Shown piece by piece: positions 1-64,000 of a stretch of DNA of 64,000 bases. This DNA comes from Sandaracinus amylolyticus (GTDB taxonomy: Bacteria; Myxococcota_A; Polyangia; Polyangiales; Sandaracinaceae). The position numbers were made by a program, and so were the translations under genes. The stretch spans positions 8,680,001 through 8,744,000 of the forward strand of contig NZ_CP070225.1 of NCBI RefSeq assembly GCF_021631985.1, read 5' to 3'. The notes below the pieces were generated by a model that was not told where the DNA came from, ran no database searches, and saw only the letters and a list, made by a program, of their open reading frames with translations. The stretch's first letter is position 1. The number at the start of each line of letters is the position of its first letter.

Positions 1-1
1 G

Positions 2-460
2 CTCGCGGCGCGCGCCGGCGCCCACGTGATCGCGACGGCATCGGCGCGGGATCACGAGTGGGTGAAGCGGCTCGGCGCGCGCGAGGTGATCGATCCGAGG
101 ACGACGCGCTTCGAGGACGCAGCGCGCGACGTGGCGGTGGTGATCGACACCGTCGGCGGCGAGACGCTGGCGCGCTCGCTCGAGATGGTCGCGCCCGGCG
201 GCATCGTGGTCTCCGCGGTGACCCAGCCCGACCCCGCGCGCGCGGCCGCGCGCGGCGTGCGCGGCGTGTACTTCATCGTGAAGGTGAACCGCGAGACGCT
301 CTCGGAGCTCGCCGGGATGATCGATCGCGGCGAGCTCGAGGTGAGGGTCGGCGAGGTGCTCCCGCTCGCCGACGCGCGGACCGCCCACGAGATGCTCGCG
401 GGCAAGCCGCATCACCCCGGGAAGATCGTGCTCACCACTGCGCCGGCTTCACCCGCGTAG
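2..460 (+). CDS. Zinc-type NAD(P)-dependent oxidoreductase (quinone oxidoreductase-like), C-terminal part
   Basis: The gene enters from the left edge; the reading frame is open from base 2, so the N-terminal GroES-like half is missing. The visible 152 residues are the back half of a medium-chain dehydrogenase. They contain the end of the Rossmann fold (AGAHVIATAS, then a GAREVIDP stretch) and the DVVIDTVGGETL-like segment usual in NADPH:quinone reductases. They end with the family's PLADARTAHEMLAGKPHHPGKIVL tail, of which only key residues are quoted. The 3' end overlaps the convergent FMN reductase by 12 bp. Substrate cannot be told from this part. Confidence 0.85.
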   Translation, partial: LAARAGAHVIATASARDHEWVKRLGAREVIDPRTTRFEDAARDVAVVIDTVGGETLARSLEMVAPGGIVVSAVTQPDPARAAARGVRGVYFIVKVNRETLSELAGMIDRGELEVRVGEVLPLADARTAHEMLAGKPHHPGKIVLTTAPASPA

Positions 461-967
461 CGCGAGCACGACGCGATCGAGCACCGGCGCGACGTCGGGA
501 TCGCTCGCGAGCGCGCCCTCGTCGAGCGCCTTGCCCGCGAGCGGCACCGTCATCGCGGCGTCGACCACGATCGTCGCGCCCATCACCGTGAGCGACTCGA
601 TCAGCGACTCGTGCGCGAGCTTCGCGCGGTTCGACGCGTTGAGCACGGCGACCGGCTTGCCATAGAGCTCGCCGCTGCCGACCAGCCAGTCGAGCGCGTT
701 CTTGAGCACGCCGGGCACGCCGTGCGCGTACTCCGGCGTGGAGAAGAGCACCGCGTCGCACTCGCGCAGCGTCGCGCGCATCTGCTTCACCGAATCCGCC
801 GCGTCGTCGCCTTCGACGTCGGGATCGAACCACGGCAATTCGCGGATTCCCTCGTAGAACGTGACGCGCACGTCGTGATCACGCGCGACGTGCGCCACCG
901 CGCGGAGGAGCGCCGTCGTCGACGAGACCGCGCGTACGCTGCCGGAGATCGCGATCACGCGCTTCAT
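449..967 (-). CDS. NADPH-dependent FMN reductase family flavoprotein
   Basis: 172 residues of flavodoxin fold. The N-terminus MKRVIAISGSVRAVSSTTALLRA is the phosphate-binding loop of the FMN_red family (GSxRxxSxN/T type), and FSTPEYAHGVPGVLKNALDW is the family's second signature (key residues P-E-Y-x-x-G-x-P-G-x-L-K-N-x-x-D-W). Such enzymes reduce FMN or quinones, or azo and chromate compounds, with NAD(P)H in the cytoplasm. The ATG overlaps the stop of the upstream lipoprotein gene (ATGA, 964-967), so translation is probably coupled. The exact electron acceptor is unknown. Confidence 0.9.
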   Translation of the reverse strand: MKRVIAISGSVRAVSSTTALLRAVAHVARDHDVRVTFYEGIRELPWFDPDVEGDDAADSVKQMRATLRECDAVLFSTPEYAHGVPGVLKNALDWLVGSGELYGKPVAVLNASNRAKLAHESLIESLTVMGATIVVDAAMTVPLAGKALDEGALASDPDVAPVLDRVVLALRG

Positions 968-2211
968 CGCGTGACCACGACCTCGGAGAACCGCATCGCG
1001 ACCCGCTCGACGCCGTCGAGATCGAGCGCGCTCCCGGTCGCGCCCGTCGCGTCGACTGCGCGCACCCGCACCGCGCCGACGCACTCGCTCGCGACGGGCC
1101 CGCTCGCGCCGCCGAGCACCGTCGTGATCGCGCGGTCGCCCGATGCGTCCTCGCACTCGATCACGATCATCGCCGCGCCGTCGACCGCGCCGACCGTCAC
1201 GCCGGTGTCGCGCGCGACGGTCACCTCGGGCAGCTCGAGGAACGCGGGCAGCCGTCCCACCGCGTCGGGGTTCGACAGGTGGCGCAGCAGCACGACGCTC
1301 CGCGCGCCGGTGTCGTTCGCGCTGTCGTAGGCCTGCGCCATGACCCACCACGTCGCGTCGGCGAGCGCGCCCGAGAGCTCGGGCACCGCGAGCACGCCGC
1401 CTTCGCCCGCGGTCTGCGGGAGCAGCGAGATGCCGTGCGACGTCGCGATCCCCGGCACGCCGACCACCGCGTCGAGACCGATCGGCGGCGTGGGAAGCGG
1501 ACCTTCCATCGCGAGCGGGATCGCGGCGACGCGCGAGGCGGGATCGAGCACCGAGACCTCGACGCTCCCGTCCTCGCCGACCTCACCGATCCCGAAGCCG
1601 ATCGCGGCGCCCGACGCGTCGCGGAGGATCGCCGCGACGTGATCGACCTCGAGCGGCGCGCTCGCGCGGAAGCGGCACGCGCCGCTGCCCTCGTCGACGC
1701 ACGCGCCGGGCGTCGCGTCGTCGATCGCGCTCGGTCGCGTGATGTGCGGCGCGACGAGCGGACCCGCGAGCACGCTCGCCGCGCCCAGCGTGTCGGCGCC
1801 GAGCACGCGTCCCTCGATCGAGCGCTCCGCGCCGGCGCGCGCGACCGGGATCACCACACGATCCGCGGCCACGCCGGCCCACGTCGTGGTGCCCGCGTAC
1901 GTGCCCTCGGTGCGCACCGTGATCGTCACCGGACCCTCGAGCCGCGCGTCCTCGAACGTCGCGTAGCCCGGCGTCGTCGACTCCGCGATCGACGTCCCGT
2001 CCGCGCGCACGTCGATCACCGCACCGTCGATCGGCGTGCGCGAGTCCTCGCCGATCGCGATCACCTCGATGCGACCCACGAGCGGCTCGCCCGAGATCCC
2101 GGGCGCGAAGGGCCCTTCGGGCGCGCTCGCCGCGCTCTCGCTGCATCCGCCGAGCAGCGCGAGCGCCACCACGAGGACGCTCGCCGCGAACCTGGTGCGA
2201 AGGGAAGTCAT
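964..2211 (-). CDS. Predicted lipoprotein with Ig-like/carboxypeptidase-regulatory-like domain
   Basis: 415 residues from the ATG at 2211. A lipoprotein signal peptide (TRFAASVLVVALALLGGCSES) puts the lipidated Cys near residue 22. Residues about 45-110 (GRIEVIAIGEDSRTPIDGA, then TTPGYATFEDARLEGPVTITVR) look like a carboxypeptidase-regulatory-like beta-sandwich. The rest resembles no enzyme I know. An upstream in-frame ATG at 2268 overlaps the stop of the SPFH gene (ATGA), but that start would put 19 extra residues before the signal peptide. I therefore prefer 2211, while the overlap still suggests one transcript. Confidence 0.75.
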   Translation of the reverse strand: MTSLRTRFAASVLVVALALLGGCSESAASAPEGPFAPGISGEPLVGRIEVIAIGEDSRTPIDGAVIDVRADGTSIAESTTPGYATFEDARLEGPVTITVRTEGTYAGTTTWAGVAADRVVIPVARAGAERSIEGRVLGADTLGAASVLAGPLVAPHITRPSAIDDATPGACVDEGSGACRFRASAPLEVDHVAAILRDASGAAIGFGIGEVGEDGSVEVSVLDPASRVAAIPLAMEGPLPTPPIGLDAVVGVPGIATSHGISLLPQTAGEGGVLAVPELSGALADATWWVMAQAYDSANDTGARSVVLLRHLSNPDAVGRLPAFLELPEVTVARDTGVTVGAVDGAAMIVIECEDASGDRAITTVLGGASGPVASECVGAVRVRAVDATGATGSALDLDGVERVAMRFSEVVVTR

Positions 2212-2264
2212 CCTAGAAAGGGTGCCACGACCCGCGCCGCGCGCGAGCCCCACGGTCCGAGAGG

Positions 2265-3140
2265 TCATTCGTTCGGTACCCCGGTGAGCAGCGAGATCGG
2301 CTGTCCCGCGGGCACCACCATCACGCGCGAGCCCGGGTTCTCGAGCAGCGCGCGCGTCGCCTCGATCTCGCGGAGGCGCAGCACCGGCGGCGTGAGCGAC
2401 TGGGCGATCGTGCGGTTCGCCTCGGCCTCGGCGCGCGCGCGGATCAGCTGCGCCGCGGCTTGTCCTTCGGCCTCGGTACGCAGCCGCGCCGCCTCGGCCT
2501 CCGCGGTCATCAGCGCCTGCTGGCGCTGCGCGGTCGCCTGCCTCTGGCGCTGCACGTCCGCGATCGCCTCGTCGAGCGTGTCGGGCAGGTCGATGTTCAG
2601 CAGCAGCACGTTGTCGATCAGGATCGCGTCCTCGCGGATGCCGCGGCTGCGCAGCAGCGAGCGGATGCCGCCGTGCACCAGCGCCTCCATGCGCGTCTGG
2701 AACGTCGTGCGATCGTCGACGAGCTCGATCGCGGTGAAGCCCGCCGCGGCATCGCGCACCGCGGTGCGCACGATCGGATGGATCACGCTCGTCGCGTACT
2801 GCTCACCGAGCAGTCGGTACACCGGCACCGCCGCGCCGGCGTTGAGATGGAACTGCACGCTCACGCCGAGCGACACGCTGAGCTGATCGCGCGTCAGCGC
2901 GTCCACGTCGGAGTCGTGCGGCGTCGTCGCCTCGCCCGACTCGCCCATCTGATAGGTCTGGTTCTGGATGCTCAGCGCCGAGACGTCGGTGAACGGGCTG
3001 ATGAAGTGGAAGCCCTCGGGATAGGTCCACGGCTCCACGCGCCCCCAGTTCGCCGCGACGCCGACGTGCCCCGGCGGGACCGTCGAGTTGCACCCTGCGA
3101 GCACCACGAGAACGAGCGCGAGCCACGCTCCACGGATCAT
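2265..3140 (-). CDS. SPFH/prohibitin-domain lipoprotein
   Basis: 291 residues. The start at 3140 is set by a strong ribosome site (AGGAGGT, 3147-3153) and by the signal peptide ending LVVLAGCNS. After the lipobox comes the SPFH entry motif VPPGHVGVAANWGRVEP, then the Band-7 body to about residue 200 with DAAAGFTAIELVDDRTTF. A charged Ala/Glu/Gln/Arg helix follows (DVQRQRQATAQRQQAL onward), then a short tail. Prohibitin-like proteins form membrane-associated rings or scaffolds. Here lipid anchoring replaces the usual membrane helix. It is the first gene of a three-gene minus-strand set with a lipoprotein and FMN reductase. Confidence 0.85.
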   Translation of the reverse strand: MIRGAWLALVLVVLAGCNSTVPPGHVGVAANWGRVEPWTYPEGFHFISPFTDVSALSIQNQTYQMGESGEATTPHDSDVDALTRDQLSVSLGVSVQFHLNAGAAVPVYRLLGEQYATSVIHPIVRTAVRDAAAGFTAIELVDDRTTFQTRMEALVHGGIRSLLRSRGIREDAILIDNVLLLNIDLPDTLDEAIADVQRQRQATAQRQQALMTAEAEAARLRTEAEGQAAAQLIRARAEAEANRTIAQSLTPPVLRLREIEATRALLENPGSRVMVVPAGQPISLLTGVPNE

Positions 3141-3289
3141 CGATCGACCTCCTGCGCGGGGACGAGCGTCGCACGTCCCGCGTTTCTGCGATCCCCGTTT
3201 AATCCGCCTTAATTCGAGCGATGCAGGGGGATGGCGCACCCCTTCAACACAACCTCGTGTGGACCGCGAGGTGGCTTGGAGGGACGACG

Positions 3290-5944
3290 ATGCGCTGGAG
3301 GACGTGGGGGATTCTCCTCGGCTTGATGGGCGCCGCGCTGGTGACGGCGTGCGGCGACGACGGCGGAGCGGGAGGTGGCGACGATGCCGGCCCGATCGTG
3401 CCGGGCGAGGACGCCGGGCCGGGGCAGGACGGCGGACCGATCGACGATCCGGACGGCGGCTCGCTGCCGCTGACCGCGCGCGTGCTGCCGACCAACGGCT
3501 CGGCGATCGCGCTGACGAGCGACGACGCGTACGCGGTCGCCGCGAACCGTCAGGCGGGCACGATCACGGTGCTGCGCTTCACGCCGGGACCGACGCCGCT
3601 GCTCGAGGTGGTCGCGGACTTCGACGTCGGCGCGTCCGAGCCGTGGTCGGTCGTGATCGGCAACGACGACGACACCGCGTATGTGATCCTGCGCGAGGCG
3701 CAGCAGGTCGTGCGCATCGACGATCTCCGCGGCACGCCCGCGCTCGCCCCGTCGCGCGCGACCACCGGCAGCGAGCCCACCGGCATCGCGATCTCGCCGA
3801 CCGGTCGCGCGCTCTACGTCGCGGAGTGGGCCGAGGGTCGCGTCAGCGTGATCGACGCCGCGACGATGTCGCGCACCTCGTCGATCGATCTGAACGCGGC
3901 GCTGGTCGCGACCGGCGTGCTCGGTCCGACGGCGGTCGCGCGACCCGCGCTCGCGCATCCGCGCGCGCTGGTGATCACGAACGACGGAGACACCGACGAC
4001 GACGACGAGCAGCTCTTCGTCACCGAGTACTTCGCGCAGGATCGTGTGGGCGCGACGCTGCCCACCGACGAGTCGCGATTCGACGTCGCGAAGCAGGGCA
4101 TCGTGTACCGCGTCGCGCTCGGCGCGCCGAGCACGGTGACCACGATCTCGCTCTCGCCGGTCGACGACACCGGGTTCGTCGACAGCGCGGGCAACGACAC
4201 CGGGTGTTTCCCGAACCAGCTGCAGACCCTCGCGCTCGACTCGGGACGCCTCCACGTCGGCGCGCTCTGCGCGTCGCCGCGCGGCCCGACCGGCGGTGCG
4301 GTGCCGAACTTCAAGACCGAGGTGCACACCGCGATCTTCGCGATCGACGTCGCGACGGGGACCGAGCTGCCCGAGAGCCGCCTCCTGCTCACGCGCGCGT
4401 TCACCGATCGCTACGACGCCGCGGGCACGCCCGACGACGCGTCGCGCCGCATCCCGCTGATCGCGACCGACCTCGCGTTCATCCGCGCCGGCCGCGTCGG
4501 CTACGTCACGGCGTACGGCTCGGACGCGGTGTTCCGCTTCGTCTACGGCGACGACGGGCGCGTGACCGAGGTCGGCTCCGCGGCGAACTCGTTCATCAAC
4601 CTCGCGCCCGCGGGCCGCTTGCCGCTCGGCATCGCGATCTCGCGCGGCGCGACGGTGCAGGCGCTCGTGCTCAACGAGGCGACGCGCAACGTGTCGATCC
4701 TCGCGTTCCAGACGCAGTCGGTCGTGAGCGCGGTGCCGGTCACCGCGATGCCCTCGGAGGGCTCGGACGCGGCGCACGTGCTCGAGGGACGTCGTCTCTT
4801 CGTGACCGGCCTCGGTCGCTGGTCGCTCAACGGGCAGTCGTGGAACTCGTGCGAGAGCTGCCACGGTGACGGCCTCACCGACAACGTCACGTGGTACTTC
4901 GCGCGCGGCCCGCGCCAGAGCACCTCGCTCGACGGCAGCTACGACTCCGCCGATCCCACCGAGCGCCGCGTCTTCAACTGGACCGGCATCTTCGACGAGA
5001 CGCACGACTTCGAGCTCAACACGCGCGGCAACTCGGGCGGCGTGGGCGCGATCGTGCACGCGACGACGGCGCCTCCGGTGGCCGCGGATCGTTTCCTCTT
5101 CGACGGCACCACCCCGGTGCCCGACGGCCAGGTCGCCACGACGACGCCGCAGGCGGGCCTCAACGGATCGACGCAGGCGATGATGCCGGGCGCAGCGGGC
5201 GCGCAGCGCTCGGTGCTGCCCGACTGGGATCGCATCGACGCCTACGTGCGCACCATCCGCGCGCCGCACGCGCCCACCTCGCTGAACGCCGCCGACGTCG
5301 CCGCGGGCCGCGCGCTCTTCGAGGCGAACAACTGCGCGGGCTGTCACGGCACGTCGATGTGGACGATCTCGCGCGTGTTCTACACGCCGAGCGAGGCCAA
5401 CAACCACCCGGTCACGGGCCTGCTCCGCTCGACGACGTACACCGCGGACGCGGCGTTCCCCGCGACGCTCAACCCCGCGACCGCGGGCGCGGGACGCACC
5501 GCGAGCCTGCGCTTCCCCGCCGGCCCGACCGCGGGCGCGAACGATCAGATCCAGTGCGTGCTGCGCAGCGTCGGCACGTTCCCCGGCAGCGGCAGCCTCG
5601 CGGTCGCGCCCGAAGGTGTCGTCGCGAGCGAGGTGCGCCAGGACATGACGACGATCGCGCAGGGTGCGAGCGGCTACAACCCGCCCTCGCTGCTCGGCAT
5701 GGTCACCGGCGCGCCGTACTTCCACGCGGGCAACGCGCGCACCCTCGAAGAGGTGTTCGCGACGACGTTCCGCGCGCACCACACCGCGATGTCGGTGAAC
5801 TTCCTGATCGGCGGCACGCGCGATCAGGAGGTCCGACAGATGGTGGCGTTCCTGCTCTCGATCGACGAGACCAGCACGCCGGTCGACGTGCCGAGCGAAG
5901 CGCAGCTCGGCTACGACGCGACGCTCTGCCCCGACGCGTTCTGA
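3290..5944 (+). CDS. Di-haem cytochrome c / beta-propeller lipoprotein
   Basis: 884 residues. The ATG at 3290 follows GGAGGG and begins a lipoprotein signal peptide (LGLMGAALVTACGDD); earlier in-frame starts lack one. A D/G/P-rich linker leads into a YVTN-like propeller (residues about 60-470), where PTGIAISPTGRALYVAEWAEG is typical. The C-terminal half holds two haem-c sites, CESCH at 521-525 and CAGCH at 682-686, the arrangement of MauG/cytochrome c peroxidase-like proteins. It probably acts in periplasmic or outer-membrane electron transfer or oxidation. The substrate is unknown. Inverted repeats follow the stop. Confidence 0.85.
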   Translation: MRWRTWGILLGLMGAALVTACGDDGGAGGGDDAGPIVPGEDAGPGQDGGPIDDPDGGSLPLTARVLPTNGSAIALTSDDAYAVAANRQAGTITVLRFTPGPTPLLEVVADFDVGASEPWSVVIGNDDDTAYVILREAQQVVRIDDLRGTPALAPSRATTGSEPTGIAISPTGRALYVAEWAEGRVSVIDAATMSRTSSIDLNAALVATGVLGPTAVARPALAHPRALVITNDGDTDDDDEQLFVTEYFAQDRVGATLPTDESRFDVAKQGIVYRVALGAPSTVTTISLSPVDDTGFVDSAGNDTGCFPNQLQTLALDSGRLHVGALCASPRGPTGGAVPNFKTEVHTAIFAIDVATGTELPESRLLLTRAFTDRYDAAGTPDDASRRIPLIATDLAFIRAGRVGYVTAYGSDAVFRFVYGDDGRVTEVGSAANSFINLAPAGRLPLGIAISRGATVQALVLNEATRNVSILAFQTQSVVSAVPVTAMPSEGSDAAHVLEGRRLFVTGLGRWSLNGQSWNSCESCHGDGLTDNVTWYFARGPRQSTSLDGSYDSADPTERRVFNWTGIFDETHDFELNTRGNSGGVGAIVHATTAPPVAADRFLFDGTTPVPDGQVATTTPQAGLNGSTQAMMPGAAGAQRSVLPDWDRIDAYVRTIRAPHAPTSLNAADVAAGRALFEANNCAGCHGTSMWTISRVFYTPSEANNHPVTGLLRSTTYTADAAFPATLNPATAGAGRTASLRFPAGPTAGANDQIQCVLRSVGTFPGSGSLAVAPEGVVASEVRQDMTTIAQGASGYNPPSLLGMVTGAPYFHAGNARTLEEVFATTFRAHHTAMSVNFLIGGTRDQEVRQMVAFLLSIDETSTPVDVPSEAQLGYDATLCPDAF

Positions 5945-5946
5945 TG

Positions 5947-5971
5947 CCTGCGGGAGTGCTCGTCCCGCAGG
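5947..5971 (+). terminator. Hairpin after cytochrome gene
   Basis: Perfect 9-bp stem (5947-5955 with 5963-5971) and 7-nt loop starting 3 nt after the stop codon. A second 12-bp palindrome (5972-5983) follows directly. There is no T-run, so it may be a 3'-end stabilising hairpin or a weak terminator rather than a classical intrinsic terminator. Confidence 0.5.
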
Positions 5972-6055
5972 TCCCGTACGGGAGCGCGCTCGGCGCGCGG
6001 ACGCTAGGGACCGGCGGGCGAGCCGATTCTTCGACAGCCTAGTTCACCGACGCGA

Positions 6056-6157
6056 GCACGCAGGACGAGCCGGACACGATCGACGCGCGACGGGGCAGCC
6101 TCCTCCTCCCACCCCGTTCCCGGCGCGCGAAGATCGAAAATGGCTCGTCCTGCGTGC
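6056..6157. repeat. 102-bp element with perfect 16-bp terminal inverted repeats
   Basis: Bases 6056-6071 are the exact reverse complement of 6142-6157. Inside, further arms pair in nested order (CGATC with GATCG, GCGCG with CGCGC, ACGGGG with CCCCGT), so the whole stretch can fold as one long hairpin. It lies between the convergent ends of the cytochrome gene and the NADAR gene. No clear target-site duplication flanks it. Bidirectional terminator or a small MITE-like remnant are the two readings. Confidence 0.6.
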
Positions 6158-6175
6158 GGCGGCGTTCCGTCCTGC

Positions 6176-6739
6176 TCAGCGCGCGAGCATCGCGAGATCG
6201 AGCCCCTCGAGCGCGCGCGCGGCGCGCGCATCGGCGCGATCGGCGAGCCAGTCGTCGCGCAGCGCGGTGAGCACCTGGCCGAGGCGGTTCTGGCCACGCC
6301 ATCGCGCGCGACGGCTCGCATCGGGATTGCTCGCGCCGAGCCCGATGCCCCAGATGCGATCGCGCGGGCTCGCCTCGACCAGCGTCGCGCCCTCGGTCGC
6401 GAGGAGCACGTCGCGGCGCTCCGGCGGCGCGAGCTTCGCGTGGTTGCCCGCGTAGACGAGGTCCGCGGAGCGCGCCTTCCAGATCGCGTCGTCGAAGCCC
6501 CGCACCTTGCGGCCGAGCGCCTTCGCCTCGCGCGGGTGCGGCGCGACGAGGATCGCGGCGAGCACCTCCTCGTCGCGGAAGAGCAGCGCCTTGGCCGCCA
6601 TCATCCAGTGCTCGGCGGTGGCGAACGACGCGCCCGCGAGGACGAACGGCGCGGGGTGCCACTGCGAGAAGAGTGACTCCTGGCCGTAGAAGAAGACGAA
6701 TTCCTCGCCCGTCTCCGGGTCCCGTCCGCGCGTCGGCAT
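6176..6739 (-). CDS. NADAR (YbiA-like) family N-glycosidase
   Basis: 187 residues. The ATG at 6739 is preceded by GAGGTG at good spacing. The motifs are those of YbiA/NADAR proteins: FFYGQESLFSQWHPAPF near the N-terminus, FATAEHWMMAAKALLF in the middle (the family's E-x-x-M/W-x-x-K pattern) and DRIWGIGLGASNPDA near the C-terminus. E. coli YbiA hydrolyses reactive early riboflavin intermediates, and other NADAR proteins remove ADP-ribose from guanine. Which role applies here is open. It lies 75 bp downstream of the AfsR-like regulator on the same strand, with a hairpin between them. Confidence 0.88.
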   Translation of the reverse strand: MPTRGRDPETGEEFVFFYGQESLFSQWHPAPFVLAGASFATAEHWMMAAKALLFRDEEVLAAILVAPHPREAKALGRKVRGFDDAIWKARSADLVYAGNHAKLAPPERRDVLLATEGATLVEASPRDRIWGIGLGASNPDASRRARWRGQNRLGQVLTALRDDWLADRADARAARALEGLDLAMLAR

Positions 6740-6753
6740 GGTGATCACCTCGG

Positions 6754-6776
6754 CTTCGATGCTCCATGCATCGAAG
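6754..6776. promoter_or_regulatory. Inverted repeat upstream of NADAR gene
   Basis: CTTCGATGC and GCATCGAAG form a perfect 9-bp inverted repeat with a 5-nt spacer, 15 nt upstream of the NADAR start and immediately outside its ribosome site. Its size and position fit a repressor operator or an attenuating hairpin. No regulator is identified. Confidence 0.4.
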
Positions 6777-6814
6777 GTTCGATGCACTATGCAGCAAAGT
6801 GCGGGGCGCGCCAG

Positions 6815-9553
6815 CTACGCGGGGACGCGGCGCAGCGGCACCGACGCGTCGAGCAGGTGCCCGCCCTCTTTGAACACGACCACCCCGCGCAGTCCGAGGT
6901 TGCGCAGCGTCGTCACCGCGACCCGCACTCGGTTCTGCGCGGCGAGCGGCATCACCTTCTCGCCGGGCCATCCCGCCGCGACGAGCTCGTCGATCCCGAC
7001 CGGCTCGCCCGGCGCGCGCAGCCGCGCGCTCGCGAGCGCATCGAGCACACGCGCCATCGTGGGGCGCGATCCGAGATCGACCACCTCGCGGCCCGGAACT
7101 CGGAACCACGCCGCGCCCTCGGCGATCTCGAGCTCGTCCGCGGGGAGGGCGCGACGCAGCATCCGCATCGCGAAGCGCACGTCGTCGCTCTGCGCGGAGA
7201 ACGCCTCGGCCGCGGTGATCGCGTCGCGCGCGCGGGCGATCGCGGCCTCGCTCTCGCCCCGCGCTCCGCGCTCGGCCGCCGCGGCGATCGCGACCTGGGC
7301 GCGATGCAGATCGAGCGTCGCGATCAGCGCGGGATCGCCGACCTCGCGCAGCCGGCGCTCCGCGAGCTCGAGATCGTTCTGCGCCGCGCCCGCGCGTCCG
7401 CTCGATGCGAGCGCCGCGGCGCGCGCGGCGAGGAACACGCCCTCGAGCCGCACGTCGCGCACCTCGGAGAGCACCTCGAGCGCGCGCGAGTACGCGGCGC
7501 GCGCCGCGACGAGCTGACCGCGCTCGTGGTGCACCGCGCCGAGGTAGCCGAGCAGGTGCGCCTCGAACGGGCGATCGCCCACCGTGCGCAGGCACGCGAG
7601 CGCGCGCTCGAGGTGCGCGTGGGCTTCGTCGAGGTGGCCCTGCTCCTGGTCGAGGATCGCGAGGTTGCCGCGCACCAGGCCTTCGAGGCGGAGATCGTCG
7701 CCCGGTGAGCGCGCCAGCGCTTCTTCGTAGTGGGCGCGCGCGCGATCGTGCTCGCCGCGCATCAAGCACAGGTTGCCGAGATCGCGCCGCGCCTGGGCCT
7801 CGGCGTGGGCGTCGCCGAGCGAGATCGCGAGATCGAGCGCGAGCGCGTAGTGCTCCTGCGCGACGTCGAGCTTGCCGCGCCCGTGGTGCACCAGGCCGAG
7901 CGCGGCGTGCGCGCGCTGCTCGGCGCGTCGGTCGTGATCGCGTCGTGCTTCCGAGAGCGCGAGCTCGAGCTCCGAGGTCGCGTCCTCGAAGCGTCCTTGT
8001 GCGAGCCACGCCTCGCCGAGCTCCACGCGCACTGCGCCGCCGCTCAGTCGATCGCGCGCCGACTCGAGATCGCGCACGCACGCGTCCATCTCGCCGCGAT
8101 CGCGCAGCACGCGCGCCCGTGCGACCAGCACGCGCGTGCTGCGCGTCGCATCGGACGCGAGCGCGGGCGACGCGATCACCGCGTCGAGCCGCCCGAGGTG
8201 CGCACCGCCGGGGCCGAGCCGCGCGATCACCGCGTCGAGCGCGAGCAGCAGATCCACGCGCAGCGCGACCGCCTCGGCGTCGTCGCGCGTCGCGATCGAG
8301 TCGTGTGCGGCGAGCATGCTCTCGCGCTCCGCGGCCAACCACGCCAGCGCGGCGCGCGCATGTCGGCCCCTCAGCTCGCCGAGGCGCTTGGTGCCCTCGC
8401 GCCCGAAGAAGCGCGCCATGCGCAGCCCGGCCTCGCGATCCTCGAGCTTCTCGAGGCCGTACTCGCGCACGCTCTCGAGCAGCCGCACCCGGCCCTGGCC
8501 GGCGCGCGCGACCAGCGACTTCTCGCGCAGCGACTGCAGGATCTCGAGCGCGACGCGCTCTTCCTTGGGCTCGCGCGCGATCGTCGCGACCGCGGCGTCG
8601 ACCGAGAACGTGCCGCGATGGAGCGCGAGGCAGGTGAGGGCGCGACGCTCCTCGTCGCTCAGCAGATCCCACGACCAGTCGATCGCACCGCGCAGCGTCG
8701 CCTGGCGCGCCGGCGCGTCGCGCCGGCCGTGTGCGAGCACGTCGAGCCCGCTGAGCCGACCGGTCTCGAGCGATCCCTCGGCCAGACGATCGCGCAGCTC
8801 GATCGCGCCCATCAGCGCGAGGCGCGACGCGGCGAGCTCGAGCGCGAGCGGGATGCCCTCGAGGCGCCGTGCGATCTCGGCGATCGCGACGAGCTCGTCG
8901 TCGCCCTGGGGCACGTAGCCCGGCGCGCGCGCGAGCAGGAGCAGCACCGCGTCGGTGGCCGCGATCGCGGCGCCCGCCGCGCCCTCGGCGGGCACCGAGA
9001 GCGGTGGGATCTCCACCACCTCTTCGCCGCGCACCCGCATCACCTCGCGCGAGGTCACGACGACCGTCAGCGCGCTCGCCTTCGCGCTCCACGGCGCGAC
9101 GGTCGCGATCGCGTGAACGGTGATCTGCTCGAAGTTGTCGAGCACCAGCAGGGTGCGGCCGCGCGCCGCGAGCGCCTCGCCGATGCGCGCTGCGCCGGCC
9201 TGCGCGTCGACGTTGCCGCCGAGCCGAAGATCGATCGCGTTCGCGACGTCGCGCACCACGTCGTCGAGCGAGGTCGCGGCCGAGAGGTCGACGAAGATCG
9301 CGCCCTCCACCAGACCGCGCGTCGCGCTCTCGCGCGCCAGCGCGATCGAGAGGCGCGTCTTGCCGGTGCCCGGCGGCCCGAGCAGCGTGAGCACGCGCGC
9401 ACCGGCCTCGACGCGCGCCGCGAGCGCGTCGATCTCCGCGCGCCGTCCGACGAAACGATCGGGGGGATCGGGGACGCGGAGCTCCGGCCCGCCCGAGCCT
9501 CCTGCGGCCCGTCGCGGGCGTGCCACACCCCCCGCTGAACGGCGGCTCGCCAT
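6815..9553 (-). CDS. AfsR/NB-ARC-like ATPase regulator with TPRs and C-terminal winged helix
   Basis: 912 residues. The P-loop GPPGTGKT lies at about 59-66, followed by a Walker B-like LLVLDNFEQ and the STAND-ATPase segments EGIPLALELAASRL and AIDWSWDLLSDEERRAL. A long helical-repeat region (about 480-790) contains TPR-like units such as HAALGLVHHGRGKLDVAQEHYALAL. The last ~75 residues (PTMARVLDALAS to GGHLLD) resemble the OmpR/AfsR-type winged helix, which in most AfsR/SARP proteins is N-terminal. It is probably a signal-responsive transcription factor. It follows the LDH-Smr pair and precedes NADAR. No strong ribosome site is visible at this start. Confidence 0.82.
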   Translation of the reverse strand: MASRRSAGGVARPRRAAGGSGGPELRVPDPPDRFVGRRAEIDALAARVEAGARVLTLLGPPGTGKTRLSIALARESATRGLVEGAIFVDLSAATSLDDVVRDVANAIDLRLGGNVDAQAGAARIGEALAARGRTLLVLDNFEQITVHAIATVAPWSAKASALTVVVTSREVMRVRGEEVVEIPPLSVPAEGAAGAAIAATDAVLLLLARAPGYVPQGDDELVAIAEIARRLEGIPLALELAASRLALMGAIELRDRLAEGSLETGRLSGLDVLAHGRRDAPARQATLRGAIDWSWDLLSDEERRALTCLALHRGTFSVDAAVATIAREPKEERVALEILQSLREKSLVARAGQGRVRLLESVREYGLEKLEDREAGLRMARFFGREGTKRLGELRGRHARAALAWLAAERESMLAAHDSIATRDDAEAVALRVDLLLALDAVIARLGPGGAHLGRLDAVIASPALASDATRSTRVLVARARVLRDRGEMDACVRDLESARDRLSGGAVRVELGEAWLAQGRFEDATSELELALSEARRDHDRRAEQRAHAALGLVHHGRGKLDVAQEHYALALDLAISLGDAHAEAQARRDLGNLCLMRGEHDRARAHYEEALARSPGDDLRLEGLVRGNLAILDQEQGHLDEAHAHLERALACLRTVGDRPFEAHLLGYLGAVHHERGQLVAARAAYSRALEVLSEVRDVRLEGVFLAARAAALASSGRAGAAQNDLELAERRLREVGDPALIATLDLHRAQVAIAAAAERGARGESEAAIARARDAITAAEAFSAQSDDVRFAMRMLRRALPADELEIAEGAAWFRVPGREVVDLGSRPTMARVLDALASARLRAPGEPVGIDELVAAGWPGEKVMPLAAQNRVRVAVTTLRNLGLRGVVVFKEGGHLLDASVPLRRVPA

Positions 9554-9597
9554 CGACGGCCCGGCGTACCACGCGGCGCGCCCGGTCGTCACGTTCG

Positions 9598-9930
9598 CTA
9601 CGGTTTCCGTAGCGTCACCAGGGTCGCGCCCCAGCCGCCGCGCTCCGGTGGCGCGAGCCTCACCTCGAGCACGTCGTCGCGCCGCGCGAGGATCGCGTGC
9701 ACGCTGCGCCGCAGCGAGCCCGTTCCCTTGCCGTGCACGATGCGCAGCTCGAAGAGGCCGTGGGCGCGGCACTCGTCGATCCACGTCGGCAGCAGGTCGC
9801 CGAGCTCGCGCGGATCGAACGTGTGCAGGTCGAGCACGCCGTCGATCGGCAGCGCGACGATCGCGTCGGCGTCGCTCTGTTCGCTGCTTCGCGGACTGAC
9901 CGCCGCGAAGTCGTCGTCGTCGTCGCTCAT
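9598..9930 (-). CDS. Smr-domain protein
   Basis: 110 residues. An acidic N-terminal tail (MSDDDDDF) precedes a compact Smr domain with its two hallmarks, LDLHTFDP near residue 33 and the HGKGTGSLRRSVHAIL loop near residues 66-81. Smr domains are nucleases or nicking enzymes also found at the C-terminus of MutS2; stand-alone forms act on RNA or DNA. The start overlaps the LDH stop by 4 bp (ATGA), so the two are probably co-translated. Confidence 0.88.
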   Translation of the reverse strand: MSDDDDDFAAVSPRSSEQSDADAIVALPIDGVLDLHTFDPRELGDLLPTWIDECRAHGLFELRIVHGKGTGSLRRSVHAILARRDDVLEVRLAPPERGGWGATLVTLRKP

Positions 9931-10835
9931 AGCGAAGCGATCGCGGTGCGTAGCACCTCGGCCGAGCGCGCGAGCCCGGCGCGCTCGGTCGCGTCCATCG
10001 CGGGCGGGAGAACGCGCGTCGCCCCTTCGGCGCCGACCACCACCGGCAGCGAGAGCGCGACCTCGCCGCCGAGCCCCGCGCTTCCGTCGTGGACCCGGCT
10101 CGCGGTCAGCACGCGACGCTCGTCGCGCAGCAGCGACGAGAGCAGGTGCGCGGTGACGAGCCCGATCGCGTGGTTGGTCGCGCCCTTGCGGCGGATGATC
10201 TCGTAGGCCGCGGTGCGCACCTCGGTCGCGATCGCGGCCTCGCGCTCGGTCGCCCATCCCGGGATCGCGCGCAGCGGCACGCCTCCGACGTTCGCGCTCG
10301 ACCACGCGACGACCTCGGAGTCTCCGTGCTCCCCGAGCACCTGCGCGTGCACCGAGCGCGGATCGATCGCGAGCTCGCGCCCGATCACCTGACGCAGCCG
10401 CGCGGTGTCGAGCATCGTGCCGGTGCCGATCACCCGCGCCGCGGGCAGGCCCGACGCGCGCCACACCACGTGCGTGAGCACGTCGACCGGGTTGGTCACC
10501 ACGACGATCGTGGCGCGCCCGCCGCGGAGCTTGGTCGCGATGTCGCGCACGATCGTCGCGTTCTCGCGCAGCAGATCGAGGCGCGTCTGCTCGGGCCTCC
10601 CGCCCTTGCCCGCGGCGATCACCACCGCGTCGCAGTCGCGCATCGCCTCCACGTCGGCGCAGCGCACGTCGGCGCTCGCATAGAACGACGCACCGTGCGC
10701 GAGGTCCATCGCCTCACCCTCGGCGAGCCCGGGCCTCACGTCGTTCAGCCAGAGCTCGCGCGCGAGCCCCGCGTGGAGCGTCGAGATCGCGACGCTCGCC
10801 CCGACCCAACCCATGCCGATGATCCCGACGCGCAT
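9927..10835 (-). CDS. ldh: Lactate/malate dehydrogenase family protein (LDH-like)
   Basis: 302 residues of NAD-dependent LDH/MDH fold. GIIGMGWVGASVA is the dinucleotide loop. D143 and R146 in GTMLDTARLR and H170 in GEHGDSEV are the catalytic Asp, Arg and His, and R85 in TRLDL is the mobile-loop Arg. GTGTMLDTAR is LDH-like. The specificity position (Gln in LDH, Arg in MDH, number 102 in the usual scheme) aligns to Gly79 in KGGRPEQTRLDL, so the natural 2-hydroxy acid is uncertain. I chose the ATG at 10835 because MRVGIIG is the canonical N-terminus; a longer start at 10871 reaches the repeat tract. Confidence 0.85.
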   Translation of the reverse strand: MRVGIIGMGWVGASVAISTLHAGLARELWLNDVRPGLAEGEAMDLAHGASFYASADVRCADVEAMRDCDAVVIAAGKGGRPEQTRLDLLRENATIVRDIATKLRGGRATIVVVTNPVDVLTHVVWRASGLPAARVIGTGTMLDTARLRQVIGRELAIDPRSVHAQVLGEHGDSEVVAWSSANVGGVPLRAIPGWATEREAAIATEVRTAAYEIIRRKGATNHAIGLVTAHLLSSLLRDERRVLTASRVHDGSAGLGGEVALSLPVVVGAEGATRVLPPAMDATERAGLARSAEVLRTAIASL

Positions 10836-10873
10836 GAGGGAAGCATCTGCGCCCCGAGGACCGCGTGTCACGC

Positions 10874-11338
10874 GGGGCGGCGAGGGCGAGGGCGAGGGCG
10901 GGTGCGGGTGCGAGGGCGAGGGCGGGTGCGAGGGCGAGGGCGAGGGCGAGGGCGGGTGCGGGTGCGAGTGCGGGCGCGGGTGCGAGGGCGAGTGCGAGTG
11001 CGAGTGCGAGTGCGAGTGCGAGGGCGCGGTGCGGCGAGTCCCGTCGGCAGCGGTCGCGTTGCGATCGCGATCTCACTCGCGCCCTCGCCACCGCACTGTG
11101 CACGGCGCACGCTCCGCCCACCCGCGCACGCTCCGCGGCCCTCGCCCTCGCACTCGCACGCTCCGCCGCCCTCGCCCTCTCCCTCGCACCCGCACCCGCC
11201 CTCGCACTCGCACCCGCCCTCTCCCCCGCCCTCTCCCCCGCCCTCGCCCTCTCCCCTCTCCCCCGCCCTCGCCCTCGCACCCGCCCTCTCCCCCGCCCTC
11301 GCCCTCTCCCCCGCCCCCGCCCCCGCCCTCTCCCCCGC
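10874..11338. repeat. Degenerate hexamer repeat in two reverse-complementary arms
   Basis: The only gene-free stretch above 300 bp (10836-11344). From about 10874 to 11030 the plus strand is a run of GCGAGG, GCGGGT and GCGAGT hexamers. From about 11088 to 11338 it is a run of CGCCCT, CGCACT, CGCACC and CTCCCC hexamers, the reverse-complement family. About 55 bp of ordinary sequence separates them. The arms could pair into a very long imperfect hairpin, and the G-rich strand of each arm carries repeated GGG-N3-GGG runs able to form G-quadruplexes. It lies between the divergent LDH and aminotransferase starts. Confidence 0.85.
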
Positions 11339-11344
11339 GCCAGC

Positions 11345-12517
11345 ATGCGTCATCACTTCGCGCTCGATCCCTCGATCACGTTCCTCAACCACGGCTCGTT
11401 CGGCGCGTGCCCGCGCGTCGTCCTCGATGCGCAGAGCGCGATCCGCGCTCGCATGGAGGCCGAGCCGGTGCGCTTCTTCATGCGCGAAGCGCCCGATCTG
11501 ATCGACGCCGCGCGCGCGCGCATCGCCGCGTTCCTCGGCGCGCAGCCCGAGGATCTCGTGTTCGTGCGCAACGCGACCCAGGCCGTCAGCGCCGTGCTCG
11601 CCTCGCTCCCGCTCGACCCCGGCGACGAGCTGCTCACGACCGATCACGCCTACGGCGCGTGCAAGAACGCGCTCGACTTCTTCGCGCAGAAGCGCGGCGC
11701 GCGTGTCGTCGTCGCGCACGTGCCGTTCCCGATCACCGACGCATCCCAGGTCACCGATGCGATCCTCGCTGCAGCCACGCCGCGCACCCGCCTCGCGCTG
11801 ATCGATCACGTCACGAGCCCGACCGGCCTCGTGTTCCCGATCGACACGATCGTCTCGTCGCTGCGCGAGCGCGGCATCGACACCCTGGTCGACGGAGCAC
11901 ACGCGCCCGGCATGCTCCCGCTCGAGCTCGATCGGCTCGGCGCCGCCTACTACACGGGCAACCTGCACAAGTGGCTCTGCGCGCCGAAGGGCTGCGCGAT
12001 CCTCCACGTGCGCCGCGATCGCCAGAGCGATCTCCGTCCCTCGACCATCAGCCACGGCGCGCGCAGCAAGCGCGCGCGACCGCGGCTCTGGGAGGAGTTC
12101 GACTGGGTCGGCACCGACGATCCGAGCCCGTGGATCTGCGCGCCCGACGCGCTCGACGTGCTCTCCTCGCTCCTGCCCGGCGGCATCGACGCGCTGCGCG
12201 CGCGCAATCGCTCGCTCGCGCTCTTCGCGCGCGATCGCATGTGCGAGACGCTCGGCGTCCCCGCACCCGCGCCCGACGACATGATCGGCTCGCTCGCCGC
12301 GGTCCCGCTGCCCGCGTCGAGCGCGCCGCCGCCCGCGTCCGCCTTCGACTTCGATCCGCTGCAGGACGCGCTCTTCACCCGACATCACATCGAGATCCCG
12401 GTGTTTCCCTATCCCGCGCCGCCCTCGCGCCTGATCCGCATCGCGTGCCAGGTGTACGTCGAGCGCGCCGATGTCGAGCGACTCTGCGATGCGCTGCGCA
12501 TCGAAGTGGCGCGTTGA
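11345..12517 (+). CDS. Class V PLP-dependent aminotransferase (isopenicillin-N epimerase-like)
   Basis: 390 residues. The N-terminus FLNHGSFGACPRVVLDAQ and the following region match isopenicillin-N epimerase/cysteine desulfurase-like class V enzymes. D183 in TLVDGAHAPG binds the pyridine nitrogen, and K209 in YYTGNLHKWLCAPKG forms the Schiff base. Family members act as epimerases, desulfurases or lyases, so the reaction is not fixed by sequence. The start is the first ATG after the C-rich repeat arm, only 7 nt beyond it, with no clear ribosome site. The repeat therefore occupies the expected promoter position. Confidence 0.88.
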   Translation: MRHHFALDPSITFLNHGSFGACPRVVLDAQSAIRARMEAEPVRFFMREAPDLIDAARARIAAFLGAQPEDLVFVRNATQAVSAVLASLPLDPGDELLTTDHAYGACKNALDFFAQKRGARVVVAHVPFPITDASQVTDAILAAATPRTRLALIDHVTSPTGLVFPIDTIVSSLRERGIDTLVDGAHAPGMLPLELDRLGAAYYTGNLHKWLCAPKGCAILHVRRDRQSDLRPSTISHGARSKRARPRLWEEFDWVGTDDPSPWICAPDALDVLSSLLPGGIDALRARNRSLALFARDRMCETLGVPAPAPDDMIGSLAAVPLPASSAPPPASAFDFDPLQDALFTRHHIEIPVFPYPAPPSRLIRIACQVYVERADVERLCDALRIEVAR

Positions 12518-12536
12518 TTGCTGAGTGGCGCGCCCG

Positions 12537-13625
12537 ATGATTTCCACCGTCACTCGACTGACACTGCTCTCGCTCGTCCTCGCGCTTTTCGGCTGCGGAA
12601 ACGAGGGTCCGTCCGGTCTGCCGGTCCTCGGCGCGGGCGATCACACCTCGGCCGCCGTCGAGATCCTCACGATCGTGGGACCGGATGTCCTGCACTCGCC
12701 GACCGATCTCGCGTTCCGCCCCGACGCGCCGAACGAGCTCTGGGTCACGATGCGCACCGCGAACGCGATCCTCGTCATCGACGAGCCCGGCACCCCGGCG
12801 CAGCGCTCGATGGAGTACGCGGCGCTCGGCAACGTGCACTTCCTGCCTGCGCCCTCGGCGCTCGCGTTCGGCACCGCGGATCGCCTCGCGACCATCCACG
12901 AGATCGACGTGCCGACCCAGCGCGAGACGCCCTGGGACTTCATGGGCCCGACGCTCTGGCCGACCGATCGCGGCCTCTTCGACGGCGGTCACGCGTCGCA
13001 CATGGACATGCTCCACAACACGCCGAACGGCATCGGCATCGCGTGGGAGCAGGGCAACGTCTACTGGATCGTCGACGGCCAGCACGGCTCGATCACGCGC
13101 TACGACTTCGTCGCGGATCACGGCCCCGGTCAGCACGACCACAGCGACGGGATCATCTCGCGCTACGTCGAGGGCCAGATCGGCTACGTCGAGGGCGTGC
13201 CCGCGCACGCCGAGCTCGATCACGCGACCGGCCTGCTCTACGTCGCGGATCCCGGCAATCGCCGCGTCGTCGCGCTCGACATCGCGAGCGGCACGCGCGG
13301 CGCCGAGATGGGCCCGAACTACGACGGCTGCGAGATGTTCGTGATGAACGACGCGACGCTCACGACGTTCGTCGACGGCGCGACGATGAACCTCGTGCAG
13401 CCGAGCGGCATCGCGCTGCACGACGGATATCTCTTCGTCAGCGACCACGCGACGTCGGTGATCGCGGCGTTCGATCTGCTCACCGGCACGCTGGTCGACT
13501 GGATCGGCCTGCACGACGTCGTCCCGCCGGGTGGCCTCGGCGGCATCGACTTCGATCAGGAGGGGCGCCTCTTCGTGACGGACATCGCGGGTCAGCGCGT
13601 GCTCCGTCTCGCGCCGCGCCTCTGA
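12537..13625 (+). CDS. NHL-type beta-propeller lipoprotein
   Basis: 362 residues. The signal peptide RLTLLSLVLALFGCGNEG ends in a lipobox. The rest consists of repeated propeller blades: SPTDLAFRPDAPNELWVTMRTANAILVIDEP, then ATGLLYVADPGNRRVVALD and PSGIALHDGYLFVSDHAT (only parts quoted). A His-rich central part (HASHMDMLHNTPNG, then GQHDHSDG) could bind metal, as in peptidylglycine lyases, but no enzyme assignment is safe. A GTG at 12525 is an alternative start. A long inverted repeat begins at the stop codon. Confidence 0.82.
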   Translation: MISTVTRLTLLSLVLALFGCGNEGPSGLPVLGAGDHTSAAVEILTIVGPDVLHSPTDLAFRPDAPNELWVTMRTANAILVIDEPGTPAQRSMEYAALGNVHFLPAPSALAFGTADRLATIHEIDVPTQRETPWDFMGPTLWPTDRGLFDGGHASHMDMLHNTPNGIGIAWEQGNVYWIVDGQHGSITRYDFVADHGPGQHDHSDGIISRYVEGQIGYVEGVPAHAELDHATGLLYVADPGNRRVVALDIASGTRGAEMGPNYDGCEMFVMNDATLTTFVDGATMNLVQPSGIALHDGYLFVSDHATSVIAAFDLLTGTLVDWIGLHDVVPPGGLGGIDFDQEGRLFVTDIAGQRVLRLAPRL

Positions 13626-13728
13626 GGAGAGGAGCGAGAATCCTCGAAGGAGAGCAGGAAAGCAGGAGAGGGTAGCAGCACGCGTGATCGTCTCCCTTCT
13701 TCCCTCCTGCACCTCCTGCTCTCCTCAG
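13622..13728 (+). terminator. Long purine/pyrimidine inverted repeat after propeller gene
   Basis: Bases 13648-13659 pair perfectly with 13714-13725, and GCAGGA (13662-13667) continues with TCCTGC (13705-13710). A competing outer arm, 13622-13629 with 13721-13728, includes the stop codon. The left side is almost all purine and the right side all pyrimidine. It is placed as a 3'-end structure for the propeller gene. Confidence 0.5.
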
Positions 13729-13858
13729 CGGCTTCGACTCCCGCTCTCCTCGTCCTGAACGGCCGTTCGGTCGTGACGCCTAGGTGTCCGGCATCGCGAC
13801 CGAAATGGCGATCTGGCCCTCCCGCTCCTCGTTGCGAGTTGAGGTATGCTCCCGCGCG

Positions 13859-14545
13859 ATGTCTCTCGGGAAGCAAGCGTTCGAAGCCGCTAGCCAGTAC
13901 CTGCGCCGCAATCCGCAGGAGCTGAGCCGCGTCGTGTGGAACCTGCTCGGCCTGCGCGTCGGTGTGCCGATCGACGCGCTGCGGTGGTTGCTCGAGCGCG
14001 TCGCCAAGAGCGGCAAGGTGAAGGACCCGGTGCTCACCGAGGTGCCACCCGGGATCCGCATCACCGCGACGGTCGATCTGATGAAGACGCCGGTGCGCGC
14101 GAGCGCGGTGGTCTACATCGATCGCATGGTCCTCACGCCCGCGCAGCTCCGCATCGAGACGCGGCTCGAGGAGATCTGGATGGAGGTCCAGGGCGACGTG
14201 CAGTCGCCGGTGGCCGCGCTCATCAAGAGCGGCGCGCTCGACCTCAGCAAGCCGGGCAACCTCGCGAAGTACATGCCGCTGCCGCCGACCGTGGTGGAGG
14301 CGCGCGAGAACCGCATCGTCGTCGACCTGATGAAGGACCCGAAGATCGCGGACAACCCGATGGTCCAGCGCATCCTGCCGCTCGTGACGCCGGTGGTGAC
14401 CGCGTACGGCCTCGAGACCGACGACGATCACCTCGAGGTCATGTTCCGCCCGCTGCCCGAAGGTCTTCGTCCCGCCGCGAGCGCGATCCGCCGCCACCTC
14501 GTGCGCCCCGGGATCCAGCGAATCCGCGCACTGCTTCCCGGATGA
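13859..14545 (+). CDS. Conserved hypothetical protein
   Basis: 228 residues, not recognised. It begins MSLGKQAFEAASQYLRRNPQELSRVVWNLLG, with no signal peptide or membrane helix. A beta-rich middle (PPGIRITATVDLMKTPVRASAVVYIDR; only part is meaningful as a motif) alternates strands with basic residues. The segments ENRIVVDLMKDPKIADNPMVQ and DDHLEVMFRPLPEG suggest a compact alpha/beta domain, perhaps lipid- or membrane-surface-associated. The ATG at 13859 is chosen because the upstream in-frame extension has no protein-like character. The last 107 bp overlap the convergent DUF2085 gene. Confidence 0.7.
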   Translation: MSLGKQAFEAASQYLRRNPQELSRVVWNLLGLRVGVPIDALRWLLERVAKSGKVKDPVLTEVPPGIRITATVDLMKTPVRASAVVYIDRMVLTPAQLRIETRLEEIWMEVQGDVQSPVAALIKSGALDLSKPGNLAKYMPLPPTVVEARENRIVVDLMKDPKIADNPMVQRILPLVTPVVTAYGLETDDDHLEVMFRPLPEGLRPAASAIRRHLVRPGIQRIRALLPG

Positions 14546-14951
14546 ACGACGCCTCCCGGGTGATCCGTCGCACACGCGGCGCGGCCCACGCGAGCGCGAG
14601 CGCGATCCCCATCCCGAGCACGATGCCGAGCGCCAGCCGCTCTAGGGCGTGATCGATCGCGAGCGGACGCACCACGCGATCGATCACGCCGAGCGCGATC
14701 AGCACCGGCCACCCGCGACGATCGCCGAGCCCGCGCGAGCCCGACGCGAGCGCGACGATCGCGATCCCCCCGAGCACGCCGGTGCAGCGCGCACAGAGCG
14801 CGAGCGGCGCGCCGGCGATCGCGAACGAGCGCGCCGGGTCCTGATGACAGAGCGATCCGCACGCGACGTGCACCAGCGCGTCGAGCGCGCCGCCGACGAG
14901 CGGCGCGACGACCACGAGCGCCAGCAGCACGAGCGGGATCGCGCGCAGCAT
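14439..14951 (-). CDS. DUF2085 membrane protein
   Basis: 170 residues with 3-4 hydrophobic helices. The DUF2085 signatures are clear: LCHQDPARSFAIAGAPLALCARCTGVLGG, with the Cys-His-Gln triad and the Cys-x-x-Cys-Thr-Gly motif around residues 34-60, and a GVIDRVV segment on the next helix. The function of the family is unknown; the Cys/His pattern suggests a metal or haem site at the membrane. The C-terminal 35 residues are Gly/Arg-rich and overlap the convergent gene at 13859. It lies 3 bp downstream of the Cys-rich lipoprotein gene on the same strand. Confidence 0.8.
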   Translation of the reverse strand: MLRAIPLVLLALVVVAPLVGGALDALVHVACGSLCHQDPARSFAIAGAPLALCARCTGVLGGIAIVALASGSRGLGDRRGWPVLIALGVIDRVVRPLAIDHALERLALGIVLGMGIALALAWAAPRVRRITREASFIREAVRGFAGSRGARGGGGSRSRRDEDLRAAGGT

Positions 14952-14954
14952 CGA

Positions 14955-15317
14955 TCAGAGATCCGTGCAGCGCGCGAGGCCGCTCGCGGCGTCGGGGATC
15001 ATGCAGAGGCACACCAGATCTGCGCGCGCCGTGCAGCGTCCGTCGGAGACGATGCCGCGGCCCCACTCGCACAGCTCGCCGGCATCGCAGTCCGCGTCCT
15101 CGACGCACTCGCGGCGCTCGAGCATGTCCGGACGGCCGCAGAAGCCCTGCTCACCGACGATCACGCACGTCATCCCGTCGTCGCACTCGGGGTCCGACGC
15201 GCACGCCCGACCCAACGTGCCGCAGCTCGCGCCCGCATCGGGCTCGTCCTGCGGCGTGCTCGACGCGCCGCACCCGATCGCCAGCACCATGGCGCCGATC
15301 ATCCAGCTCGTCCTCAT
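14955..15317 (-). CDS. Small cysteine-rich lipoprotein
   Basis: 120 residues. The signal peptide WMIGAMVLAIGCGASS gives a lipidated Cys at about 16, followed by a short D/P linker. The mature part contains about 12 Cys in the spacing C-x6-C-x5-C-x4-C (CGTLGRACASDPECDDGMTC) and ECVEDADCDAGELCEW. This pattern is common in secreted myxobacterial proteins. It is a likely disulfide-rich surface or binding module, without an assigned partner. The start overlaps the stop of the upstream membrane-protein gene (ATGA). Confidence 0.8.
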   Translation of the reverse strand: MRTSWMIGAMVLAIGCGASSTPQDEPDAGASCGTLGRACASDPECDDGMTCVIVGEQGFCGRPDMLERRECVEDADCDAGELCEWGRGIVSDGRCTARADLVCLCMIPDAASGLARCTDL

Positions 15318-16309
15318 GTGCCACCCCCCTCACGCTCTTCCACTCGAGAGCCCGCGAGCACCTCGGTCTCGGCGGGCGTCGTCGCCGCCGAGAAGCACAG
15401 CCACTCGCGGTGCCGATCGTCCTTGTCGCCCTTGGGCGTGATCCACTCGGTGCGCGCATGCGCGAGCCCCTCGAGGAACCCCGCGCTGCAGCCGCTGCAT
15501 CGGAAGAGCTCGAGCTGCACGTCGAGCTCGTTCGTCACGTTCGAGAGGCCCTGCGGCACCTCGTGCGCCGCGCGCGCGCGCATCCGCTCGAAGATCCACG
15601 CCGCGCGATCGAAGCTCGCGCCCGGCAGCGCGACCACGTCCATGTAGCGCTGGCAGCGCTCGCAGAACTTCTGCGCGCCGACCTCGCCGTACGCCGTGAT
15701 GGCGGACACGAGGATGGCGATCACGAACCCGAGCGCGATCACCCCGAGGTGCACCCAGCTCGTGCCGAAGCACGTGTGCAGCAGCCCGGCGAACGAGAGC
15801 TCGTCGGGATCGTAGGGCGCGGGCACCATCGCGGTGATCGCGTAGGGGATCGCGAGCGCCGCCCCGAGCCCCGCGATCGCCGCCGGGACCGCGAAGATCA
15901 GCGCGGCCCACCGGCTCCGGTTGCGGCCGTGCTTGCCCATCCACGCCACCACGAAGCCGGGCACGAACCCCGCGACCGCGAACGTGATCGCGCCGCCGAT
16001 CACCGCGATGCCGAGCTCGATCGCGACGGTGATGCACACGACCCATCCGCACGCCGCGATCAGTGCGATCAGCGCGCCCATCAGCGCGAACAGCACGAGC
16101 GAGATCGCGCCCGCGATCAACGTCGCGATCGCGCCCGCGGGCACGCCGAGCCCGGCGCCGAGCGCGAGCCACGGCAGCGCGGTCGCGCCCATCTTCCCGC
16201 TCGGCTGGTACGCGGGCCCGACCTCCGGAAAGCGTGCCTCGAGCTGCGCTTGGTACGCGTCGGCCGCCGCGCTGTCCGCGACGCGCTGCAGAGTCCCCCA
16301 GTCCGCCAT
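15314..16309 (-). CDS. Polytopic membrane protein with zinc-ribbon-like motifs, unknown function
   Basis: 331 residues. The N-terminal 45 residues are soluble. About five hydrophobic segments follow between residues 45 and 215 (LPWLALGAGLGVPAGAIATL, FALMGALIALIAACGWVVC, ITFAVAGFVPGFVVAWM and others). The C-terminal soluble domain has CERCQRYMDVV and FRCSGCSAGFLEGL, two Cys-x-x-Cys knuckles likely to bind zinc. Nothing indicates transport or catalysis. It sits between two other minus-strand genes and is coupled to the lipoprotein gene downstream by a 4-bp overlap. Confidence 0.75.
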   Translation of the reverse strand: MADWGTLQRVADSAAADAYQAQLEARFPEVGPAYQPSGKMGATALPWLALGAGLGVPAGAIATLIAGAISLVLFALMGALIALIAACGWVVCITVAIELGIAVIGGAITFAVAGFVPGFVVAWMGKHGRNRSRWAALIFAVPAAIAGLGAALAIPYAITAMVPAPYDPDELSFAGLLHTCFGTSWVHLGVIALGFVIAILVSAITAYGEVGAQKFCERCQRYMDVVALPGASFDRAAWIFERMRARAAHEVPQGLSNVTNELDVQLELFRCSGCSAGFLEGLAHARTEWITPKGDKDDRHREWLCFSAATTPAETEVLAGSRVEEREGGGT

Positions 16310-16321
16310 GTTCCCCCTCGC

Positions 16322-16834
16322 TCACGCCCCGAAGAGCAGCGCGAGCACCACGAGCCCGCCGTACGTGAGCAGGAAGAGCCCGAACACGACGAGCGACGCG
16401 ATGATACGACCGCGCGGGGCCTCGCCTGCCAGCAGGCCGATCAGCGCGCCCGAGGCCATGAGCTGCAGCGGGATCGCGCAGTAGTTTCCCTGCGCGGCGT
16501 GGATCACCGACCACACGACGCCGCCGAGCGCCGCGCGCGCGAGCGCCCAGCCGAGGAAACGATCCTGCTGCAGCACCAGGCTGCCGCCGATGATCAGGTC
16601 GAACACGATCGGCATCGCCGCGCGGGGCGACGGAGAGTCGCCCATCTGGATCGCGAGCCCGAGATCGAGCATCGACGTGATCGCGGTGAAGAAGAGGCAG
16701 ATGCCCGCGATGCGCCGGCCGTTCCACTCGGGAAGGAGCTCGGTCGCGCTCGCGCGGACGACCTCCTTCGGCCGCGGCGGCGGCGGGGCAAAGGGGTCGT
16801 GCTCGGGTGGCTGGGTCGTGGGCTCGATGGTCAT
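16322..16834 (-). CDS. Small polytopic membrane protein, unknown
   Basis: 170 residues. A proline-rich cytoplasmic start (MTIEPTTQPPEHDPFAPPPP) is followed by four predicted helices: IAGICLFFTAITSMLDLGLA, MPIVFDLIIGGSLVL, PLQLMASGALIGLLAG and IIASLVVFGLFLLTYGGLVVLALLF. No family was recognised. It lies 12 bp upstream of the larger membrane protein on the same strand, so it probably heads this four-gene membrane/secreted set. Confidence 0.72.
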   Translation of the reverse strand: MTIEPTTQPPEHDPFAPPPPRPKEVVRASATELLPEWNGRRIAGICLFFTAITSMLDLGLAIQMGDSPSPRAAMPIVFDLIIGGSLVLQQDRFLGWALARAALGGVVWSVIHAAQGNYCAIPLQLMASGALIGLLAGEAPRGRIIASLVVFGLFLLTYGGLVVLALLFGA

Positions 16835-16920
16835 CGCGTTCGTCTCCCTGAGAGGGCGCGATGATGCGAGCGAGCCCGCGCACGCGCCAGCTTCGCGTTC
16901 GGGGGCTATGATCTCGATCG

Positions 16921-18009
16921 ATGATCGCGAGCATCAAGAAGCGAATCGTCACACCGATCACGGCGACGTTCGATCGCGCAGCGTCGCGTGTGATCTTCGG
17001 CCGCAGCGAGCAGAGCAAGCGGCGTTCGGCCGCAGAGTCGCTCGGCCCGATCGAGCGACGGCGCAGGCTCGACGAGATCGGCGCGTTCTACGGGACCGCG
17101 CAGCACGTCGAGGATCCCGACGTGTTCTTCCCTCGCGTCGCCGCGCACGACCTGCGCGAGCAGCACGCGGGTCGCATCGGCCAGGAGGGCACGATCGTCG
17201 ATCTGCGCTGGCGCAGCGCGCTCGCGCCGCTCTCCGCCGAGCCCGAGGTGGTGCGGCGCCTCGAGGCGCGCGCCGACGTGAACCACACCGCGATCGTGCG
17301 CCTCTACGCGCACCTCGATCGGCCGCGCCCGACCATCGTGCTGCTGCACGGCTATCTCGGCGGCGTCTTCGCGATCGAAGAGGTCGCGTTCCCGGTGCGC
17401 TGGATGTTCGAGCGCGGGCTCGACGTGGTGCTCGCGGTGCTGCCCCACCACGGTCCGCGCGGGATGCGTGGTCGTCGCCCGCTGCTGCCCCACAGCGATC
17501 CGCGCATCACCATCGAGAGCTTCCGCCACGCGATCGTCGATCTGCGCACGCTGGTGTCGGTGCTGCGCGATCGCGGCGCGCCGGTCGTGGGCGCGATGGG
17601 CATGAGCCTCGGCGGCTACACCAGCGCGCTGCTCGCGACGGTGGAGCCCATCGACTTCGTGGTGCCGATGATCCCGCTCGCGTCGATCGCGGACTTCGCG
17701 CGCGATGGAGATCGGCTCGTGGGCACCGCGACGCAGCAGCGCGAGCAGTACGACGCGCTCGAGAAGGCGCACTGCGCGGTGAGCCCGCTCGCCCGTCCGT
17801 CGAAGGTCGATCCCGCGCGCGCGCTGGTGATCGCGGGCTCGGGAGATCGCATCACGCCGCGGTCGCACGCCGAGAAGCTCGCGAAGCACTTCGACGCGCG
17901 CCTCCACGTGTTCGACGGCGGCCACCTGATCCAGGTCGGGCGCGACGAGGGCTTCCGCGAGATGGCGCGGATGCTGGCCCGCGAAGGCTGGCTCGATCCT
18001 CGGGCGTGA
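16921..18009 (+). CDS. Alpha/beta hydrolase (ABHD18/DUF2048-like)
   Basis: 362 residues, no signal peptide. The oxyanion-hole segment is VLLHGYLGG (142-148), the nucleophile elbow is GMSLGGYTS with Ser229, and the acid/base segments are IAGSGDRITP (Asp) and DGGHLIQVG (His). All four are in the correct order for an alpha/beta hydrolase. The N-terminal 130 residues are a long cap-like extension. It resembles the ABHD18/DUF2048 group of esterase-like proteins with unknown substrate. It is transcribed divergently from the membrane-protein set. Confidence 0.82.
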   Translation: MIASIKKRIVTPITATFDRAASRVIFGRSEQSKRRSAAESLGPIERRRRLDEIGAFYGTAQHVEDPDVFFPRVAAHDLREQHAGRIGQEGTIVDLRWRSALAPLSAEPEVVRRLEARADVNHTAIVRLYAHLDRPRPTIVLLHGYLGGVFAIEEVAFPVRWMFERGLDVVLAVLPHHGPRGMRGRRPLLPHSDPRITIESFRHAIVDLRTLVSVLRDRGAPVVGAMGMSLGGYTSALLATVEPIDFVVPMIPLASIADFARDGDRLVGTATQQREQYDALEKAHCAVSPLARPSKVDPARALVIAGSGDRITPRSHAEKLAKHFDARLHVFDGGHLIQVGRDEGFREMARMLAREGWLDPRA

Positions 18010-18248
18010 GACGCTTCGGCCGAGGGCGCACGCGGCGTCTGCCGTCTCGCTGGGAAAGGCTGGGGAGAGCTCGCGGCCGGCCCGCGCTTCGCCGCGGCCC
18101 GGACGCTCGCGGGATCGGCAGCGCGCGCTTCGCGCGCGACTGGTCGTATGGAGTGCGCAATCGCGGGCGACCAGGTTGTGAAGAAAGTTTGAACGACCGC
18201 CGCGGGAGCGGGAACTCCGGGCATCATCGCTCGCCTCGGAGGGCCTCG

Positions 18249-20030
18249 ATGCACCGCTCCCGCTTGCTCTTGCTGTCGACCCCGCTCCTCTTGTCGCTCG
18301 CCGCGTGTGAGGGCGATCCCCCGCCCGCGGGGGATCCCGATGCCGGCACGTGCGAGCCCGATCGCGCGATGTTCGCCTCGCAGGCGCTGCCACGGCTCGA
18401 GCGCTACTGCGGCTCGTGCCACGGCGCGTCCCCGCAGTACGGCGCGCCGATGTCGCTGCTCGACGTCGATGCGTTGCTCGCGGTGCGGCCCGACGGGACG
18501 CGCCTCGCCGATCGCGTCGTGGCGCGCTTGATGGACGGCTCGATGCCGCCGGTCGGCATGCCGCGCCTGCCCGATGCCGACGCCGACGCGCTCGCGCGCT
18601 GGGCGAGCTGCGGCTCGGCCGACGTGCCCCAGGGCACGGGCCTCCGCGCGAGCGCGCCGGTGTTCCTCTCGCCCGACGATCCGCCTCCGGGCCTCGTCAC
18701 GATCGATCTCGCGGCGAACGAGCATCCGGTCGGGCCCGAGGTTCGCGACGAGTACCGCTGCTTCACGTTCGAGCCCGCGCTCGAAGGCGATCGTTTCATC
18801 CGCCGCTTCGAGATGATCTACGACGAGACGCGCGTGCTGCATCACCTCGTGCTGCTGCGCGACAGCGAGCACAACGCGCCGCTCGGCGAGTTCGACTGCT
18901 ACGACGGCAGCGGCATGCCCGCGGGGAGCGAGTACCTCTACGCGTGGGCGCCGGGCACCGGCGCGTTCCAGTTCCCCGAGGGCGGTCTGCGCGCGCGGCC
19001 CGGCGATCGGTTCCTCGTGCAGATCCACTACAACAACGGCGCGGCCATCCCCGACGTGCGCGACAGCTCGGGCGTGCGCCTCTACCTCGATGCGCCGAGC
19101 GGGCCCGAGTACGGGATGATCGCGATCGGCCCGCTCGACTTCGAGATCCCGGCGCGTGAGTCGCGCACCGTCTCGAGCCGCTGCACGTTCGCGAGCGAGA
19201 CGCGCGTGCTCGCGGGCATGCCGCACATGCACCAGATCGGCACGACGTTCGATCAGGTGATCGCGCGTCCCGACGTGCGCAATCCGCAGCCGTTCGTCCA
19301 CCTCGACGGGTGGGAGTTCGAGACGCAGCTCTTCTATTCGCTGCCGGTCACGCTGATGCCCGGCGACGCGCTGCTCACGAGCTGCACGTTCGACAACACG
19401 ACGAGCGAGGACGTCGGCTCGGGCCCCGACACCCGCGACGAGATGTGCTTCGACTTCATGTACGTCACGCCGCCGCCCGCGACGCGCTACTGCGACGAGG
19501 GCGACGCCGAGATGCCGAGCGACGTGCGCTACGTGCCGAGCGCGTGCTTGCCCGAGGGCACCACGACGGATGTCGCGCTGGTGCGCGGCGGATGGGTCGA
19601 GGCGGCGACGCCGCCCGCGCTCGTCGCGGGCGAGGTCGCCGACGCGCGCTGGGAGCTCGAGGGCATCACCTACTACGTGTCGACGGTGACCACGCCGATC
19701 GGCCAGATCGACGTCGAGCGCACGTATGTGCTCGGGCGCGGTCAGGTCGTCACGCGCGAAGGGCGGCTCGTGATGGACGTCGACTCGCACGCGTTCGTGC
19801 AGAGCGCGGAAGGCCCGACGTTCGGGGGTCCGAACAACATCGCGTTCGCCGGTCCGTTCGACGCGAGCGCGACCCCGGCGACGATCGTGCTCGACTGCCC
19901 GGGCTCCGGCGACGTCGACATCGAGTGGGGCATCGACGGAGACCTGCTGACGATCGGGTTCGTGAGCGAGAGCGTCCCCGGCGCGCAGCTCTGGCCTCGC
20001 TACACGTTCCGTCGCACCGGCGCTCTCTGA
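18249..20030 (+). CDS. Lipoprotein fusing a cytochrome c domain to a PHM-like copper type II monooxygenase
   Basis: 593 residues; the ATG at 18249 follows GGAGGG. The signal peptide ends at lipidated Cys20. A haem-c site, CGSCH (54-58), lies in a small cytochrome domain with a distal Met candidate near GSMPPVGMP. The rest matches the two-domain copper type II ascorbate-dependent monooxygenase core: H198-H199 (LHHL) and H260 (QIHY) for the CuH site, H326 and H328 (PHMH) and M399 (DEMCF) for the CuM site. All the expected copper ligands are present. A beta-rich tail follows. Likely a surface or periplasmic monooxygenase whose electrons come through the attached haem. Confidence 0.88.
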   Translation: MHRSRLLLLSTPLLLSLAACEGDPPPAGDPDAGTCEPDRAMFASQALPRLERYCGSCHGASPQYGAPMSLLDVDALLAVRPDGTRLADRVVARLMDGSMPPVGMPRLPDADADALARWASCGSADVPQGTGLRASAPVFLSPDDPPPGLVTIDLAANEHPVGPEVRDEYRCFTFEPALEGDRFIRRFEMIYDETRVLHHLVLLRDSEHNAPLGEFDCYDGSGMPAGSEYLYAWAPGTGAFQFPEGGLRARPGDRFLVQIHYNNGAAIPDVRDSSGVRLYLDAPSGPEYGMIAIGPLDFEIPARESRTVSSRCTFASETRVLAGMPHMHQIGTTFDQVIARPDVRNPQPFVHLDGWEFETQLFYSLPVTLMPGDALLTSCTFDNTTSEDVGSGPDTRDEMCFDFMYVTPPPATRYCDEGDAEMPSDVRYVPSACLPEGTTTDVALVRGGWVEAATPPALVAGEVADARWELEGITYYVSTVTTPIGQIDVERTYVLGRGQVVTREGRLVMDVDSHAFVQSAEGPTFGGPNNIAFAGPFDASATPATIVLDCPGSGDVDIEWGIDGDLLTIGFVSESVPGAQLWPRYTFRRTGAL

Positions 20031-20036
20031 GCTCCT

Positions 20037-20113
20037 GCGGCGAGGCGCCTCGCGATTCGTTCTCGCGATGCGAGATCGAGACGCAGCGCCTCGCCGCGCC
20101 GCGCATGCGCGGC
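20037..20113 (+). terminator. 12-bp inverted repeat plus 16-bp palindrome after monooxygenase gene
   Basis: Bases 20037-20048 pair perfectly with 20086-20097, 7 nt after the stop; the 37-nt loop contains a smaller TCGCGA-based hairpin. Directly after it, 20098-20113 is a perfect 16-bp palindrome. Probable 3'-end structure of the monooxygenase transcript; no T-run. Confidence 0.5.
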
Positions 20114-20167
20114 GGTTCGCGCGGGAACGGCCATTGCGATGGCTCCGCGCACCAGGAGGTGATCATC

Positions 20168-20680
20168 GTGAGGACGTGGACCACGCTCGGGCTCGTCGCG
20201 CTGCTCGGCGGCGCGATCGGATGTGAACGCCCGCACACCGACGAGCAGACCGAGCAGCAGGCGCAGCAGATCGAAGCGCAGGGCGAGCAGCGCATCGAGC
20301 AGGTCGAGCGATCGCTGGCCCCGGAGCGCCAGGAGATCGAGCAGCAGCGCGCCGCGATCGAGCAGGAGCGCCAGCAGCTCGAGGCGCGCGAGTCGCAGAT
20401 CGAGCAGCGCGAGCAGGCGCTCGAGGCGCGTCGCGATCAGAGCGTCGACGCGATCGAGGAAGGCGTCGAGGCGCAGCAGGAAGCGGTCGAGCGTCAGGCC
20501 GAGGCGCAGCGGGCTCAGCTCGAGGCGCAGCGCCAGGCCGCGGAGGCGGAGCGCGAGGCGGCCGAGGCCGAGGCGCGCGCGCAGCAGCGCGCGCTCGAGG
20601 AGCGGCTGCCGAGCGAGCAGGCGCCGACCGTCGAGCAGCCGCGTCCCGCGAAGCCCGAGGACGCGCCGCCGCAGCAGTGA
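20168..20680 (+). CDS. Coiled-coil lipoprotein
   Basis: 170 residues. The GTG at 20168 is fixed by an excellent ribosome site (AGGAGGTGAT) and by the signal peptide LGLVALLGGAIGCERPH. From residue 25 to about 145 the protein is an uninterrupted Glu/Gln/Arg/Ala helix (heptad-like runs such as EQQRAAIEQERQQLEARESQ), then a Pro-rich end. The long rod anchored by lipid at one end resembles Lpp-like or spacer proteins that set envelope distances. No enzyme function is expected. A double-stem hairpin follows the gene. Confidence 0.8.
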   Translation: MRTWTTLGLVALLGGAIGCERPHTDEQTEQQAQQIEAQGEQRIEQVERSLAPERQEIEQQRAAIEQERQQLEARESQIEQREQALEARRDQSVDAIEEGVEAQQEAVERQAEAQRAQLEAQRQAAEAEREAAEAEARAQQRALEERLPSEQAPTVEQPRPAKPEDAPPQQ

Positions 20681-20688
20681 CCTCGGAT

Positions 20689-20745
20689 CGAGCCATGCAC
20701 CGCATCGATGGATTCATCGGATCCATCGATGGGATGCATGGCTCG
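20689..20745. terminator. Two-stage hairpin between lipoprotein gene and next gene
   Basis: Outer 11-bp stem (20689-20699 with 20735-20745), a symmetric 3x3 internal loop, then a 10-bp inner stem (20703-20712 with 20722-20731) and a 9-nt loop. All paired bases are perfect Watson-Crick. It starts 8 nt after one stop codon and ends 20 nt before the next ATG, so it could be a terminator, a processing site or an operator. Confidence 0.6.
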
Positions 20746-20765
20746 TCCGCGCCCAGGATCGCGGC

Positions 20766-21239
20766 ATGTCGGCGCGTCGCTGGGAGAAGAACGTGTTCGG
20801 GGCCCTGCTCGGTCTCTCGGCGGGCGCGGCGCGCACGCCGGTGGTGAGCGCCGCGGTGCCCTCGTTCATGCGCGCGCTGGCTGCGCTCACCCGTCGCATC
20901 CGCCGGCCTCGCGCCGACGCCGGGGACGCGGCCGCGCTCGGTCGTGCGTGGCAGCGGTACATGCCGAGCCCCCACCTCGTGCCGATCACGCGCGTCGAGC
21001 GCGCCACCGCGTACGGCCAGATCCGCATGCGCTGCCCGCTGCGCGGCAGCGGCGACCTCGCCGCGTGTCATCGCCTCATGGCGTACGACCGCGCGCTGAT
21101 GGCCGAGCACGGGGCGCGCTTCGTGGTGCTGCGCTCGCAGGCCGAGCCCGGCGTCGAGGTGTGCGAGATCGCGATCCGCGCCGCGTCGTCGGCGCACGAC
21201 GATCTGGTGCCCGCGCATCGCCTGGTGCGCGCCGCGTGA
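20766..21239 (+). CDS. Hypothetical protein, possibly ATC-hydrolase-like
   Basis: 157 residues, no signal peptide. The C-terminal half (IRMRCPLRGSGDLAACHRLM, then YDRALMAEHGARFVVLRSQ and VEVCEIAIR) has three Cys spaced as in the L-2-amino-thiazoline-4-carboxylic acid hydrolase-like family (RC...C..D...C.f). The resemblance is partial, so treat the family as tentative. The N-terminal part is basic. The start follows the long hairpin at 20689-20745 without a clear ribosome site. Confidence 0.6.
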   Translation: MSARRWEKNVFGALLGLSAGAARTPVVSAAVPSFMRALAALTRRIRRPRADAGDAAALGRAWQRYMPSPHLVPITRVERATAYGQIRMRCPLRGSGDLAACHRLMAYDRALMAEHGARFVVLRSQAEPGVEVCEIAIRAASSAHDDLVPAHRLVRAA

Positions 21240-21243
21240 TCCG

Positions 21244-23850
21244 TCAGCGTGTCGCCGCGCCGCGCGCGCTCGCGGCGTCGCGCTCGAGCAGGTCGCGCAC
21301 CGCGTCGGCGAGCGCGGCGGGCGTGAACGGCTTCGCGAGGAGCGGGTCGCCGGAGTCGACGTCGATCGGCTTGTCGGCGTAGCCGGAGAGGAAGAGCACG
21401 CCGAGCCCGGGGTGCTTTCGTCGCGCCTCGCGCGCGAGCGTCGGCCCGTCCATCCCGGGCATGCGCACGTCGGTCACCAGCAGATCGGGCACCGGGCCTC
21501 GCTCCAGGATCTCGAGCGCCTCGGCGCCGGTCGCGGCGAGCACGACGGTGTGGCCCGCGAGCGTGAGGACGCGCTGGATCACCGCGCTCACGTCGGGGCG
21601 ATCCTCGGCCACCAGGATGCGTCCCTGACGTCCACCGCGCGGCACCACGCGCGAGGCGGGCGCTGCGTGCGGCGCGTCGCGGGGCTCGACGCGCGGAAGC
21701 ACGATCTCGAAGCGCGTGCCTCGGCCCGGCGCGCTCTCGAGCTCCACCACGCCGCCCGCGTTGCGCACGATGCCGTAGACCGTCGCGAGCCCGAGCCCGG
21801 TGCCCTGGCCCTCGGGCTTGGTCGTGAAGAAGGGCTCGAACGCGCGCTCCTTCACCTCGTCGCTCATCCCGGCGCCGGTGTCGGCGACCGAGACGACGAC
21901 GTGGTCGCCGGGCGCGACGTCGCGCGCGCGGGCGTCGTGCTCGTCGAAGCTGCGCTGCTCTGCGGAGATCGTCAGCGTCCCTCCGCCCGGCATCGCGTCG
22001 CGCGCGTTGAGCGCGAGGTTCATCACGACCTGCTCGAAGGGACCGGGATCGAGGCGCACCTCGCCGGTGCCGGGCGCGCACGACGTCACGAGCCGCACCT
22101 CGGAGCCCAGCAGCGGCGCGAGGATCCCCCGCAGCTTCTCGAACGCCGTCGCCACGTCGACCGCGCCGATGCCCGCGGGCTGCTTGCGCCCGAGCGCGAG
22201 CAGCTGTCGGGTGAGCGTCGTCGCGCTCTCGCTCGCGTTCAGCACGTCGCGCAGCGCGTCGGCGGCGAGCGATCCCGGGGGCACTCCGTCGCGCGCGATC
22301 TCGGCGTTGCCGGTGATCGCCGCGAGGAGGTTGTTGAAGTCGTGGGCGACGCTGCCCGCGAGACGGCCCAGGGCTTCGAGGCGCTGCAGGTGGTGCAGGC
22401 GCTCTTCGAGCGCGCGGAGCTCGGTGACGTCGCGTCCCTCGGCGACGATCAGTGCGACCTCGCCCGACGCGTCGAGCACCGGGCTCAGCGAGAAGTCGAC
22501 GTGGTGGACGCGGCCTCCGGAGTCGACGTGGGTCGCGAGCATGCGGAACGCCTCGCCCCGTGCGGCGCGCGCGAGCCCGTCGCGCACCCGCGCGATCTGC
22601 TCGGCGTCGCTGCCCCAGAGCGGCGAGTCCCACAGCGAGCGCCCGAGCAGCGCGTGCTCCTCGACCCCCGCGAGCCGCACCACCGCGGGGTTCACCCGCA
22701 CCACCCGGCCGTCGCGCGCGACCAGGCCCATCAGCTGGATGCTGTGCTCGAAGATCGCGCGCAGCGTGCGCTCGCGCTCCACGACCTCGGCCGTGCGCTC
22801 CACGACGCGTCGCTCGAGATCGTCGCGCACCGCGCGGAGCTCGGTGTTCGCCGCGTGCAGCGCGCTCACGTCGTGGAGCACGATCGAGCGCGCGTCGCGC
22901 TCGAAGGTCCCTTCACCGACGCTCGAGACGCGCACGTCGAAGCGGCGCCCCTCGCGCTCGAACGACGTCGCGCCGTCGCGGATCGCATCGAGCAGCGCGC
23001 GCGCTCCGGGCGAGGGCTCGAGCGCATGGCTCGCGTCGAGCGAGAGGACCGCGCGCCCCGCGGCGTTCGCGTCGATGATGCGATCGCGGGCGTCGACCAC
23101 GAGGATCGCGTCGGCGAGCCCTTCGACGATGCGCTCGCGCGCGACCGGCACCACCTCGAGCCCGCGCCCCCAGCGCAGCGCGAGCGCGGTGACGAGCGCG
23201 AACGATCCGAACGTGAGCGGCGCGATGTCGCGCTGCCCCGCCCACGTGATCCCCACGATCACCGCGAAGTAGCCGAACACCATCGGCCCCGCGATGCCGA
23301 GCCCGAGCAGCGCGCTGACGATGCGGTACCTGCCGCGATGGCCCCACGCGTCGAACAGCACGAGCCCCGCGGCAGCGACCACGGCGAGCAACACCGCGAG
23401 CGAGACCAGCACGTCGATCTCGGTGAACGGATAGAAGAGCGCGCCGAAGGGTGGAGCGTCCGCGACGTACGCGCCGTCGCGCAGCGCGCCGTGCCAGCGC
23501 TCGGTCGCGATCCACAACGCGGCCGGCGCGACGACGACCGAGTACGCGAGCAGCAGCGCGTCGCCCGCGCGTCGCCGCGCGGTGCGCTCGGTCGCGAAGC
23601 GCAGTGCCGCGCCGCCGACGAACGTGGTCGGGAGCCACGAGAGATCGTCCCAGAGCAGCTTGTGATCGAGGCCGGGCGCGAGGAGCTCTCCGGCATACCC
23701 GACGAGCCACACGAGCTGTGCGATCAGCGCCGCTGCGTACGCGCCCGCGCCGGGGGTGTGCCGTCGATCCCGCCACATCGCCCGCGCCGTCAGCGCGACC
23801 AGCAACGCCGACGCGATCACCGGCGTGAGGTGGACGAGGGTCGAGGGCAA
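21244..23850 (-). CDS. Hybrid sensor histidine kinase with 7-TM-like sensor, PAS domains and receiver
   Basis: 868 residues. About seven hydrophobic segments span residues 5-225 and resemble the histidine-kinase N-terminal 7TM sensor. Two PAS-like domains follow (about 240-330 and 365-475) joined by a coiled coil. The phosphoacceptor is H503 in AGSVAHDFNNLLAAITGNAE, a HisKA type often found without a separate partner. ATPase boxes are MNLALNARDAMP (N), ADTGAGM (G1) and GQGTGLGLATVYGI (G2). A C-terminal receiver has acidic ED at 749-750, Asp794 in LLVTDVRMPGMDG and Lys in LLAKPF. No cognate regulator is adjacent. It follows GST and FrnE genes on the same strand. Confidence 0.92.
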   Translation of the reverse strand: MPSTLVHLTPVIASALLVALTARAMWRDRRHTPGAGAYAAALIAQLVWLVGYAGELLAPGLDHKLLWDDLSWLPTTFVGGAALRFATERTARRRAGDALLLAYSVVVAPAALWIATERWHGALRDGAYVADAPPFGALFYPFTEIDVLVSLAVLLAVVAAAGLVLFDAWGHRGRYRIVSALLGLGIAGPMVFGYFAVIVGITWAGQRDIAPLTFGSFALVTALALRWGRGLEVVPVARERIVEGLADAILVVDARDRIIDANAAGRAVLSLDASHALEPSPGARALLDAIRDGATSFEREGRRFDVRVSSVGEGTFERDARSIVLHDVSALHAANTELRAVRDDLERRVVERTAEVVERERTLRAIFEHSIQLMGLVARDGRVVRVNPAVVRLAGVEEHALLGRSLWDSPLWGSDAEQIARVRDGLARAARGEAFRMLATHVDSGGRVHHVDFSLSPVLDASGEVALIVAEGRDVTELRALEERLHHLQRLEALGRLAGSVAHDFNNLLAAITGNAEIARDGVPPGSLAADALRDVLNASESATTLTRQLLALGRKQPAGIGAVDVATAFEKLRGILAPLLGSEVRLVTSCAPGTGEVRLDPGPFEQVVMNLALNARDAMPGGGTLTISAEQRSFDEHDARARDVAPGDHVVVSVADTGAGMSDEVKERAFEPFFTTKPEGQGTGLGLATVYGIVRNAGGVVELESAPGRGTRFEIVLPRVEPRDAPHAAPASRVVPRGGRQGRILVAEDRPDVSAVIQRVLTLAGHTVVLAATGAEALEILERGPVPDLLVTDVRMPGMDGPTLAREARRKHPGLGVLFLSGYADKPIDVDSGDPLLAKPFTPAALADAVRDLLERDAASARGAATR

Positions 23851-23893
23851 CGCTGGCCTCCACCGACCAGGTTACCCGCGCGCCGGAGCGGGT

Positions 23894-24529
23894 TCAGCGC
23901 TGCTCGTCGAGCGCGCGCGCGATCACCTGCTTCACGGTGTCGACCGACTGCGCACCACTGAACGCAAGTCGCTCCCCGAACACGAAGAAGGGCACGCCCG
24001 AGATCCCCTGCGACGCGACCGCGGCCGCTTCGTCGCGGGTGCGCCGGAGCTCGGCGTCGTCGCGCAGGAGCGCGCGCGCCTCGTCGGGATCGAACCCGTG
24101 CGCGCTCGCGAGCGCGACGAGCTCGTCGACCGATCCGACGTCGCGCCCTTCGAGGAAGTACGCATCGAGCAGCGCCTTCTTGAGCGCGCGCTGGGTGCCC
24201 TTGGGCGCGGCGTGGCGCAGCAGCGTGTGGGCGCGCGTGGTCGCGACGCTGCGCGTGACCTTGGTGAAGTCGAGCGGGATGCCGCTCTCTCGCGCCGCGC
24301 TCTCGACGCGCTCGAACATGCGCTCCGGCGCGACGCCGTACTTCGCGCGCAGTCGCTCGCGCAGATCGACGCCCTCGTCGGGCGTGGTCGGATCGAGCAG
24401 GAACGGATGGAACCGGACGTCGGCGCGGAGATCGGGGAACGACTCGAGCGCGAGCTCGAGCCGTCGCACCCCGATCAGACACCAGGGACACACCACGTCG
24501 CTGACCACGTCGATCGAGAGCTCGCGCAT
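23894..24529 (-). CDS. FrnE-like DsbA-family oxidoreductase
   Basis: 211 residues without a signal peptide, so cytoplasmic. The N-terminus is a thioredoxin strand followed by the CPWC active site (DVVCPWCLIG, residues about 14-17). The insertion and the cis-Pro loop GISGVPFFVFGERLAFSGAQ match the FrnE/2-hydroxychromene-2-carboxylate isomerase-like DsbA group. These proteins handle dithiol-disulfide exchange or polyketide/aromatic steps, and some support oxidative-stress survival. It lies between the GST and histidine kinase genes, with gaps of about 40 bp on each side, in a likely redox operon. Confidence 0.9.
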   Translation of the reverse strand: MRELSIDVVSDVVCPWCLIGVRRLELALESFPDLRADVRFHPFLLDPTTPDEGVDLRERLRAKYGVAPERMFERVESAARESGIPLDFTKVTRSVATTRAHTLLRHAAPKGTQRALKKALLDAYFLEGRDVGSVDELVALASAHGFDPDEARALLRDDAELRRTRDEAAAVASQGISGVPFFVFGERLAFSGAQSVDTVKQVIARALDEQR

Positions 24530-24569
24530 GCGCGCTCTCTCCTGGGGCGCAGCGCGGCGTGCGTCCAGG

Positions 24570-25178
24570 TCAGCCCTTGAACGCCTTCGCGAACGCGGGG
24601 CGGGCCATCAGGCGCCCCAGGTACGCCTGGAGCGCGGGGTGGCCCTCGAGCATCCCCATGTTGCCCGCGAGCGCGATGTCGAACCCGACCACGACGTCGG
24701 CCGCGCTGAACGCGCCGCCCACGAGCCAGTCCTGCTTCGACAGCGTCTTCACGAGGAACGGCGCCGCGGTCTTCCACGTCGCGTCGGCGCGCTCGACGAG
24801 CTCGGGACGGCGCTTGTCGGGCGGCAGGAACATCGTGTGGAACAGCCGATCGACCAGCGGTCCGTCGAGGGTCGCGGGCGCGTAGACGATCCACTGGTAC
24901 CAGCGCGCGCGCTCCGGCGTGCCGACCTTCGGCGCGAGCCCGCGATCGGCGTGCAGATCCGCGAGCTGCATGCAGATCGCGGCGGACTCGATGATCGCCT
25001 CGCCTTCGATCTCGAACGCGGGCACCCGTCCGTGCGGGTGGATCTCGAGGTAGTCGGGCTGCTTGGTGTCCTTGCGGAGATCGAGTGTCTTCAGGTCGTA
25101 CGGGATCCCGAGCTCCTCGAGGATCCATCGGACTCGGGCCCCTCGGGTCCCAGGCATCGCGGCGTCGTAGAGCTTCAT
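24570..25178 (-). CDS. Glutathione S-transferase family protein
   Basis: 202 residues. The thioredoxin-like N-domain (residues 1-78) has GTRGARVRWILEELGIPYD, the loop HPHGRVPAFEIEGEAIIESAAIC with the cis-Pro and the ES glutathione-binding pair. The C-domain is all-helical and contains the conserved SAADVVVGFDIAL motif (N-capping Ser/Asp). Substrate unknown. It is the first gene of the GST-FrnE-kinase series and is divergent from the lipoprotein gene at 25267. Confidence 0.9.
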   Translation of the reverse strand: MKLYDAAMPGTRGARVRWILEELGIPYDLKTLDLRKDTKQPDYLEIHPHGRVPAFEIEGEAIIESAAICMQLADLHADRGLAPKVGTPERARWYQWIVYAPATLDGPLVDRLFHTMFLPPDKRRPELVERADATWKTAAPFLVKTLSKQDWLVGGAFSAADVVVGFDIALAGNMGMLEGHPALQAYLGRLMARPAFAKAFKG

Positions 25179-25266
25179 CGTGTCGTGGCTCCTCTTCCCC
25201 CGCGCGCGAGAGTATCCCGAGCGCAGCGAGTGACGGACGATCGGTGTGACCACCAAGGCGGATCGG

Positions 25267-26685
25267 ATGCGATCGCTCGTCTTGGTGTCCTTCCTCGTGC
25301 TCGCCGCGTGCGGTGAGGCTCCTCGCGTCGACGCGGACGGTGGCGTCGTCGACGACGCATCGACGCCTCCGCCTTCCGAGCGCGACGTGCGTGTGCCCGA
25401 TCGCGCGGTGATCGCGTGGATGCGCACCGATCCCTCGGACACCTGGTGGCTCGAGGAGCGCATCGCGCCGATCGCGCAGGTGCAGGGCGATCGCGATCCC
25501 GGTGTGCGCGCGATCGTGCGCGCCGGGAGCGACGGTGCGCGCGTGGTGGTGTGGGAGCCCGCGGCGAGCGACCGCTTGATCGATGCGGTGCTGCACCCGT
25601 CGGGCGAGTGGACCGCATCGGGCGTCGACGATCGGTGGCGGCCGTTCCTCGCGCGCGGCGATCGCGACGGGATGCGGGCGCGCGTGGTGCTCGAAGATCC
25701 GACGCTCGCGGACGAGCCCGGCGCGTGGCTCCCGAGCGCGACGCGGGACGCGCTGCGCGTCGGCCTGGTCAGCGCGCCCTCGGTGCGCCTCGTCGCCGAC
25801 GGCGAGGACGTGCTCGTCGTGCTGATGAACGACTCGCACGCGGTGCTCGCGTATCGCGTGCAGTGGCGCGACGAGGAGATCGAGCGCCTCTCGCGCACGT
25901 TGGTCTCGCCCGCGACCGGCATGCTGCCCGCCCTTCCGATGGGCGGGAGCTACGACCCCTTCGACGCGATGTGGGCGCAGTTCCTGGTGTTCGCGGCGAG
26001 CGACGGAGCGGGCCGCACCTACGTCGCGTGCTTCGCGGACCGCTCGCGCCTCGGCGCGCACAACGTGTACTTCGGCACCGAGCACGCGCTGCTGCGCACG
26101 CCGGAGTCCGGCACCTATCGCCCGAGCGACGTGCTCGTGGTGCGCATCGATCGCGACGGCACCCACGCATGGTCGCGCGTGGTCGGCACGGTCGATCGCG
26201 ACGACCTGGTGTTCGGCATCGCGGCATCGGGCGAGCGCGTCGCGGTGATCGGCCGCAGCCGCCGCGAGGGCGGCCACGACAACACCGAGCTCCACGTGAT
26301 GATCGCGCCGCTCTCCGCCGACGGCACCGTCGCCGCGACGATCACCTGGGACGCGCTCGACTCGGGGATCGCGCAGGCCGCGACGTTCGACGCCGGAGGC
26401 ACGCTCTGGGTCGGCGGCACCGAGGGCTGGACCCAGAACCCCGACGGCTTGAGCGTGCTCCGCGACGGGCACCCGTTCGTGGTGCGCGTCGCGGGCGGCG
26501 AGATCGCACGCGCGGACGACGTGCTGCCCGAGACGCACGGGCACGCCGAGCTGCGCGCGCTCGCGGTGCAGGGCGGTCGCGTGTGGGCGGCGGGGCTCGA
26601 GAACGGACCGCTCACGCACACCCACGATGCGGACCCGTCGCGCGTCCGCTCGGACGCGTGGTGGACGTATTCACCCCATGAATGA
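25267..26685 (+). CDS. Predicted lipoprotein, propeller-like
   Basis: 472 residues from the ATG at 25267, which places the signal peptide MRSLVLVSFLVLAACGEAP at the N-terminus; a GTG at 25246 adds seven residues. A D/V/G linker follows the lipidated Cys. The mature part has repeated beta-blade-like segments (DDLVFGIAASGERVAVIGRS, AATFDAGGTLWVGGTEGW and RALAVQGGRVWAAGLE), suggesting a divergent WD/Kelch-like propeller. No catalytic motif was found. The stop overlaps the start of the downstream GNAT gene (ATGA, 26682-26685). Confidence 0.78.
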   Translation: MRSLVLVSFLVLAACGEAPRVDADGGVVDDASTPPPSERDVRVPDRAVIAWMRTDPSDTWWLEERIAPIAQVQGDRDPGVRAIVRAGSDGARVVVWEPAASDRLIDAVLHPSGEWTASGVDDRWRPFLARGDRDGMRARVVLEDPTLADEPGAWLPSATRDALRVGLVSAPSVRLVADGEDVLVVLMNDSHAVLAYRVQWRDEEIERLSRTLVSPATGMLPALPMGGSYDPFDAMWAQFLVFAASDGAGRTYVACFADRSRLGAHNVYFGTEHALLRTPESGTYRPSDVLVVRIDRDGTHAWSRVVGTVDRDDLVFGIAASGERVAVIGRSRREGGHDNTELHVMIAPLSADGTVAATITWDALDSGIAQAATFDAGGTLWVGGTEGWTQNPDGLSVLRDGHPFVVRVAGGEIARADDVLPETHGHAELRALAVQGGRVWAAGLENGPLTHTHDADPSRVRSDAWWTYSPHE

Positions 26686-27668
26686 CTCGGCGCGGACCTA
26701 TCATCGCGCGCGTGCCGACGTTCGATCCCCAGCGGCTCCGCGCCTCGTTCTTCGCGCCGATCGATCGGCCGGGGATCGTGCTCGCGCCGGCGGAGCGCGC
26801 GAGCGATCGATTTGCGGGCGCCGAGCTGGTGCTCCAAGGGGTTCGTGAGCGGAGCCCGCGCTTCTCGGTCAGCGTGGTCGCGCTCGAGAGCGCGATCGCC
26901 GCGGGGCGACTGCGCGGGGATCTCGTCGCGTCGGTGCGGCGCGACGATGCGATGGTCGGCCTCCTCTGGGTCGAGGCGCACGGGCCGGCGTCGACCGTCG
27001 AGCTCTACGTGCGCGAGATCGTGATGCGCGCCGATCAACGCGGCGCCGGGCTCGGCGGCGCGCTGCTGGCGCGGCTCGAGCGCGCGGCCCGCGACGCCTC
27101 GGCGCGCGCGCTGACGCTCGACTTCATGGAGGACAACCCGCGGGTCGCGCCGCTCTATGCGCGCGCGGGGTTCGAGCGCGTCGGCGTCGATCTCGACGCC
27201 CGCGCGGAGCACGTCGTGGAGCGCTCGCGCGCGGCGCGCAGCTTCGATGCGGCGCGTGATCTCGAGGCGGTGATCGAGCTCGTGCAGGCGCGGCGGCTCG
27301 CGTGCGACTTCCGCAACCCGCTGGTCGCGCGCGACGAGATCCGGCGGCGCTTGCTCGCGCTGGGCCCCGATCAGCGCGTCGTGCTGCTCGAGGACGAGCG
27401 CGCCGTGTTCGGGCTCGCGTGGTGCGAGCTCGTGCCCTCGGCGCTCGACGGCGCGCTCGTGTGCGTCGTGCGCGTCCTCCACGTCGAGCCCGATCGTCCT
27501 GCGTCGATGCTCGGTGATCTGCTCGACGCGGTGCGCATCGAGGTCGCGCCGCGACGTCCCGTGCGCTTCGCGATCACGGTGTGGTCGACGCGCGAGGACT
27601 GGCTCGAGACGCTCTGCGCGCGCGGCGCGCGCGTCGCGCGGCACAAGCTTCGGAAGGCACTCCTCTAA
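26682..27668 (+). CDS. GNAT family N-acetyltransferase
   Basis: 328 residues. An acetyl-CoA-binding signature, VRADQRGAGLGGALLARLERAARD-like (here MRADQRGAGLGGALLARL), lies near residue 115-130, followed by LDFMEDNPRVAPLYARAGFERVGVDL, the classical GNAT end. The C-terminal 140 residues (FRNPLVARDEI to the end) form a second, degenerate acyltransferase-like half. The acceptor is unknown. The start codon overlaps the upstream lipoprotein stop by 4 bp, and the 3' end overlaps the convergent MutS-like gene by 4 bp. Confidence 0.85.
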   Translation: MTRRGPIIARVPTFDPQRLRASFFAPIDRPGIVLAPAERASDRFAGAELVLQGVRERSPRFSVSVVALESAIAAGRLRGDLVASVRRDDAMVGLLWVEAHGPASTVELYVREIVMRADQRGAGLGGALLARLERAARDASARALTLDFMEDNPRVAPLYARAGFERVGVDLDARAEHVVERSRAARSFDAARDLEAVIELVQARRLACDFRNPLVARDEIRRRLLALGPDQRVVLLEDERAVFGLAWCELVPSALDGALVCVVRVLHVEPDRPASMLGDLLDAVRIEVAPRRPVRFAITVWSTREDWLETLCARGARVARHKLRKALL

Positions 27669-29401
27669 CCGCGGAGCTTCGCCTCGACGAGCTTGCTCAG
27701 CTCCGCCTCGGTCACGCCGAGGCGCGCTGCGACCTTGTGCGCGAGCGACGTGGTCGCGACGCCGGGCACGAACTGGTAGGTCGGCTTCTCCTCGGGATCG
27801 AGCTCGACCTGCAGGAACGCGAGGCTCTCGACCGGGCGCTCTCGGTCGAGCCGCGCGGCGAGGCCGAGGAAGTGCGTGCTCACGAACACCTGGGGGCGCA
27901 GCCGCGGAAGCAGCGAGACCACCATCGCGAAGATGTCCTCGCCCTCGTTGGGGTTCGTGCCCGAGCACAGCTCGTCGAGGATCGCGACGCTGCCCGGCTG
28001 GAGCTGCTCGAAGAGCTGACGGATGCGCATCAGCTCGGTGCCCAGGCGTCCCTCGACCTGCGCCGCGTCGCCGTCGGTGACCAGCGAGAGGAACAAGTTC
28101 GGAGCCCGAACGATCCGCGCCTGGGCCGCGGGCACGAAGAGCCCGACCTGACCCAGCAGCTGCGTCAGCGCGAGCGACTGCAAGAGCCGCGTTTTTCCCC
28201 CGGAATTCGGCCCGGTGATCACCACCAGCGCGTCGTGGCGCGGCACCGGCACGTCGCACGGGATCGGCGTCACGTCCTGGAGGAAGAGCAGCGGGTTGAA
28301 GAGCCGCTCGATCGCGCGCTCGCCCTCGCCGTCGAGGATCTCGGGCAGGCACACCTCGAGGCCCTTGGCGCGCGCGAGATCGCGGAAGCCGAGCGCCGCG
28401 AGGTAGGTCTCGATCGGGCCGGTGCTCGCGAGGATCGCGACGACGTCGTCGGCGAGCGGCGCGAACACCTCCTCGAGCAGGCGCACCACGACCTCGCTCT
28501 CGCCGTAGCGATAGCCGCGCAGGAACGAGAGCATGCGCTGGAAGAAGCGACCGATCGGCCCGGGTAGGATCGAGGTCTCGGTCTCGCGGATCGCGAGCAC
28601 GCCGAAGCCGCGGATCGTCCCGTCCGATCCGAGGCGCAGCCGCACGTCGACCGTCGCGAGGTTCCCCTCGACGTCGACGAGCTGCACGAGACGCGACCAC
28701 GCCTCGCGACCGCGCACCCGCTGCCCGAGATCACGAAGCCGAGAGAGCACGCTCTGCGCGCCCTCGAATCCGTCGGCCATCGCCTCGACGCAACGGCGCA
28801 GCGCGACCAGCACGCCGACCTTGCGCCGCACGAGGTTGGGCTCGGTGCCGGTCGAGAGCTCGAGCGCCTCGCGCAGCCGCCGCACCGCGAGGTACACCCG
28901 CTCGAGATCGCCGCGCATCGCCGGCTTCTCGACGAGCTCGGCGAGCACGCGCTGCCGCGTCGCTCCGTCGATCGCGTGCGCGGGCGGGGTCTCGAGCACG
29001 CGGCGCAGCACCTTCGCGTTCGCGTCGAGGTGCGCGCCCTCGATCGTCACGCGCAGGCTGCTGCGCACGAGCTCGTCGAGGTAGAGCTGCGACGCGAACG
29101 CCGCGGGATCGAAGGTGCTGGGCGCGAGGGGCAGGGCCTCGATCAGCGTGTCGAACACGCCCTCGCAGTCGCCGCCCTCGAACGCGAAGCGCACGAGCTC
29201 CGACGAGCCGCGCAGATCGCCCCACGCGCGCGGCTCCGCGTGCAGCAGGTCGGGCACCATCGGCCCGCTGAGCGCGGGCTTCGCGCCGACCGGCTGCACG
29301 TAGAAGCTCGGAGGGCCGCCCGCATCGGCGCCCGCAGGCAGCGCACGCCGCCTGCGACGCAGGCTCTCCGAGGTCGATCGTCGTCCGAGCACGAGGCGCA
29401 C
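27665..29401 (-). CDS. MutS-family ATPase (MutS-like, no mismatch-recognition domain)
   Basis: 578 residues, GTG start preceded by AGGT. The ATPase has Walker A GPNSGGKT at 397-404, Walker B VAILDELCSGTNPNEGE near 457, a STH switch His (FVSTHFLG) and VPGVATTSLAHKVAARLG near the end. Upstream is a helical clamp-like region (about 100-300). The N-terminal mismatch-binding domain of MutS1 and the Smr domain of MutS2 are both absent, so it belongs to the smaller MutS-like group of unclear role (ribosome rescue or recombination control have been proposed for relatives). The first ~48 residues look poorly conserved, so a later start is possible. Confidence 0.85.
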   Translation of the reverse strand: MRLVLGRRSTSESLRRRRRALPAGADAGGPPSFYVQPVGAKPALSGPMVPDLLHAEPRAWGDLRGSSELVRFAFEGGDCEGVFDTLIEALPLAPSTFDPAAFASQLYLDELVRSSLRVTIEGAHLDANAKVLRRVLETPPAHAIDGATRQRVLAELVEKPAMRGDLERVYLAVRRLREALELSTGTEPNLVRRKVGVLVALRRCVEAMADGFEGAQSVLSRLRDLGQRVRGREAWSRLVQLVDVEGNLATVDVRLRLGSDGTIRGFGVLAIRETETSILPGPIGRFFQRMLSFLRGYRYGESEVVVRLLEEVFAPLADDVVAILASTGPIETYLAALGFRDLARAKGLEVCLPEILDGEGERAIERLFNPLLFLQDVTPIPCDVPVPRHDALVVITGPNSGGKTRLLQSLALTQLLGQVGLFVPAAQARIVRAPNLFLSLVTDGDAAQVEGRLGTELMRIRQLFEQLQPGSVAILDELCSGTNPNEGEDIFAMVVSLLPRLRPQVFVSTHFLGLAARLDRERPVESLAFLQVELDPEEKPTYQFVPGVATTSLAHKVAARLGVTEAELSKLVEAKLRG

Positions 29402-29476
29402 GTTCTACCTGATCTCGAAGGCGGACACCTCACGCGCGCCGAGGTTCCCGCCCGTTCGATCAGGACGGCCCCGGAG

Positions 29477-30001
29477 CTAGTCGACGAAGATCGTGCCGAC
29501 CATCCCCACCGTCGCGTGGGGCACGCAGTAGTAGCCGTACGCGCCCGCGGGGCTCATCACGAAGCTCGCGGTGTCGCCGCTCCCGTGAGGCGCCGTCGGC
29601 AGCGGCGTGGTGCCCGCCGCGTCGGGGACGAGCGTCCCGCCGATCACGCGTCCGGCCTGCAGCGGGTGCGACGAGAAGTTGCCGACGAAGGTGACCGTGG
29701 TGCCCGCCGTGACCGCGATGCACGCCGGCGAGTACGCCTGCGACTCGTCGCTGAAGTGGATCTCGACGCTCTCGCGATCGGTGAGATCGGCCGCGACGCC
29801 GCGCGAGCAACCGTGGATCGTCGGCCCGGCATCGCTCGCGCCCGCGTCGGGCTCGACCGCCGCGTCGGGCGCGCCGGCATCGCTCGAGTGCGCGTGACCG
29901 GCGTCGGGCGCCGACGCGTCGATCGCATCCGGCGCGACGTCCTCGGGCTCGCCGCACGCTGCGAGCCCGAGCGCGACCACCAGCACGATCGCGCGACGCA
30001 T
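29477..30001 (-). CDS. Cupredoxin (plastocyanin-like) lipoprotein
   Basis: 174 residues. The signal peptide IVLVVALGLAACGEP is followed by a long D/A/G/P-rich linker (residues 20-62) with a His-rich spot (DAGHAHSSDAG). The cupredoxin domain (about 70-174) carries copper ligands in type-1 order: His in NFSSHPLQ, then Cys, His and Met in YYCVPHATVGMVG. It is a likely surface-anchored blue-copper electron carrier. Its ATG shares one base with the stop of the ABC-F gene (TGATG), so the two are probably one transcript. Confidence 0.88.
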   Translation of the reverse strand: MRRAIVLVVALGLAACGEPEDVAPDAIDASAPDAGHAHSSDAGAPDAAVEPDAGASDAGPTIHGCSRGVAADLTDRESVEIHFSDESQAYSPACIAVTAGTTVTFVGNFSSHPLQAGRVIGGTLVPDAAGTTPLPTAPHGSGDTASFVMSPAGAYGYYCVPHATVGMVGTIFVD

Positions 30002-31623
30002 CAGCGCACGCCCGGCGCTTCGTAGCCCGTCTGCGACACGTACTCGACGTACCCGCCGCCGTACACGCGCGGACCGTTCTCGTGCCCGACCTCGAGCACG
30101 CGGTTCGAGAGCGAGCGCAGGAACGAGCGATCGTGCGAGACGAAGATCATCGTGCCCTCGAAGTCCGCGAGCGACTTCGTGAGCATCTCCTTGGTCGCGA
30201 GATCGAGGTGGTTCGTCGGCTCGTCGAGCACCAGGAAATTCGGCGGCTCGTAGAGCATCTTCGCGAGCACGAGCCGCGCCTTCTCACCGCCCGAGAGCAC
30301 GCGGCACTTCTTCTCGACGTCGTCGCCCGAGAAGCCGAACGCGCCGGCGCAGGTGCGCAGCGATCCCAGCGACGCGCGCGGATGCGCGTCCTGCAGCGAG
30401 TCGATCACGGTGCGATCGGGATCGAGCACCTCCATCGCGTGCTGCGCGAAGTACCCGAGCTTCACGCTCGCGCCGACCGTCACCGCGCCCACATCGGGCG
30501 TGGACTCGCCGACGATCAGCTTGAGCAGCGTGCTCTTGCCGGCGCCGTTGATGCCCATCACGCACCACCGCTCGCGACGGCGGATCAGGAAGTCGAAGCC
30601 GCGGTAGATGCGCTTCGATCCGTAGCCCTTCTCGACGTGCTCGAGCTTCACCACGTCGTCGCCCGAGCGCGGCGGCTTGGGGAAGTCGAACTCGATCACG
30701 CGACGGCGCTTGGGCGGCTCGATCTTCTCGATCTTCTCGAGCTTCTTCACGCGCGACTGGACCTGCGCCGCGTGCGAGGCGCGCGCCTTGAAGCGCGCGA
30801 TGAACGCCTCTTCCTTTGCGAGCATCGCCTGCTGCCGCGCGAACTGCGCTTCCTGCTGCTGCGCCGCGATCGCGCGCTGCTGCTCGTAGAAGTCGTAGTT
30901 GCCGGAGTAGGTCGTGAGCTCGCCGCCGTCGATCTCGACGATCTTCGTGACCAGGCGGTTCATGAACTCGCGATCGTGCGAGGTCATGATCAGCGCGCCC
31001 TCGAAGTCGCGCAGGAAGCGCTCGAGCCAGAGGATCGACTCGATGTCGAGGTGGTTCGTGGGCTCGTCGAGGAGCAGCGCGCTGGGCTTCATCAGCAGGA
31101 TGCGCGCGAGCGCGACGCGCATCTTCCAACCGCCCGAGAGCTTGCCGACGTCGCCCGCGATCACCTCGGGCGCGAAGCCGAGGCCGGCGAGGATCTCCTG
31201 GGCGCGCGACTCGAGGCCGTAGCCGTCGAGCTCGTCGAAGCGCGCCTGCACCTCGCCGAAGCGCGCGACGATCTTGTCGAGCTCGTCGGCGCGCGCCGGG
31301 TCCGCCATCGCGGCCTCGAGCTCGTGGAGCTCGTGCGCGACCTTCGAGACCTCGCCGGCGCCCGCCATCGTCTCCTCGAGCACGGTGCGCCCCGACATCT
31401 CGCCGACGTCCTGGGAGAAGTGCCCGATCGTGACGTTCTTCTCGATGACGATGCCGCCCGAGTCGGGCGCCTCGTCCTTCACGACCATCCGGAAGATCGT
31501 CGACTTTCCTGCGCCGTTGGGGCCGACGAGGCCGACCTTCTCGCCCTTGAAGACGCTCATCGAGGCGTCGAGGAAGAGGATCTGGCCGCCGTGCTGCTTG
31601 CTGACCGAGTCGAGACGAATCAC
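30001..31623 (-). CDS. ABC-F family ATPase
   Basis: 540 residues with two ABC cassettes and no membrane segment. Cassette 1 has GPNGAGKST, LSGGWKMRVALARILL and LLLDEPTNHLD; cassette 2 has GINGAGKST, LSGGEKARLVLAKML and LVLDEPTNHLD. The interdomain linker (residues about 240-320) is a charged coiled coil (AAQQQEAQFARQQ, then VKKLEKIEKIEPPKRRR). ABC-F proteins bind ribosomes and either relieve stalls or give antibiotic protection; this one resembles the housekeeping YbiT/EttA-like group. The cupredoxin gene overlaps its stop. Confidence 0.93.
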   Translation of the reverse strand: MIRLDSVSKQHGGQILFLDASMSVFKGEKVGLVGPNGAGKSTIFRMVVKDEAPDSGGIVIEKNVTIGHFSQDVGEMSGRTVLEETMAGAGEVSKVAHELHELEAAMADPARADELDKIVARFGEVQARFDELDGYGLESRAQEILAGLGFAPEVIAGDVGKLSGGWKMRVALARILLMKPSALLLDEPTNHLDIESILWLERFLRDFEGALIMTSHDREFMNRLVTKIVEIDGGELTTYSGNYDFYEQQRAIAAQQQEAQFARQQAMLAKEEAFIARFKARASHAAQVQSRVKKLEKIEKIEPPKRRRVIEFDFPKPPRSGDDVVKLEHVEKGYGSKRIYRGFDFLIRRRERWCVMGINGAGKSTLLKLIVGESTPDVGAVTVGASVKLGYFAQHAMEVLDPDRTVIDSLQDAHPRASLGSLRTCAGAFGFSGDDVEKKCRVLSGGEKARLVLAKMLYEPPNFLVLDEPTNHLDLATKEMLTKSLADFEGTMIFVSHDRSFLRSLSNRVLEVGHENGPRVYGGGYVEYVSQTGYEAPGVR

Positions 31624-31697
31624 GAGGCGCGGAGGTTCGCAGACGTGAGACGCAGCGCAAGCGGAGGCCGCGAGGGGACGCTGCTATCCTGATCCGC

Positions 31698-31975
31698 ATG
31701 GAAGCTCGCGACCTGCGCCGGATGACGGTCGAGGAGTACATCACGCTCGATCGCGCGAGCGACGAGCGCTGGGAGTACGTGAACGGCGCAGCGTTCGCGA
31801 TGGCGGGCGGAAGCCCCGAGAACGCGTTGGTCGCCACCAACGCGGCGCTGGCGCTCCGGAACGCGGCAAGTGGCTCGTCACGACGGGTGTGCGCGAGGGG
31901 ACCGTCGAGCTCGAGTCGATCGGCGCGACGCTCGAGGTCGCGGAGCTCTGGGCCGATCTCGATCGACTGCGCTGA
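31698..31975 (+). pseudogene. Uma2-family (DUF820) nuclease remnant with internal deletion
   Basis: The first ~55 codons encode a typical Uma2 N-terminus (MTVEEYITLDRASDERWEYVNG, then AFAMAGGSPENALVATNAALAL). After about 31862 the frame changes, and the +1 frame gives the family's C-terminal end (GKWLVTTGVREGTVELESIGATLEVAELW, ending in TGA at 31973-31975). About 100 central residues, including most of the nuclease core, are missing. The unshifted frame reads on to 31982 as meaningless Ser/Arg. A decayed gene beside the fungal-wall operon. Confidence 0.82.
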
Positions 31976-31978
31976 CCC

Positions 31979-32704
31979 CTAGGGGCAGAAGACGATCTCC
32001 CAGTCTTCCCCGGCGCAGGCGCGGACCGGGCTCGGGTCTTCGCCGCGCTGGTCGTCGCCCGACCACGCGTAGCCGTCGTCGCACGACTCGAAGTAGAGCG
32101 CGACCTCGCTCTCGGGGTCGTCGCGATCCGGGCTGACGCACGAGACGAGCTCGCCCGACGCGTCCTCGACGCGGCCGACGTCGGGGCACTCGGTGAGCAG
32201 CGCCGGATCGTCGCAGACCAGCGTGTCGCAGTCGGGCCGCGCGAGCGGCGTGATGCGCATCGTGAGGTTGTGCGCGTCGACGTGGCTGATGTTGTACCAG
32301 TCGAAGTCGTGGAAGTCGGTGTTGAACGTGAGCTCCGCGAGCGTGTGGCGCTCGGGGCCCGGATCGTCACCGAGGAACCCCCAGTAGCGCTTCGCGGAGA
32401 GCTCTTCCTCCGCGCTGCCGATGTCGCGGCACGCGATGGTGCCGGGCGCGATCGTCGCGCCCTCGATGTCGCTTCCGCGCATCTCGAGCATTCTTGAACA
32501 ACCGTTCACGAACACGAGCGTGGTGCGTCCGTCGCCGTCGACCGCGCAGTCCTGCTCGACCGGCGCCGCGTCGGTGTCGCTCGGCTGCGCGTCGCGCGTG
32601 CTCGGCCGCGCGTCGTGCGCCACCCCGGCATCGCCCTCGCTCGCCGGAGGGCTGCCGCAGCCGAGCAGGCCCAGAAGCGCGCCGATCACCGCGATTCTCG
32701 TCAT
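31979..32704 (-). CDS. Thaumatin-like lipoprotein
   Basis: 241 residues. The signal peptide AVIGALLGLLGCGSPP gives lipidated Cys16, followed by a D/A/P/S linker to about 50. The domain has the thaumatin start (TTLVFVNGCSRMLEM) and its core signature: AELTFN at 123-128 and DWYNISHVDAHNLTMRITP (key residues Y-x-I-S-x-V-D-x-x-N-x-x-M, 137-149). Multiple Cys follow. Thaumatin-like proteins bind or hydrolyse beta-1,3-glucans and attack fungi. It is the last gene of the three-gene operon; its ATG overlaps the GH128 stop by 4 bp and is preceded by GAGGAG. Confidence 0.85.
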   Translation of the reverse strand: MTRIAVIGALLGLLGCGSPPASEGDAGVAHDARPSTRDAQPSDTDAAPVEQDCAVDGDGRTTLVFVNGCSRMLEMRGSDIEGATIAPGTIACRDIGSAEEELSAKRYWGFLGDDPGPERHTLAELTFNTDFHDFDWYNISHVDAHNLTMRITPLARPDCDTLVCDDPALLTECPDVGRVEDASGELVSCVSPDRDDPESEVALYFESCDDGYAWSGDDQRGEDPSPVRACAGEDWEIVFCP

Positions 32705-33591
32705 TCCATCGCTCCTCGGTCGCAGTCGGGGGAGGCGGGCGCCTCGACGTAGGCGCGCCCGAGCGCGGTCAGCTCGCCGTCGCCGCCCAGCAGATCGACG
32801 TGGTCGATCCCCTCGAAGCGCCCGGAGAACCACGCGTAGCGCTCGATGCGCGGATCGCTCTCGAGGAACGCGACCGCGTCCTCGAGGAACGCGATCTGAT
32901 CGTCGACGTCCGCGGCGTCGGTGCACGCGAACTCGGTGAGCCACAGCGGCTGCGTGAAGCGCTCCTCGTACTGGCGGACGTGATCGATCAGCCAGCGCGC
33001 CTGGTCCTCGCCCTCGGGATGACAGCCCACGTAGATGTGGATCGCGATGCGATCGACGCGGCAGTCGCGGCACGCGGCGAAGAAGTCTTCGAGGTAGCGG
33101 AACGGATCGGTGTCCTGACAGTCGCCGCCGCAGTAGTTCACCGCGGGCGAGACCAGGAGCAGGCCGCGCTCGTCGGCGATCCGCTCGACCTCGGGCCACA
33201 GCGCTGCGGCCTCTGCGGCCGACAGGTTCGCCTGCGATCCGAAGTTCGGCTCGTTGAAGCCGAGCAGCGTCGTCGCGCCCTCGGGGATCTCGTCGATGTG
33301 GGTCGCGGCCTCGAAGTCGCGGCCCCACACCATCGGCACGTACTCGACGCCCGCCGCGCGATAGCTTCCGTCGCGCAGCGCTTCGTCGGGCCGGTGGTGC
33401 CAGTTGTACCACCACGAGATCGCGGGCCGGAGCGCTGCGAAGTCGGCGAGCGAGTGGTGCCCGTACGCGACGCCGCGTTTGCATCCGCGCACCACCGGCG
33501 GGGTGCTGGCGTCGTCACGCACGTCGTCGCCCGGCGTGCCCTCGCACGCGCAGCCGACGATCAGCAGCGCCCACACGAAGCGCGCGCTCAT
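32701..33591 (-). CDS. GH128-type glycoside hydrolase lipoprotein (beta-1,3-glucanase)
   Basis: 296 residues with a short lipoprotein signal (FVWALLIVGCACEG). The TIM-barrel matches the Asl1/GH128 catalytic core: GVAYG at strand 1, WWYNW near 60, VPMVWG, then the acid/base Glu114 in LLGFNEPN and the nucleophile Glu220 in LWLTEFACT, each at the expected strand ends. Known GH128 members hydrolyse beta-1,3-glucan. It is translationally coupled on both sides (ATGA with the TOS1-like gene upstream and the thaumatin gene downstream). A cell-surface glucanase acting on fungal walls is the most likely role. Confidence 0.88.
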   Translation of the reverse strand: MSARFVWALLIVGCACEGTPGDDVRDDASTPPVVRGCKRGVAYGHHSLADFAALRPAISWWYNWHHRPDEALRDGSYRAAGVEYVPMVWGRDFEAATHIDEIPEGATTLLGFNEPNFGSQANLSAAEAAALWPEVERIADERGLLLVSPAVNYCGGDCQDTDPFRYLEDFFAACRDCRVDRIAIHIYVGCHPEGEDQARWLIDHVRQYEERFTQPLWLTEFACTDAADVDDQIAFLEDAVAFLESDPRIERYAWFSGRFEGIDHVDLLGGDGELTALGRAYVEAPASPDCDRGAME

Positions 33592-34850
33592 CGCGGCAGC
33601 CGCAGATCGAGGAGGCCGCGGACCACTCCGTCGTCGATCTCGGCGGGGAGCGCGGGCAGCAGCGGCGCCGCCGCCGCGGGGATCTCCGACGGATGCACGA
33701 TCGCGAGCTGCACGGTCCGCGACGTCTCGTCGAGCAGCACGAGGAAGTAGCGATAGCCCTCCGCAGGCCGCCGGAACGCGGCGCCCGGACCGCGCTCGGG
33801 GCTCGCGACCGCGCCTGCCGCGGCCTCGGCGATCGTGCTCTTGTCGATGAGATCGACCTCGGGCCCGAGGCGCGACACGTCGCAGCGCGCACCGCACGGT
33901 CCTTCGCCGACGTAGCCGCCGTAGCCGAAGAAGTTCGTGCTGAAGACGTCGAGGTTCCGGTACTCGTTGTTGTCGTTGACGACCTCGAACACGTTGAACT
34001 GCCCGCAGCCGTCGCCGAGCCACCACTCCGCGGGGTTCCGCGCGTAGCACTGGCAGCTCGAGAACGCGCCGGCGCGCGCGAGCTCGCCGAGGCTCAGGCC
34101 GATCCACGGTGCGTCGTACCAGTTGCCTCCCGGGCCATCGGAGCACGGCGTGCCTGCTTCGGGATCCCCGACGTGCGGCATGCGCGCGAGCAGCACGAAG
34201 AGCTTCGATCCGGCCCAGCCGTGGTGACGTCCTTCGCCGTTGCAGAAGGGCTCGCTGCCGGGCCCACACGGGAACGGGACGTCGGTCGCGAGATCGACCA
34301 GGCACTCGGTGCCGATCGCGCCGTCGAAGCCCTCGGACTCGGTGTCGTTGCCGCGGAACGAGAGGCCGCGCGGGCTCGACGCGGTGCGCCGATCCCACGC
34401 CGACACCAGCGACCATCCCGCGGCGCTCGGCTGGTAGACGGCGAGCTGCGCGACGTTCATCGGGCCGCGCAGCGTGAGCACGAGGTCTTCGTTCCACGGG
34501 GTGAGCCGATCGCTCGTCACCTCGTGCCGCGCCATGCAGCAGCCGTTCGTGTCGTACGCGTCGCAGGGGCCGACGTCGGGATCGCGCACGCTCGGGTACC
34601 AACCGGTCGCGCCGATCTGTTGGAACGTGATCGTCCCGCCGTGCGAGGGCGGATCGAGCACCGGGAGATCGGGAGGCCCGAGGCCGCCATCGAGGCTCGG
34701 GGGCGGCGCCGCGTCGACACCGATCACGCGTGCGTCGCGTGTCGCGGCGTCGTGTCCGATGCCGCCGTCGAGCTCGCTCGTGGGCCGCTCGTTCGAGCAG
34801 CCCAAGGCGATCATCGCGATCGCGAGAATCGAGGTCCGTCGATCGGACAT
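33588..34850 (-). CDS. TOS1-like (DUF2403/DUF2401) lipoprotein
   Basis: 420 residues, lipidated Cys18 (ILAIAMIALGCSNE), then a D/G/P linker to about 70. Residues 75-155 resemble DUF2403 (WNEDLVLTLRGPMNVAQLAVYQP). Residues 165-320 carry the DUF2401 pattern: FDGAIGTE, a KLFVLLARMPHV strand, APWIGLSLGEL, SCQCY (265-269) and GCGQFNVFEVVNDNNE (281-296). Fungal TOS1 is a wall-linked protein related to beta-1,3-glucan metabolism. This domain pair is mainly known from fungi; in this bacterial lipoprotein it heads an operon with a GH128 glucanase and a thaumatin-like protein. The family call comes from motif recall, not a search. Confidence 0.72.
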   Translation of the reverse strand: MSDRRTSILAIAMIALGCSNERPTSELDGGIGHDAATRDARVIGVDAAPPPSLDGGLGPPDLPVLDPPSHGGTITFQQIGATGWYPSVRDPDVGPCDAYDTNGCCMARHEVTSDRLTPWNEDLVLTLRGPMNVAQLAVYQPSAAGWSLVSAWDRRTASSPRGLSFRGNDTESEGFDGAIGTECLVDLATDVPFPCGPGSEPFCNGEGRHHGWAGSKLFVLLARMPHVGDPEAGTPCSDGPGGNWYDAPWIGLSLGELARAGAFSSCQCYARNPAEWWLGDGCGQFNVFEVVNDNNEYRNLDVFSTNFFGYGGYVGEGPCGARCDVSRLGPEVDLIDKSTIAEAAAGAVASPERGPGAAFRRPAEGYRYFLVLLDETSRTVQLAIVHPSEIPAAAAPLLPALPAEIDDGVVRGLLDLRLPR

Positions 34851-34922
34851 TCCGCTCCTCTCGGCAGATGAGTGGAGCGATCCGAGCGCAGTGGTGGCGA
34901 AATCGTCCGCCCCGAAAATGAA

Positions 34923-34954
34923 CGAGCCCTCCCGCCTCGCGGCGAGAGGGCTCG
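34923..34954 (-). terminator. Intrinsic terminator on minus strand
   Basis: A 9-bp GC stem (34923-34931 with 34946-34954) is extended by an inner 4-bp stem (34932-34935 with 34939-34942). Read on the minus strand, it is followed by a T-rich tail (TTCATTTTCG). It lies 17 nt past the stop of the coiled-coil gene and before the TOS1-like gene, so it separates that transcript from the fungal-wall operon. Confidence 0.75.
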
Positions 34955-34970
34955 GCTCGTCGATGGACGA

Positions 34971-35678
34971 TCAGTCGACGATCGGATCGAGCGCGATCTC
35001 GACGCGCTGCGTCCCGAGCCCGACGCGCTCCTCGACGATCACGCGGCCGCGCGCGAGATCCATCGTCATCGCGGGATCGCCGTCGCGCGCCGTCACGTCC
35101 GCGTCGCGCACGACCTCGCGACCGCCGCAGCGCGCGTAGCCGGAGTCGAACGTCGTGCCGTAGAGCGTCTCGCCACCGCAGCGCACCTCGACGCGGCAGT
35201 CGAACCCGCCGCCCTCGACCGGCATGCGCTCCACGGTGCACTGCTCGCCCATCGCGACCACCTCGGGCCCGTGGGTCGCGACGACGTGGCCGTCGCGCAC
35301 GAGCGGGGTGACCGCCGCCCTGGTCGCGGCGTACGCGCGCGCACCGCCGTGGCACGCGCCGCGCGATGCGCCGACCGCGAGCATCATCGAACCGACGAGC
35401 GCCACGCCCGCCATGATCGACGCGCCGAGGCGCATCGACCAGCGGAGCCCTTCGACGTCGTGCTCCGCGGCATCCAGCTTCGTCGCGTCGCTCTTCTCGT
35501 GGGGGGCGCGCACGCCGCCGCGATGCTCGTCGAGCTCGCGGCGTAGCACTTCCGCCTCACGGGTCTTCTGGGCGTGGGCTGCGCGGAGCAGCGCGATCTC
35601 CGACTTGGCCTCGTCGAGCTCGCGCTGCTGAGCATCCACGCGCGCCTGGATCGAAAGCAGCTCGTCCCGGTGCGTCAT
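34971..35678 (-). CDS. Coiled-coil membrane-anchored protein, unknown
   Basis: 235 residues from the ATG at 35678. Residues 5-60 form a heptad-rich coiled coil (LLSIQARVDAQQRELDEAKS and onward). One membrane helix follows at about 80-105 (LGASIMAGVALVGSMMLAVGA). The C-terminal ~120 residues, probably periplasmic, contain five Cys in a beta-rich domain (GEQCTVERMPVEGGGFDCRVEV, RCGGETLYGTTFDSGYARCGG; partial quotes). No family was recognised. It is divergent from the DUF2760 gene and ends at an intrinsic terminator. Confidence 0.72.
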   Translation of the reverse strand: MTHRDELLSIQARVDAQQRELDEAKSEIALLRAAHAQKTREAEVLRRELDEHRGGVRAPHEKSDATKLDAAEHDVEGLRWSMRLGASIMAGVALVGSMMLAVGASRGACHGGARAYAATRAAVTPLVRDGHVVATHGPEVVAMGEQCTVERMPVEGGGFDCRVEVRCGGETLYGTTFDSGYARCGGREVVRDADVTARDGDPAMTMDLARGRVIVEERVGLGTQRVEIALDPIVD

Positions 35679-35789
35679 GACCCCATCATGGGCTTGGTCC
35701 CGCTCCGAAGAAAAGGGGCGCACGCACGATCGTGAGCACGTGTCCTTACCTCGGATCCGGCAGGGGTCTCGTGCTAATCAAGCGGCCCC

Positions 35790-36382
35790 ATGCCGACCGA
35801 CGATCAGCCCGCACCGGGGTTCTTCTTCCGCTTCTTCGTGCTCGCCTGGATCGCGTACTTCCGCACGCTGTTCGACGCGGATTTCGCGGCCGGCGTCGCG
35901 CGGCTCCGCGAGGGACGGCCCGCGCTGCCGCCGCCTCCCGAGCCGGAGCAGAAGCCCGCGCCCGAGAAGAAGAAGCCCGAGCCCGAGAGGCCGGTGCTGC
36001 GCGAGGCGACGCCCGACGCCGCGCTCCAGCTGCTCGCGCTGCTGCAGCGCGAAGGTCGATTCGTGGACTTCCTCGAGGAGGACGTGGCGAGCTTCTCGGA
36101 CGCGCAGGTCGGTGCGGCGGCGCGCGTGGTGCACGAGGGTTGTCGCAAGGCGCTGCGCGAGCACGTTCCGCTCGAGCCGGTGCGCAGCGAGGACGAGGGC
36201 GCGAAGGTGACGCTGGAGAAGGGCTTCGACGCGAAGGCGATCCGTCTGACCGGCAACGTCGTCGGTGAGCCGCCGTTCAAGGGCGCGCTCGCGCATCGCG
36301 GCTGGCGCGCGAAGGACGTGAAGCTGCCGAAGATGGCCGAGGGGCACGACGCGCGCGTGATCGCGCCGGCGGAGGTGGAGCT

Positions 36383-36386
<4 letters not shown>
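35790..36386 (+). CDS. DUF2760 protein
   Basis: 198 residues. A membrane-like N-terminal helix (FFFRFFVLAWIAYFRTLFDADFA) is followed by a Pro/Glu/Lys linker and the DUF2760 domain (about 70-198). The domain holds ALQLLALLQREGRFVDFLEED, the repeated signature around residue 85, and FKGALAHRGWRAKDVKLPK near the end. DUF2760 genes regularly precede an Hsp70-like gene, which is the case here with a 4-bp GTGA overlap, so the product is probably a partner or substrate adaptor of that chaperone. Confidence 0.88.
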
Positions 36387-38233
<1,847 letters not shown>

Positions 38234-38289
38234 GGCCGCGCGGGGAGAGGCTTCGGTGAGGGGCGCGGGGAGGGGTCTCGTGCTCGGAC

Positions 38290-38306
38290 AGCACGCGCCG
38301 CGTGCT
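38290..38306. terminator. 17-bp palindrome between convergent Hsp70 and LysR genes
   Basis: AGCACGCG-C-CGCGTGCT is a perfect palindrome around one central base, in the 180-bp convergent gap. A preceding GTGCT/AGCAC hairpin shares its left arm. It could act as a bidirectional terminator; no T-run is present. Confidence 0.4.
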
Positions 38307-38413
38307 CTCGACTTCACGCGCGAACCGGCTCGCCCTTCGGGCATCGCGGCCGAATTGGTCGGGCTCGCGCTTCGCGCATCGCGCCGACTCCAGTGCTGGG
38401 GCTGTGGCCTCGC

Positions 38414-39310
38414 TCACGTCTCGCGCGTTGCGACGACGAACTCGATCAGCGCGCGGACCGCGCTCGAGCGGGCGGTGGCGCGCGGGTACACCAGCGAGAA
38501 CGGGCGCTTCGCGCCGCGGTGCTCTTCCAGCACTTCGACGAGCTCGCCGCGGCGGAGCGCGTCGGCGACCATGAAGTCGTAGGCGTACGCGAGGCCGAGG
38601 CCGGCGCGGGCGAGCGCGACCACGCCGACCATGTCGTCGGAGCAGCGGTAGCGCGCCAGGGGCTCGATGCGGCGGGGCGGCGTGCCGAGCTCCCACGGTA
38701 TCGCGCGGCCGGTGCGCGGGAGGACGAACGTGATGCAGTCGTGCGACGCGAGATCGTCCGGCGTCTGCGGACGCCCGCGCCGCGCGAGGTACGCCGGGCT
38801 CGCGACCACCGCGAGCGGGAACGAGCCGAGGCGCCGCGCGACCAGCGATTGGTCGCCGATCGCGCCGTGACGGATCGCGAGGTCGCACTGGTCGCGCACG
38901 AAGTCGACGTTGTGATTCGAGACCTGCATCTCGACTTGTACGTTCGGGTTGAGACGGTGGAACTCGTCGAGCCGCGGCGCGAACCGGTGCAGGCCGTACG
39001 TCGTCGGCACGCTGATGCGCACCACGCCCGAGGGGGTGTCGCGCTTCTCGCGCATCGCCTCGCCTCCCGCGCGCAGCAGGGCGAGCGCCTGCGCGGCGTG
39101 CTCGTAGTAGCGCCGGCCCTCGTCGGTCGCCGCGAGGCTCCGGGTGGTGCGGCGGAACAGCGACGCACCGAGCTCCTCCTCGAGACGCGCGACGCTGCGG
39201 CTGACCGCCTGGGGCGTGAGCGCGAGCGCCCGCGCGGCGCGGGTGAAGCTGCCGAGCTCGTAGGTCCGGCAGAACGCCTCGAGGTGAGCGAGGGGAGGGA
39301 GCGCGGTCAT
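38414..39310 (-). CDS. LysR-family transcriptional regulator
   Basis: 298 residues. The winged HTH occupies residues 5-65 (LEAFCRTYELGSFTRAARAL, then QAVSRSVARLEEELGASLFRRTTRSLAATDEG, quoted in part). The effector domain with two Rossmann-like lobes follows (VVRISVPTTYGLHRFAPRL, GLGLAYAYDFMVADALRRGELVEVL). It resembles the CrgA-like LysR subgroup, whose members often respond to oxidants or aromatics. It is divergent from the DJ-1/PfpI gene with a 75-bp shared promoter region, so it probably controls that gene and itself. Confidence 0.93.
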   Translation of the reverse strand: MTALPPLAHLEAFCRTYELGSFTRAARALALTPQAVSRSVARLEEELGASLFRRTTRSLAATDEGRRYYEHAAQALALLRAGGEAMREKRDTPSGVVRISVPTTYGLHRFAPRLDEFHRLNPNVQVEMQVSNHNVDFVRDQCDLAIRHGAIGDQSLVARRLGSFPLAVVASPAYLARRGRPQTPDDLASHDCITFVLPRTGRAIPWELGTPPRRIEPLARYRCSDDMVGVVALARAGLGLAYAYDFMVADALRRGELVEVLEEHRGAKRPFSLVYPRATARSSAVRALIEFVVATRET

Positions 39311-39385
39311 CTTCAATCGATACGTACAACTGAATGACGCACCGCGCCTCTCACGCCGCGCCGACCGGCTCCGTACATCTCCGGC

Positions 39386-40171
39386 ATGACGAGCCATCGA
39401 ACGGTGCTCGCGACCAGCGCGCTCGCGCTCCTCGCGTGCTGCGCACCGCGACACGAAGACACCGCACGAGAACCGGAGAGCCAGATGACCCAGAGGCCGA
39501 CGATCCTGATCGCGATGACGAGCCACGACCGCAAGGGCGACACCGGCGAGCCCACGGGCGCGTACCTGCCCGAGATCGCCGAGCCCTACGAGGTGTTCGT
39601 CGAGGCGGGCTACGACGTGGAGTTCGCGTCGGTGCGCGGAGGGCGCGTCCCGCTCGACGGAGTCGATCGCAGCGTGCCCGCGGTCGCGCGCTTCCTCGAC
39701 GACGAGCGGCTGGTCGCGCGCCTCCACGCGAGCATCGCGTCGCGCGACGTCGACCCCTCGCGCTACGCAGCGATCTTCTTCGCCGGTGGGCACGGCGCGA
39801 TGTGGGACCTCCCCGAGGACCCCTCGTTCCAGCGCGCGACCGCGTCGATCTACGAGCGCGGCGGCGCGGTGGCGGCGGTGTGTCACGGGCCCGCGGCGCT
39901 GGTGAACGTGCGGCTCGCCGATGGTCGCGCGCTCGTCGCGGGGCGCACCATCAGCGCGTTCACCGACGACGAGGAGCGCGCGGTGCAGCTCGATCGCGTC
40001 GTGCCCTTCCTGCTCGAGAGCACGCTGCGCGAACGAGGCGCGAGCATCGTGACCGCGCCGCTCTGGCAGCCGCGCGTCGCGGTCGACGAGCGTCTCGTCA
40101 CCGGGCAGAACCCCGCGTCGGCTGCGCCGGTCGCGCGTGCCCTGGTCGAGCTGCTCGCGACGCGGCGCTGA
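39386..40171 (+). CDS. DJ-1/PfpI family protein (type 1 glutamine amidotransferase-like), exported
   Basis: 261 residues. An N-terminal export segment, probably a lipoprotein signal (SALALLACCAPRHED), precedes the domain. The GATase1-like domain starts at ILIAMTSHDRKGDTGEPTGAYLPEIAEPYEVF; the Glu in GEPTGAYLPE and the nucleophile Cys in AAVCHGPAAL match the Hsp31/glyoxalase III-like branch. FFAGGHGAMWDL supplies the oxyanion loop. Possible activities are glyoxalase, deglycase or chaperone. The paired divergent LysR gene suggests induction by reactive carbonyl or oxidative stress. Confidence 0.87.
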   Translation: MTSHRTVLATSALALLACCAPRHEDTAREPESQMTQRPTILIAMTSHDRKGDTGEPTGAYLPEIAEPYEVFVEAGYDVEFASVRGGRVPLDGVDRSVPAVARFLDDERLVARLHASIASRDVDPSRYAAIFFAGGHGAMWDLPEDPSFQRATASIYERGGAVAAVCHGPAALVNVRLADGRALVAGRTISAFTDDEERAVQLDRVVPFLLESTLRERGASIVTAPLWQPRVAVDERLVTGQNPASAAPVARALVELLATRR

Positions 40172-40190
40172 GGTCGCGTACGCTGGAGCG

Positions 40191-41009
40191 ATGTTGCAGC
40201 GAGCGTGGTGGGCTTCGCTGGCTCTGACGTGGGCCGGTTGTTACGCGTCGCACGAGCTCGAGACCGGAGCTCCGACGTGCGAGGCGCCAGTCGGGTCGGG
40301 CGTCGCTTGCGAGCCGGATCGCGCGGTGTGGCCCGACGGGGCGTGCCGCGACGCGAGCGGGACGGCGATCGCGTTCCGGGTCGGTGGGGGGCTCGCCGCG
40401 TGCGAGATGCGAGGAGACGCATCGGGGTGGGCCGCGCGTCCGGCGTGCGGTGAGGCGCACGACGGAACCCACGCCGCGTCGTGCGAAGGTGCGACGCCGA
40501 GCGGGCCGCTCGCGTTCGCGTGGTGGCCGACGCGCCCGCCTTTCGCCGAGCGGACCTTCGATCCCGCACCGGGCACCTGCGAGGTCGCGCTCGAGGCCGA
40601 GCCCGACGGTCCGTGGGAGCCGCTGCGCGGCGTCGACGAGATCTGCGCCGACGTCGAGCCCTCGTGCTCGACGCCGGTGGTGATCGATCTCGTCGCGCGC
40701 GGGGGCGATCCGTGCGGCGGCTCGGAGTTCGTCGAGCGCTGCCGCGCCGAGGTGGTGGACGGACGGATCGTGCTGCGCGCGGAGTCTGCGCCGGCGCGCA
40801 TCGCGGGGTGCTTGACCGAGCTCGGGGATCGCGTCGCCCGCTGCGCGCTGCCGCCCCTTCCGGTCGGGCGCTACGAGGTGGTCGACGATCTCGGTCGCAC
40901 CCTCGGCGCGATCACGATCGGCGCCGAGGGACGCGGAGGTCGTGCGTGCACCGAGCTTCCCATCGACGAGGTCGATGGATCGGCGCGCACCCATCGACGC
41001 GGTGAATGA
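40191..41009 (+). CDS. Cysteine-rich lipoprotein, unknown
   Basis: 272 residues. The signal peptide WWASLALTWAGCYASH ends in a lipobox (Cys at about 17). The mature part contains around 16 Cys spread evenly (for example PDGACRDASG, ACEMRGDASG, RPACGEAHDG, HAASCEGATP), pointing to a heavily disulfide-bonded extracellular domain. No catalytic signature is visible. It starts 19 bp after the DJ-1 stop and may be co-transcribed with it. A 22-bp-stem hairpin follows. Confidence 0.75.
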   Translation: MLQRAWWASLALTWAGCYASHELETGAPTCEAPVGSGVACEPDRAVWPDGACRDASGTAIAFRVGGGLAACEMRGDASGWAARPACGEAHDGTHAASCEGATPSGPLAFAWWPTRPPFAERTFDPAPGTCEVALEAEPDGPWEPLRGVDEICADVEPSCSTPVVIDLVARGGDPCGGSEFVERCRAEVVDGRIVLRAESAPARIAGCLTELGDRVARCALPPLPVGRYEVVDDLGRTLGAITIGAEGRGGRACTELPIDEVDGSARTHRRGE

Positions 41010-41018
41010 CTCGTACTG

Positions 41019-41074
41019 CTGCCCGGATGTTGGTTCCGGGATCGATGTTCAGCCCGGAACCAACATCCGGGCAG
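41019..41074. terminator. Very long perfect hairpin between convergent genes
   Basis: Bases 41019-41040 are the exact reverse complement of 41053-41074 (22 bp), with a 12-nt loop (41041-41052). A further GTAC/GTAC pair flanks it. It sits between the plus-strand lipoprotein (stop 41009) and the minus-strand kinase (stop 41080), so a bidirectional terminator is the natural reading. Confidence 0.75.
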
Positions 41075-41079
41075 AGGTA

Positions 41080-42942
41080 CTAGCGCAGCGAGGCGAGGGC
41101 GGCGCGGTAACGATCGTTCCCCGGCGCCAGCACCATCGCGCGTCGATACGCGCGCGCCGCGCCGTCGCGATCTCCGGCGCGGAGGCGCGCCGCGCCGAGC
41201 CCCGCGAAGATGCGCGCGTCGCTGGGCGCGATGCGCGAAGCGGCCGCGTACTCGGCGGCCGCGCGGTGGAAGTCTCCGGCGCGGAAACGATCACGAGCGC
41301 GCGCGAGCACGGTCTGCAGCGTGTCGTTGGTGCGCGCGGGGCGCGCCGGCGCGATGCGCGACGCGGGGACCGGCGCGGTGACCCGCGGCTGGGCGCGGCG
41401 ACCACGACGTCCACGGCGCACGCGCGGCTCGGGCGGCGCCTCCTCCACCGCGAGCTCGGGCTCCGGCTCGGGGATCTCGACCGCGGCGGGCGCGACCGGC
41501 GCGGGCGCGACGATCGGCGGCGCTTCGACCTGGGCCGGCGCGATCGCGACGACCGGCGCTGCCACCACCGGCGGCGCGTCGTGGCCGCCCCGGCTCGTCA
41601 CCGCGACCAGCGCGACCGTCGCCAGCGCGCCGACACACGCGGCGATCACGTGCGAGGGCTCGACCCGCCACGCGCGCAGCTTCGCGCGCATCGCGCCGAT
41701 CGACCACACGCTCGCGCTCGACCCGGACGCGGTGAGCGGCAGCAGATCCGAAGGCACCGCCGGCGGCGGCGGCAGCACCACGGGGGCCACCCGACCGTCG
41801 GGCGTCGCGTTCACGCTGATCGGGTTCGGCGTCGCGTCCATCGCGCGCAGCCACTCGCGGATCTGCGCGTCGCGCGCGCTCATCAGCGCGTGCCCCGCGC
41901 TGTTCACGAACGCCGCGACCTCGGTCGACGACACGTGCGGCGCGCGGGTCGCGAGCCACCGCACCAGATCCGCGTGCAGCTCGCGCATCGAGCAGCGCGT
42001 CTCGGGCGAGCGATCGAGCGCGCGCAGCACGATCGCGTCGAGCGTCGCGTCCCCGTCGCTCGCGATCTGCGAGGGCGGGACGATCGGCGAGTTGCGCACC
42101 TTCGTGAGCACCTCGAACGCGCCCTTGCCGCGGAACAGACGACGCCCGGTGAGGCACTCCCAGAGCAGCACGCCGAGCGACCACACGTCGGCCGACGAGC
42201 TCGGCCGCTCGCCGCTCACCAGCTCGGGCGCGACGTAGCGGAACTTGCCCTTCACGTGGCCGACCTCGGTGCCGACCACGTTGCGCGCGGTCTTCGCGAC
42301 CCCGAAGTCGATCAGCTTCGCGATGCCGCTGCGCAGCACCATCACGTTCGGCGGGCTCACGTCGCGGTGCACGAGGTGCAGCGGCGTTCCGTCGAGCGCC
42401 TTCGCCTGGTGCGCGTAGGCGAGCGCGGCCGCGATCTCCGAGACGATCTTCGCGACGACTGCGACCGGCACGCGCGTCTTGGTGCGCTCGCACTCCCCGA
42501 GCAGCTCCGAGAGCGTGAGGCCGTCGAGGTACTCGGCCGCGATGTACGTCAGCGCGTCCTCGAAGCCGGTGTCGTGGATCTGCAGCAGGTTCGGGTGGGC
42601 GAGGGCCGAGAGCGCGCGCGCCTCGTCGAGGAACATCCCGACGTGCTGCGGGCTGTCGAGCAGGTGCGCGCGCGGGGTCTTCACCACGACGAGACGACGC
42701 ACCGCGCCTGGACTGCTGACGAGCGCGAGATGGACGTCGGCCATGCCGCCGCGGCCGAGCAGCCCGAGGAGCACGTAGCGCCCGAAGCGCGCAGGCGTCG
42801 CGCACGCCCGCGTGCCCGAGCTGGGCTCGGGCGCGCTCGGGGTCGCGCTCGAGACCTTGGCGATCACGGTCACGAGCGTGGCAGATGGCAACAACCGATC
42901 CGCTGGATTTTGGCATGCGATCTCGCGATCGGAGCGGAGCAC
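41080..42942 (-). CDS. Membrane-anchored Ser/Thr protein kinase with TPR-like tail
   Basis: 620 residues in the longest frame; the true start may be a GTG near 42873, since the kinase domain begins only at residue 53. Catalytic residues are GRGGMADV (P-loop 63-70), Lys88 (VVVKTPR), HRD at 192-194 (HRDVSPPNVM) and DFG at 212-214, followed by GKFRYVAPE. One membrane helix is predicted near 440 (HVIAACVGALATVALVAV), then a Pro/Ala/Glu stretch, a basic RRGRRGRRA patch and TPR-like helices at the end (FRAGDFHRAAAEYAAASRIAP). Typical myxobacterial PknB-like sensor kinase. Confidence 0.9.
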   Translation of the reverse strand: MLRSDREIACQNPADRLLPSATLVTVIAKVSSATPSAPEPSSGTRACATPARFGRYVLLGLLGRGGMADVHLALVSSPGAVRRLVVVKTPRAHLLDSPQHVGMFLDEARALSALAHPNLLQIHDTGFEDALTYIAAEYLDGLTLSELLGECERTKTRVPVAVVAKIVSEIAAALAYAHQAKALDGTPLHLVHRDVSPPNVMVLRSGIAKLIDFGVAKTARNVVGTEVGHVKGKFRYVAPELVSGERPSSSADVWSLGVLLWECLTGRRLFRGKGAFEVLTKVRNSPIVPPSQIASDGDATLDAIVLRALDRSPETRCSMRELHADLVRWLATRAPHVSSTEVAAFVNSAGHALMSARDAQIREWLRAMDATPNPISVNATPDGRVAPVVLPPPPAVPSDLLPLTASGSSASVWSIGAMRAKLRAWRVEPSHVIAACVGALATVALVAVTSRGGHDAPPVVAAPVVAIAPAQVEAPPIVAPAPVAPAAVEIPEPEPELAVEEAPPEPRVRRGRRGRRAQPRVTAPVPASRIAPARPARTNDTLQTVLARARDRFRAGDFHRAAAEYAAASRIAPSDARIFAGLGAARLRAGDRDGAARAYRRAMVLAPGNDRYRAALASLR

Positions 42943-42975
42943 GCGCTGCGCCGTGGAGCGCGCGGTGCGCCACGC

Positions 42976-43510
42976 TCAGGCGCTCGGAACGCGGACCTTG
43001 ATCCAGATCTCGAAGTCCACGCTCCCGCCGACCGGACCGTCGTTCACGTAGTGGTCGACCGCGACGAAGTCGTCGGCGACGGCCCCGCTCCGCGGGAGCC
43101 ACACCGAGTCGATGCGAGCGCCGGTAGGTCTCCTCGACGCCGGCGACGTCGCCCGCGTAGCGGAACACCGCGTAGCGACCCGCCGGGATGCGGCCCCGGA
43201 AGAGCGGCGCCGGGAGCGCGACCTCCGCGGAGCACGGCATGCACGCGTGGTAGCGACAGAGCTCGGGCGCCGGCACCCGCGGGCTGTCGTGGGCCATGCC
43301 GTACGCGTCGACGGCGTCGCCGCAGATGCCGAGCGCGCGTCCGCGCGCGATGAGCTCGTCCCAGGTGCGCACGAGCGCGGGCAGGTCGTAGCCCTCGGGG
43401 CTCGCGAGGCACGCGACGTCGAGCCCGGCGAAATCGACCCAGCGCACGCTCTTCGCGAGCGCGTCGTGCTCGCGGCGTCGAGTGGCCTGGTCGGTGGCGG
43501 GCGGCAGCAC
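42976..43510 (-). pseudogene. AraC-type regulator remnant: GyrI-like domain, frameshifted and lacking HTH
   Basis: From 43510 the frame reads a GyrI-like effector domain (VRWVDFAGLDVACLASPEG, AVDAYGMAHDSPRVPAPELCRYHAC and AGRYAVFRYAGDVAGVEETYRR; quoted in part) as found at the C-terminus of AraC regulators. At about 43113-43120 the frame is lost. Removing 4 bases there rejoins it to RIDSVWLPRSGAVADDF and EIWIKVRVPSA, ending at 42976. Upstream, an in-frame TGA closes the frame before any helix-turn-helix, so both truncation and frameshift are present. Confidence 0.75.
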
Positions 43511-43542
43511 GTAGAGCGATGCGGGATCGAAGCTCGCGCCGA

Positions 43543-43940
43543 ATGGCTGCCTCGTCTCGTCGTGTCCTGGTCACCGGTGCATCGCGCGGCATCGGTCGCG
43601 CGACCGCGCTCGCGCTCGCGCGCCGTGGTGATCGTCTCGTGCTCGCGGCGCGCGACGAGCTCGCGCTGCGCAACGTCGCGCGGGAGGTCGTGGCGCTCGG
43701 TGCCGAGGCGATCGTGATCCCGTGCGACGTGACCGACGACGCGAGCGTGTCGAGCGCGATCGAGCGCGCGCTCGCGACCACGTCGCGGCCGAGCTCCTGC
43801 GCGCGGTCGATCGTGCACCTCGCGCCTACGCGGCGAGCCCGGTGTTCCGCGCGTTCCTGCGCCTCGCCGGGATGTTCCCGGCGTGGGCCGAGGCGCGCAT
43901 GGGCGCGAGCACGAAGTCGCTGCTCGCGTTGCCTGGCTAG
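43543..43940 (+). pseudogene. Short-chain dehydrogenase remnant with internal deletion
   Basis: The first ~77 codons are a normal SDR N-terminus: VLVTGASRGIGRATALALA (cofactor loop) and VIPCDVTDDASV. At about 43775 the frame jumps, and the alternate frame gives an SDR-like C-terminus (HVAAELLRAVDRAPRAYAAS, then FRAFLRLAGMFPAWAEARMG) ending at TAG 43938-43940. The central region with the catalytic Tyr-x-x-x-Lys is gone. Together with the adjacent GyrI remnant it marks a small zone of gene decay. Confidence 0.75.
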
Positions 43941-44998
43941 GTGGGGCGCGCCTTCGCGGCCAGTGCGAGCACCCACACGCGACCGCGCGTCGTGCCCACC
44001 GCGAGCCGCGTGCTCCCCGGCGCGATCGCGACGCTGACCGGGCGATCCTCACCGCCCCGCAGGGTGAATCGCCCGAGCAGCGAGCCGTCGTGGGTCGAGC
44101 GGATCTGCAGCCACGTCGGGTCCCACAGCACGAACCAGCGCTCGTCGGGCGCGATCACGATCGTGTCGCCACCCGGGTGCTTCATCGCCCAGCGCTCTTC
44201 GCTCGACTCCGTCGCGCACCGCACGAGATCGGTTCGGTACACCTCGCCGAAGCTCGCGGTGGCGTATCGCGCGACCGCCACCACCTCGGCGCCGCCGGCG
44301 AGACGTGCGCACGACCAGAGCTCGGGCTGGCGCGGGGCCCAGGGCACGCGATCGAACACACCGGTCTCGCGATCGAAGCGGATCGTCGAGCACCCGTCGA
44401 GGTGCGCGAGCAGGAGCTCGACCCAGCGTCCGTCGGGGGACACCGCGAGCGGCGTCGAGCTGAAGCGCGGGCCGGGGCCGACGAGGTCGAGCTGCGCGGT
44501 GACGGCGTCGATCTCGTGCGCCCAGCCTCGTCCGGTGCGGGGATCGATCACGCCGATCCCGTAGTGCGGCAAGTGCTGCGCGTCGTAGCGCTCGCCCAGG
44601 TACGCGACGCCCGCTCCGTCGGGTGTCCACCGCAGGGTCCGCCGCACCCACGGCGACGCGATGCGCGGGCCTTCCCAGCTCGCCGTCGTGAGCGACCACA
44701 TCGCGAGCGAGTCCGAGCCCGTCGCGATCACGGCCGCCCGCGCGTCGGGCGAGATGGCGAACGACTCGACGCCCGGCGCGCCGAGGTCGACCGCGGTCGT
44801 CGCGCGCTCCGACTCGACGTCGAGCGCGAGCACCCGCGGTCCTCGATGACCCGCGCACCAGAGTGTCCGTCCGTCGTCGACCCATGCGAGCAGCGCGGCG
44901 CTCGATCCGGGGTGCGCCTCGAATCGCGCGACGCGCTCCACCACGCGGCCCTGCACCTGCAGCTCGGGGGCTCGTCGTGTGCTGCGCTCTCCAGCCAT
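43937..44998 (-). CDS. WD40-like beta-propeller protein
   Basis: 353 residues from the ATG at 44998. A longer start at 45067 would run into the divergent lipoprotein gene and is less likely. Repeated blades are visible: AALLAWVDDGRTLWCAGHRG, VESFAISPDARAAVIATGSDSLAMWSL, LAVSPDGRWVELLLAHLDG and VAIAPGSTRLAVGTTRGRVWVLAL (partial quotes), spaced by about 45 residues. No signal peptide is evident, so it may be a cytoplasmic scaffold. Its stop overlaps the end of the SDR remnant by 4 bp. Confidence 0.75.
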   Translation of the reverse strand: MAGERSTRRAPELQVQGRVVERVARFEAHPGSSAALLAWVDDGRTLWCAGHRGPRVLALDVESERATTAVDLGAPGVESFAISPDARAAVIATGSDSLAMWSLTTASWEGPRIASPWVRRTLRWTPDGAGVAYLGERYDAQHLPHYGIGVIDPRTGRGWAHEIDAVTAQLDLVGPGPRFSSTPLAVSPDGRWVELLLAHLDGCSTIRFDRETGVFDRVPWAPRQPELWSCARLAGGAEVVAVARYATASFGEVYRTDLVRCATESSEERWAMKHPGGDTIVIAPDERWFVLWDPTWLQIRSTHDGSLLGRFTLRGGEDRPVSVAIAPGSTRLAVGTTRGRVWVLALAAKARPT

Positions 44999-45065
44999 CG
45001 AGCGAGCGTGCCACGAGCGCGCGATCCCTGGGTCGAGCGCGCCTGCACGTGGCAGGCTGAGGGCC

Positions 45066-45305
45066 ATGAGGCGTGCGCTCTCGCTCTTCGTTCTCCTGCT
45101 CGCCGGGTGCAACACCGGGCATCTCGGGTCGGCGTGCTCGTCACACGACGACTGCGAGGACGTGCTGGTCTGTGGCGCGAGCGAGGGCGCGCCCTACTGC
45201 ACCCGGCGCTGTCGTCCCGATGCGCAATCGAGCGAGTGCCCCGACGGCTGGTCGTGCACGCCGCGCACGGGCGAGCCCGCGCGCGGACTCTGCACCCAGG
45301 ACTGA
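45066..45305 (+). CDS. Small Cys-rich lipoprotein
   Basis: 79 residues. The signal peptide RRALSLFVLLLAGCNTGH gives a lipidated Cys at 15. The mature 65 residues carry eight Cys in the spacing ACSSHDDCEDVLVCG, YCTRRCRPD, SECPDGWSC and LCTQD, the same disulfide-rich style as the lipoprotein at 14955-15317. Role unknown; probably displayed on the outer membrane. It is divergent from the propeller gene (67 bp gap) and abuts the convergent sigma-54 activator (stop at 45305, next stop at 45306). Confidence 0.78.
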   Translation: MRRALSLFVLLLAGCNTGHLGSACSSHDDCEDVLVCGASEGAPYCTRRCRPDAQSSECPDGWSCTPRTGEPARGLCTQD

Positions 45306-46316
45306 TCACTCCCAGCTCTTCAGCTTCCGCCACAGCGTGTTCCGCCCGATCCCCAACACACGCGCGGCGTCGCCCATGTTCCCGCTGCACGCCTCGAGCA
45401 CGCCGAGCACGTGCTCGCGCTCGACCTCGTCGAGCGGTCGCAGCTTCACCCGCTCCCTGGGCGATGCCGATCGCGGCGACGAGAGCTCCTCGGGCAGATC
45501 CTCGAGCCGGATCTCGCTGCCACGCGCCAGCGCCGCGCCGTGCTTCACCGCGCTCTGCAGCTCGCGCACGTTGCCCGGCCACTCGTACCCGAGCAGCGCG
45601 TCCTTCGCGTCCTGGGCGAAGCCCTTCGCCTTGGTGCGCGGCTCCGCGGCGAGGAAGCTCTTCGCGAGCGCGAGCACGTCGTCGCGCCGCTCGCGCAGCG
45701 GCGGCACCCGCAGCGTGAGCACCTTGAGCCGGTAGTAGAGGTCCTCGCGGAATCGTCCCTCGCGCACCAGCTGCGCGAGATCGCGATGGGTCGCGCACAC
45801 GATCCGCACGTCGACCGCGAACGCGCGGTTGTCGCCGACGCGCCGCACCTCTCCGTCGGCGAGCGCGCGCAGCAGCTTCGCCTGGAGCACGAGCGGCATC
45901 TCCCCGATCTCGTCGAGGAACAGGATGCCGCCGTCGGCCTCCTCGAAGAGCCCGGGCTTGTCCTTGTGCGCGCCGGTGAACGCACCTCGCGCGTGCCCGA
46001 AGAGCTCGGACTCGAGCAGCTCCGCGGGCAGCGCCGCGACGTTCACCGCGACGAACGCCTTGCTCGCGCGGGGACCGTTCGCGTGCAGCACGCGCGCGAC
46101 GACCTCCTTGCCGGTGCCGCTCTCGCCGGTGATCACGACCGGCGCGTCGTTCTCCGCGAAGCGCGCGGCGCGCCGGAACAGCTCGCGCATCGCGCGGCTC
46201 TCGCACACCACGCGCTGGGCGTGACGGGTGCCCTTCGCGACCGGGAGGAGGCCGCAGTGCGGACAGGTCTCTCCCGCGACGTGCACGTGTTCCATCCGTT
46301 CCATCATGGAACGCAT
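45306..46316 (-). CDS. Sigma-54-dependent transcriptional activator
   Basis: 336 residues from the ATG at 46316; ATGs at 46307, 46304 and 46295 are alternatives. A short N-terminus with a Cys-x-x-Cys pair ([10 protein letters not shown]) replaces the usual receiver or GAF sensor. The AAA+ domain has Walker A GESGTGKE, the sigma-54 contact loop GAFTGA, Walker [10 protein letters not shown] and an arginine-finger region [14 protein letters not shown]. The C-terminus is a Fis-type HTH ([24 protein letters not shown]). Without a sensor domain it is either constitutive, metal-sensing through the Cys pair, or controlled by a partner. Confidence 0.9.
46298..46312. promoter_or_regulatory. 15-bp palindrome at the start of the sigma-54 activator gene
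   Basis: GTTCCAT-C-ATGGAAC is a perfect palindrome covering the clustered start codons of the activator gene, with an extra GTTCCAT half-site-like copy (GTTCCAT plus TTCCAT repeats) alongside. This would suit autoregulation, though coding constraint (Met-Met-Glu-Arg-Met) partly explains the repeat. Confidence 0.35.
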
Positions 46317-46411
46317 GACGCGGATGCGCGACCGCGCCTCGAGACCGCCCGATCCCAGGGCGTTGTCCGGCGTGCGCGCGATCCCTACGACCACCTCGGG
46401 GAGGTGCGCGC

Positions 46412-46483
46412 GTGACGACGAAGTCTCGCTCCGAGGTGGGGGCCCCCGGCGTCGGGGCCCCGACCGAGACGATCTCCGCGTGA
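46412..46483 (+). CDS. Possible 23-residue leader peptide coupled to mscS-like gene
   Basis: A GTG at 46412 follows a strong ribosome site (GGGGAGGTG, 46399-46407 region) and opens a 23-codon frame, [23 protein letters not shown] in outline, whose TGA overlaps the GTG of the MscS gene (GTGA, 46480-46483). The MscS start has no ribosome site of its own. Two GC palindromes lie inside it (46438-46447 and 46451-46464). Translation is plausible but unproven. Confidence 0.35.
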
Positions 46484-48078
46484 GCGCGCGCCGACGGCTC
46501 GCCGTGATCGCGGCGCTGTGGCTCTGCTCCGGGCTCGCGCGCGCCCAGGACGCCGAGGTCGAGCCGACCGATCTCGACCTCGCCGAGGAGCCGTCGATCG
46601 ATCCCTCGACGCCACGACGGCTGATCGCGTCGTTCCTCGCGAGCGCGCGCGACGGCGAGTGGGACGTGGCCGCGCTCGCGCTCGATCTCCGCGAGGTCCC
46701 GCGCGACCAGCGCACCGAGGTCGGGCGCGAGGCGGCGCGCGATCTCGAGACCGTGCTGAGCGCCGAGCGGGTCGCGCCGACCTCGCTGCCCGACGAGCCC
46801 GAGCCCGGCGGCGATCGTGCGATCGAGATCGTGCGGCTCCCGACCGTGGAGCAGGGCGTGGTGCTGCGGCGGGTCCGGGGAGGCGAGGACCCAGCGTGGA
46901 AGTTCTCGGCGTCGACGGTGCGCGCAGCCGCGCTGCTCGCGGAGGGCGTCGATCGCGGACCGATCGGGAGCCGCGCCCCCGACTGGCTCCGCAAGCCGCG
47001 GGTGCTCCGGCTCGAGCCCTGGCAGTGGATCGTGCTGCCGATCGCGATCCTCGTCGCGCTCGGGTGCGCGTTCCTCGTCGATCGCGTCACGAGCGCGATC
47101 GCGCGTCGCTTCGCGCGGCGGCTCGGGAACGACCTCGTGGACGCGCTGTTCGAGCGCCTGCGCGGGCCCAAACGCGCGATGTTGACCCTCGCGTTCCTCG
47201 GGCTCTTCGCGATCCTCGTGCGGTTCTCGCAAGGCGCGCTCGACGTGCTCGGCCGCGCCTACGTCGCCGCGTGGTCGCTCGCGGTCGGCTGGGCGTTCTG
47301 GCACTTCGTCGATCTGCTCGCCGAGCGCGTCGAGGAGCGCGCCGCGGCCGAGGACCACTGGCGCGCCCGCGGGGTGCGCACCCGCGCCGGGATCGTGCGC
47401 CGGATCCTCCACGTCGCCGGCATCGTCGTCACGATCGCGGTCGTGCTCCTGCAGTTCGACGTGGTGCGCCAGCTCGGCCTCTCGCTGCTCGCGTCCGCGG
47501 GCGTCGCGGGCATCGTGCTCGGCATCGCGGCCCAGCGGACGTTGGGGAACCTCTTCGCGGGGATGCAGCTCTCGTTCTCCCAGCCGCTGCGGGTCGGCGA
47601 CGAGATCGCGATCGAGGGCGAGACCGGCACCGTCGAGGAGATCAACCTGAGCTACGTCGTGCTGCGGCTCTGGGATCGACGTCGCCTCATCCTGCCGATC
47701 CCGAAGCTGCTCGAGACGCCGTTCGAGAACTGGACCCGGCTCGGCACCGACATCGTCGGCGTCGTGCTCGTGCCGGTCGACTTCACCACGCCGTTCGCCG
47801 CGGTGCGCGGCGAGGTCGAGCAGTTCGTGCGCGCGCATCCGCTCTTCGACGGCGCGACGCTCGCGGTGCAGGTGATCGCGATCGAGGATCGCACTGCGAC
47901 GCTCCGCGTCCTCGTCAGCGCGGCCGACTCGGGGGCGCTCGTGCAGCTGCAGTGCGCCGTCCGCGAGTTCGTGCTCGGTGTGCTGCAGGGGCTCGAGGGC
48001 GGTCGATATCTTCCGCGCGTGCGCGTCGAGGAGGAGAGCGCTGCGTCGTCGAGCGAGGCGCGCGCGAGGTTGTCGTGA
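46480..48078 (+). CDS. MscS-family mechanosensitive ion channel
   Basis: 532 residues. The GTG at 46480 starts a signal peptide ([20 protein letters not shown]) and a periplasmic N-domain of about 150 residues. Membrane helices follow near 185-205, 230-250, 260-280 and 310-330. The MscS pore helix is [20 protein letters not shown], followed by the hallmark [27 protein letters not shown] and the beta domain [24 protein letters not shown]. It is probably an osmotic safety valve. It heads a plus-strand run and is divergent from the sigma-54 activator gene. Confidence 0.92.
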
Positions 48079-48123
48079 CACCGGCGGATCCCATGTGCCG
48101 GCGAAACGCCGAGGAACGAGACG

Positions 48124-48942
48124 ATGGCGAACACGAAGACCCCGCAGCGTAGGTTCACGGCGAAGACGGCAGGCGGTCGCGCGCGACGCCGGGGACGCAC
48201 CGAGGTGAGCGCGACGCCGATCGCGATCCGCAGCTCGGTGCCGCTCACTCCCGCGTTCGAGACCACGATCCGCGAGCGCCTGGCGCGCGCGGTCGGCCAC
48301 ATGGCGACGCTGATCGAGCGCGGCACGGTGCGCTTCGAGGACGTGAACGGTCCGCGCGGCGGCGTCGACGTCGAGTGTCGGGTGCGCCTCGTGATGAGCG
48401 GTCTGCCGAGCGTGGTCGCGAGCGCGCGCGGGGCCACCGCGCCGAAGGCGTTCGCCGCGGTGCTGCCGAAGGTGAAGACGAGCGCGCAGCGCACGGTCGA
48501 CAAGCGCGCGATCGCGGCGCCGCCTCCGACCAAGAAGGCGGCCAAGAAGGCCCCGGCGCGTCGCGCCAAGAAGGCCGCCGCCGTCGGCGCGGGGAGCCTG
48601 ATCGGACGTCGGGTGGGACGCAGCGCGGCGAACCTCGCGGCGGCGCTCGATCGCCCGGAGAAGCGGCGTCGCGACGCGTACGTCGACACGTCGCTGCCCG
48701 GCGTGAGCGCGAGCGATCGTCGCGCCGGCGGCGGCTCGACCGCGCGCCGCAACACGAAGAAGCGCACGTCGCGGATGACCGCGACGCTCGAGGACTCGCG
48801 CACGACGCCGTCGCGCAAGTCGACCCGCCCCGGCGGGCCGAACCGGATGCGCTCGGGCAACAAGCTCGCCCAGCGCGCCCGCGCGTCCACGACGAGCCCG
48901 AAGGCGCGCGCCAAGCGCGCCCGCTCGCCGCGCCCCAGCTGA
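48124..48942 (+). CDS. HPF/RaiA-like domain protein with long histone-like basic tail
   Basis: 272 residues. Residues about 30-120 look like the ribosome hibernation factor (sigma-54 modulation) fold: IAIRSSVPLTPAFETTIRERLARAVGHM, FEDVNGPRGGVDVECRVRLVMSG (partial). The remaining ~150 residues are Lys/Arg/Ala/Ser-rich, with KKAAKKAPARRAKKAAA resembling histone H1-like tails. The tail is predicted to be disordered and nucleic-acid binding. Its normal partners (ribosome or DNA) cannot be decided from sequence. A modest GAGGA site precedes the ATG. Confidence 0.72.
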   Translation: MANTKTPQRRFTAKTAGGRARRRGRTEVSATPIAIRSSVPLTPAFETTIRERLARAVGHMATLIERGTVRFEDVNGPRGGVDVECRVRLVMSGLPSVVASARGATAPKAFAAVLPKVKTSAQRTVDKRAIAAPPPTKKAAKKAPARRAKKAAAVGAGSLIGRRVGRSAANLAAALDRPEKRRRDAYVDTSLPGVSASDRRAGGGSTARRNTKKRTSRMTATLEDSRTTPSRKSTRPGGPNRMRSGNKLAQRARASTTSPKARAKRARSPRPS

Positions 48943-48947
48943 TCCGA

Positions 48948-50336
48948 TCACACGGTCGGCACCAGCGCGCGCGGCGGCAGGGCCCAGTGCGCCCGCGCGA
49001 GACGCTCGGCGCGCGGCGCGTTGCGCTCGATCGAGGCCCGCACGATCGCGGCCTCGTTCCGCAGGTGCGCGAGCTTCGCGTCGTCGAGGTCCCCGAAGCG
49101 CGTCGCGTCGCTCATCACCTTGGCGACCAGCTCGTGCGCCACGGCGCGCCCTTCGGCGTCGGGGGCGACCAGGCCCATCTCGAGCGCGATCTCGAGCACC
49201 GCGTCGAGCACCTCGAGATCGTTCGCGCCGTGGCGCAGCGGCGCGTCGATCGCGAGCGACACGTACTCCCGCAGATCGGTCGCCATCACCGACACCCGCG
49301 GCGTGCGATCGCGGTCCACGACGTTCCAGTCCCCGAAGGGCTGCCGGGCGAGGTGCCGCAGCACCGAGCGCAGCTGCTGCAGCGCCTGGCGCGCCGTGTA
49401 CGAGTCGTTCGACGACGACGAGAGCGCTCGCGACGCGACGTCGGCGAGGATGCGGATGCCGTAGCCGGGATCGTACTCGGGGTCGCGCGTCGGGCTCGCT
49501 TCGAGCGCGCTCGCGAGGCGCGCGATCACGCGCGGCGGCACGGGACCGCTCGCCGCGTCGGTCATCACCCAGCCGACCACCTCGCCCTCGTCGACGTAGT
49601 CGCCCACCGGCCGGCTGATCCGCACGCGCACGCCCGCGCGGCGCGCCACGCGCGCGAGCCGCGCGACGTCGACCCGCACCACGTAGCCCGACGCCGGCGA
49701 AGGAAGCGGATGGGCCCACGCCGGCAGCGCCAGGCGCGCGACGCGATCGAGCGCGAGCGAGCGCGCATCGTCGCGCAGGCGATCGGCGGCCTCGAAGGCC
49801 GACTGCCGCACCAGCGCGAGCACCCGCTCGACGCGCATGAACCGGAACGTGCGGTTCAAGTCGATCATGAGCAGCGCGAACGCGCCGACCAGGAGCGCCA
49901 GCGCGCCGGTGACGATCGGCTGCGGGCGAGGCGTCTGCGTCGCCGCGAGCCCGAGCTCGCGGAGCGCCGCGACGATGTAGCCGGTCGCGAGCACGAAGAG
50001 CGGCACCGCGCGCCGCAGCGGTGCGTTCTTCAGATAGAACGGCACGAGCCGCGGCGAGTATTGATTGGCGGCCGACTGCACCACCGGCGCGTTCAGCGAG
50101 AGCACGATCGTGAGCACGGTGAACTGCAGACCGAACATCGTCGCGAGCGCCTCGCGCGCGCCGTCCGGCGTGCCGCGCCATGCTCTGCCGAGCGCGTACG
50201 TCAGCTCCTCGCCGAGCCCTTCCCGGGCGACCAGCCGTCCCAGCGTCGCGCCGAGGACCAGCGCCGCGATCATCACGAGATAGAACGGGTCTGCCAGCAG
50301 CCTGCGCAGCGTTCGATGGCGCATGACCGCTCCCAT
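48948..50336 (-). CDS. DUF2254 membrane protein
   Basis: 462 residues. Helices lie near 14-34 (FYLVMIAALVLGATLGRLV), 65-90, 110-130 and 140-160, with the DUF2254 signature ATMFGLQFTVLTIVLSLNAPVVQSAANQYSPRLV (key residues Q-Y-S-P-R) and LMIDLNRTFRF. A soluble C-terminal domain of about 280 residues follows, containing DYVDEGEVVGW, similar to the loop of a biotinyl/lipoyl-like barrel. The family's function is unknown. ATG at 50336 or 50324. Divergent from the gene at 50391. Confidence 0.85.
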   Translation of the reverse strand: MGAVMRHRTLRRLLADPFYLVMIAALVLGATLGRLVAREGLGEELTYALGRAWRGTPDGAREALATMFGLQFTVLTIVLSLNAPVVQSAANQYSPRLVPFYLKNAPLRRAVPLFVLATGYIVAALRELGLAATQTPRPQPIVTGALALLVGAFALLMIDLNRTFRFMRVERVLALVRQSAFEAADRLRDDARSLALDRVARLALPAWAHPLPSPASGYVVRVDVARLARVARRAGVRVRISRPVGDYVDEGEVVGWVMTDAASGPVPPRVIARLASALEASPTRDPEYDPGYGIRILADVASRALSSSSNDSYTARQALQQLRSVLRHLARQPFGDWNVVDRDRTPRVSVMATDLREYVSLAIDAPLRHGANDLEVLDAVLEIALEMGLVAPDAEGRAVAHELVAKVMSDATRFGDLDDAKLAHLRNEAAIVRASIERNAPRAERLARAHWALPPRALVPTV

Positions 50337-50390
50337 AGGTCCCTCGCCGAGAGCGCCGATCGGGCACCGCTCTTGCGATGGCTCCATGCG

Positions 50391-51032
50391 ATGGACGAGC
50401 GCGACGATCGCGAGGCCGAGGGCGACACGACGCCGCACGTCACGCTCCGCTTCGTGCTGGGATGCGCCTCGCTGGCGCGTGAGCGGCTCGCCGCGGATCT
50501 CCGCGCGTGGGAGCGGCTCGCGGCGCGCGATGCCGCGCTCGACGTCGGGCCCGCCTCGGCGCGGTGGCATCGCATCGTCGGTCTCTCTCTGCGCGCGCCT
50601 TCGCATGCTCGCGCCGCGATCGCGCGGGGGCGCGCCGCGTGCGCGCGAGTGGCCTCGCGCCTCGCCCCGTGGTGGCGGCCTCTGGAGCGTTCGTCGTTCG
50701 CGCGCAGGGTCGTCGTGCTGCGCGCGATGTGGCGCGACGAGCTCGCGGTGGCCGAGCGCGTCGGACGCGCCGAGGAGGCGCGAGGTCGGGCCCTCGCTCG
50801 CGTCGGGCTGCGCGAGATGTCCGATCGTGTGTTCGATCGTCTCGCGACGAACCCCGACGTGCAGGCGCTCGTCGCGACGCAGAGCGCGTCGGTGACCAGC
50901 ACCGCGCTCGACGAGCTGCGCGCCGCGATCGCCGACGCCGACGAGAGCGTCTCCACCGCGTTCCAGCGCTGGATCGACGATCCGCGCGGCCAGCTCGCGG
51001 CGCTGCGACGTCGCGCTCCGCGGGGAGCGTAG
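50391..51032 (+). CDS. Hypothetical helical protein
   Basis: 213 residues, not recognised. It is almost entirely helical, Arg/Ala-rich and has no signal peptide or strong membrane segment. The central part, LAPWWRPLERSSFARRVVVL, may be amphipathic, and the C-terminal half (FDRLATNPDVQALVATQSASVTSTALDELR; partial) resembles the regions of myxobacterial proteins flanking RDD-family genes. The RDD gene begins 4 nt downstream, so the two probably work together at the membrane. Confidence 0.68.
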   Translation: MDERDDREAEGDTTPHVTLRFVLGCASLARERLAADLRAWERLAARDAALDVGPASARWHRIVGLSLRAPSHARAAIARGRAACARVASRLAPWWRPLERSSFARRVVVLRAMWRDELAVAERVGRAEEARGRALARVGLREMSDRVFDRLATNPDVQALVATQSASVTSTALDELRAAIADADESVSTAFQRWIDDPRGQLAALRRRAPRGA

Positions 51033-51035
51033 CGC

Positions 51036-51542
51036 GTGCCCTCGACCGGCCGCGCCGAGCCTGCGGGGATCGTCAGCCGATTCGCGGCGTTCGTGATCGA
51101 TCTCGCGGTGGTCGGCGCGGGCTCGAGCGCCGGTGCGTGGGTGATCGAAGCCGCCGGCTCGCTCCTGCTGCCCGAGTCGAGCTGGACGCGCGAGGTCACC
51201 GCCGTGCTCGAGGGCGTGTCGTGCGCGACCATCGCCGCGGCGTACTTCGTGGGGCTCTGGGCGATCGCCGGTCGCACCGCAGGGCTGCTGCTCCTCGGCC
51301 TTCGGGTGGTGCCGACGCGCGGCCGCGGTCGCATGACGTTCTTGCGAGCGCTCCTCCGCTTCCTCGGCTGTATCGTCTCGGCGCTCCCGCTCTATCTCGG
51401 CTTCCTGTGGATCCTCGTCGACCCCGGTCGCCGCGGCTGGCACGACCGCCTCGCGGGCACGACCGTCGTCTACGATCCGCCGCTCGCCGAGCGCGGTCGC
51501 CGCGCGCTCCGCTCACCGCAGCAAGGCGCGAGCGTGGCTTGA
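51036..51542 (+). CDS. RDD-family membrane protein
   Basis: 168 residues, GTG start. The RDD pattern is clear: SRFAAFVIDLAVVGAGSS (the conserved R and D), a second helix EGVSCATIAAAYFVGLWAIA, GRTAGLLLLGLRVVPTRG and the closing DPGRRGWHDRLAGTTVV. RDD proteins are small transport-like or Na+/H+-exchange-related membrane proteins with varied roles. It is tightly spaced after the helical protein gene (3-nt gap), implying one transcript. Confidence 0.87.
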   Translation: MPSTGRAEPAGIVSRFAAFVIDLAVVGAGSSAGAWVIEAAGSLLLPESSWTREVTAVLEGVSCATIAAAYFVGLWAIAGRTAGLLLLGLRVVPTRGRGRMTFLRALLRFLGCIVSALPLYLGFLWILVDPGRRGWHDRLAGTTVVYDPPLAERGRRALRSPQQGASVA

Positions 51543-51711
51543 TGTCCGCCCGCGCGTGAGAACGAGCCGTGGCGCTCGACCATCGCCGCGCGGCGCGCGC
51601 GGCGGCGACGTACGGATCGTCGTGGAGGGCCCCACGACAGCCATCGTCGAATCCCACGATCTCTGCTGACGAGCAGCTCTCGCGGCATCCAGCATGCACC
51701 AGCGCTGCCCG

Positions 51712-51727
51712 CTCGATTCGAATCGAG
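51712..51727. promoter_or_regulatory. 16-bp perfect palindrome overlapping the ribosome site of the beta-barrel gene
   Basis: CTCGATTCGAATCGAG is self-complementary and ends at the GAGGAGGG ribosome site, 10 nt before the ATG at 51738. It can act as an operator or as a hairpin that hides the ribosome site. Upstream (51619-51638) another 7-bp inverted repeat is present. Confidence 0.45.
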
Positions 51728-51737
51728 GAGGGCAGGA

Positions 51738-52385
51738 ATGGCGAGGACCCACTACGTGCTCGTGACGGTGATCGTGCTCGCCATCCGCGGAGTCGCGCGC
51801 GCACAGGAGCCGGAGCCGGAGCCCGGCGAAGAGCCGGTGCCGAGCGCCTATCAGGCGCCCCCCGAGGTCGAGCCGGAGTGTCCCCCCGAGGAGGAGGCCG
51901 ACGACGCGCCCAGCTACGGCGACGCCGACACGTGGGAGCTCGGAGGCAGCGTCGGTGGCATGTGGACCGAGGACGTGTTCACTCTGAACATCTTTCCGAG
52001 CATCGGTTACTTCGTCATCGACTATCTCGAGCTCTCTCTCAACGTGGCAGTCGAGTACGAGAACGTGCGCGACGACGACGGCAGTCGTCACGACGAGACG
52101 ACCTTCGGAGTGCTGTTCGAGCCCAGCTATCACATCCCGGTGATCGACGAGGATCTCTTCGTCCTCGGAGGTCTCGGTCTCGGCGTCGGATACGATGGAG
52201 TCACCGTCGGCTTCGACATCGTGCCCCGCGTCGGTATGAACATCGCGCTCGGGCCGGGACGCATGCTGAATCCCTCGATCCGAGTGCCGATCATCATCGG
52301 TGGCGAAGAAGACGACAACGGCGACACGGAATTCAACACCAGTGTCAGCTTCGGATTCGACATCGGATATTCGACCGTCTTCTGA
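51738..52385 (+). CDS. Outer-membrane beta-barrel protein
   Basis: 215 residues with a cleavable signal peptide (YVLVTVIVLAIRGVARAQ). A Glu/Pro-rich linker (EPEPEPGEEPVPSAYQAPPEVE) precedes alternating hydrophobic beta-strands (TLNIFPSIGYFVIDYLELSLNVAVEYE, then VLFEPSYHIPVI, FVLGGLGLGVGYD and PRVGMNIALGPG) and the chain ends in Phe, as expected of BAM substrates. Eight strands would fit. Its function is unknown. Its base composition is somewhat less GC-rich than its neighbours. Confidence 0.8.
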   Translation: MARTHYVLVTVIVLAIRGVARAQEPEPEPGEEPVPSAYQAPPEVEPECPPEEEADDAPSYGDADTWELGGSVGGMWTEDVFTLNIFPSIGYFVIDYLELSLNVAVEYENVRDDDGSRHDETTFGVLFEPSYHIPVIDEDLFVLGGLGLGVGYDGVTVGFDIVPRVGMNIALGPGRMLNPSIRVPIIIGGEEDDNGDTEFNTSVSFGFDIGYSTVF

Positions 52386-52437
52386 GCTCTCGGACGGGTG
52401 ACCTTGGAGCGCGGCCCTCGGCTCCGAATTGCTGGGC

Positions 52438-54246
52438 GTGGACGACGCGACGCTCAGCCTGCTGGTCCTCGCCGGCGTGGTCGTGCTCTTCGTGTCGAAC
52501 CGCGTCCCGGCGCCGCTCGTCTCGGTCGTGACGATGATCGCGCTCTTCGCGCTCGGGCTGGTCGACGTCGAGGGAGCGTTCGCGGGGTTCGGCGATCCGG
52601 TGGTGCCCTTCCTCGCGTCGCTCTTCGTCATCAGCGAAGCGCTCGACGCGACCGGAGTGACCGCGTGGACGAGCGGGCGCGTGCTCGCGGTCGTGGGCGC
52701 GAGCCCGCGTCGCATGGTGGTCGCGACCATGCTCGTCGCGGCGCTGCTCGCGGCGCTGATCAGCGCCAACGGCGCGGTCGCGGCGCTCCTGCCGATGATC
52801 GTCGCGATCGCGGTCCGCACCGGGCGCCCACCCTCGACCTTCGCGATGCCGCTCGCGTTCGCGGCGACCACCGGCTCGCTCCTCGTGCTCGCGGGCACGC
52901 CGGTCAACGTGCTGGTGTCGGACGCCGCGGCGGAGCGCGCCGGTGAGCGCTTCGGCTTCTTCGAGTTCGGGCTCATCGGCGTCCCGCTGCTCGCCTCGGC
53001 GGTGCTCGTCGTCGTGCTCCTCGGCCCGAAGCTCCTGCCCGCGCGCCGACCGCCCGATCACGCGCGCGATCTCGGTCAGCACGCGCGCACGCTGATCGAG
53101 CAGTACGGCCTCGAGGGCGGGCTCTATCGCCTGCGGCTGCGGCCGCGCTCCCCGTTCGTCGGAGTCCGGCGCGGCGAGATCGATCTCTCCGAGCACGGCG
53201 GCGTGTCGCTGGTCGGCGTGCAGTCCGGAAAGCTCGTCGATCCACCGCTCGATCACGTGCTCGCCGCGGGCGACGTGCTCGTCGTGCGCGGGCCCGCCGA
53301 CGCGATCAGCCGCCTCGTCCTGCGCGCGAGCCTCTCCGTCGCTGCGGTCCATCGCACCGGCGAGGACGGTGACGCGCTCTTCAGCCGCGAGCTCGGCGTC
53401 GTCGAGGTCGTCATCCCGCCGCGCTCACCGCTCGAAGGGCTCAAGGTCCTCCCCGGCGCGCTCACGCCCGATGGTCTCCTCGTGCTCGCGGTGCAGCGCC
53501 AAGGGCGCGATCGCGGCGCGCAGGCGACCATGCTCACGGTGGGCGACGCGGTGCTCGTCGAGGGCACCTGGGAGGCGCTCCGCCGGACCTCGCAGGACCA
53601 CGAGGTCCTGGTCGTCGACGCGCCCGATCTCGTGCTGCGTCAGACCGTCCCGATGGGTCCCGGCGCGCGTCGCACGATCGGCGTGCTCCTCGCGATGGTG
53701 CTCGTCCTCGCGCTCGATCTGACCCCGGCCCCGATCGCCGGTGTCGTCGCCGCGTGCGCGCTCGTGCTCTTGCGCGTCGTGCGCCTCGAGCAGGCCTATC
53801 GCGCGGTGTCGTGGAGCGCGGTGCTCCTCGTCGCGGGGCTCATCCCGCTCTCCGCGGTGCTGCGCGACACCGGCGCCGCCGACTCGATGGCGCGCGTGCT
53901 CCTCGACGCAGCGGGCGATCTCGGCCCGCGGGCGACCCTCGCCGCGGTGTTCGTGCTCGTCGTCGCGCTCGGTCAGGTGCTCGGCGCCATCGCGACCGCG
54001 CTCATCACGATCCCGGTCGCGCTGTCCGCGGCGCAGGCGATGAGCGTCTCTCCACGACCGTTCTTGATGGCGGTGACGGTCGCGTGCGCGACCACGTTCC
54101 TCACGCCGATCTCGAGCACCGCGAACCTGATGGTCACCGCGCCGGGCGCCTATCGATTCGGCGATTTCTGGAGGCTCGGACTGGTGCTCACGATCACCTT
54201 CGTCGTGCTCGCGGTGCTCTTGATCCCGGTGCTCTGGCCCTTCTGA
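52438..54246 (+). CDS. SLC13/ArsB-type anion permease with TrkA-C domains
   Basis: 602 residues; GTG at 52438 preferred over TTG at 52429. About 11 helices flank a central cytosolic insert (about 200-400) that contains two TrkA-C-like domains (FVGVRRGEIDLSEHGGVSLVGVQ, ADVLVVRGPADAI and a second copy LKVLPGALTPDGLLVLAVQRQG; partial quotes). The transport half has LAGTPVNVLVSD and the matching TPISSTANLMVTAPG, the SNT-type hairpins of SLC13/DASS carriers. Sulfate, dicarboxylate or other anions are possible. It lies beside AbgT, peptidase and aspartase genes. Confidence 0.87.
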   Translation: MDDATLSLLVLAGVVVLFVSNRVPAPLVSVVTMIALFALGLVDVEGAFAGFGDPVVPFLASLFVISEALDATGVTAWTSGRVLAVVGASPRRMVVATMLVAALLAALISANGAVAALLPMIVAIAVRTGRPPSTFAMPLAFAATTGSLLVLAGTPVNVLVSDAAAERAGERFGFFEFGLIGVPLLASAVLVVVLLGPKLLPARRPPDHARDLGQHARTLIEQYGLEGGLYRLRLRPRSPFVGVRRGEIDLSEHGGVSLVGVQSGKLVDPPLDHVLAAGDVLVVRGPADAISRLVLRASLSVAAVHRTGEDGDALFSRELGVVEVVIPPRSPLEGLKVLPGALTPDGLLVLAVQRQGRDRGAQATMLTVGDAVLVEGTWEALRRTSQDHEVLVVDAPDLVLRQTVPMGPGARRTIGVLLAMVLVLALDLTPAPIAGVVAACALVLLRVVRLEQAYRAVSWSAVLLVAGLIPLSAVLRDTGAADSMARVLLDAAGDLGPRATLAAVFVLVVALGQVLGAIATALITIPVALSAAQAMSVSPRPFLMAVTVACATTFLTPISSTANLMVTAPGAYRFGDFWRLGLVLTITFVVLAVLLIPVLWPF

Positions 54247-54744
54247 TCACGCGGCGCCGCTCACGCGCCCGCGGCCGAAGCGGGTCACCGGGGCGCCGGT
54301 CTCGCGCGGGTGCATCACGGGCCCGTAGAGCTGGCCGACGATCGCGCCGTACACGAGGTGCTCGATCAGGAAGAGCAGGACTCCGCCGAACCCGATGCTC
54401 GACATGAACATGCCCGGCGCGCGGATCTGCTCGGGGATCAGCGGATGGATCGCGGGCAACGCGGCGAGCGCGAGGCCACCGATCACGACGTGCACGATCG
54501 AGAACGCGGCGCCGATCCCCGCGGTCGCGCGATGCGTGATCCGCTCGAAGCCGAGCCCGTAGAGCAGCGCGATGGCGCCGCTGATCACGAGGTGCAGCAC
54601 GAGGCCGAGCACCCAGGCACCGACTCCACGCGGCAGGAACAGAGTGCCGAGGATCATCTCGACGCTGACGGGCACGACCTTCCCGAGCACCGCCATGATG
54701 GCGCCGCCCACCACGCCCGCGAGGAACGCTCTCCGGATGTTCAT
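54247..54744 (-). CDS. Four-helix membrane protein, unknown
   Basis: 165 residues, ATG preceded by GAGGAG. Hydrophobic helices are near 7-25 (FLAGVVGGAIMAVLGKVVPV), 45-62, 78-100 (IGAAFSIVHVVIGGLALAALPA) and 115-135. No family was recognised. Its stop is right after the SLC13 gene end (convergent, no gap), and no regulatory sequence is evident downstream. Confidence 0.7.
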   Translation of the reverse strand: MNIRRAFLAGVVGGAIMAVLGKVVPVSVEMILGTLFLPRGVGAWVLGLVLHLVISGAIALLYGLGFERITHRATAGIGAAFSIVHVVIGGLALAALPAIHPLIPEQIRAPGMFMSSIGFGGVLLFLIEHLVYGAIVGQLYGPVMHPRETGAPVTRFGRGRVSGAA

Positions 54745-54921
54745 CGCGTCTTCTCCTCTCGATGTCGTCGAGCAACGTCCATGCCCCTGGCTCGCGGAGC
54801 CCGCGCCCGAGATCCTCAGCGAAACGCGCCGTGCTCGAGACGCACCGCGCCACGCCATGAGTCGTGTGGCCCCTCGGAGCGCGCGCCGTTCCGCGCGCGA
54901 ACGTTGCAAATCCCCGATGCG

Positions 54922-55128
54922 ATGTCGGACGACACCCGAGCGTCGATGTCGATGGAGCGCCGGCGACGCGAGAACGACGAGGAGCTCGCTCGCTTCGTCG
55001 CCTTCGTCCGGCGTCGCACCGCGACCACCGAGAGCACGATCGACGCGACGCTGAGGGACCTCGGGAGCGTCGCGCTCTGGGCGCTCGTCGTCGTGCTCGC
55101 CCTCTACCTCCGCCATTTCGTGCGCTGA
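54922..55128 (+). CDS. Small single-helix membrane protein
   Basis: 68 residues. A charged N-terminus (MSDDTRASMSMERRRRENDEELARFVAF) and one membrane helix near the C-terminus (VALWALVVVLALYLRHFV). A cytoplasmic coiled-coil stub with a tail anchor is the natural topology. The ORF has no clear ribosome site, so coding status is moderate. The 257 bp after it, up to the AbgT start, hold no evident gene. Confidence 0.5.
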   Translation: MSDDTRASMSMERRRRENDEELARFVAFVRRRTATTESTIDATLRDLGSVALWALVVVLALYLRHFVR

Positions 55129-55385
55129 TCTCGCGCCTCACCGGCGCGCGCTCGATCGCTGGAGTGACTGCCGACGCGGCAAATGCCACGCGTGCCCGCG
55201 CGAGGTGTCCGACAAGGACCCGAGCGAGCGAGTGTGGATGTCGTCGAAGTCCCCGATCCGGAGTCGCGCGCCGCGAGGACCCCGAACGGCATGTCGTTCG
55301 CTTCGGGCGGGCTGCCGGCCCGCAAGAGTCGCGCAGCATCGGTGTCCGTCGCGACATCGATCCACCCGAACAGGAAGCGATCCGA

Positions 55386-56969
55386 ATGGCCACGACCACC
55401 GCACCGGGAATGGTGATTCCTTCGGGCGACGAAGCCGCGCCCCCGAATCGAGAGAGCAAGACGGGACTGGAGCGCTTCCTCAACAGCGTCGAGCGAGTGG
55501 GGAACAAGGTCCCGCACCCTGCGGTGATCTTCGTCCTGCTGATCGCGTTCGTCGTCGTGCTCTCGCACGTCTTCTACGCGCTCGGCGCGAGCGTGACGTA
55601 CGAGGCGATCGATCCCGAGACGCACGCGGTCGCGACGACGACGACCTACGCCCAGAGCCTGCTCACCGCGGACGGCGTTCGGTTCATGTACGAGAACGTC
55701 GTCCAGAACTTCATGAACTTCAACGCGGTGGGCGTGATCATCGTCGCGATGCTCGGCGTCGGAGTCGCCGACTCGTCGGGGCTGGTCACCGCGCTGATCA
55801 AGAAGCTGGTGCACATCGCGCCGCGAAAGGCGCTGACGTACATCCTGGTGTTCGTCGGCATCGTCTCGAGCATCGCGGCCGACGCCGGATATCTCGTCCT
55901 CGTCCCGCTCGGCGCGGCCGCGTTCCTGAGCATCGGTCGCCATCCGCTCGCGGGGCTCGCGGCCTCGTTCGCCGGTGTCGCGTCGGTGTTCGCCGTGAAC
56001 ATCCTGATCAAGCCGCTCGACGGCATTCTCGTCGGGATCACCAACGACGCGATTCACCTCATGAATCCGCAGTTGTCGGTCGATCTGACCGCCAACTTCT
56101 GGTTCTCGACGGCCTCGGTGCTGATGCTGACCGTCGTCGTCGGCGTCGTCACCGAGAAGATCGTCGAGCCGCGACTCGGGCCCTATGGCGGTGAGACTCC
56201 CGCGCTCGAGAGCGAGGGCATGACTGCCGCGGAGTCGCGTGGGCTCAAGCTCGCGGGCCTCGCGACGCTCGCAGTCCTCGCGGTGTTCGCGCTGCTCTCG
56301 ATCCCCGAGGGAGCCCCGCTGCGGAATCCCGAGACCGGCGCGCTGATCGGCGACTCGCCTTTCATGAGCGGTCTGATCGTCCTGGTCACGTTCATCTTCC
56401 TGGCGGCCGGCCTGGGCTACGGCTTCGGCGCGAAGACGATCACGTCGATCACCGACGTCACGAGCGCGATGGAGAAGGCGGTGGCCGGTCTCGGCGGCCT
56501 GATCTTCCTGCTCTTCGTGATCAGCCAGTTCGTCGCGTACTTCACGTATACGAACATCGCGACCCTCGCGGCGGTCGAGGTGGGTGATTTTCTCGCGGAC
56601 GCGGGGCTGGGCGCACTCCCGCTTCTGATCGGATTCGTGCTCGTCGTGGTCGCGCTGGATCTGATCATGACCGGTGCGATTCCGAAGTGGGCGATCTTCG
56701 CGCCGGTGTTCGTGCCGCTGCTGATGCGGCTGGGCGTCGAGCCGGAGGCCGTTCTCGCGGCCTATCGCGTGGGTGACAGCCCGATGAACTCGGTCACTCC
56801 GCTGAACGCGTACTTCGCTCTGATCGTCACGTTCTCCGCGAAGTACCAGAAGGACGCGGGCGTCGGGACGCTGGTCGCCTTGATGTTGCCCTACGTCGCG
56901 GTCGTGACGGTCGCCTGGATCATTCTCCTCGTGGTGTGGCAGGTGGCCGGGCTTCCCTGGGGATTCTGA
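55386..56969 (+). CDS. AbgT-family transporter (p-aminobenzoyl-glutamate type)
   Basis: 527 residues, about 12 helices, AGGAAG upstream of the ATG. Family features: ERVGNKVPHPAVIFVLLIAFVVVLS at the N-terminus, the re-entrant hairpin AADAGYLVLVPLGAAAFLSIGRHPLAG and the C-terminal VGDSPMNSVTPLNAYFALIVTFSAKYQKDAG (key residues D-S-x-x-N-x-x-T-P). Known members import p-aminobenzoyl-glutamate or export sulfonamides. Since the next gene is an aminopeptidase, short peptides or amino-acid conjugates are a likely cargo here. Confidence 0.93.
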   Translation: MATTTAPGMVIPSGDEAAPPNRESKTGLERFLNSVERVGNKVPHPAVIFVLLIAFVVVLSHVFYALGASVTYEAIDPETHAVATTTTYAQSLLTADGVRFMYENVVQNFMNFNAVGVIIVAMLGVGVADSSGLVTALIKKLVHIAPRKALTYILVFVGIVSSIAADAGYLVLVPLGAAAFLSIGRHPLAGLAASFAGVASVFAVNILIKPLDGILVGITNDAIHLMNPQLSVDLTANFWFSTASVLMLTVVVGVVTEKIVEPRLGPYGGETPALESEGMTAAESRGLKLAGLATLAVLAVFALLSIPEGAPLRNPETGALIGDSPFMSGLIVLVTFIFLAAGLGYGFGAKTITSITDVTSAMEKAVAGLGGLIFLLFVISQFVAYFTYTNIATLAAVEVGDFLADAGLGALPLLIGFVLVVVALDLIMTGAIPKWAIFAPVFVPLLMRLGVEPEAVLAAYRVGDSPMNSVTPLNAYFALIVTFSAKYQKDAGVGTLVALMLPYVAVVTVAWIILLVVWQVAGLPWGF

Positions 56970-57027
56970 CGTCGAGCGAGCGAGCCAGTCAGCAAGTCAA
57001 TCGGAACGAGAAAAGGAGAGCCATCGA

Positions 57028-58590
57028 ATGATGAACTTCCCGTCCTTCCACGCGGCAGCGGTGGCCGAGTTCCACCCGGCTCCTTCGGTCGACGAGATCA
57101 CGGCGACGAAGATCCGTGTCGCGAAGTCGGCGCCGAAGAACGCGGGCGCGATCGGTGTGCCGGTGGGCACCGAGGGCGACGTCCCGAGCGAGCTCGGGCT
57201 CGACCGCGCCACGCTCGCCACCGCGGGGTTCGAAGGAAAGTCCGGCCAGACGCTGGTCGTCCCGCGGCCCGGCCAGCCCGCGCTCGTCGCGGTCGGGCTC
57301 GGCGCCGAGTCGGAGCGCGATCTCGCGTCGCTCCGGCACGCGGCCGCGAGCTTCGCGCGCGCCGGTGCGCGCTACGGCCACCTCGCGCTCGCGCTCCCGG
57401 CGCTGCCCGACGTCTCGCCGGCCCACGTCGCGCAGGCCGCCGTCGAAGGAGCGCTCCTCGCGCGATATCGATATCGCCCGCTCAAGCGCAAGACCGAGCA
57501 GGAACCGCCGCTCGAAGAGCTCACGATCGTCTCGAGCGCTGCCGAGGACGAGCTGAAGCGCGGCATCGATCGCGGGCGGATCACCGCGCGTGCGACCGAG
57601 CTCGCGCGCGATCTCGCGAACGCACCGGCCACGCTGCTGACCGCGCGCCACATGGCGGAGATCGCGAAGGTCGTCGCCGACGCGTCGGGCCTCGAGATCG
57701 AGGTGTTCGACGAGAAGAAGCTCGCCGAGCTCGGCTGCGGCGGAATGCTCGGCGTGAACGCCGGCAGCTCGGAGCCCCCGCGCCTCATCAAGCTCACCTA
57801 TCGCCCGAAGACGAACGGGAAGGGCGCGGGCCGCATCTCGCTGATCGGCAAGGGCATCATGTACGACTCGGGCGGCATCAGCCTGAAGCCGAACGATCTC
57901 GTGCACGCCGCGATGAAGACCGATATGTCGGGCGCGGCGGCGATCCTCGGCGCGATGTCCGCGCTCTCCGCGCTCGGCTGCAAGAACGCAGTCACCGGAT
58001 ATCTGATGTGCACCGACAACATGCCTGGCGGAAACGCCATGCGGCTCGGTGACGTGCTCACGGCGCGCGGTGGAAAGACCGTCGAAGTCCTCAACACCGA
58101 CGCAGAAGGACGGCTCGTCATGATGGACGGGCTGGTGCTGGCGACCGAGGAGAAGCCGCCCCCGCAGGCCATCATCGACATCGCGACGCTCACCGGCGCG
58201 TGCGAGCGCGCGCTCGGCAACGACAACGCCGGGATCATGGGCAATCACCAGGGGCTGATCGATCAGCTCAAGTCGTCGGCCGACACCACCGACGAGACGA
58301 TCTGGCAGTTCCCGCTCGATCGCCGGCTCCGCAAGGAGCTCGACTCCGAGGTGGCCGACATCAAGAACATCGGCGGTTCGCTCGCCGGTCAGATCACCGC
58401 GGCCCTGTTCCTCGAGGAGTTCGTCAACGGCCTGCCCTGGGCGCACATCGACATCGCGGGCACGTCGCGCGTCGAGACCGACAAGACCTGGCGCTCCAAG
58501 GGCGCGACCGGATTCGGCACGCGCCTCCTCATCGACTTCCTGATGGACTTCCAGGCGCCCGAGCAGCCGAAGGCGAAGGTGAAGAACTAG
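57028..58590 (+). CDS. pepA: Leucyl aminopeptidase, M17 family
   Basis: 520 residues. The C-terminal catalytic half carries the dinuclear-metal ligands: Lys275 and Asp280 in GKGIMYDSGGISLKP, Asp299 in KTDMSG, and Asp358 and Glu360 with the bicarbonate/Arg site in NTDAEGRL (356-363). The N-terminal domain (1-170) is the usual regulatory macro-like domain. M17 enzymes release N-terminal residues from peptides in the cytoplasm as hexamers. It follows AbgT by 58 bp and overlaps the convergent aspartase by 4 bp. Confidence 0.94.
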   Translation: MMNFPSFHAAAVAEFHPAPSVDEITATKIRVAKSAPKNAGAIGVPVGTEGDVPSELGLDRATLATAGFEGKSGQTLVVPRPGQPALVAVGLGAESERDLASLRHAAASFARAGARYGHLALALPALPDVSPAHVAQAAVEGALLARYRYRPLKRKTEQEPPLEELTIVSSAAEDELKRGIDRGRITARATELARDLANAPATLLTARHMAEIAKVVADASGLEIEVFDEKKLAELGCGGMLGVNAGSSEPPRLIKLTYRPKTNGKGAGRISLIGKGIMYDSGGISLKPNDLVHAAMKTDMSGAAAILGAMSALSALGCKNAVTGYLMCTDNMPGGNAMRLGDVLTARGGKTVEVLNTDAEGRLVMMDGLVLATEEKPPPQAIIDIATLTGACERALGNDNAGIMGNHQGLIDQLKSSADTTDETIWQFPLDRRLRKELDSEVADIKNIGGSLAGQITAALFLEEFVNGLPWAHIDIAGTSRVETDKTWRSKGATGFGTRLLIDFLMDFQAPEQPKAKVKN

Positions 58591-60101
58591 TCTCGTCCTC
58601 CGTTGCCCGTCTCTCGCACCGAGTAGTCGCGCGAGAGACGCGGCACCGAGACGTCCTCTCCGGACAGACGCGCCGGAGTGAGCAGCACCTCGACGTCGGC
58701 GGGATCCATCAGCCCTGCGCGCACCACGAGATCGGCGATCGTTCCTCCGCCCTCGAGCGCCTTCTTCGCGAGATCGGCCGCCGCCGCATATCCGATGTAC
58801 GGAGTCAGCGCGGTGACCACTCCGACGAACGAGGACGTCTGTTCCGCGAGCCGCGCGCGATTGGCTTCGATCCCCACCACGCAATTGTCGCGCAGCGTGA
58901 TCACCGCGGCAGTGAGCCACTTCAGGCTCTCGAGCAGCGCGTGCGCGACGACCGGGCCGAACGCGTTGAGCTGCAGCTGTCCCGCCTCGCACGCCATCGC
59001 GACGGTCACGTCGGCGCCCGCGACGACGAACGCGACCTCGTTCACGACCTCGGGGATCACCGGGTTCACCTTGCCCGGCATGATGCTCGAGCCCGCCTGT
59101 CGCGCGGGCAGTCGGATCTCGCCGAGCCCGCACTGCGGTCCCGACGCGAGCAGCCGCAGGTCGTTGCAGATCTTCGAGAGCTTCATCGCGAAGCGCTTGA
59201 GCCCGCCGGAGAGCTGCATGAACACGCCCATGTCGCTGGTCGCCGCGACGAGGTGCGCCGCGGTGCGGAGCTCGATGCCGGTGATCTCCGACAAGTGCTT
59301 TCGCACCGACTCCGCATATCGAGGATCCGCGGTGATCCCGGTGCCGACCGCGGTCGCGCCCAGGTTGATCTCGCGCAGGTGATGGGTGATGTCGCGCAGG
59401 CTCTGCGCGTCCTCCGCGAGGGTGATCGCGAATCCCTCGAGCTCCTGTCCCAGTGTCATCGGGACCGCGTCTTGGAGCTGGGTCCGACCCACCTTGAGCA
59501 CGCCCGAGAACGCTCTTCCCCGCTCGCGGAACGCGCTCGCGAGCGACCCGAGCTCCTGGAGCAGGCGCTCGAGCGCCGAGTCGAGCGCGATCTTGAGCGC
59601 AGTCGGATAGACGTCGTTCGTGCTCTGACTGCGATTCACGTCGTCGAGCGGATCGAGGTGGCGATGGTCTCCGCGCCGGTGTCCCCCGAGCTCGAGCCCG
59701 ACGTTCGCGATCACCTCGTTGGCGTTCATGTTCGTCGACGTGCCGGCGCCGCCCTGCATGATGTCGACCACGAATTGATCGAGATGTTTCCCCTTCTTGA
59801 TCTCTTCGGCCGCGCGATCGATCAGCGCGGCGCGCTCGCGCGGGAGCGCCCCGAGCTCCGCATTGGCGCGCGCCGCCGCCTGCTTCACGCACGCGAGCCC
59901 GTAGATCAGATCGGGATAGTCGGAGATCGGGCGCCCGCTGATTGCGAAGTTCTCGAGCGCTCTCGCGGTGTGGGCGCCCCAGTAGGCCGACGCCGGGATC
60001 TCGACCGCGCCCAGGGAGTCCTTCTCGACGCGACGCTTGGCTCGGTCGACACCACGCGCGGTGTGGATGCTGAGATCGAACGCGGCCTGCGAGCTGCTCA
60101 T
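58587..60101 (-). CDS. aspA: Aspartate ammonia-lyase (aspartase/fumarase family)
   Basis: 504 residues. Superfamily signatures are GSSIMPGKVNP (catalytic loop), QGGAGTSTNMNANEV and GTGITADPRY. The C-terminal half points to aspartase rather than fumarase: GQLQLNAFGPVVAHAL and VVTALTPYIGYAAAADLAKKALEGG, with the family's aspartase-type ALxPYIGY. A 7-residue HRRGDHRH loop (about 144-150) is a small local insertion. It converts L-aspartate to fumarate and ammonia, tying peptide-derived Asp to the TCA cycle. Convergent with pepA. Confidence 0.9.
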   Translation of the reverse strand: MSSSQAAFDLSIHTARGVDRAKRRVEKDSLGAVEIPASAYWGAHTARALENFAISGRPISDYPDLIYGLACVKQAAARANAELGALPRERAALIDRAAEEIKKGKHLDQFVVDIMQGGAGTSTNMNANEVIANVGLELGGHRRGDHRHLDPLDDVNRSQSTNDVYPTALKIALDSALERLLQELGSLASAFRERGRAFSGVLKVGRTQLQDAVPMTLGQELEGFAITLAEDAQSLRDITHHLREINLGATAVGTGITADPRYAESVRKHLSEITGIELRTAAHLVAATSDMGVFMQLSGGLKRFAMKLSKICNDLRLLASGPQCGLGEIRLPARQAGSSIMPGKVNPVIPEVVNEVAFVVAGADVTVAMACEAGQLQLNAFGPVVAHALLESLKWLTAAVITLRDNCVVGIEANRARLAEQTSSFVGVVTALTPYIGYAAAADLAKKALEGGGTIADLVVRAGLMDPADVEVLLTPARLSGEDVSVPRLSRDYSVRETGNGGRD

Positions 60102-60134
60102 GGACCGGTGCGTAGGTCCGATCTCACGCGGACA

Positions 60135-60240
60135 AGCCCCGCGAGAGCAAGCGGGGCTGGGGCCCCGCGCGCAGTGTTTGGGGTGGGAGGCTCCGATCCG
60201 GCTCTGCCGGTCGGAGGGAGGGGTCTTCCAAGACCCCTCC
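60135..60240 (-). terminator. Three adjacent hairpins between GH15 and aspartase genes
   Basis: On the minus strand after the GH15 stop the first hairpin is an 11-bp stem (60217-60227 with 60230-60240, tight loop). The second is 60191-60216 (6-bp outer and 4-bp inner stem), and the third an 8-bp GC stem (60135-60142 with 60151-60158). They fill the gap and point to strong 3'-end structure; no T-run. Confidence 0.55.
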
Positions 60241-62076
60241 TCAGTGCAGCTGCGCTGCGGCGGGGAGCGCGACGGTCTTGCCCGCGCGCTTGGCCTCGAT
60301 GAGGTATGCGGTGTTGATCAAGCCGATGTGCGAGAACGCCTGAGGGAAATTGCCGAGCTGTCGGTGCAGCTCCGGGTGGTACTCCTCGGCGAGCAGGCCG
60401 AGATCGCTGGAGAGCGAGACGAGCCTCGCGAGCAGCGCCTCGGCGTCGTCGAGGCGGCCGACCATCGCGTAGTTGTCGGCGAGCCAGAAGCTGCAGATGA
60501 GGAACGTCGCCTCGTGACCGGGCAGCCCATCGACGCCGGTCTCGGTCGCGTAGCGCAGGACGAGGCCGTCCCACGTGAGGCCCTTCTCGATCGCGGCGAC
60601 CGTCGAGACCATCCGCGGATCGTCGGCGGGCAAGAGCCCCATGTGCGGGATCAGGAGGACGCTCGCGTCGAGCTCGTCCGATCCGTACGACTGCGTGAAG
60701 GCACCGACGCGATCGCTCCACGCTCGCTGCAGGACGCTCTGCCGGATCTCCTCGCGCAGCGCGCGCCAGCGGAAGAGGCGCTTCTCGAGGCGCGGCTGCG
60801 CGTGCGCGCCGAGCTCCTCGATCATGCGCACGGCGCGATCCACCGCGACCCAGGCCATCAGCTTCGAGTGCGTGAAGTGCCGCTTCCCTCCGCCGCGGAC
60901 CTCCCAGATGCCCTCGTCCTTCCGCTGCCAGGCCTGCTCCACGAAGTCGACGATCGCGAGGATCGGATCCCACACGTCGGGCAGATCCGGAACCCCGTTC
61001 GCGTGCGCGTCGTAGAGCGTGTTGAGCACCTCGCCGTAGACGTCGAGCTGGAACTGGTCGTACGCGGCGTTGCCGATCCGCACCGGACGCGAGTCCTCGT
61101 AGCCCGGCAGCCACGGCAGCTCGACCTCGGTCAGACGATGCTCGCCGGCGATCCCGTACATGATCTGCAGCTGCGCCGGAGCACCGGCGACCGCGCGCAT
61201 CAGCCAGTCGCGCCATGCGGTCGCCTCGTCGAGGTAGCCGCCGCGCATGAGCGCATCGAGCGTGAGCGTCGCGTCGCGCATCCAGCAGTAGCGGTAGTCC
61301 CAGTTGCGCACTCCACCGAGCTCTTCGGGGAGCGAGCAGGTCGGCGCAGCGACGATGCCGCCCGTCGGCTGATAGGTGAGCGCCTTGAGCGTGACCAGCG
61401 ATCGCACGACGGCGTCGCGGAACGGCCCGGCGTAACGACACCGGCCCGCCCACTCTCGCCAGTACTTCTCGGTGCGCGCGAGCTCCGCGTCCGCGTCGAC
61501 GACGTGCTGCGGCGCGCTCGCGTGGGAATCGTAGAACCCCAGGACGAACGGCAGACGGTCGCCGGGGCGGACGACGAAGCTCGCCTCGAGGCGAGCGGTC
61601 TCCAGGTCGGGCGCGAGCGGCACGGGGCTGTTGTAGAAGAGCGCGCTCGGTCCCGACGTGAGCGTGGCGCAGCGCCCGTCGGTCTTGATCCACGGCACGT
61701 GCGCGCCGTATCCGAAGCGGACCTTCAGATCGGCGTGCATCGGGACCTCGCCCTCGAGCCCCTCGACGATCCGGATGATGTCGTGCTCGGCGCTGCCCGG
61801 AGGCATGAAGTCGATCACCCGAGCGCGGCCCCCGTCGCACGTGATCTCGGTCTCGAGGATCAGCGTGTCTCCTCGATAACGTCGATGGATCGTGCGCACC
61901 GGAGCCGCGGGCTGCAGCGTCCAGGACCCGTGATCGTCGTCTCCGAGCAGCTTCGCGAGGCAAGCGTCGGAGTCGATGCGCGGTAGACAGAGCCAGTCGA
62001 TCGAGCCGTGCCGCGAGACCAGCGCGATCGTCGTGGTGTCCCCGATGAGCCCGTAGTCTTCGATCGCGGCAGGCAT
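60241..62076 (-). CDS. GH15-family glucoamylase or trehalase
   Basis: 611 residues, no signal peptide, so cytoplasmic. The N-terminus IEDYGLIGDTTTIALVSRHGSIDWLCLPRIDS is the classical GH15 bacterial start. The (alpha/alpha)6 barrel has GGVRNWDYRYCWMRDATLTLDAL, the general acid segment KDEGIWEVRGG with its Glu, HFTHSKLMAWVAVDRA, and the base Glu in GLLAEEYHPE near the end. Likely substrates are trehalose or maltodextrins, giving glucose. It is divergent from the glucose dehydrogenase gene at 62171. Confidence 0.92.
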   Translation of the reverse strand: MPAAIEDYGLIGDTTTIALVSRHGSIDWLCLPRIDSDACLAKLLGDDDHGSWTLQPAAPVRTIHRRYRGDTLILETEITCDGGRARVIDFMPPGSAEHDIIRIVEGLEGEVPMHADLKVRFGYGAHVPWIKTDGRCATLTSGPSALFYNSPVPLAPDLETARLEASFVVRPGDRLPFVLGFYDSHASAPQHVVDADAELARTEKYWREWAGRCRYAGPFRDAVVRSLVTLKALTYQPTGGIVAAPTCSLPEELGGVRNWDYRYCWMRDATLTLDALMRGGYLDEATAWRDWLMRAVAGAPAQLQIMYGIAGEHRLTEVELPWLPGYEDSRPVRIGNAAYDQFQLDVYGEVLNTLYDAHANGVPDLPDVWDPILAIVDFVEQAWQRKDEGIWEVRGGGKRHFTHSKLMAWVAVDRAVRMIEELGAHAQPRLEKRLFRWRALREEIRQSVLQRAWSDRVGAFTQSYGSDELDASVLLIPHMGLLPADDPRMVSTVAAIEKGLTWDGLVLRYATETGVDGLPGHEATFLICSFWLADNYAMVGRLDDAEALLARLVSLSSDLGLLAEEYHPELHRQLGNFPQAFSHIGLINTAYLIEAKRAGKTVALPAAAQLH

Positions 62077-62170
62077 GGAAAGCCTCCATGCGTACGGCCC
62101 TTGGCGTCGCAAGCGGCGCGCCTCGACGGCACGTCGGATGCCTCGCGCTGCACGAGCACGAGGAGACGAC

Positions 62171-63256
62171 ATGCGAGCGCTGGCGGTCTTTCCTGGACGA
62201 CGTGAGCTCTCGACGATCGACGTTCCGGCGCCGCAGCGACGAGGCGAGCGCGACGTGACGGTGCGCATCCGCGAGGTCGGCATCTGCGGGACCGATCGCG
62301 AGATCTGCGAGCTCCAACACGGAACCCCGCCCGCCGGCAGCGAGCGGCTCGTCCTCGGCCACGAAGCGCTGGGCGAGGTCGTCGAGGTGAGCTCCGGCGT
62401 CCGCACGCTGCACCCCGGCGATCTCGTCGCGCTGACGGTACGCCGCCCCTGCGACGTGCCCACGTGCGTCGCGTGCCGCGCCGGCCGTCAGGACTTCTGC
62501 GTCACGGGGCGCTTCGTCGAGCGCGGGATCAAGGGCGCCGACGGCTACCTGACCGAGCGTGTCGTCGAGGACGAGCGCTACCTCGTGCGCGTGCCGCATC
62601 GCCTCGCCGACGTCGGGGTCCTGGTCGAGCCGCTCACCATCGCCGCGAAGGCCGCGGTGGACCTCGACGCGATCCTGCGGCGTTATCCGTGGGAGCCGAT
62701 CGGCCTGCGAGCGCTCGTGCTCGGCGCCGGTCCGATCGGCCTGCTCGCCGCGATGATGCTCGTCGCGAGAGACATGGAGACGTTCGTGTACTCGCTCGAG
62801 CCCGCCGACGGTGATCGCGCGCAGCTCACGCGCTCCTTCGGCGCCGAGTACGTGTCGGCGCGCGACACGCCGCTCGCCGAGCTCGCTTCGCGCATCGGCG
62901 TCACGGACGTCGTCTTCGAGGCGGTGGGCACCGCGAAGGTCGCGTTCGGTGCGCTCGCTGCGCTCGCGCCGAACGGCGTGTTCATCCTGAGCGGCGTGCC
63001 CGGCGGAAAGCGACCGATCGAGATCGATCTCGACGGGATCATGCGCGACATCGTGCTGAAGAACCAAGTGCTCTTCGGCACCGTCAACGCGTCGCGCTCG
63101 GCGTTCGAGGCCGCGGTCCGACAGCTCGAGCAGTTCATGGGTCTCTTCCCCGACGCGGTCCGAGGCTTGATCACCCGACGCGCGAAGCTCGACGAAGCGC
63201 CGGATCTCCTGCGCCGGCCGAGCGGCATCAAGTCGGTGGTGACGCTCGCAGCGTGA
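62171..63256 (+). CDS. Glucose 1-dehydrogenase (zinc-dependent MDR)
   Basis: 361 residues, GAGGAG before the ATG. Catalytic Zn ligands: Cys39 (GICGTDRE) and His64-Glu65 (LGHEALGE). The structural-zinc lobe has CDVPTCVACRAGRQDFC, and the sequence GRFVERGIKGADGYL and VLVEPLTIAAKAAVDLD match archaeal-type glucose dehydrogenase with its Glucose_DH C-terminal domain (GAGPIGLLAAMML). It oxidises D-glucose (or other aldoses) to the lactone with NAD(P)+. Its divergent neighbour releases glucose and the downstream gene is an IlvD/Edd dehydratase. Confidence 0.88.
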   Translation: MRALAVFPGRRELSTIDVPAPQRRGERDVTVRIREVGICGTDREICELQHGTPPAGSERLVLGHEALGEVVEVSSGVRTLHPGDLVALTVRRPCDVPTCVACRAGRQDFCVTGRFVERGIKGADGYLTERVVEDERYLVRVPHRLADVGVLVEPLTIAAKAAVDLDAILRRYPWEPIGLRALVLGAGPIGLLAAMMLVARDMETFVYSLEPADGDRAQLTRSFGAEYVSARDTPLAELASRIGVTDVVFEAVGTAKVAFGALAALAPNGVFILSGVPGGKRPIEIDLDGIMRDIVLKNQVLFGTVNASRSAFEAAVRQLEQFMGLFPDAVRGLITRRAKLDEAPDLLRRPSGIKSVVTLAA

Positions 63257-63406
63257 TCGCGGGAGGCGCGCGCGCGACTGCCGAGGCAGGTCGTCACGCG
63301 GGCACGTCGGCCGAGCACGAGACGCGGGGCGGCACGACGAATGCGTTCGGTCCCGGCCCGTGGGACAGCCGATGTCGGAGGAATCCGCGGAGCGCTGGAT
63401 CGAGTG

Positions 63407-64000
63407 ATGGCCTTGGATCCGCGCAGCCTCAGGAGCCAGCAGCTCCGCAGGGTCAACTTCCAGGGCGACTCGCTCCGCATGGGGATGAACTGGACCGAGG
63501 AGGATCTCGCCAAGCCGCAGATCCTCGTCGACAGCGCCTACGGCATGGGCCACCCCGGGACGTTCCACTTCCGGCCGCTCATCGAGGAGATCTCGAACGG
63601 CGTCTTCGAGGCCGGCGGGAAGCCCGGCGTCTTCACCGTCAGCGACATCTGCGACGGAGTCGTGCAGGCGACGAGCGGGATGAGCTACTCGCTCGTGTCG
63701 CGCGACGTGATGGCCGCGATGGTCGAGATCCACGCGCTCGGGCACCCGCACGACGGCATGGTGCTGCTCTCGGGGAACGACAAATCGGTACCGGCTCACC
63801 TCATCGCGATCGCCCGCTGCAATCTCCCCGCGATCCACGTGCCCGGAGGGACGCAGCTCAACGCGCCCGACTACTTCACGTCGAACAAGCTCTGGCCCCT
63901 CGGCATGCACGTCCAGCGCGGCGACAGCGCTCACGAGGAGCTCGTCGAGCGGCAGAAGAACGCGTGCCCGACGTGCGGCGCGTGCCAGTTCATGGGCTCG
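63407..64000 (+). CDS. IlvD/Edd-family dehydratase, N-terminal part (runs off the window)
   Basis: 198 residues to the right edge. The N-terminal domain of IlvD/Edd is evident: FEAGGKPGVFTVSDICDGV, GMSYSLVSRDVMAAMVEIHALG, HLIAIARCNLPAIHVPGG and the start of a Cys loop CPTCGACQFMGS (187-198). The usual first and second Fe-S Cys positions are substituted: PCN becomes HPG (49-51) and CDK becomes NDK (124-126). Only Cys193 of the canonical three is present so far. A dihydroxy-acid or sugar-acid (gluconate) dehydratase-like activity is possible; the glucose dehydrogenase next door favours the latter. Confidence 0.8.
   Translation, partial: MALDPRSLRSQQLRRVNFQGDSLRMGMNWTEEDLAKPQILVDSAYGMGHPGTFHFRPLIEEISNGVFEAGGKPGVFTVSDICDGVVQATSGMSYSLVSRDVMAAMVEIHALGHPHDGMVLLSGNDKSVPAHLIAIARCNLPAIHVPGGTQLNAPDYFTSNKLWPLGMHVQRGDSAHEELVERQKNACPTCGACQFMGS

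Follow-up and report, generated by a model that had tools for sequence, protein, structure and literature searches.

Few of the enzymes by which myxobacteria open the walls of eukaryotic prey are known. The accessible part of one account describes GluM, an outer-membrane beta-1,6-glucanase of Corallococcus that is used in fungal predation (PMC10800785). Two structurally characterised GH128 enzymes, 6uax, which is named ScGH128_II and placed in subgroup II, and the curdlan-specific CBM6E (PDB 8j3x), were studied as single enzymes, and no TOS1-like or thaumatin-like partner is mentioned in the available portion of the CBM6E account (PMC10956234). The word "thaumatin" does not appear anywhere in its text (PMC10956234). 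TOS1 (YJL171C) is treated as a fungal or oomycete protein in the accessible portions of the literature. For a module combining TOS1-like, GH128 and thaumatin-like proteins (TLPs), we found no description among the open-licence papers searched.

In the genome of Sandaracinus amylolyticus, a soil bacterium of myxobacterial type, we identified such a combination as three consecutive minus-strand lipoprotein genes (A, B and C) within the window, the whole stretch of 64,000 nucleotides that was analysed. The locus comprises the following features:

33588..34850, minus strand: gene A, TOS1-like lipoprotein (420 aa, P0001; open reading frame list and Pfam)
32701..33591, minus strand: gene B, GH128 (subgroup II-like) lipoprotein (296 aa, P0002)
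31979..32704, minus strand: gene C, thaumatin-like lipoprotein (241 aa, P0003)
33588..33591, minus strand: A/B overlap of 4 bp, ATGA
32701..32704, minus strand: B/C overlap of 4 bp, ATGA
34923..34954, minus strand: terminator-like hairpin of 14 pairs (11 G-C) with a T-rich tail, from the terminator scan

The initial annotation had described three minus-strand genes with exact 4-bp overlaps, lipoprotein signals on all three and a terminator separating them from the upstream gene, and our analysis agrees on each count. Both junctions consist of the sequence ATGA, and the mechanical open reading frame list also contains longer frames with earlier starts for B and C. Lipobox-like N-termini were recognised by eye in A (...IALGC18), B (...LIVGC14) and C (...GLLGC16), and a home-made lipobox pattern was also matched by all three genes (locus L121). 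The single hairpin (34954-34923) lies between the end of the upstream open reading frame (34971) and A; because shuffled sequence yields on average 0.8 terminator-like sites per 4 kb, the scan alone is weak and it is the position that fits. No match to a sigma-70-type promoter was found in a scan of the locus. In comparison with the congener G177, dN/dS was 0.15 for A, 0.22 for B and 0.40 for C, which indicates that all three genes are under purifying selection.

We consider it probable that these genes form one translationally coupled operon, read as a joint transcript, whose lipoproteins act together on extracellular beta-1,3-glucan, most likely that of a fungal or oomycete wall, with B cutting, A binding, and C serving as a binder or weak glucanase. 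The products would be located at the outer membrane or cell surface. Such an arrangement would resemble GluM in being a myxobacterial cell-surface glucanase system with an antifungal role, and would differ from it in linkage (beta-1,3 rather than beta-1,6) and in consisting of a set of lipoproteins rather than a single beta-barrel enzyme.

The catalytic core of B maps as follows:

32749..33474, minus strand: PF11790 catalytic core, B residues 40-281, with E114 and E220 present

B matched PF11790 with 193.3 bits (cut-off 21), covering positions 1-237 of the 237 in the profile. Both GH128 catalytic glutamates (in N-E-P and W-x-x-E) are present as E114 and E220, and both are kept in 34 of the 35 GH128 sequences examined, B included. 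B also matched the catalytic domains of ScGH128_II and CBM6E with catalytic residues kept; for crystallised ScGH128_II, this catalytic-domain alignment scored 387 bits, and 66% of residues were identical over 254 aa. N113, E114, H185, Y187 and E220 are all present in B and correspond to subsite contacts or catalytic residues of CBM6E, as given in the accessible part of its description (PMC10956234). Based on these comparisons, B is predicted to belong to GH128 subgroup II and to cut the glucan chain as a retaining endo-beta-1,3-glucanase.

For C, the strongest stretch of similarity to the thaumatin-like/GH152 proteins is the following:

32129..32350, minus strand: best PF00314 stretch, C residues 119-192 (44.2 bits, cut-off 27.4)

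This stretch spans only positions 78-146 of the 209 in the profile, and the PDB matches of C were thaumatin-like, chiefly plant proteins plus one other. The acidic cleft of thaumatin-like/GH152 proteins is formed by the residues of the REDDD motif. E124, D143 and D217/D218 are kept in all nine TLPs compared, whereas at the Y-D-[IV]-S aspartate eight of them, including C (N138), have asparagine; three aligned PDB chains have aspartate there. C further differs from the described proteins in being bacterial and carrying a lipobox. It may act as a thaumatin-like glucan binder or a weak glucanase. A predicted TLP model was discarded (pLDDT 33).

Families and context support glucan as the target, and no result separates a fungal from another source of beta-1,3-glucan, so that an attack on fungi, in predation or saprotrophy, is our inference. 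The polymer also occurs in algae, in plants (callose) and in bacteria (curdlan). That the module instead feeds the cell on beta-1,3-glucan in general, be it laminarin, curdlan, callose or debris, and has no particular tie to living fungi appears rather unlikely to us; this reading would suit the curdlan specificity that the accessible CBM6E text reports for this relative of B (PMC10956234), and the marine origin of Enhygromyxa salina, one of the hosts of the gene set, is consistent with it. Against it stand the treatment of TOS1 as fungal or oomycete in the accessible literature, the predominance of plant proteins among the PDB matches of C, and the two GH18 genes that the S. amylolyticus genome also carries.

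The TOS1-like protein has both family domains and an altered motif:

34428..34634, minus strand: PF10290 (YJL171C/Tos1 N-terminal), A residues 73-141 (39.2 bits, cut-off 27)
33951..34238, minus strand: PF10287 (YJL171C/Tos1 C-terminal), A residues 205-300 (28.5 bits, cut-off 27)
33984..34001, minus strand: Q-F-N-V-F-E motif, A residues 284-289, where the Pfam profile prefers E-x-D-x-x-E

Both Pfam domains scored above their gathering thresholds and occur in the same order as in TOS1/YJL171C, which places A in this family by score. With PF11790 and PF00314 also above cut-off, the three families proposed initially, all familiar from work on fungal or plant walls, were recovered, and A and C, for which unrelated families had been the stated concern, fall within those named. 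E-x-D-x-x-E, which we take as a GH16-like catalytic motif, is not found in A. Its last position is the glutamate shared with TOS1 (E289), whereas Q284 and N286 stand where the profile favours glutamate and aspartate, and the clade of A likewise reads Q-x-N-x-x-E in a tree that omits two of the 62 TOS1-like rows, those of 300 residues or fewer. On the TOS1 profile, Q284E gained 2.6 bits, N286D 2.8 and both together 5.4, and E289Q lost 2.9. A also differs from TOS1/YJL171C in being a bacterial lipoprotein whose gene shares a probable operon with those for GH128 and TLP. Judged by its sequence, A is a TOS1 homologue that is not classed as a TOS1-type glucanase.

Because Q284 replaces glutamate and N286 replaces aspartate, we suggest that A is more likely a glucan binder than an enzyme and is probably not a glucanase; having probably lost catalysis, it would serve as an arm holding the chain or the prey wall. 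The predicted fold of A is of low confidence (mean pLDDT 53.6, and below 50 over model residues 194-303, which hold the motif); Q and N would mark a lost active site on a GH16-like, circularly permuted jelly-roll fold, the type expected of the TOS1/YJL171C family. With this model, Foldseek returned no matches at E <= 0.001, and the structure comparison (VIA rows) gave a best Z of 4.6, to legume lectin 3ujo and a TerD protein, and 4.0 to a GH131 beta-glucanase, with GH16 absent among the matches listed. In an hhalign comparison of the TOS1-like profile with myxobacterial GH16, the probability was 6.7% and the motif was not aligned, and no sequence relatives of A were found in the PDB, even by profile at E <= 10.

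The motif varies among relatives. The 62 bacterial TOS1-like genes comprise 32 of type QNE, 30 of type ENE and none of type EDE. It is conceivable, if improbable, that A is itself an active glucanase, in a family that uses asparagine for aspartate and in which another residue or mechanism replaces the glutamate in the Q clades. Retention of the last glutamate in 62/62 genes, the invariant asparagine, the first glutamate in 30/62 and the purifying selection on A (dN/dS 0.15) are all in line with activity; the first glutamate is nevertheless absent in 32/62, A among them, and strong selection fits a binder equally well.

Regarding distribution, a 9-sequence TOS1-like profile found matches in 50 of the 385 genomes of nearest relatives (46 of them strong), and in 3 of 282 genomes (one weak) of an even phylum sample. 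Protein A as query likewise reached 3/282 (one a weak 70-residue match), as did protein C (one weak); PF10287 proved too insensitive as a genome query (2/282), and PF10290 found 2/10 genomes within the family. A plasmid search gave no match, and NCBIfam gave no hits. Fruiting and social behaviour are features of the host lineages. Remodelling or recognition of the bacterium's own glycan (matrix or spore coat) rather than prey is an alternative to which these habits and the lipobox-like starts of all three genes lend something; we regard it as very improbable, the patchy spread (3/282, one weak, and 46/385) being unlike that of a core developmental trait.

The initial annotation had also proposed looking for a conserved three-gene order in other Myxococcota. 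Gene content is conserved, order is not, and GH64 also joins the set: the congener G177 has an order identical to A-B-C, which counters the stated concern that no relative would show it, whereas Enhygromyxa salina, a marine species, carries all three genes in the reverse order TLP-GH128-TOS1, with possible starts giving 4-bp overlaps at both junctions. A fixed three-gene order was thus rejected as a signature. The sample comprised 62 TOS1-like genes in 46 Myxococcota genomes, including the gene of the window. Not counted are one of the TOS1 copies of Nannocystis pusilla (G530, L012), the first, which is split over two frames with GH128 still downstream, four genomes with weak matches (G258, G426, G513 and G516) and the second, likewise weak, match of G378. 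With partner matches below 100 bits left out, GH128, TLP or GH64 lay within 5 kb of 41/62 genes, and for 31/62 a same-strand partner stood no more than 300 nt from the domain edge; 21 genes had none of the three within 5 kb, and for seven of these the available sequence ends short of 5 kb on one side. The TLP profile used for this count missed a thaumatin-like gene of L013 about 4.5 kb from TOS1, which Pfam detected. GH64 was among the partners of 4/62 genes. Of the 27 strong GH128 genes (8 of 35 matches, all at or below 50 bits, being excluded), 23 had a TOS1-like gene no more than 5 kb away, against 0.05 expected (20 TOS1-bearing genomes), a co-localisation far beyond chance, although many loci are from close relatives and cannot be counted as independent. 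GH128 was absent altogether from two of ten relatives' genomes.

Among nine relatives (set A1), PF10287 was found in 9/9 and PF10290 in 8/9 at E <= 0.01, not all above cut-off (L010, PF10287 at 26.4 bits). A lipobox was detected by script, for matches of at least 200 bits, in 49/62 TOS1-like, 29/35 GH128, 7/9 TLP and 4/4 GH64 proteins. One GH128 carries a CBM6 match just below cut-off (26.5 versus 28.9 bits); GH64 and this GH128 belong to beta-1,3-glucan families and were counted in favour of that target. An orphan lipoprotein (X) also recurs; it had no Pfam match, and in the PDB nothing scored better than E 0.7. Genome G380 contains a gene 99.6% identical over 257 aa to 6uax, whose source we take to be Sorangium cellulosum, and there (L093) it follows a TOS1-like gene by 47 nt (domain edges) on the same strand. 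An already solved structure thereby gains a likely TOS1-like partner.

In at least five genomes, QNE and ENE genes are separated by no more than about 3 kb and a GH128 gene is close by. More tentatively, large-genome Myxococcota may carry an unrecognised lipid-anchored module for capturing and cutting beta-1,3-glucan, built around ENE and QNE TOS1-like proteins, in which the QNE type, including A, would be pseudoenzyme grips on the prey wall, enzyme and lectin roles would be divided at the cell surface, and the orphan lipoprotein would be a further partner. The recurring gene set defines a candidate wall-opening toolkit. It extends into bacteria the TOS1 family, which the accessible literature assigns to fungi or oomycetes, and its TOS1-like members offer a natural set of active-site variants bearing on TOS1 function. 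GC3 in the operon genes is 0.90-0.93, and the S. amylolyticus genome carries one GH16 gene elsewhere, as it does the two GH18 genes.

The TOS1-like (A), GH128 (B) and thaumatin-like (TLP; C) genes lie on the minus strand of the window, which belongs to a 10.96 Mb genome made up of two contigs, of which the main one spans 10.75 Mb. The initial annotation had described three lipoprotein genes of these families, overlapping by 4 bp and separated from the upstream gene by a terminator, and this description was borne out in each respect. All three products scored above the Pfam cut-offs, and the overlap at both the A/B and B/C junctions is ATGA. In each protein, a lipobox-like cysteine closes the N-terminal hydrophobic stretch and is followed by a linker with many small, polar and acidic residues, which is short in B.

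Features of the probable operon (window coordinates)
33588-34850, minus strand: A, TOS1-like; PF10290 and PF10287, both above cut-off
32701-33591, minus strand: B, GH128; PF11790, above cut-off
31979-32704, minus strand: C, thaumatin-like; PF00314, above cut-off
34954-34923: terminator-like hairpin between the upstream ORF and the A-B-C genes

Further downstream on the same strand, beyond an ABC-F-like gene (30001-31623), a small lipoprotein gene (29477-30001, minus) appears cupredoxin-like (blue-copper type); both assignments were made by eye.

A scan with A alone of genome contigs from 84,980 species, which reaches close relatives only because it used exact peptide patterns, identified eight relatives with 58-71% identity in the best segment. 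Their hosts are three Nannocystis, Enhygromyxa, one Labilithrix MAG and three other MAGs. The three-gene order expected in other Myxococcota was upheld in part: the gene set recurs, but its order varies. In Enhygromyxa salina SWB007 (locus L008), TLP, GH128 and TOS1-like genes follow one another on one strand, reversed relative to the window, with 4-bp overlaps at both junctions given starts at 6817 (ATG) and 7830 (GTG); later starts are possible. A possible GH128 start lies ~15 nt past the TOS1-like gene in two Nannocystis loci (L009, L011). Locus L013 has the order TOS1-like, GH64 (PF16483, 125 bits), GH128, with a thaumatin-like gene ~4.5 kb away; its GH128 protein carries a CBM6 match slightly below cut-off (26.5 versus 28.9). 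Locus L010 contains no GH128, TLP or GH64 gene near the TOS1-like gene, and its genome has no GH128 match; the TOS1-like gene is followed instead by genes for two proteins, one with DUF1587/1595/1592/1588/1585 and the other with DUF1552 (L010:9034-12251). The sequence of L007 stops 272 bases past the TOS1-like gene, and in Nannocystis pusilla (L012:7700-9103) this gene is divided over two frames, perhaps by sequencing error.

A profile built from nine relatives of A matched 50 of the 385 nearest genomes, 46 of them strongly, including that of the window. We searched 57 loci for partners with GH128 and TLP profiles and one GH64 protein. At least one partner was located within 5 kb of 41 of the 62 TOS1-like genes (36 GH128, 9 TLP, 4 GH64), and in 31/62 a same-strand partner lay no more than 300 nt from the domain edge. 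Conversely, 20 TOS1-bearing genomes contain 27 strong GH128 genes (hits above 50 bits), of which 23 have a TOS1-like gene 5 kb or less away (0.05 under random placement). Because these genomes were selected for carrying TOS1-like genes and include many that are closely related, the figures represent linkage and not equally many independent gains. For each of the four strong GH128 genes standing apart, the surrounding 18-19 kb gave no match to TOS1, TLP or GH64. Arrangements include TOS1-GH128-TLP, its reverse, TOS1-GH128, TOS1-GH64-GH128, GH128-TOS1-GH64, TLP-TOS1 and convergent pairs, which argues that gene content is kept together rather than just inherited as a block. The gene set first noticed in the window is real and more general than initially stated.

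The core of B aligns with ScGH128_II (PDB 6uax; 387 bits, 66% identity across 254 aa), assigned to GH128 subgroup II in PMC10956234. According to the same paper, the -1 subsite contacts of the related GH128 enzyme CBM6E are N167, residue 168, H245 and E272, and catalysis involves Y247 together with the glutamates E168 and E272; the corresponding positions in B are N113, E114, H185, Y187 and E220. A gene matching 6uax at 99.6% over 257 aa lies 47 nt downstream of a TOS1-like gene in locus L093, and thus the solved enzyme belongs to the module. A short second frame in this locus (L093:16383-16613), ~5 kb from the full gene, is 100% identical to the 6uax segment over the latter's final 44 residues, reflecting partial duplication or an assembly effect. 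Both catalytic glutamates are present in 34 of 35 GH128 hits. The sole exception, from Enhygromyxa salina (L008:6817-7833), has N-Q-P for N-E-P and, coming from one genome, is possibly a sequencing error; the same change in CBM6E, E168Q, is termed an "inactive mutant" in PMC10956234, where residual activity is considered possible.

A differs from its Pfam profile at a putative active-site motif. The first glutamate of ExDxxE is the nucleophile in such motifs. ExDxxE is given as a GH16 signature in PMC4176579. When we scored variants of a fragment of A, we found that the profile favours Q284E (+2.6 bits), N286D (+2.8) and both together (+5.4), and disfavours Q284A (-0.8), N286A (-1.7), E289Q (-2.9) and E289A (-3.9); it therefore prefers E-x-D-x-x-E to the Q-x-N-x-x-E of A. 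Among the 62 bacterial TOS1-like genes, 32 have QNE, 30 have ENE and none has EDE at these positions. A 60-row tree requires two Q/E changes and has three main groups: the clade of the window, whose 14 rows are all Q; another Q group (16), next to which stand two E rows, L078 and L116; and an E clade (28). The tree is rooted at its midpoint and has long branches that meet, so the change may have run in either direction. Five loci (L088, L090, L091, L092, L107) carry a Q and an E copy ~3 kb or less apart with GH128 nearby. We read A as a protein that has probably lost catalysis and would bind glucan. Its predicted model had a pLDDT of 53.6 and gave no Foldseek match at E <= 0.001; VIA with this low-confidence model returned a legume lectin (Z 4.6) and a GH131 beta-glucanase (Z 4.0) among unrelated rows like TerD. 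Profile comparison of TOS1-like proteins with GH16 yielded no useful match.

The C-terminal half of C matches 7p22 and plant TLPs. E124, D143 and D217/D218 agree with two aligned plant chains (2ahn, 4jru), and 7p22 deviates at two of these positions. The position of N138 is an aspartate in all three PDB chains; of nine myxobacterial TLPs, eight, C among them, have the asparagine. The predicted structure of C was unusable.

We propose that the three lipoproteins would be produced together through co-translation and, after export and lipidation, placed on what is probably the outer membrane, where A, and probably C, would grip beta-1,3-glucan and B would cleave it. Given the families involved, a fungal or oomycete wall is the likely glucan source; laminarin, curdlan or callose is a possible substrate. 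Elsewhere the genome encodes two GH18 genes and one GH16 gene. The closest functional parallel is GluM, an outer-membrane beta-1,6-glucanase (PMC10800785). The titles and abstract openings of the open-licence matches listed report no such bacterial gene set, and a term search of the main text of a 2025 myxobacterial carbohydrate-enzyme survey (PMC12093494) returned no GH128, GH152, GH64 or thaumatin. The protein families are already known; what is new is the conserved predicted lipoprotein module and the natural putative active-site variants of TOS1-like proteins.

A further lipoprotein of 452-522 aa as called, without a Pfam match and with no PDB match better than E 0.7, recurs at these loci.

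Examples of the orphan lipoprotein (locus coordinates)
L091:8726-10084, minus strand
L095:7402-8811, plus strand
L080:11032-12474, minus strand
L087:10582-12150, minus strand

The search of 57 loci gave 25 homologous frames, distributed over 24 loci (L119 carries two); these include all 16 second-Q-group TOS1-like loci and several E loci.
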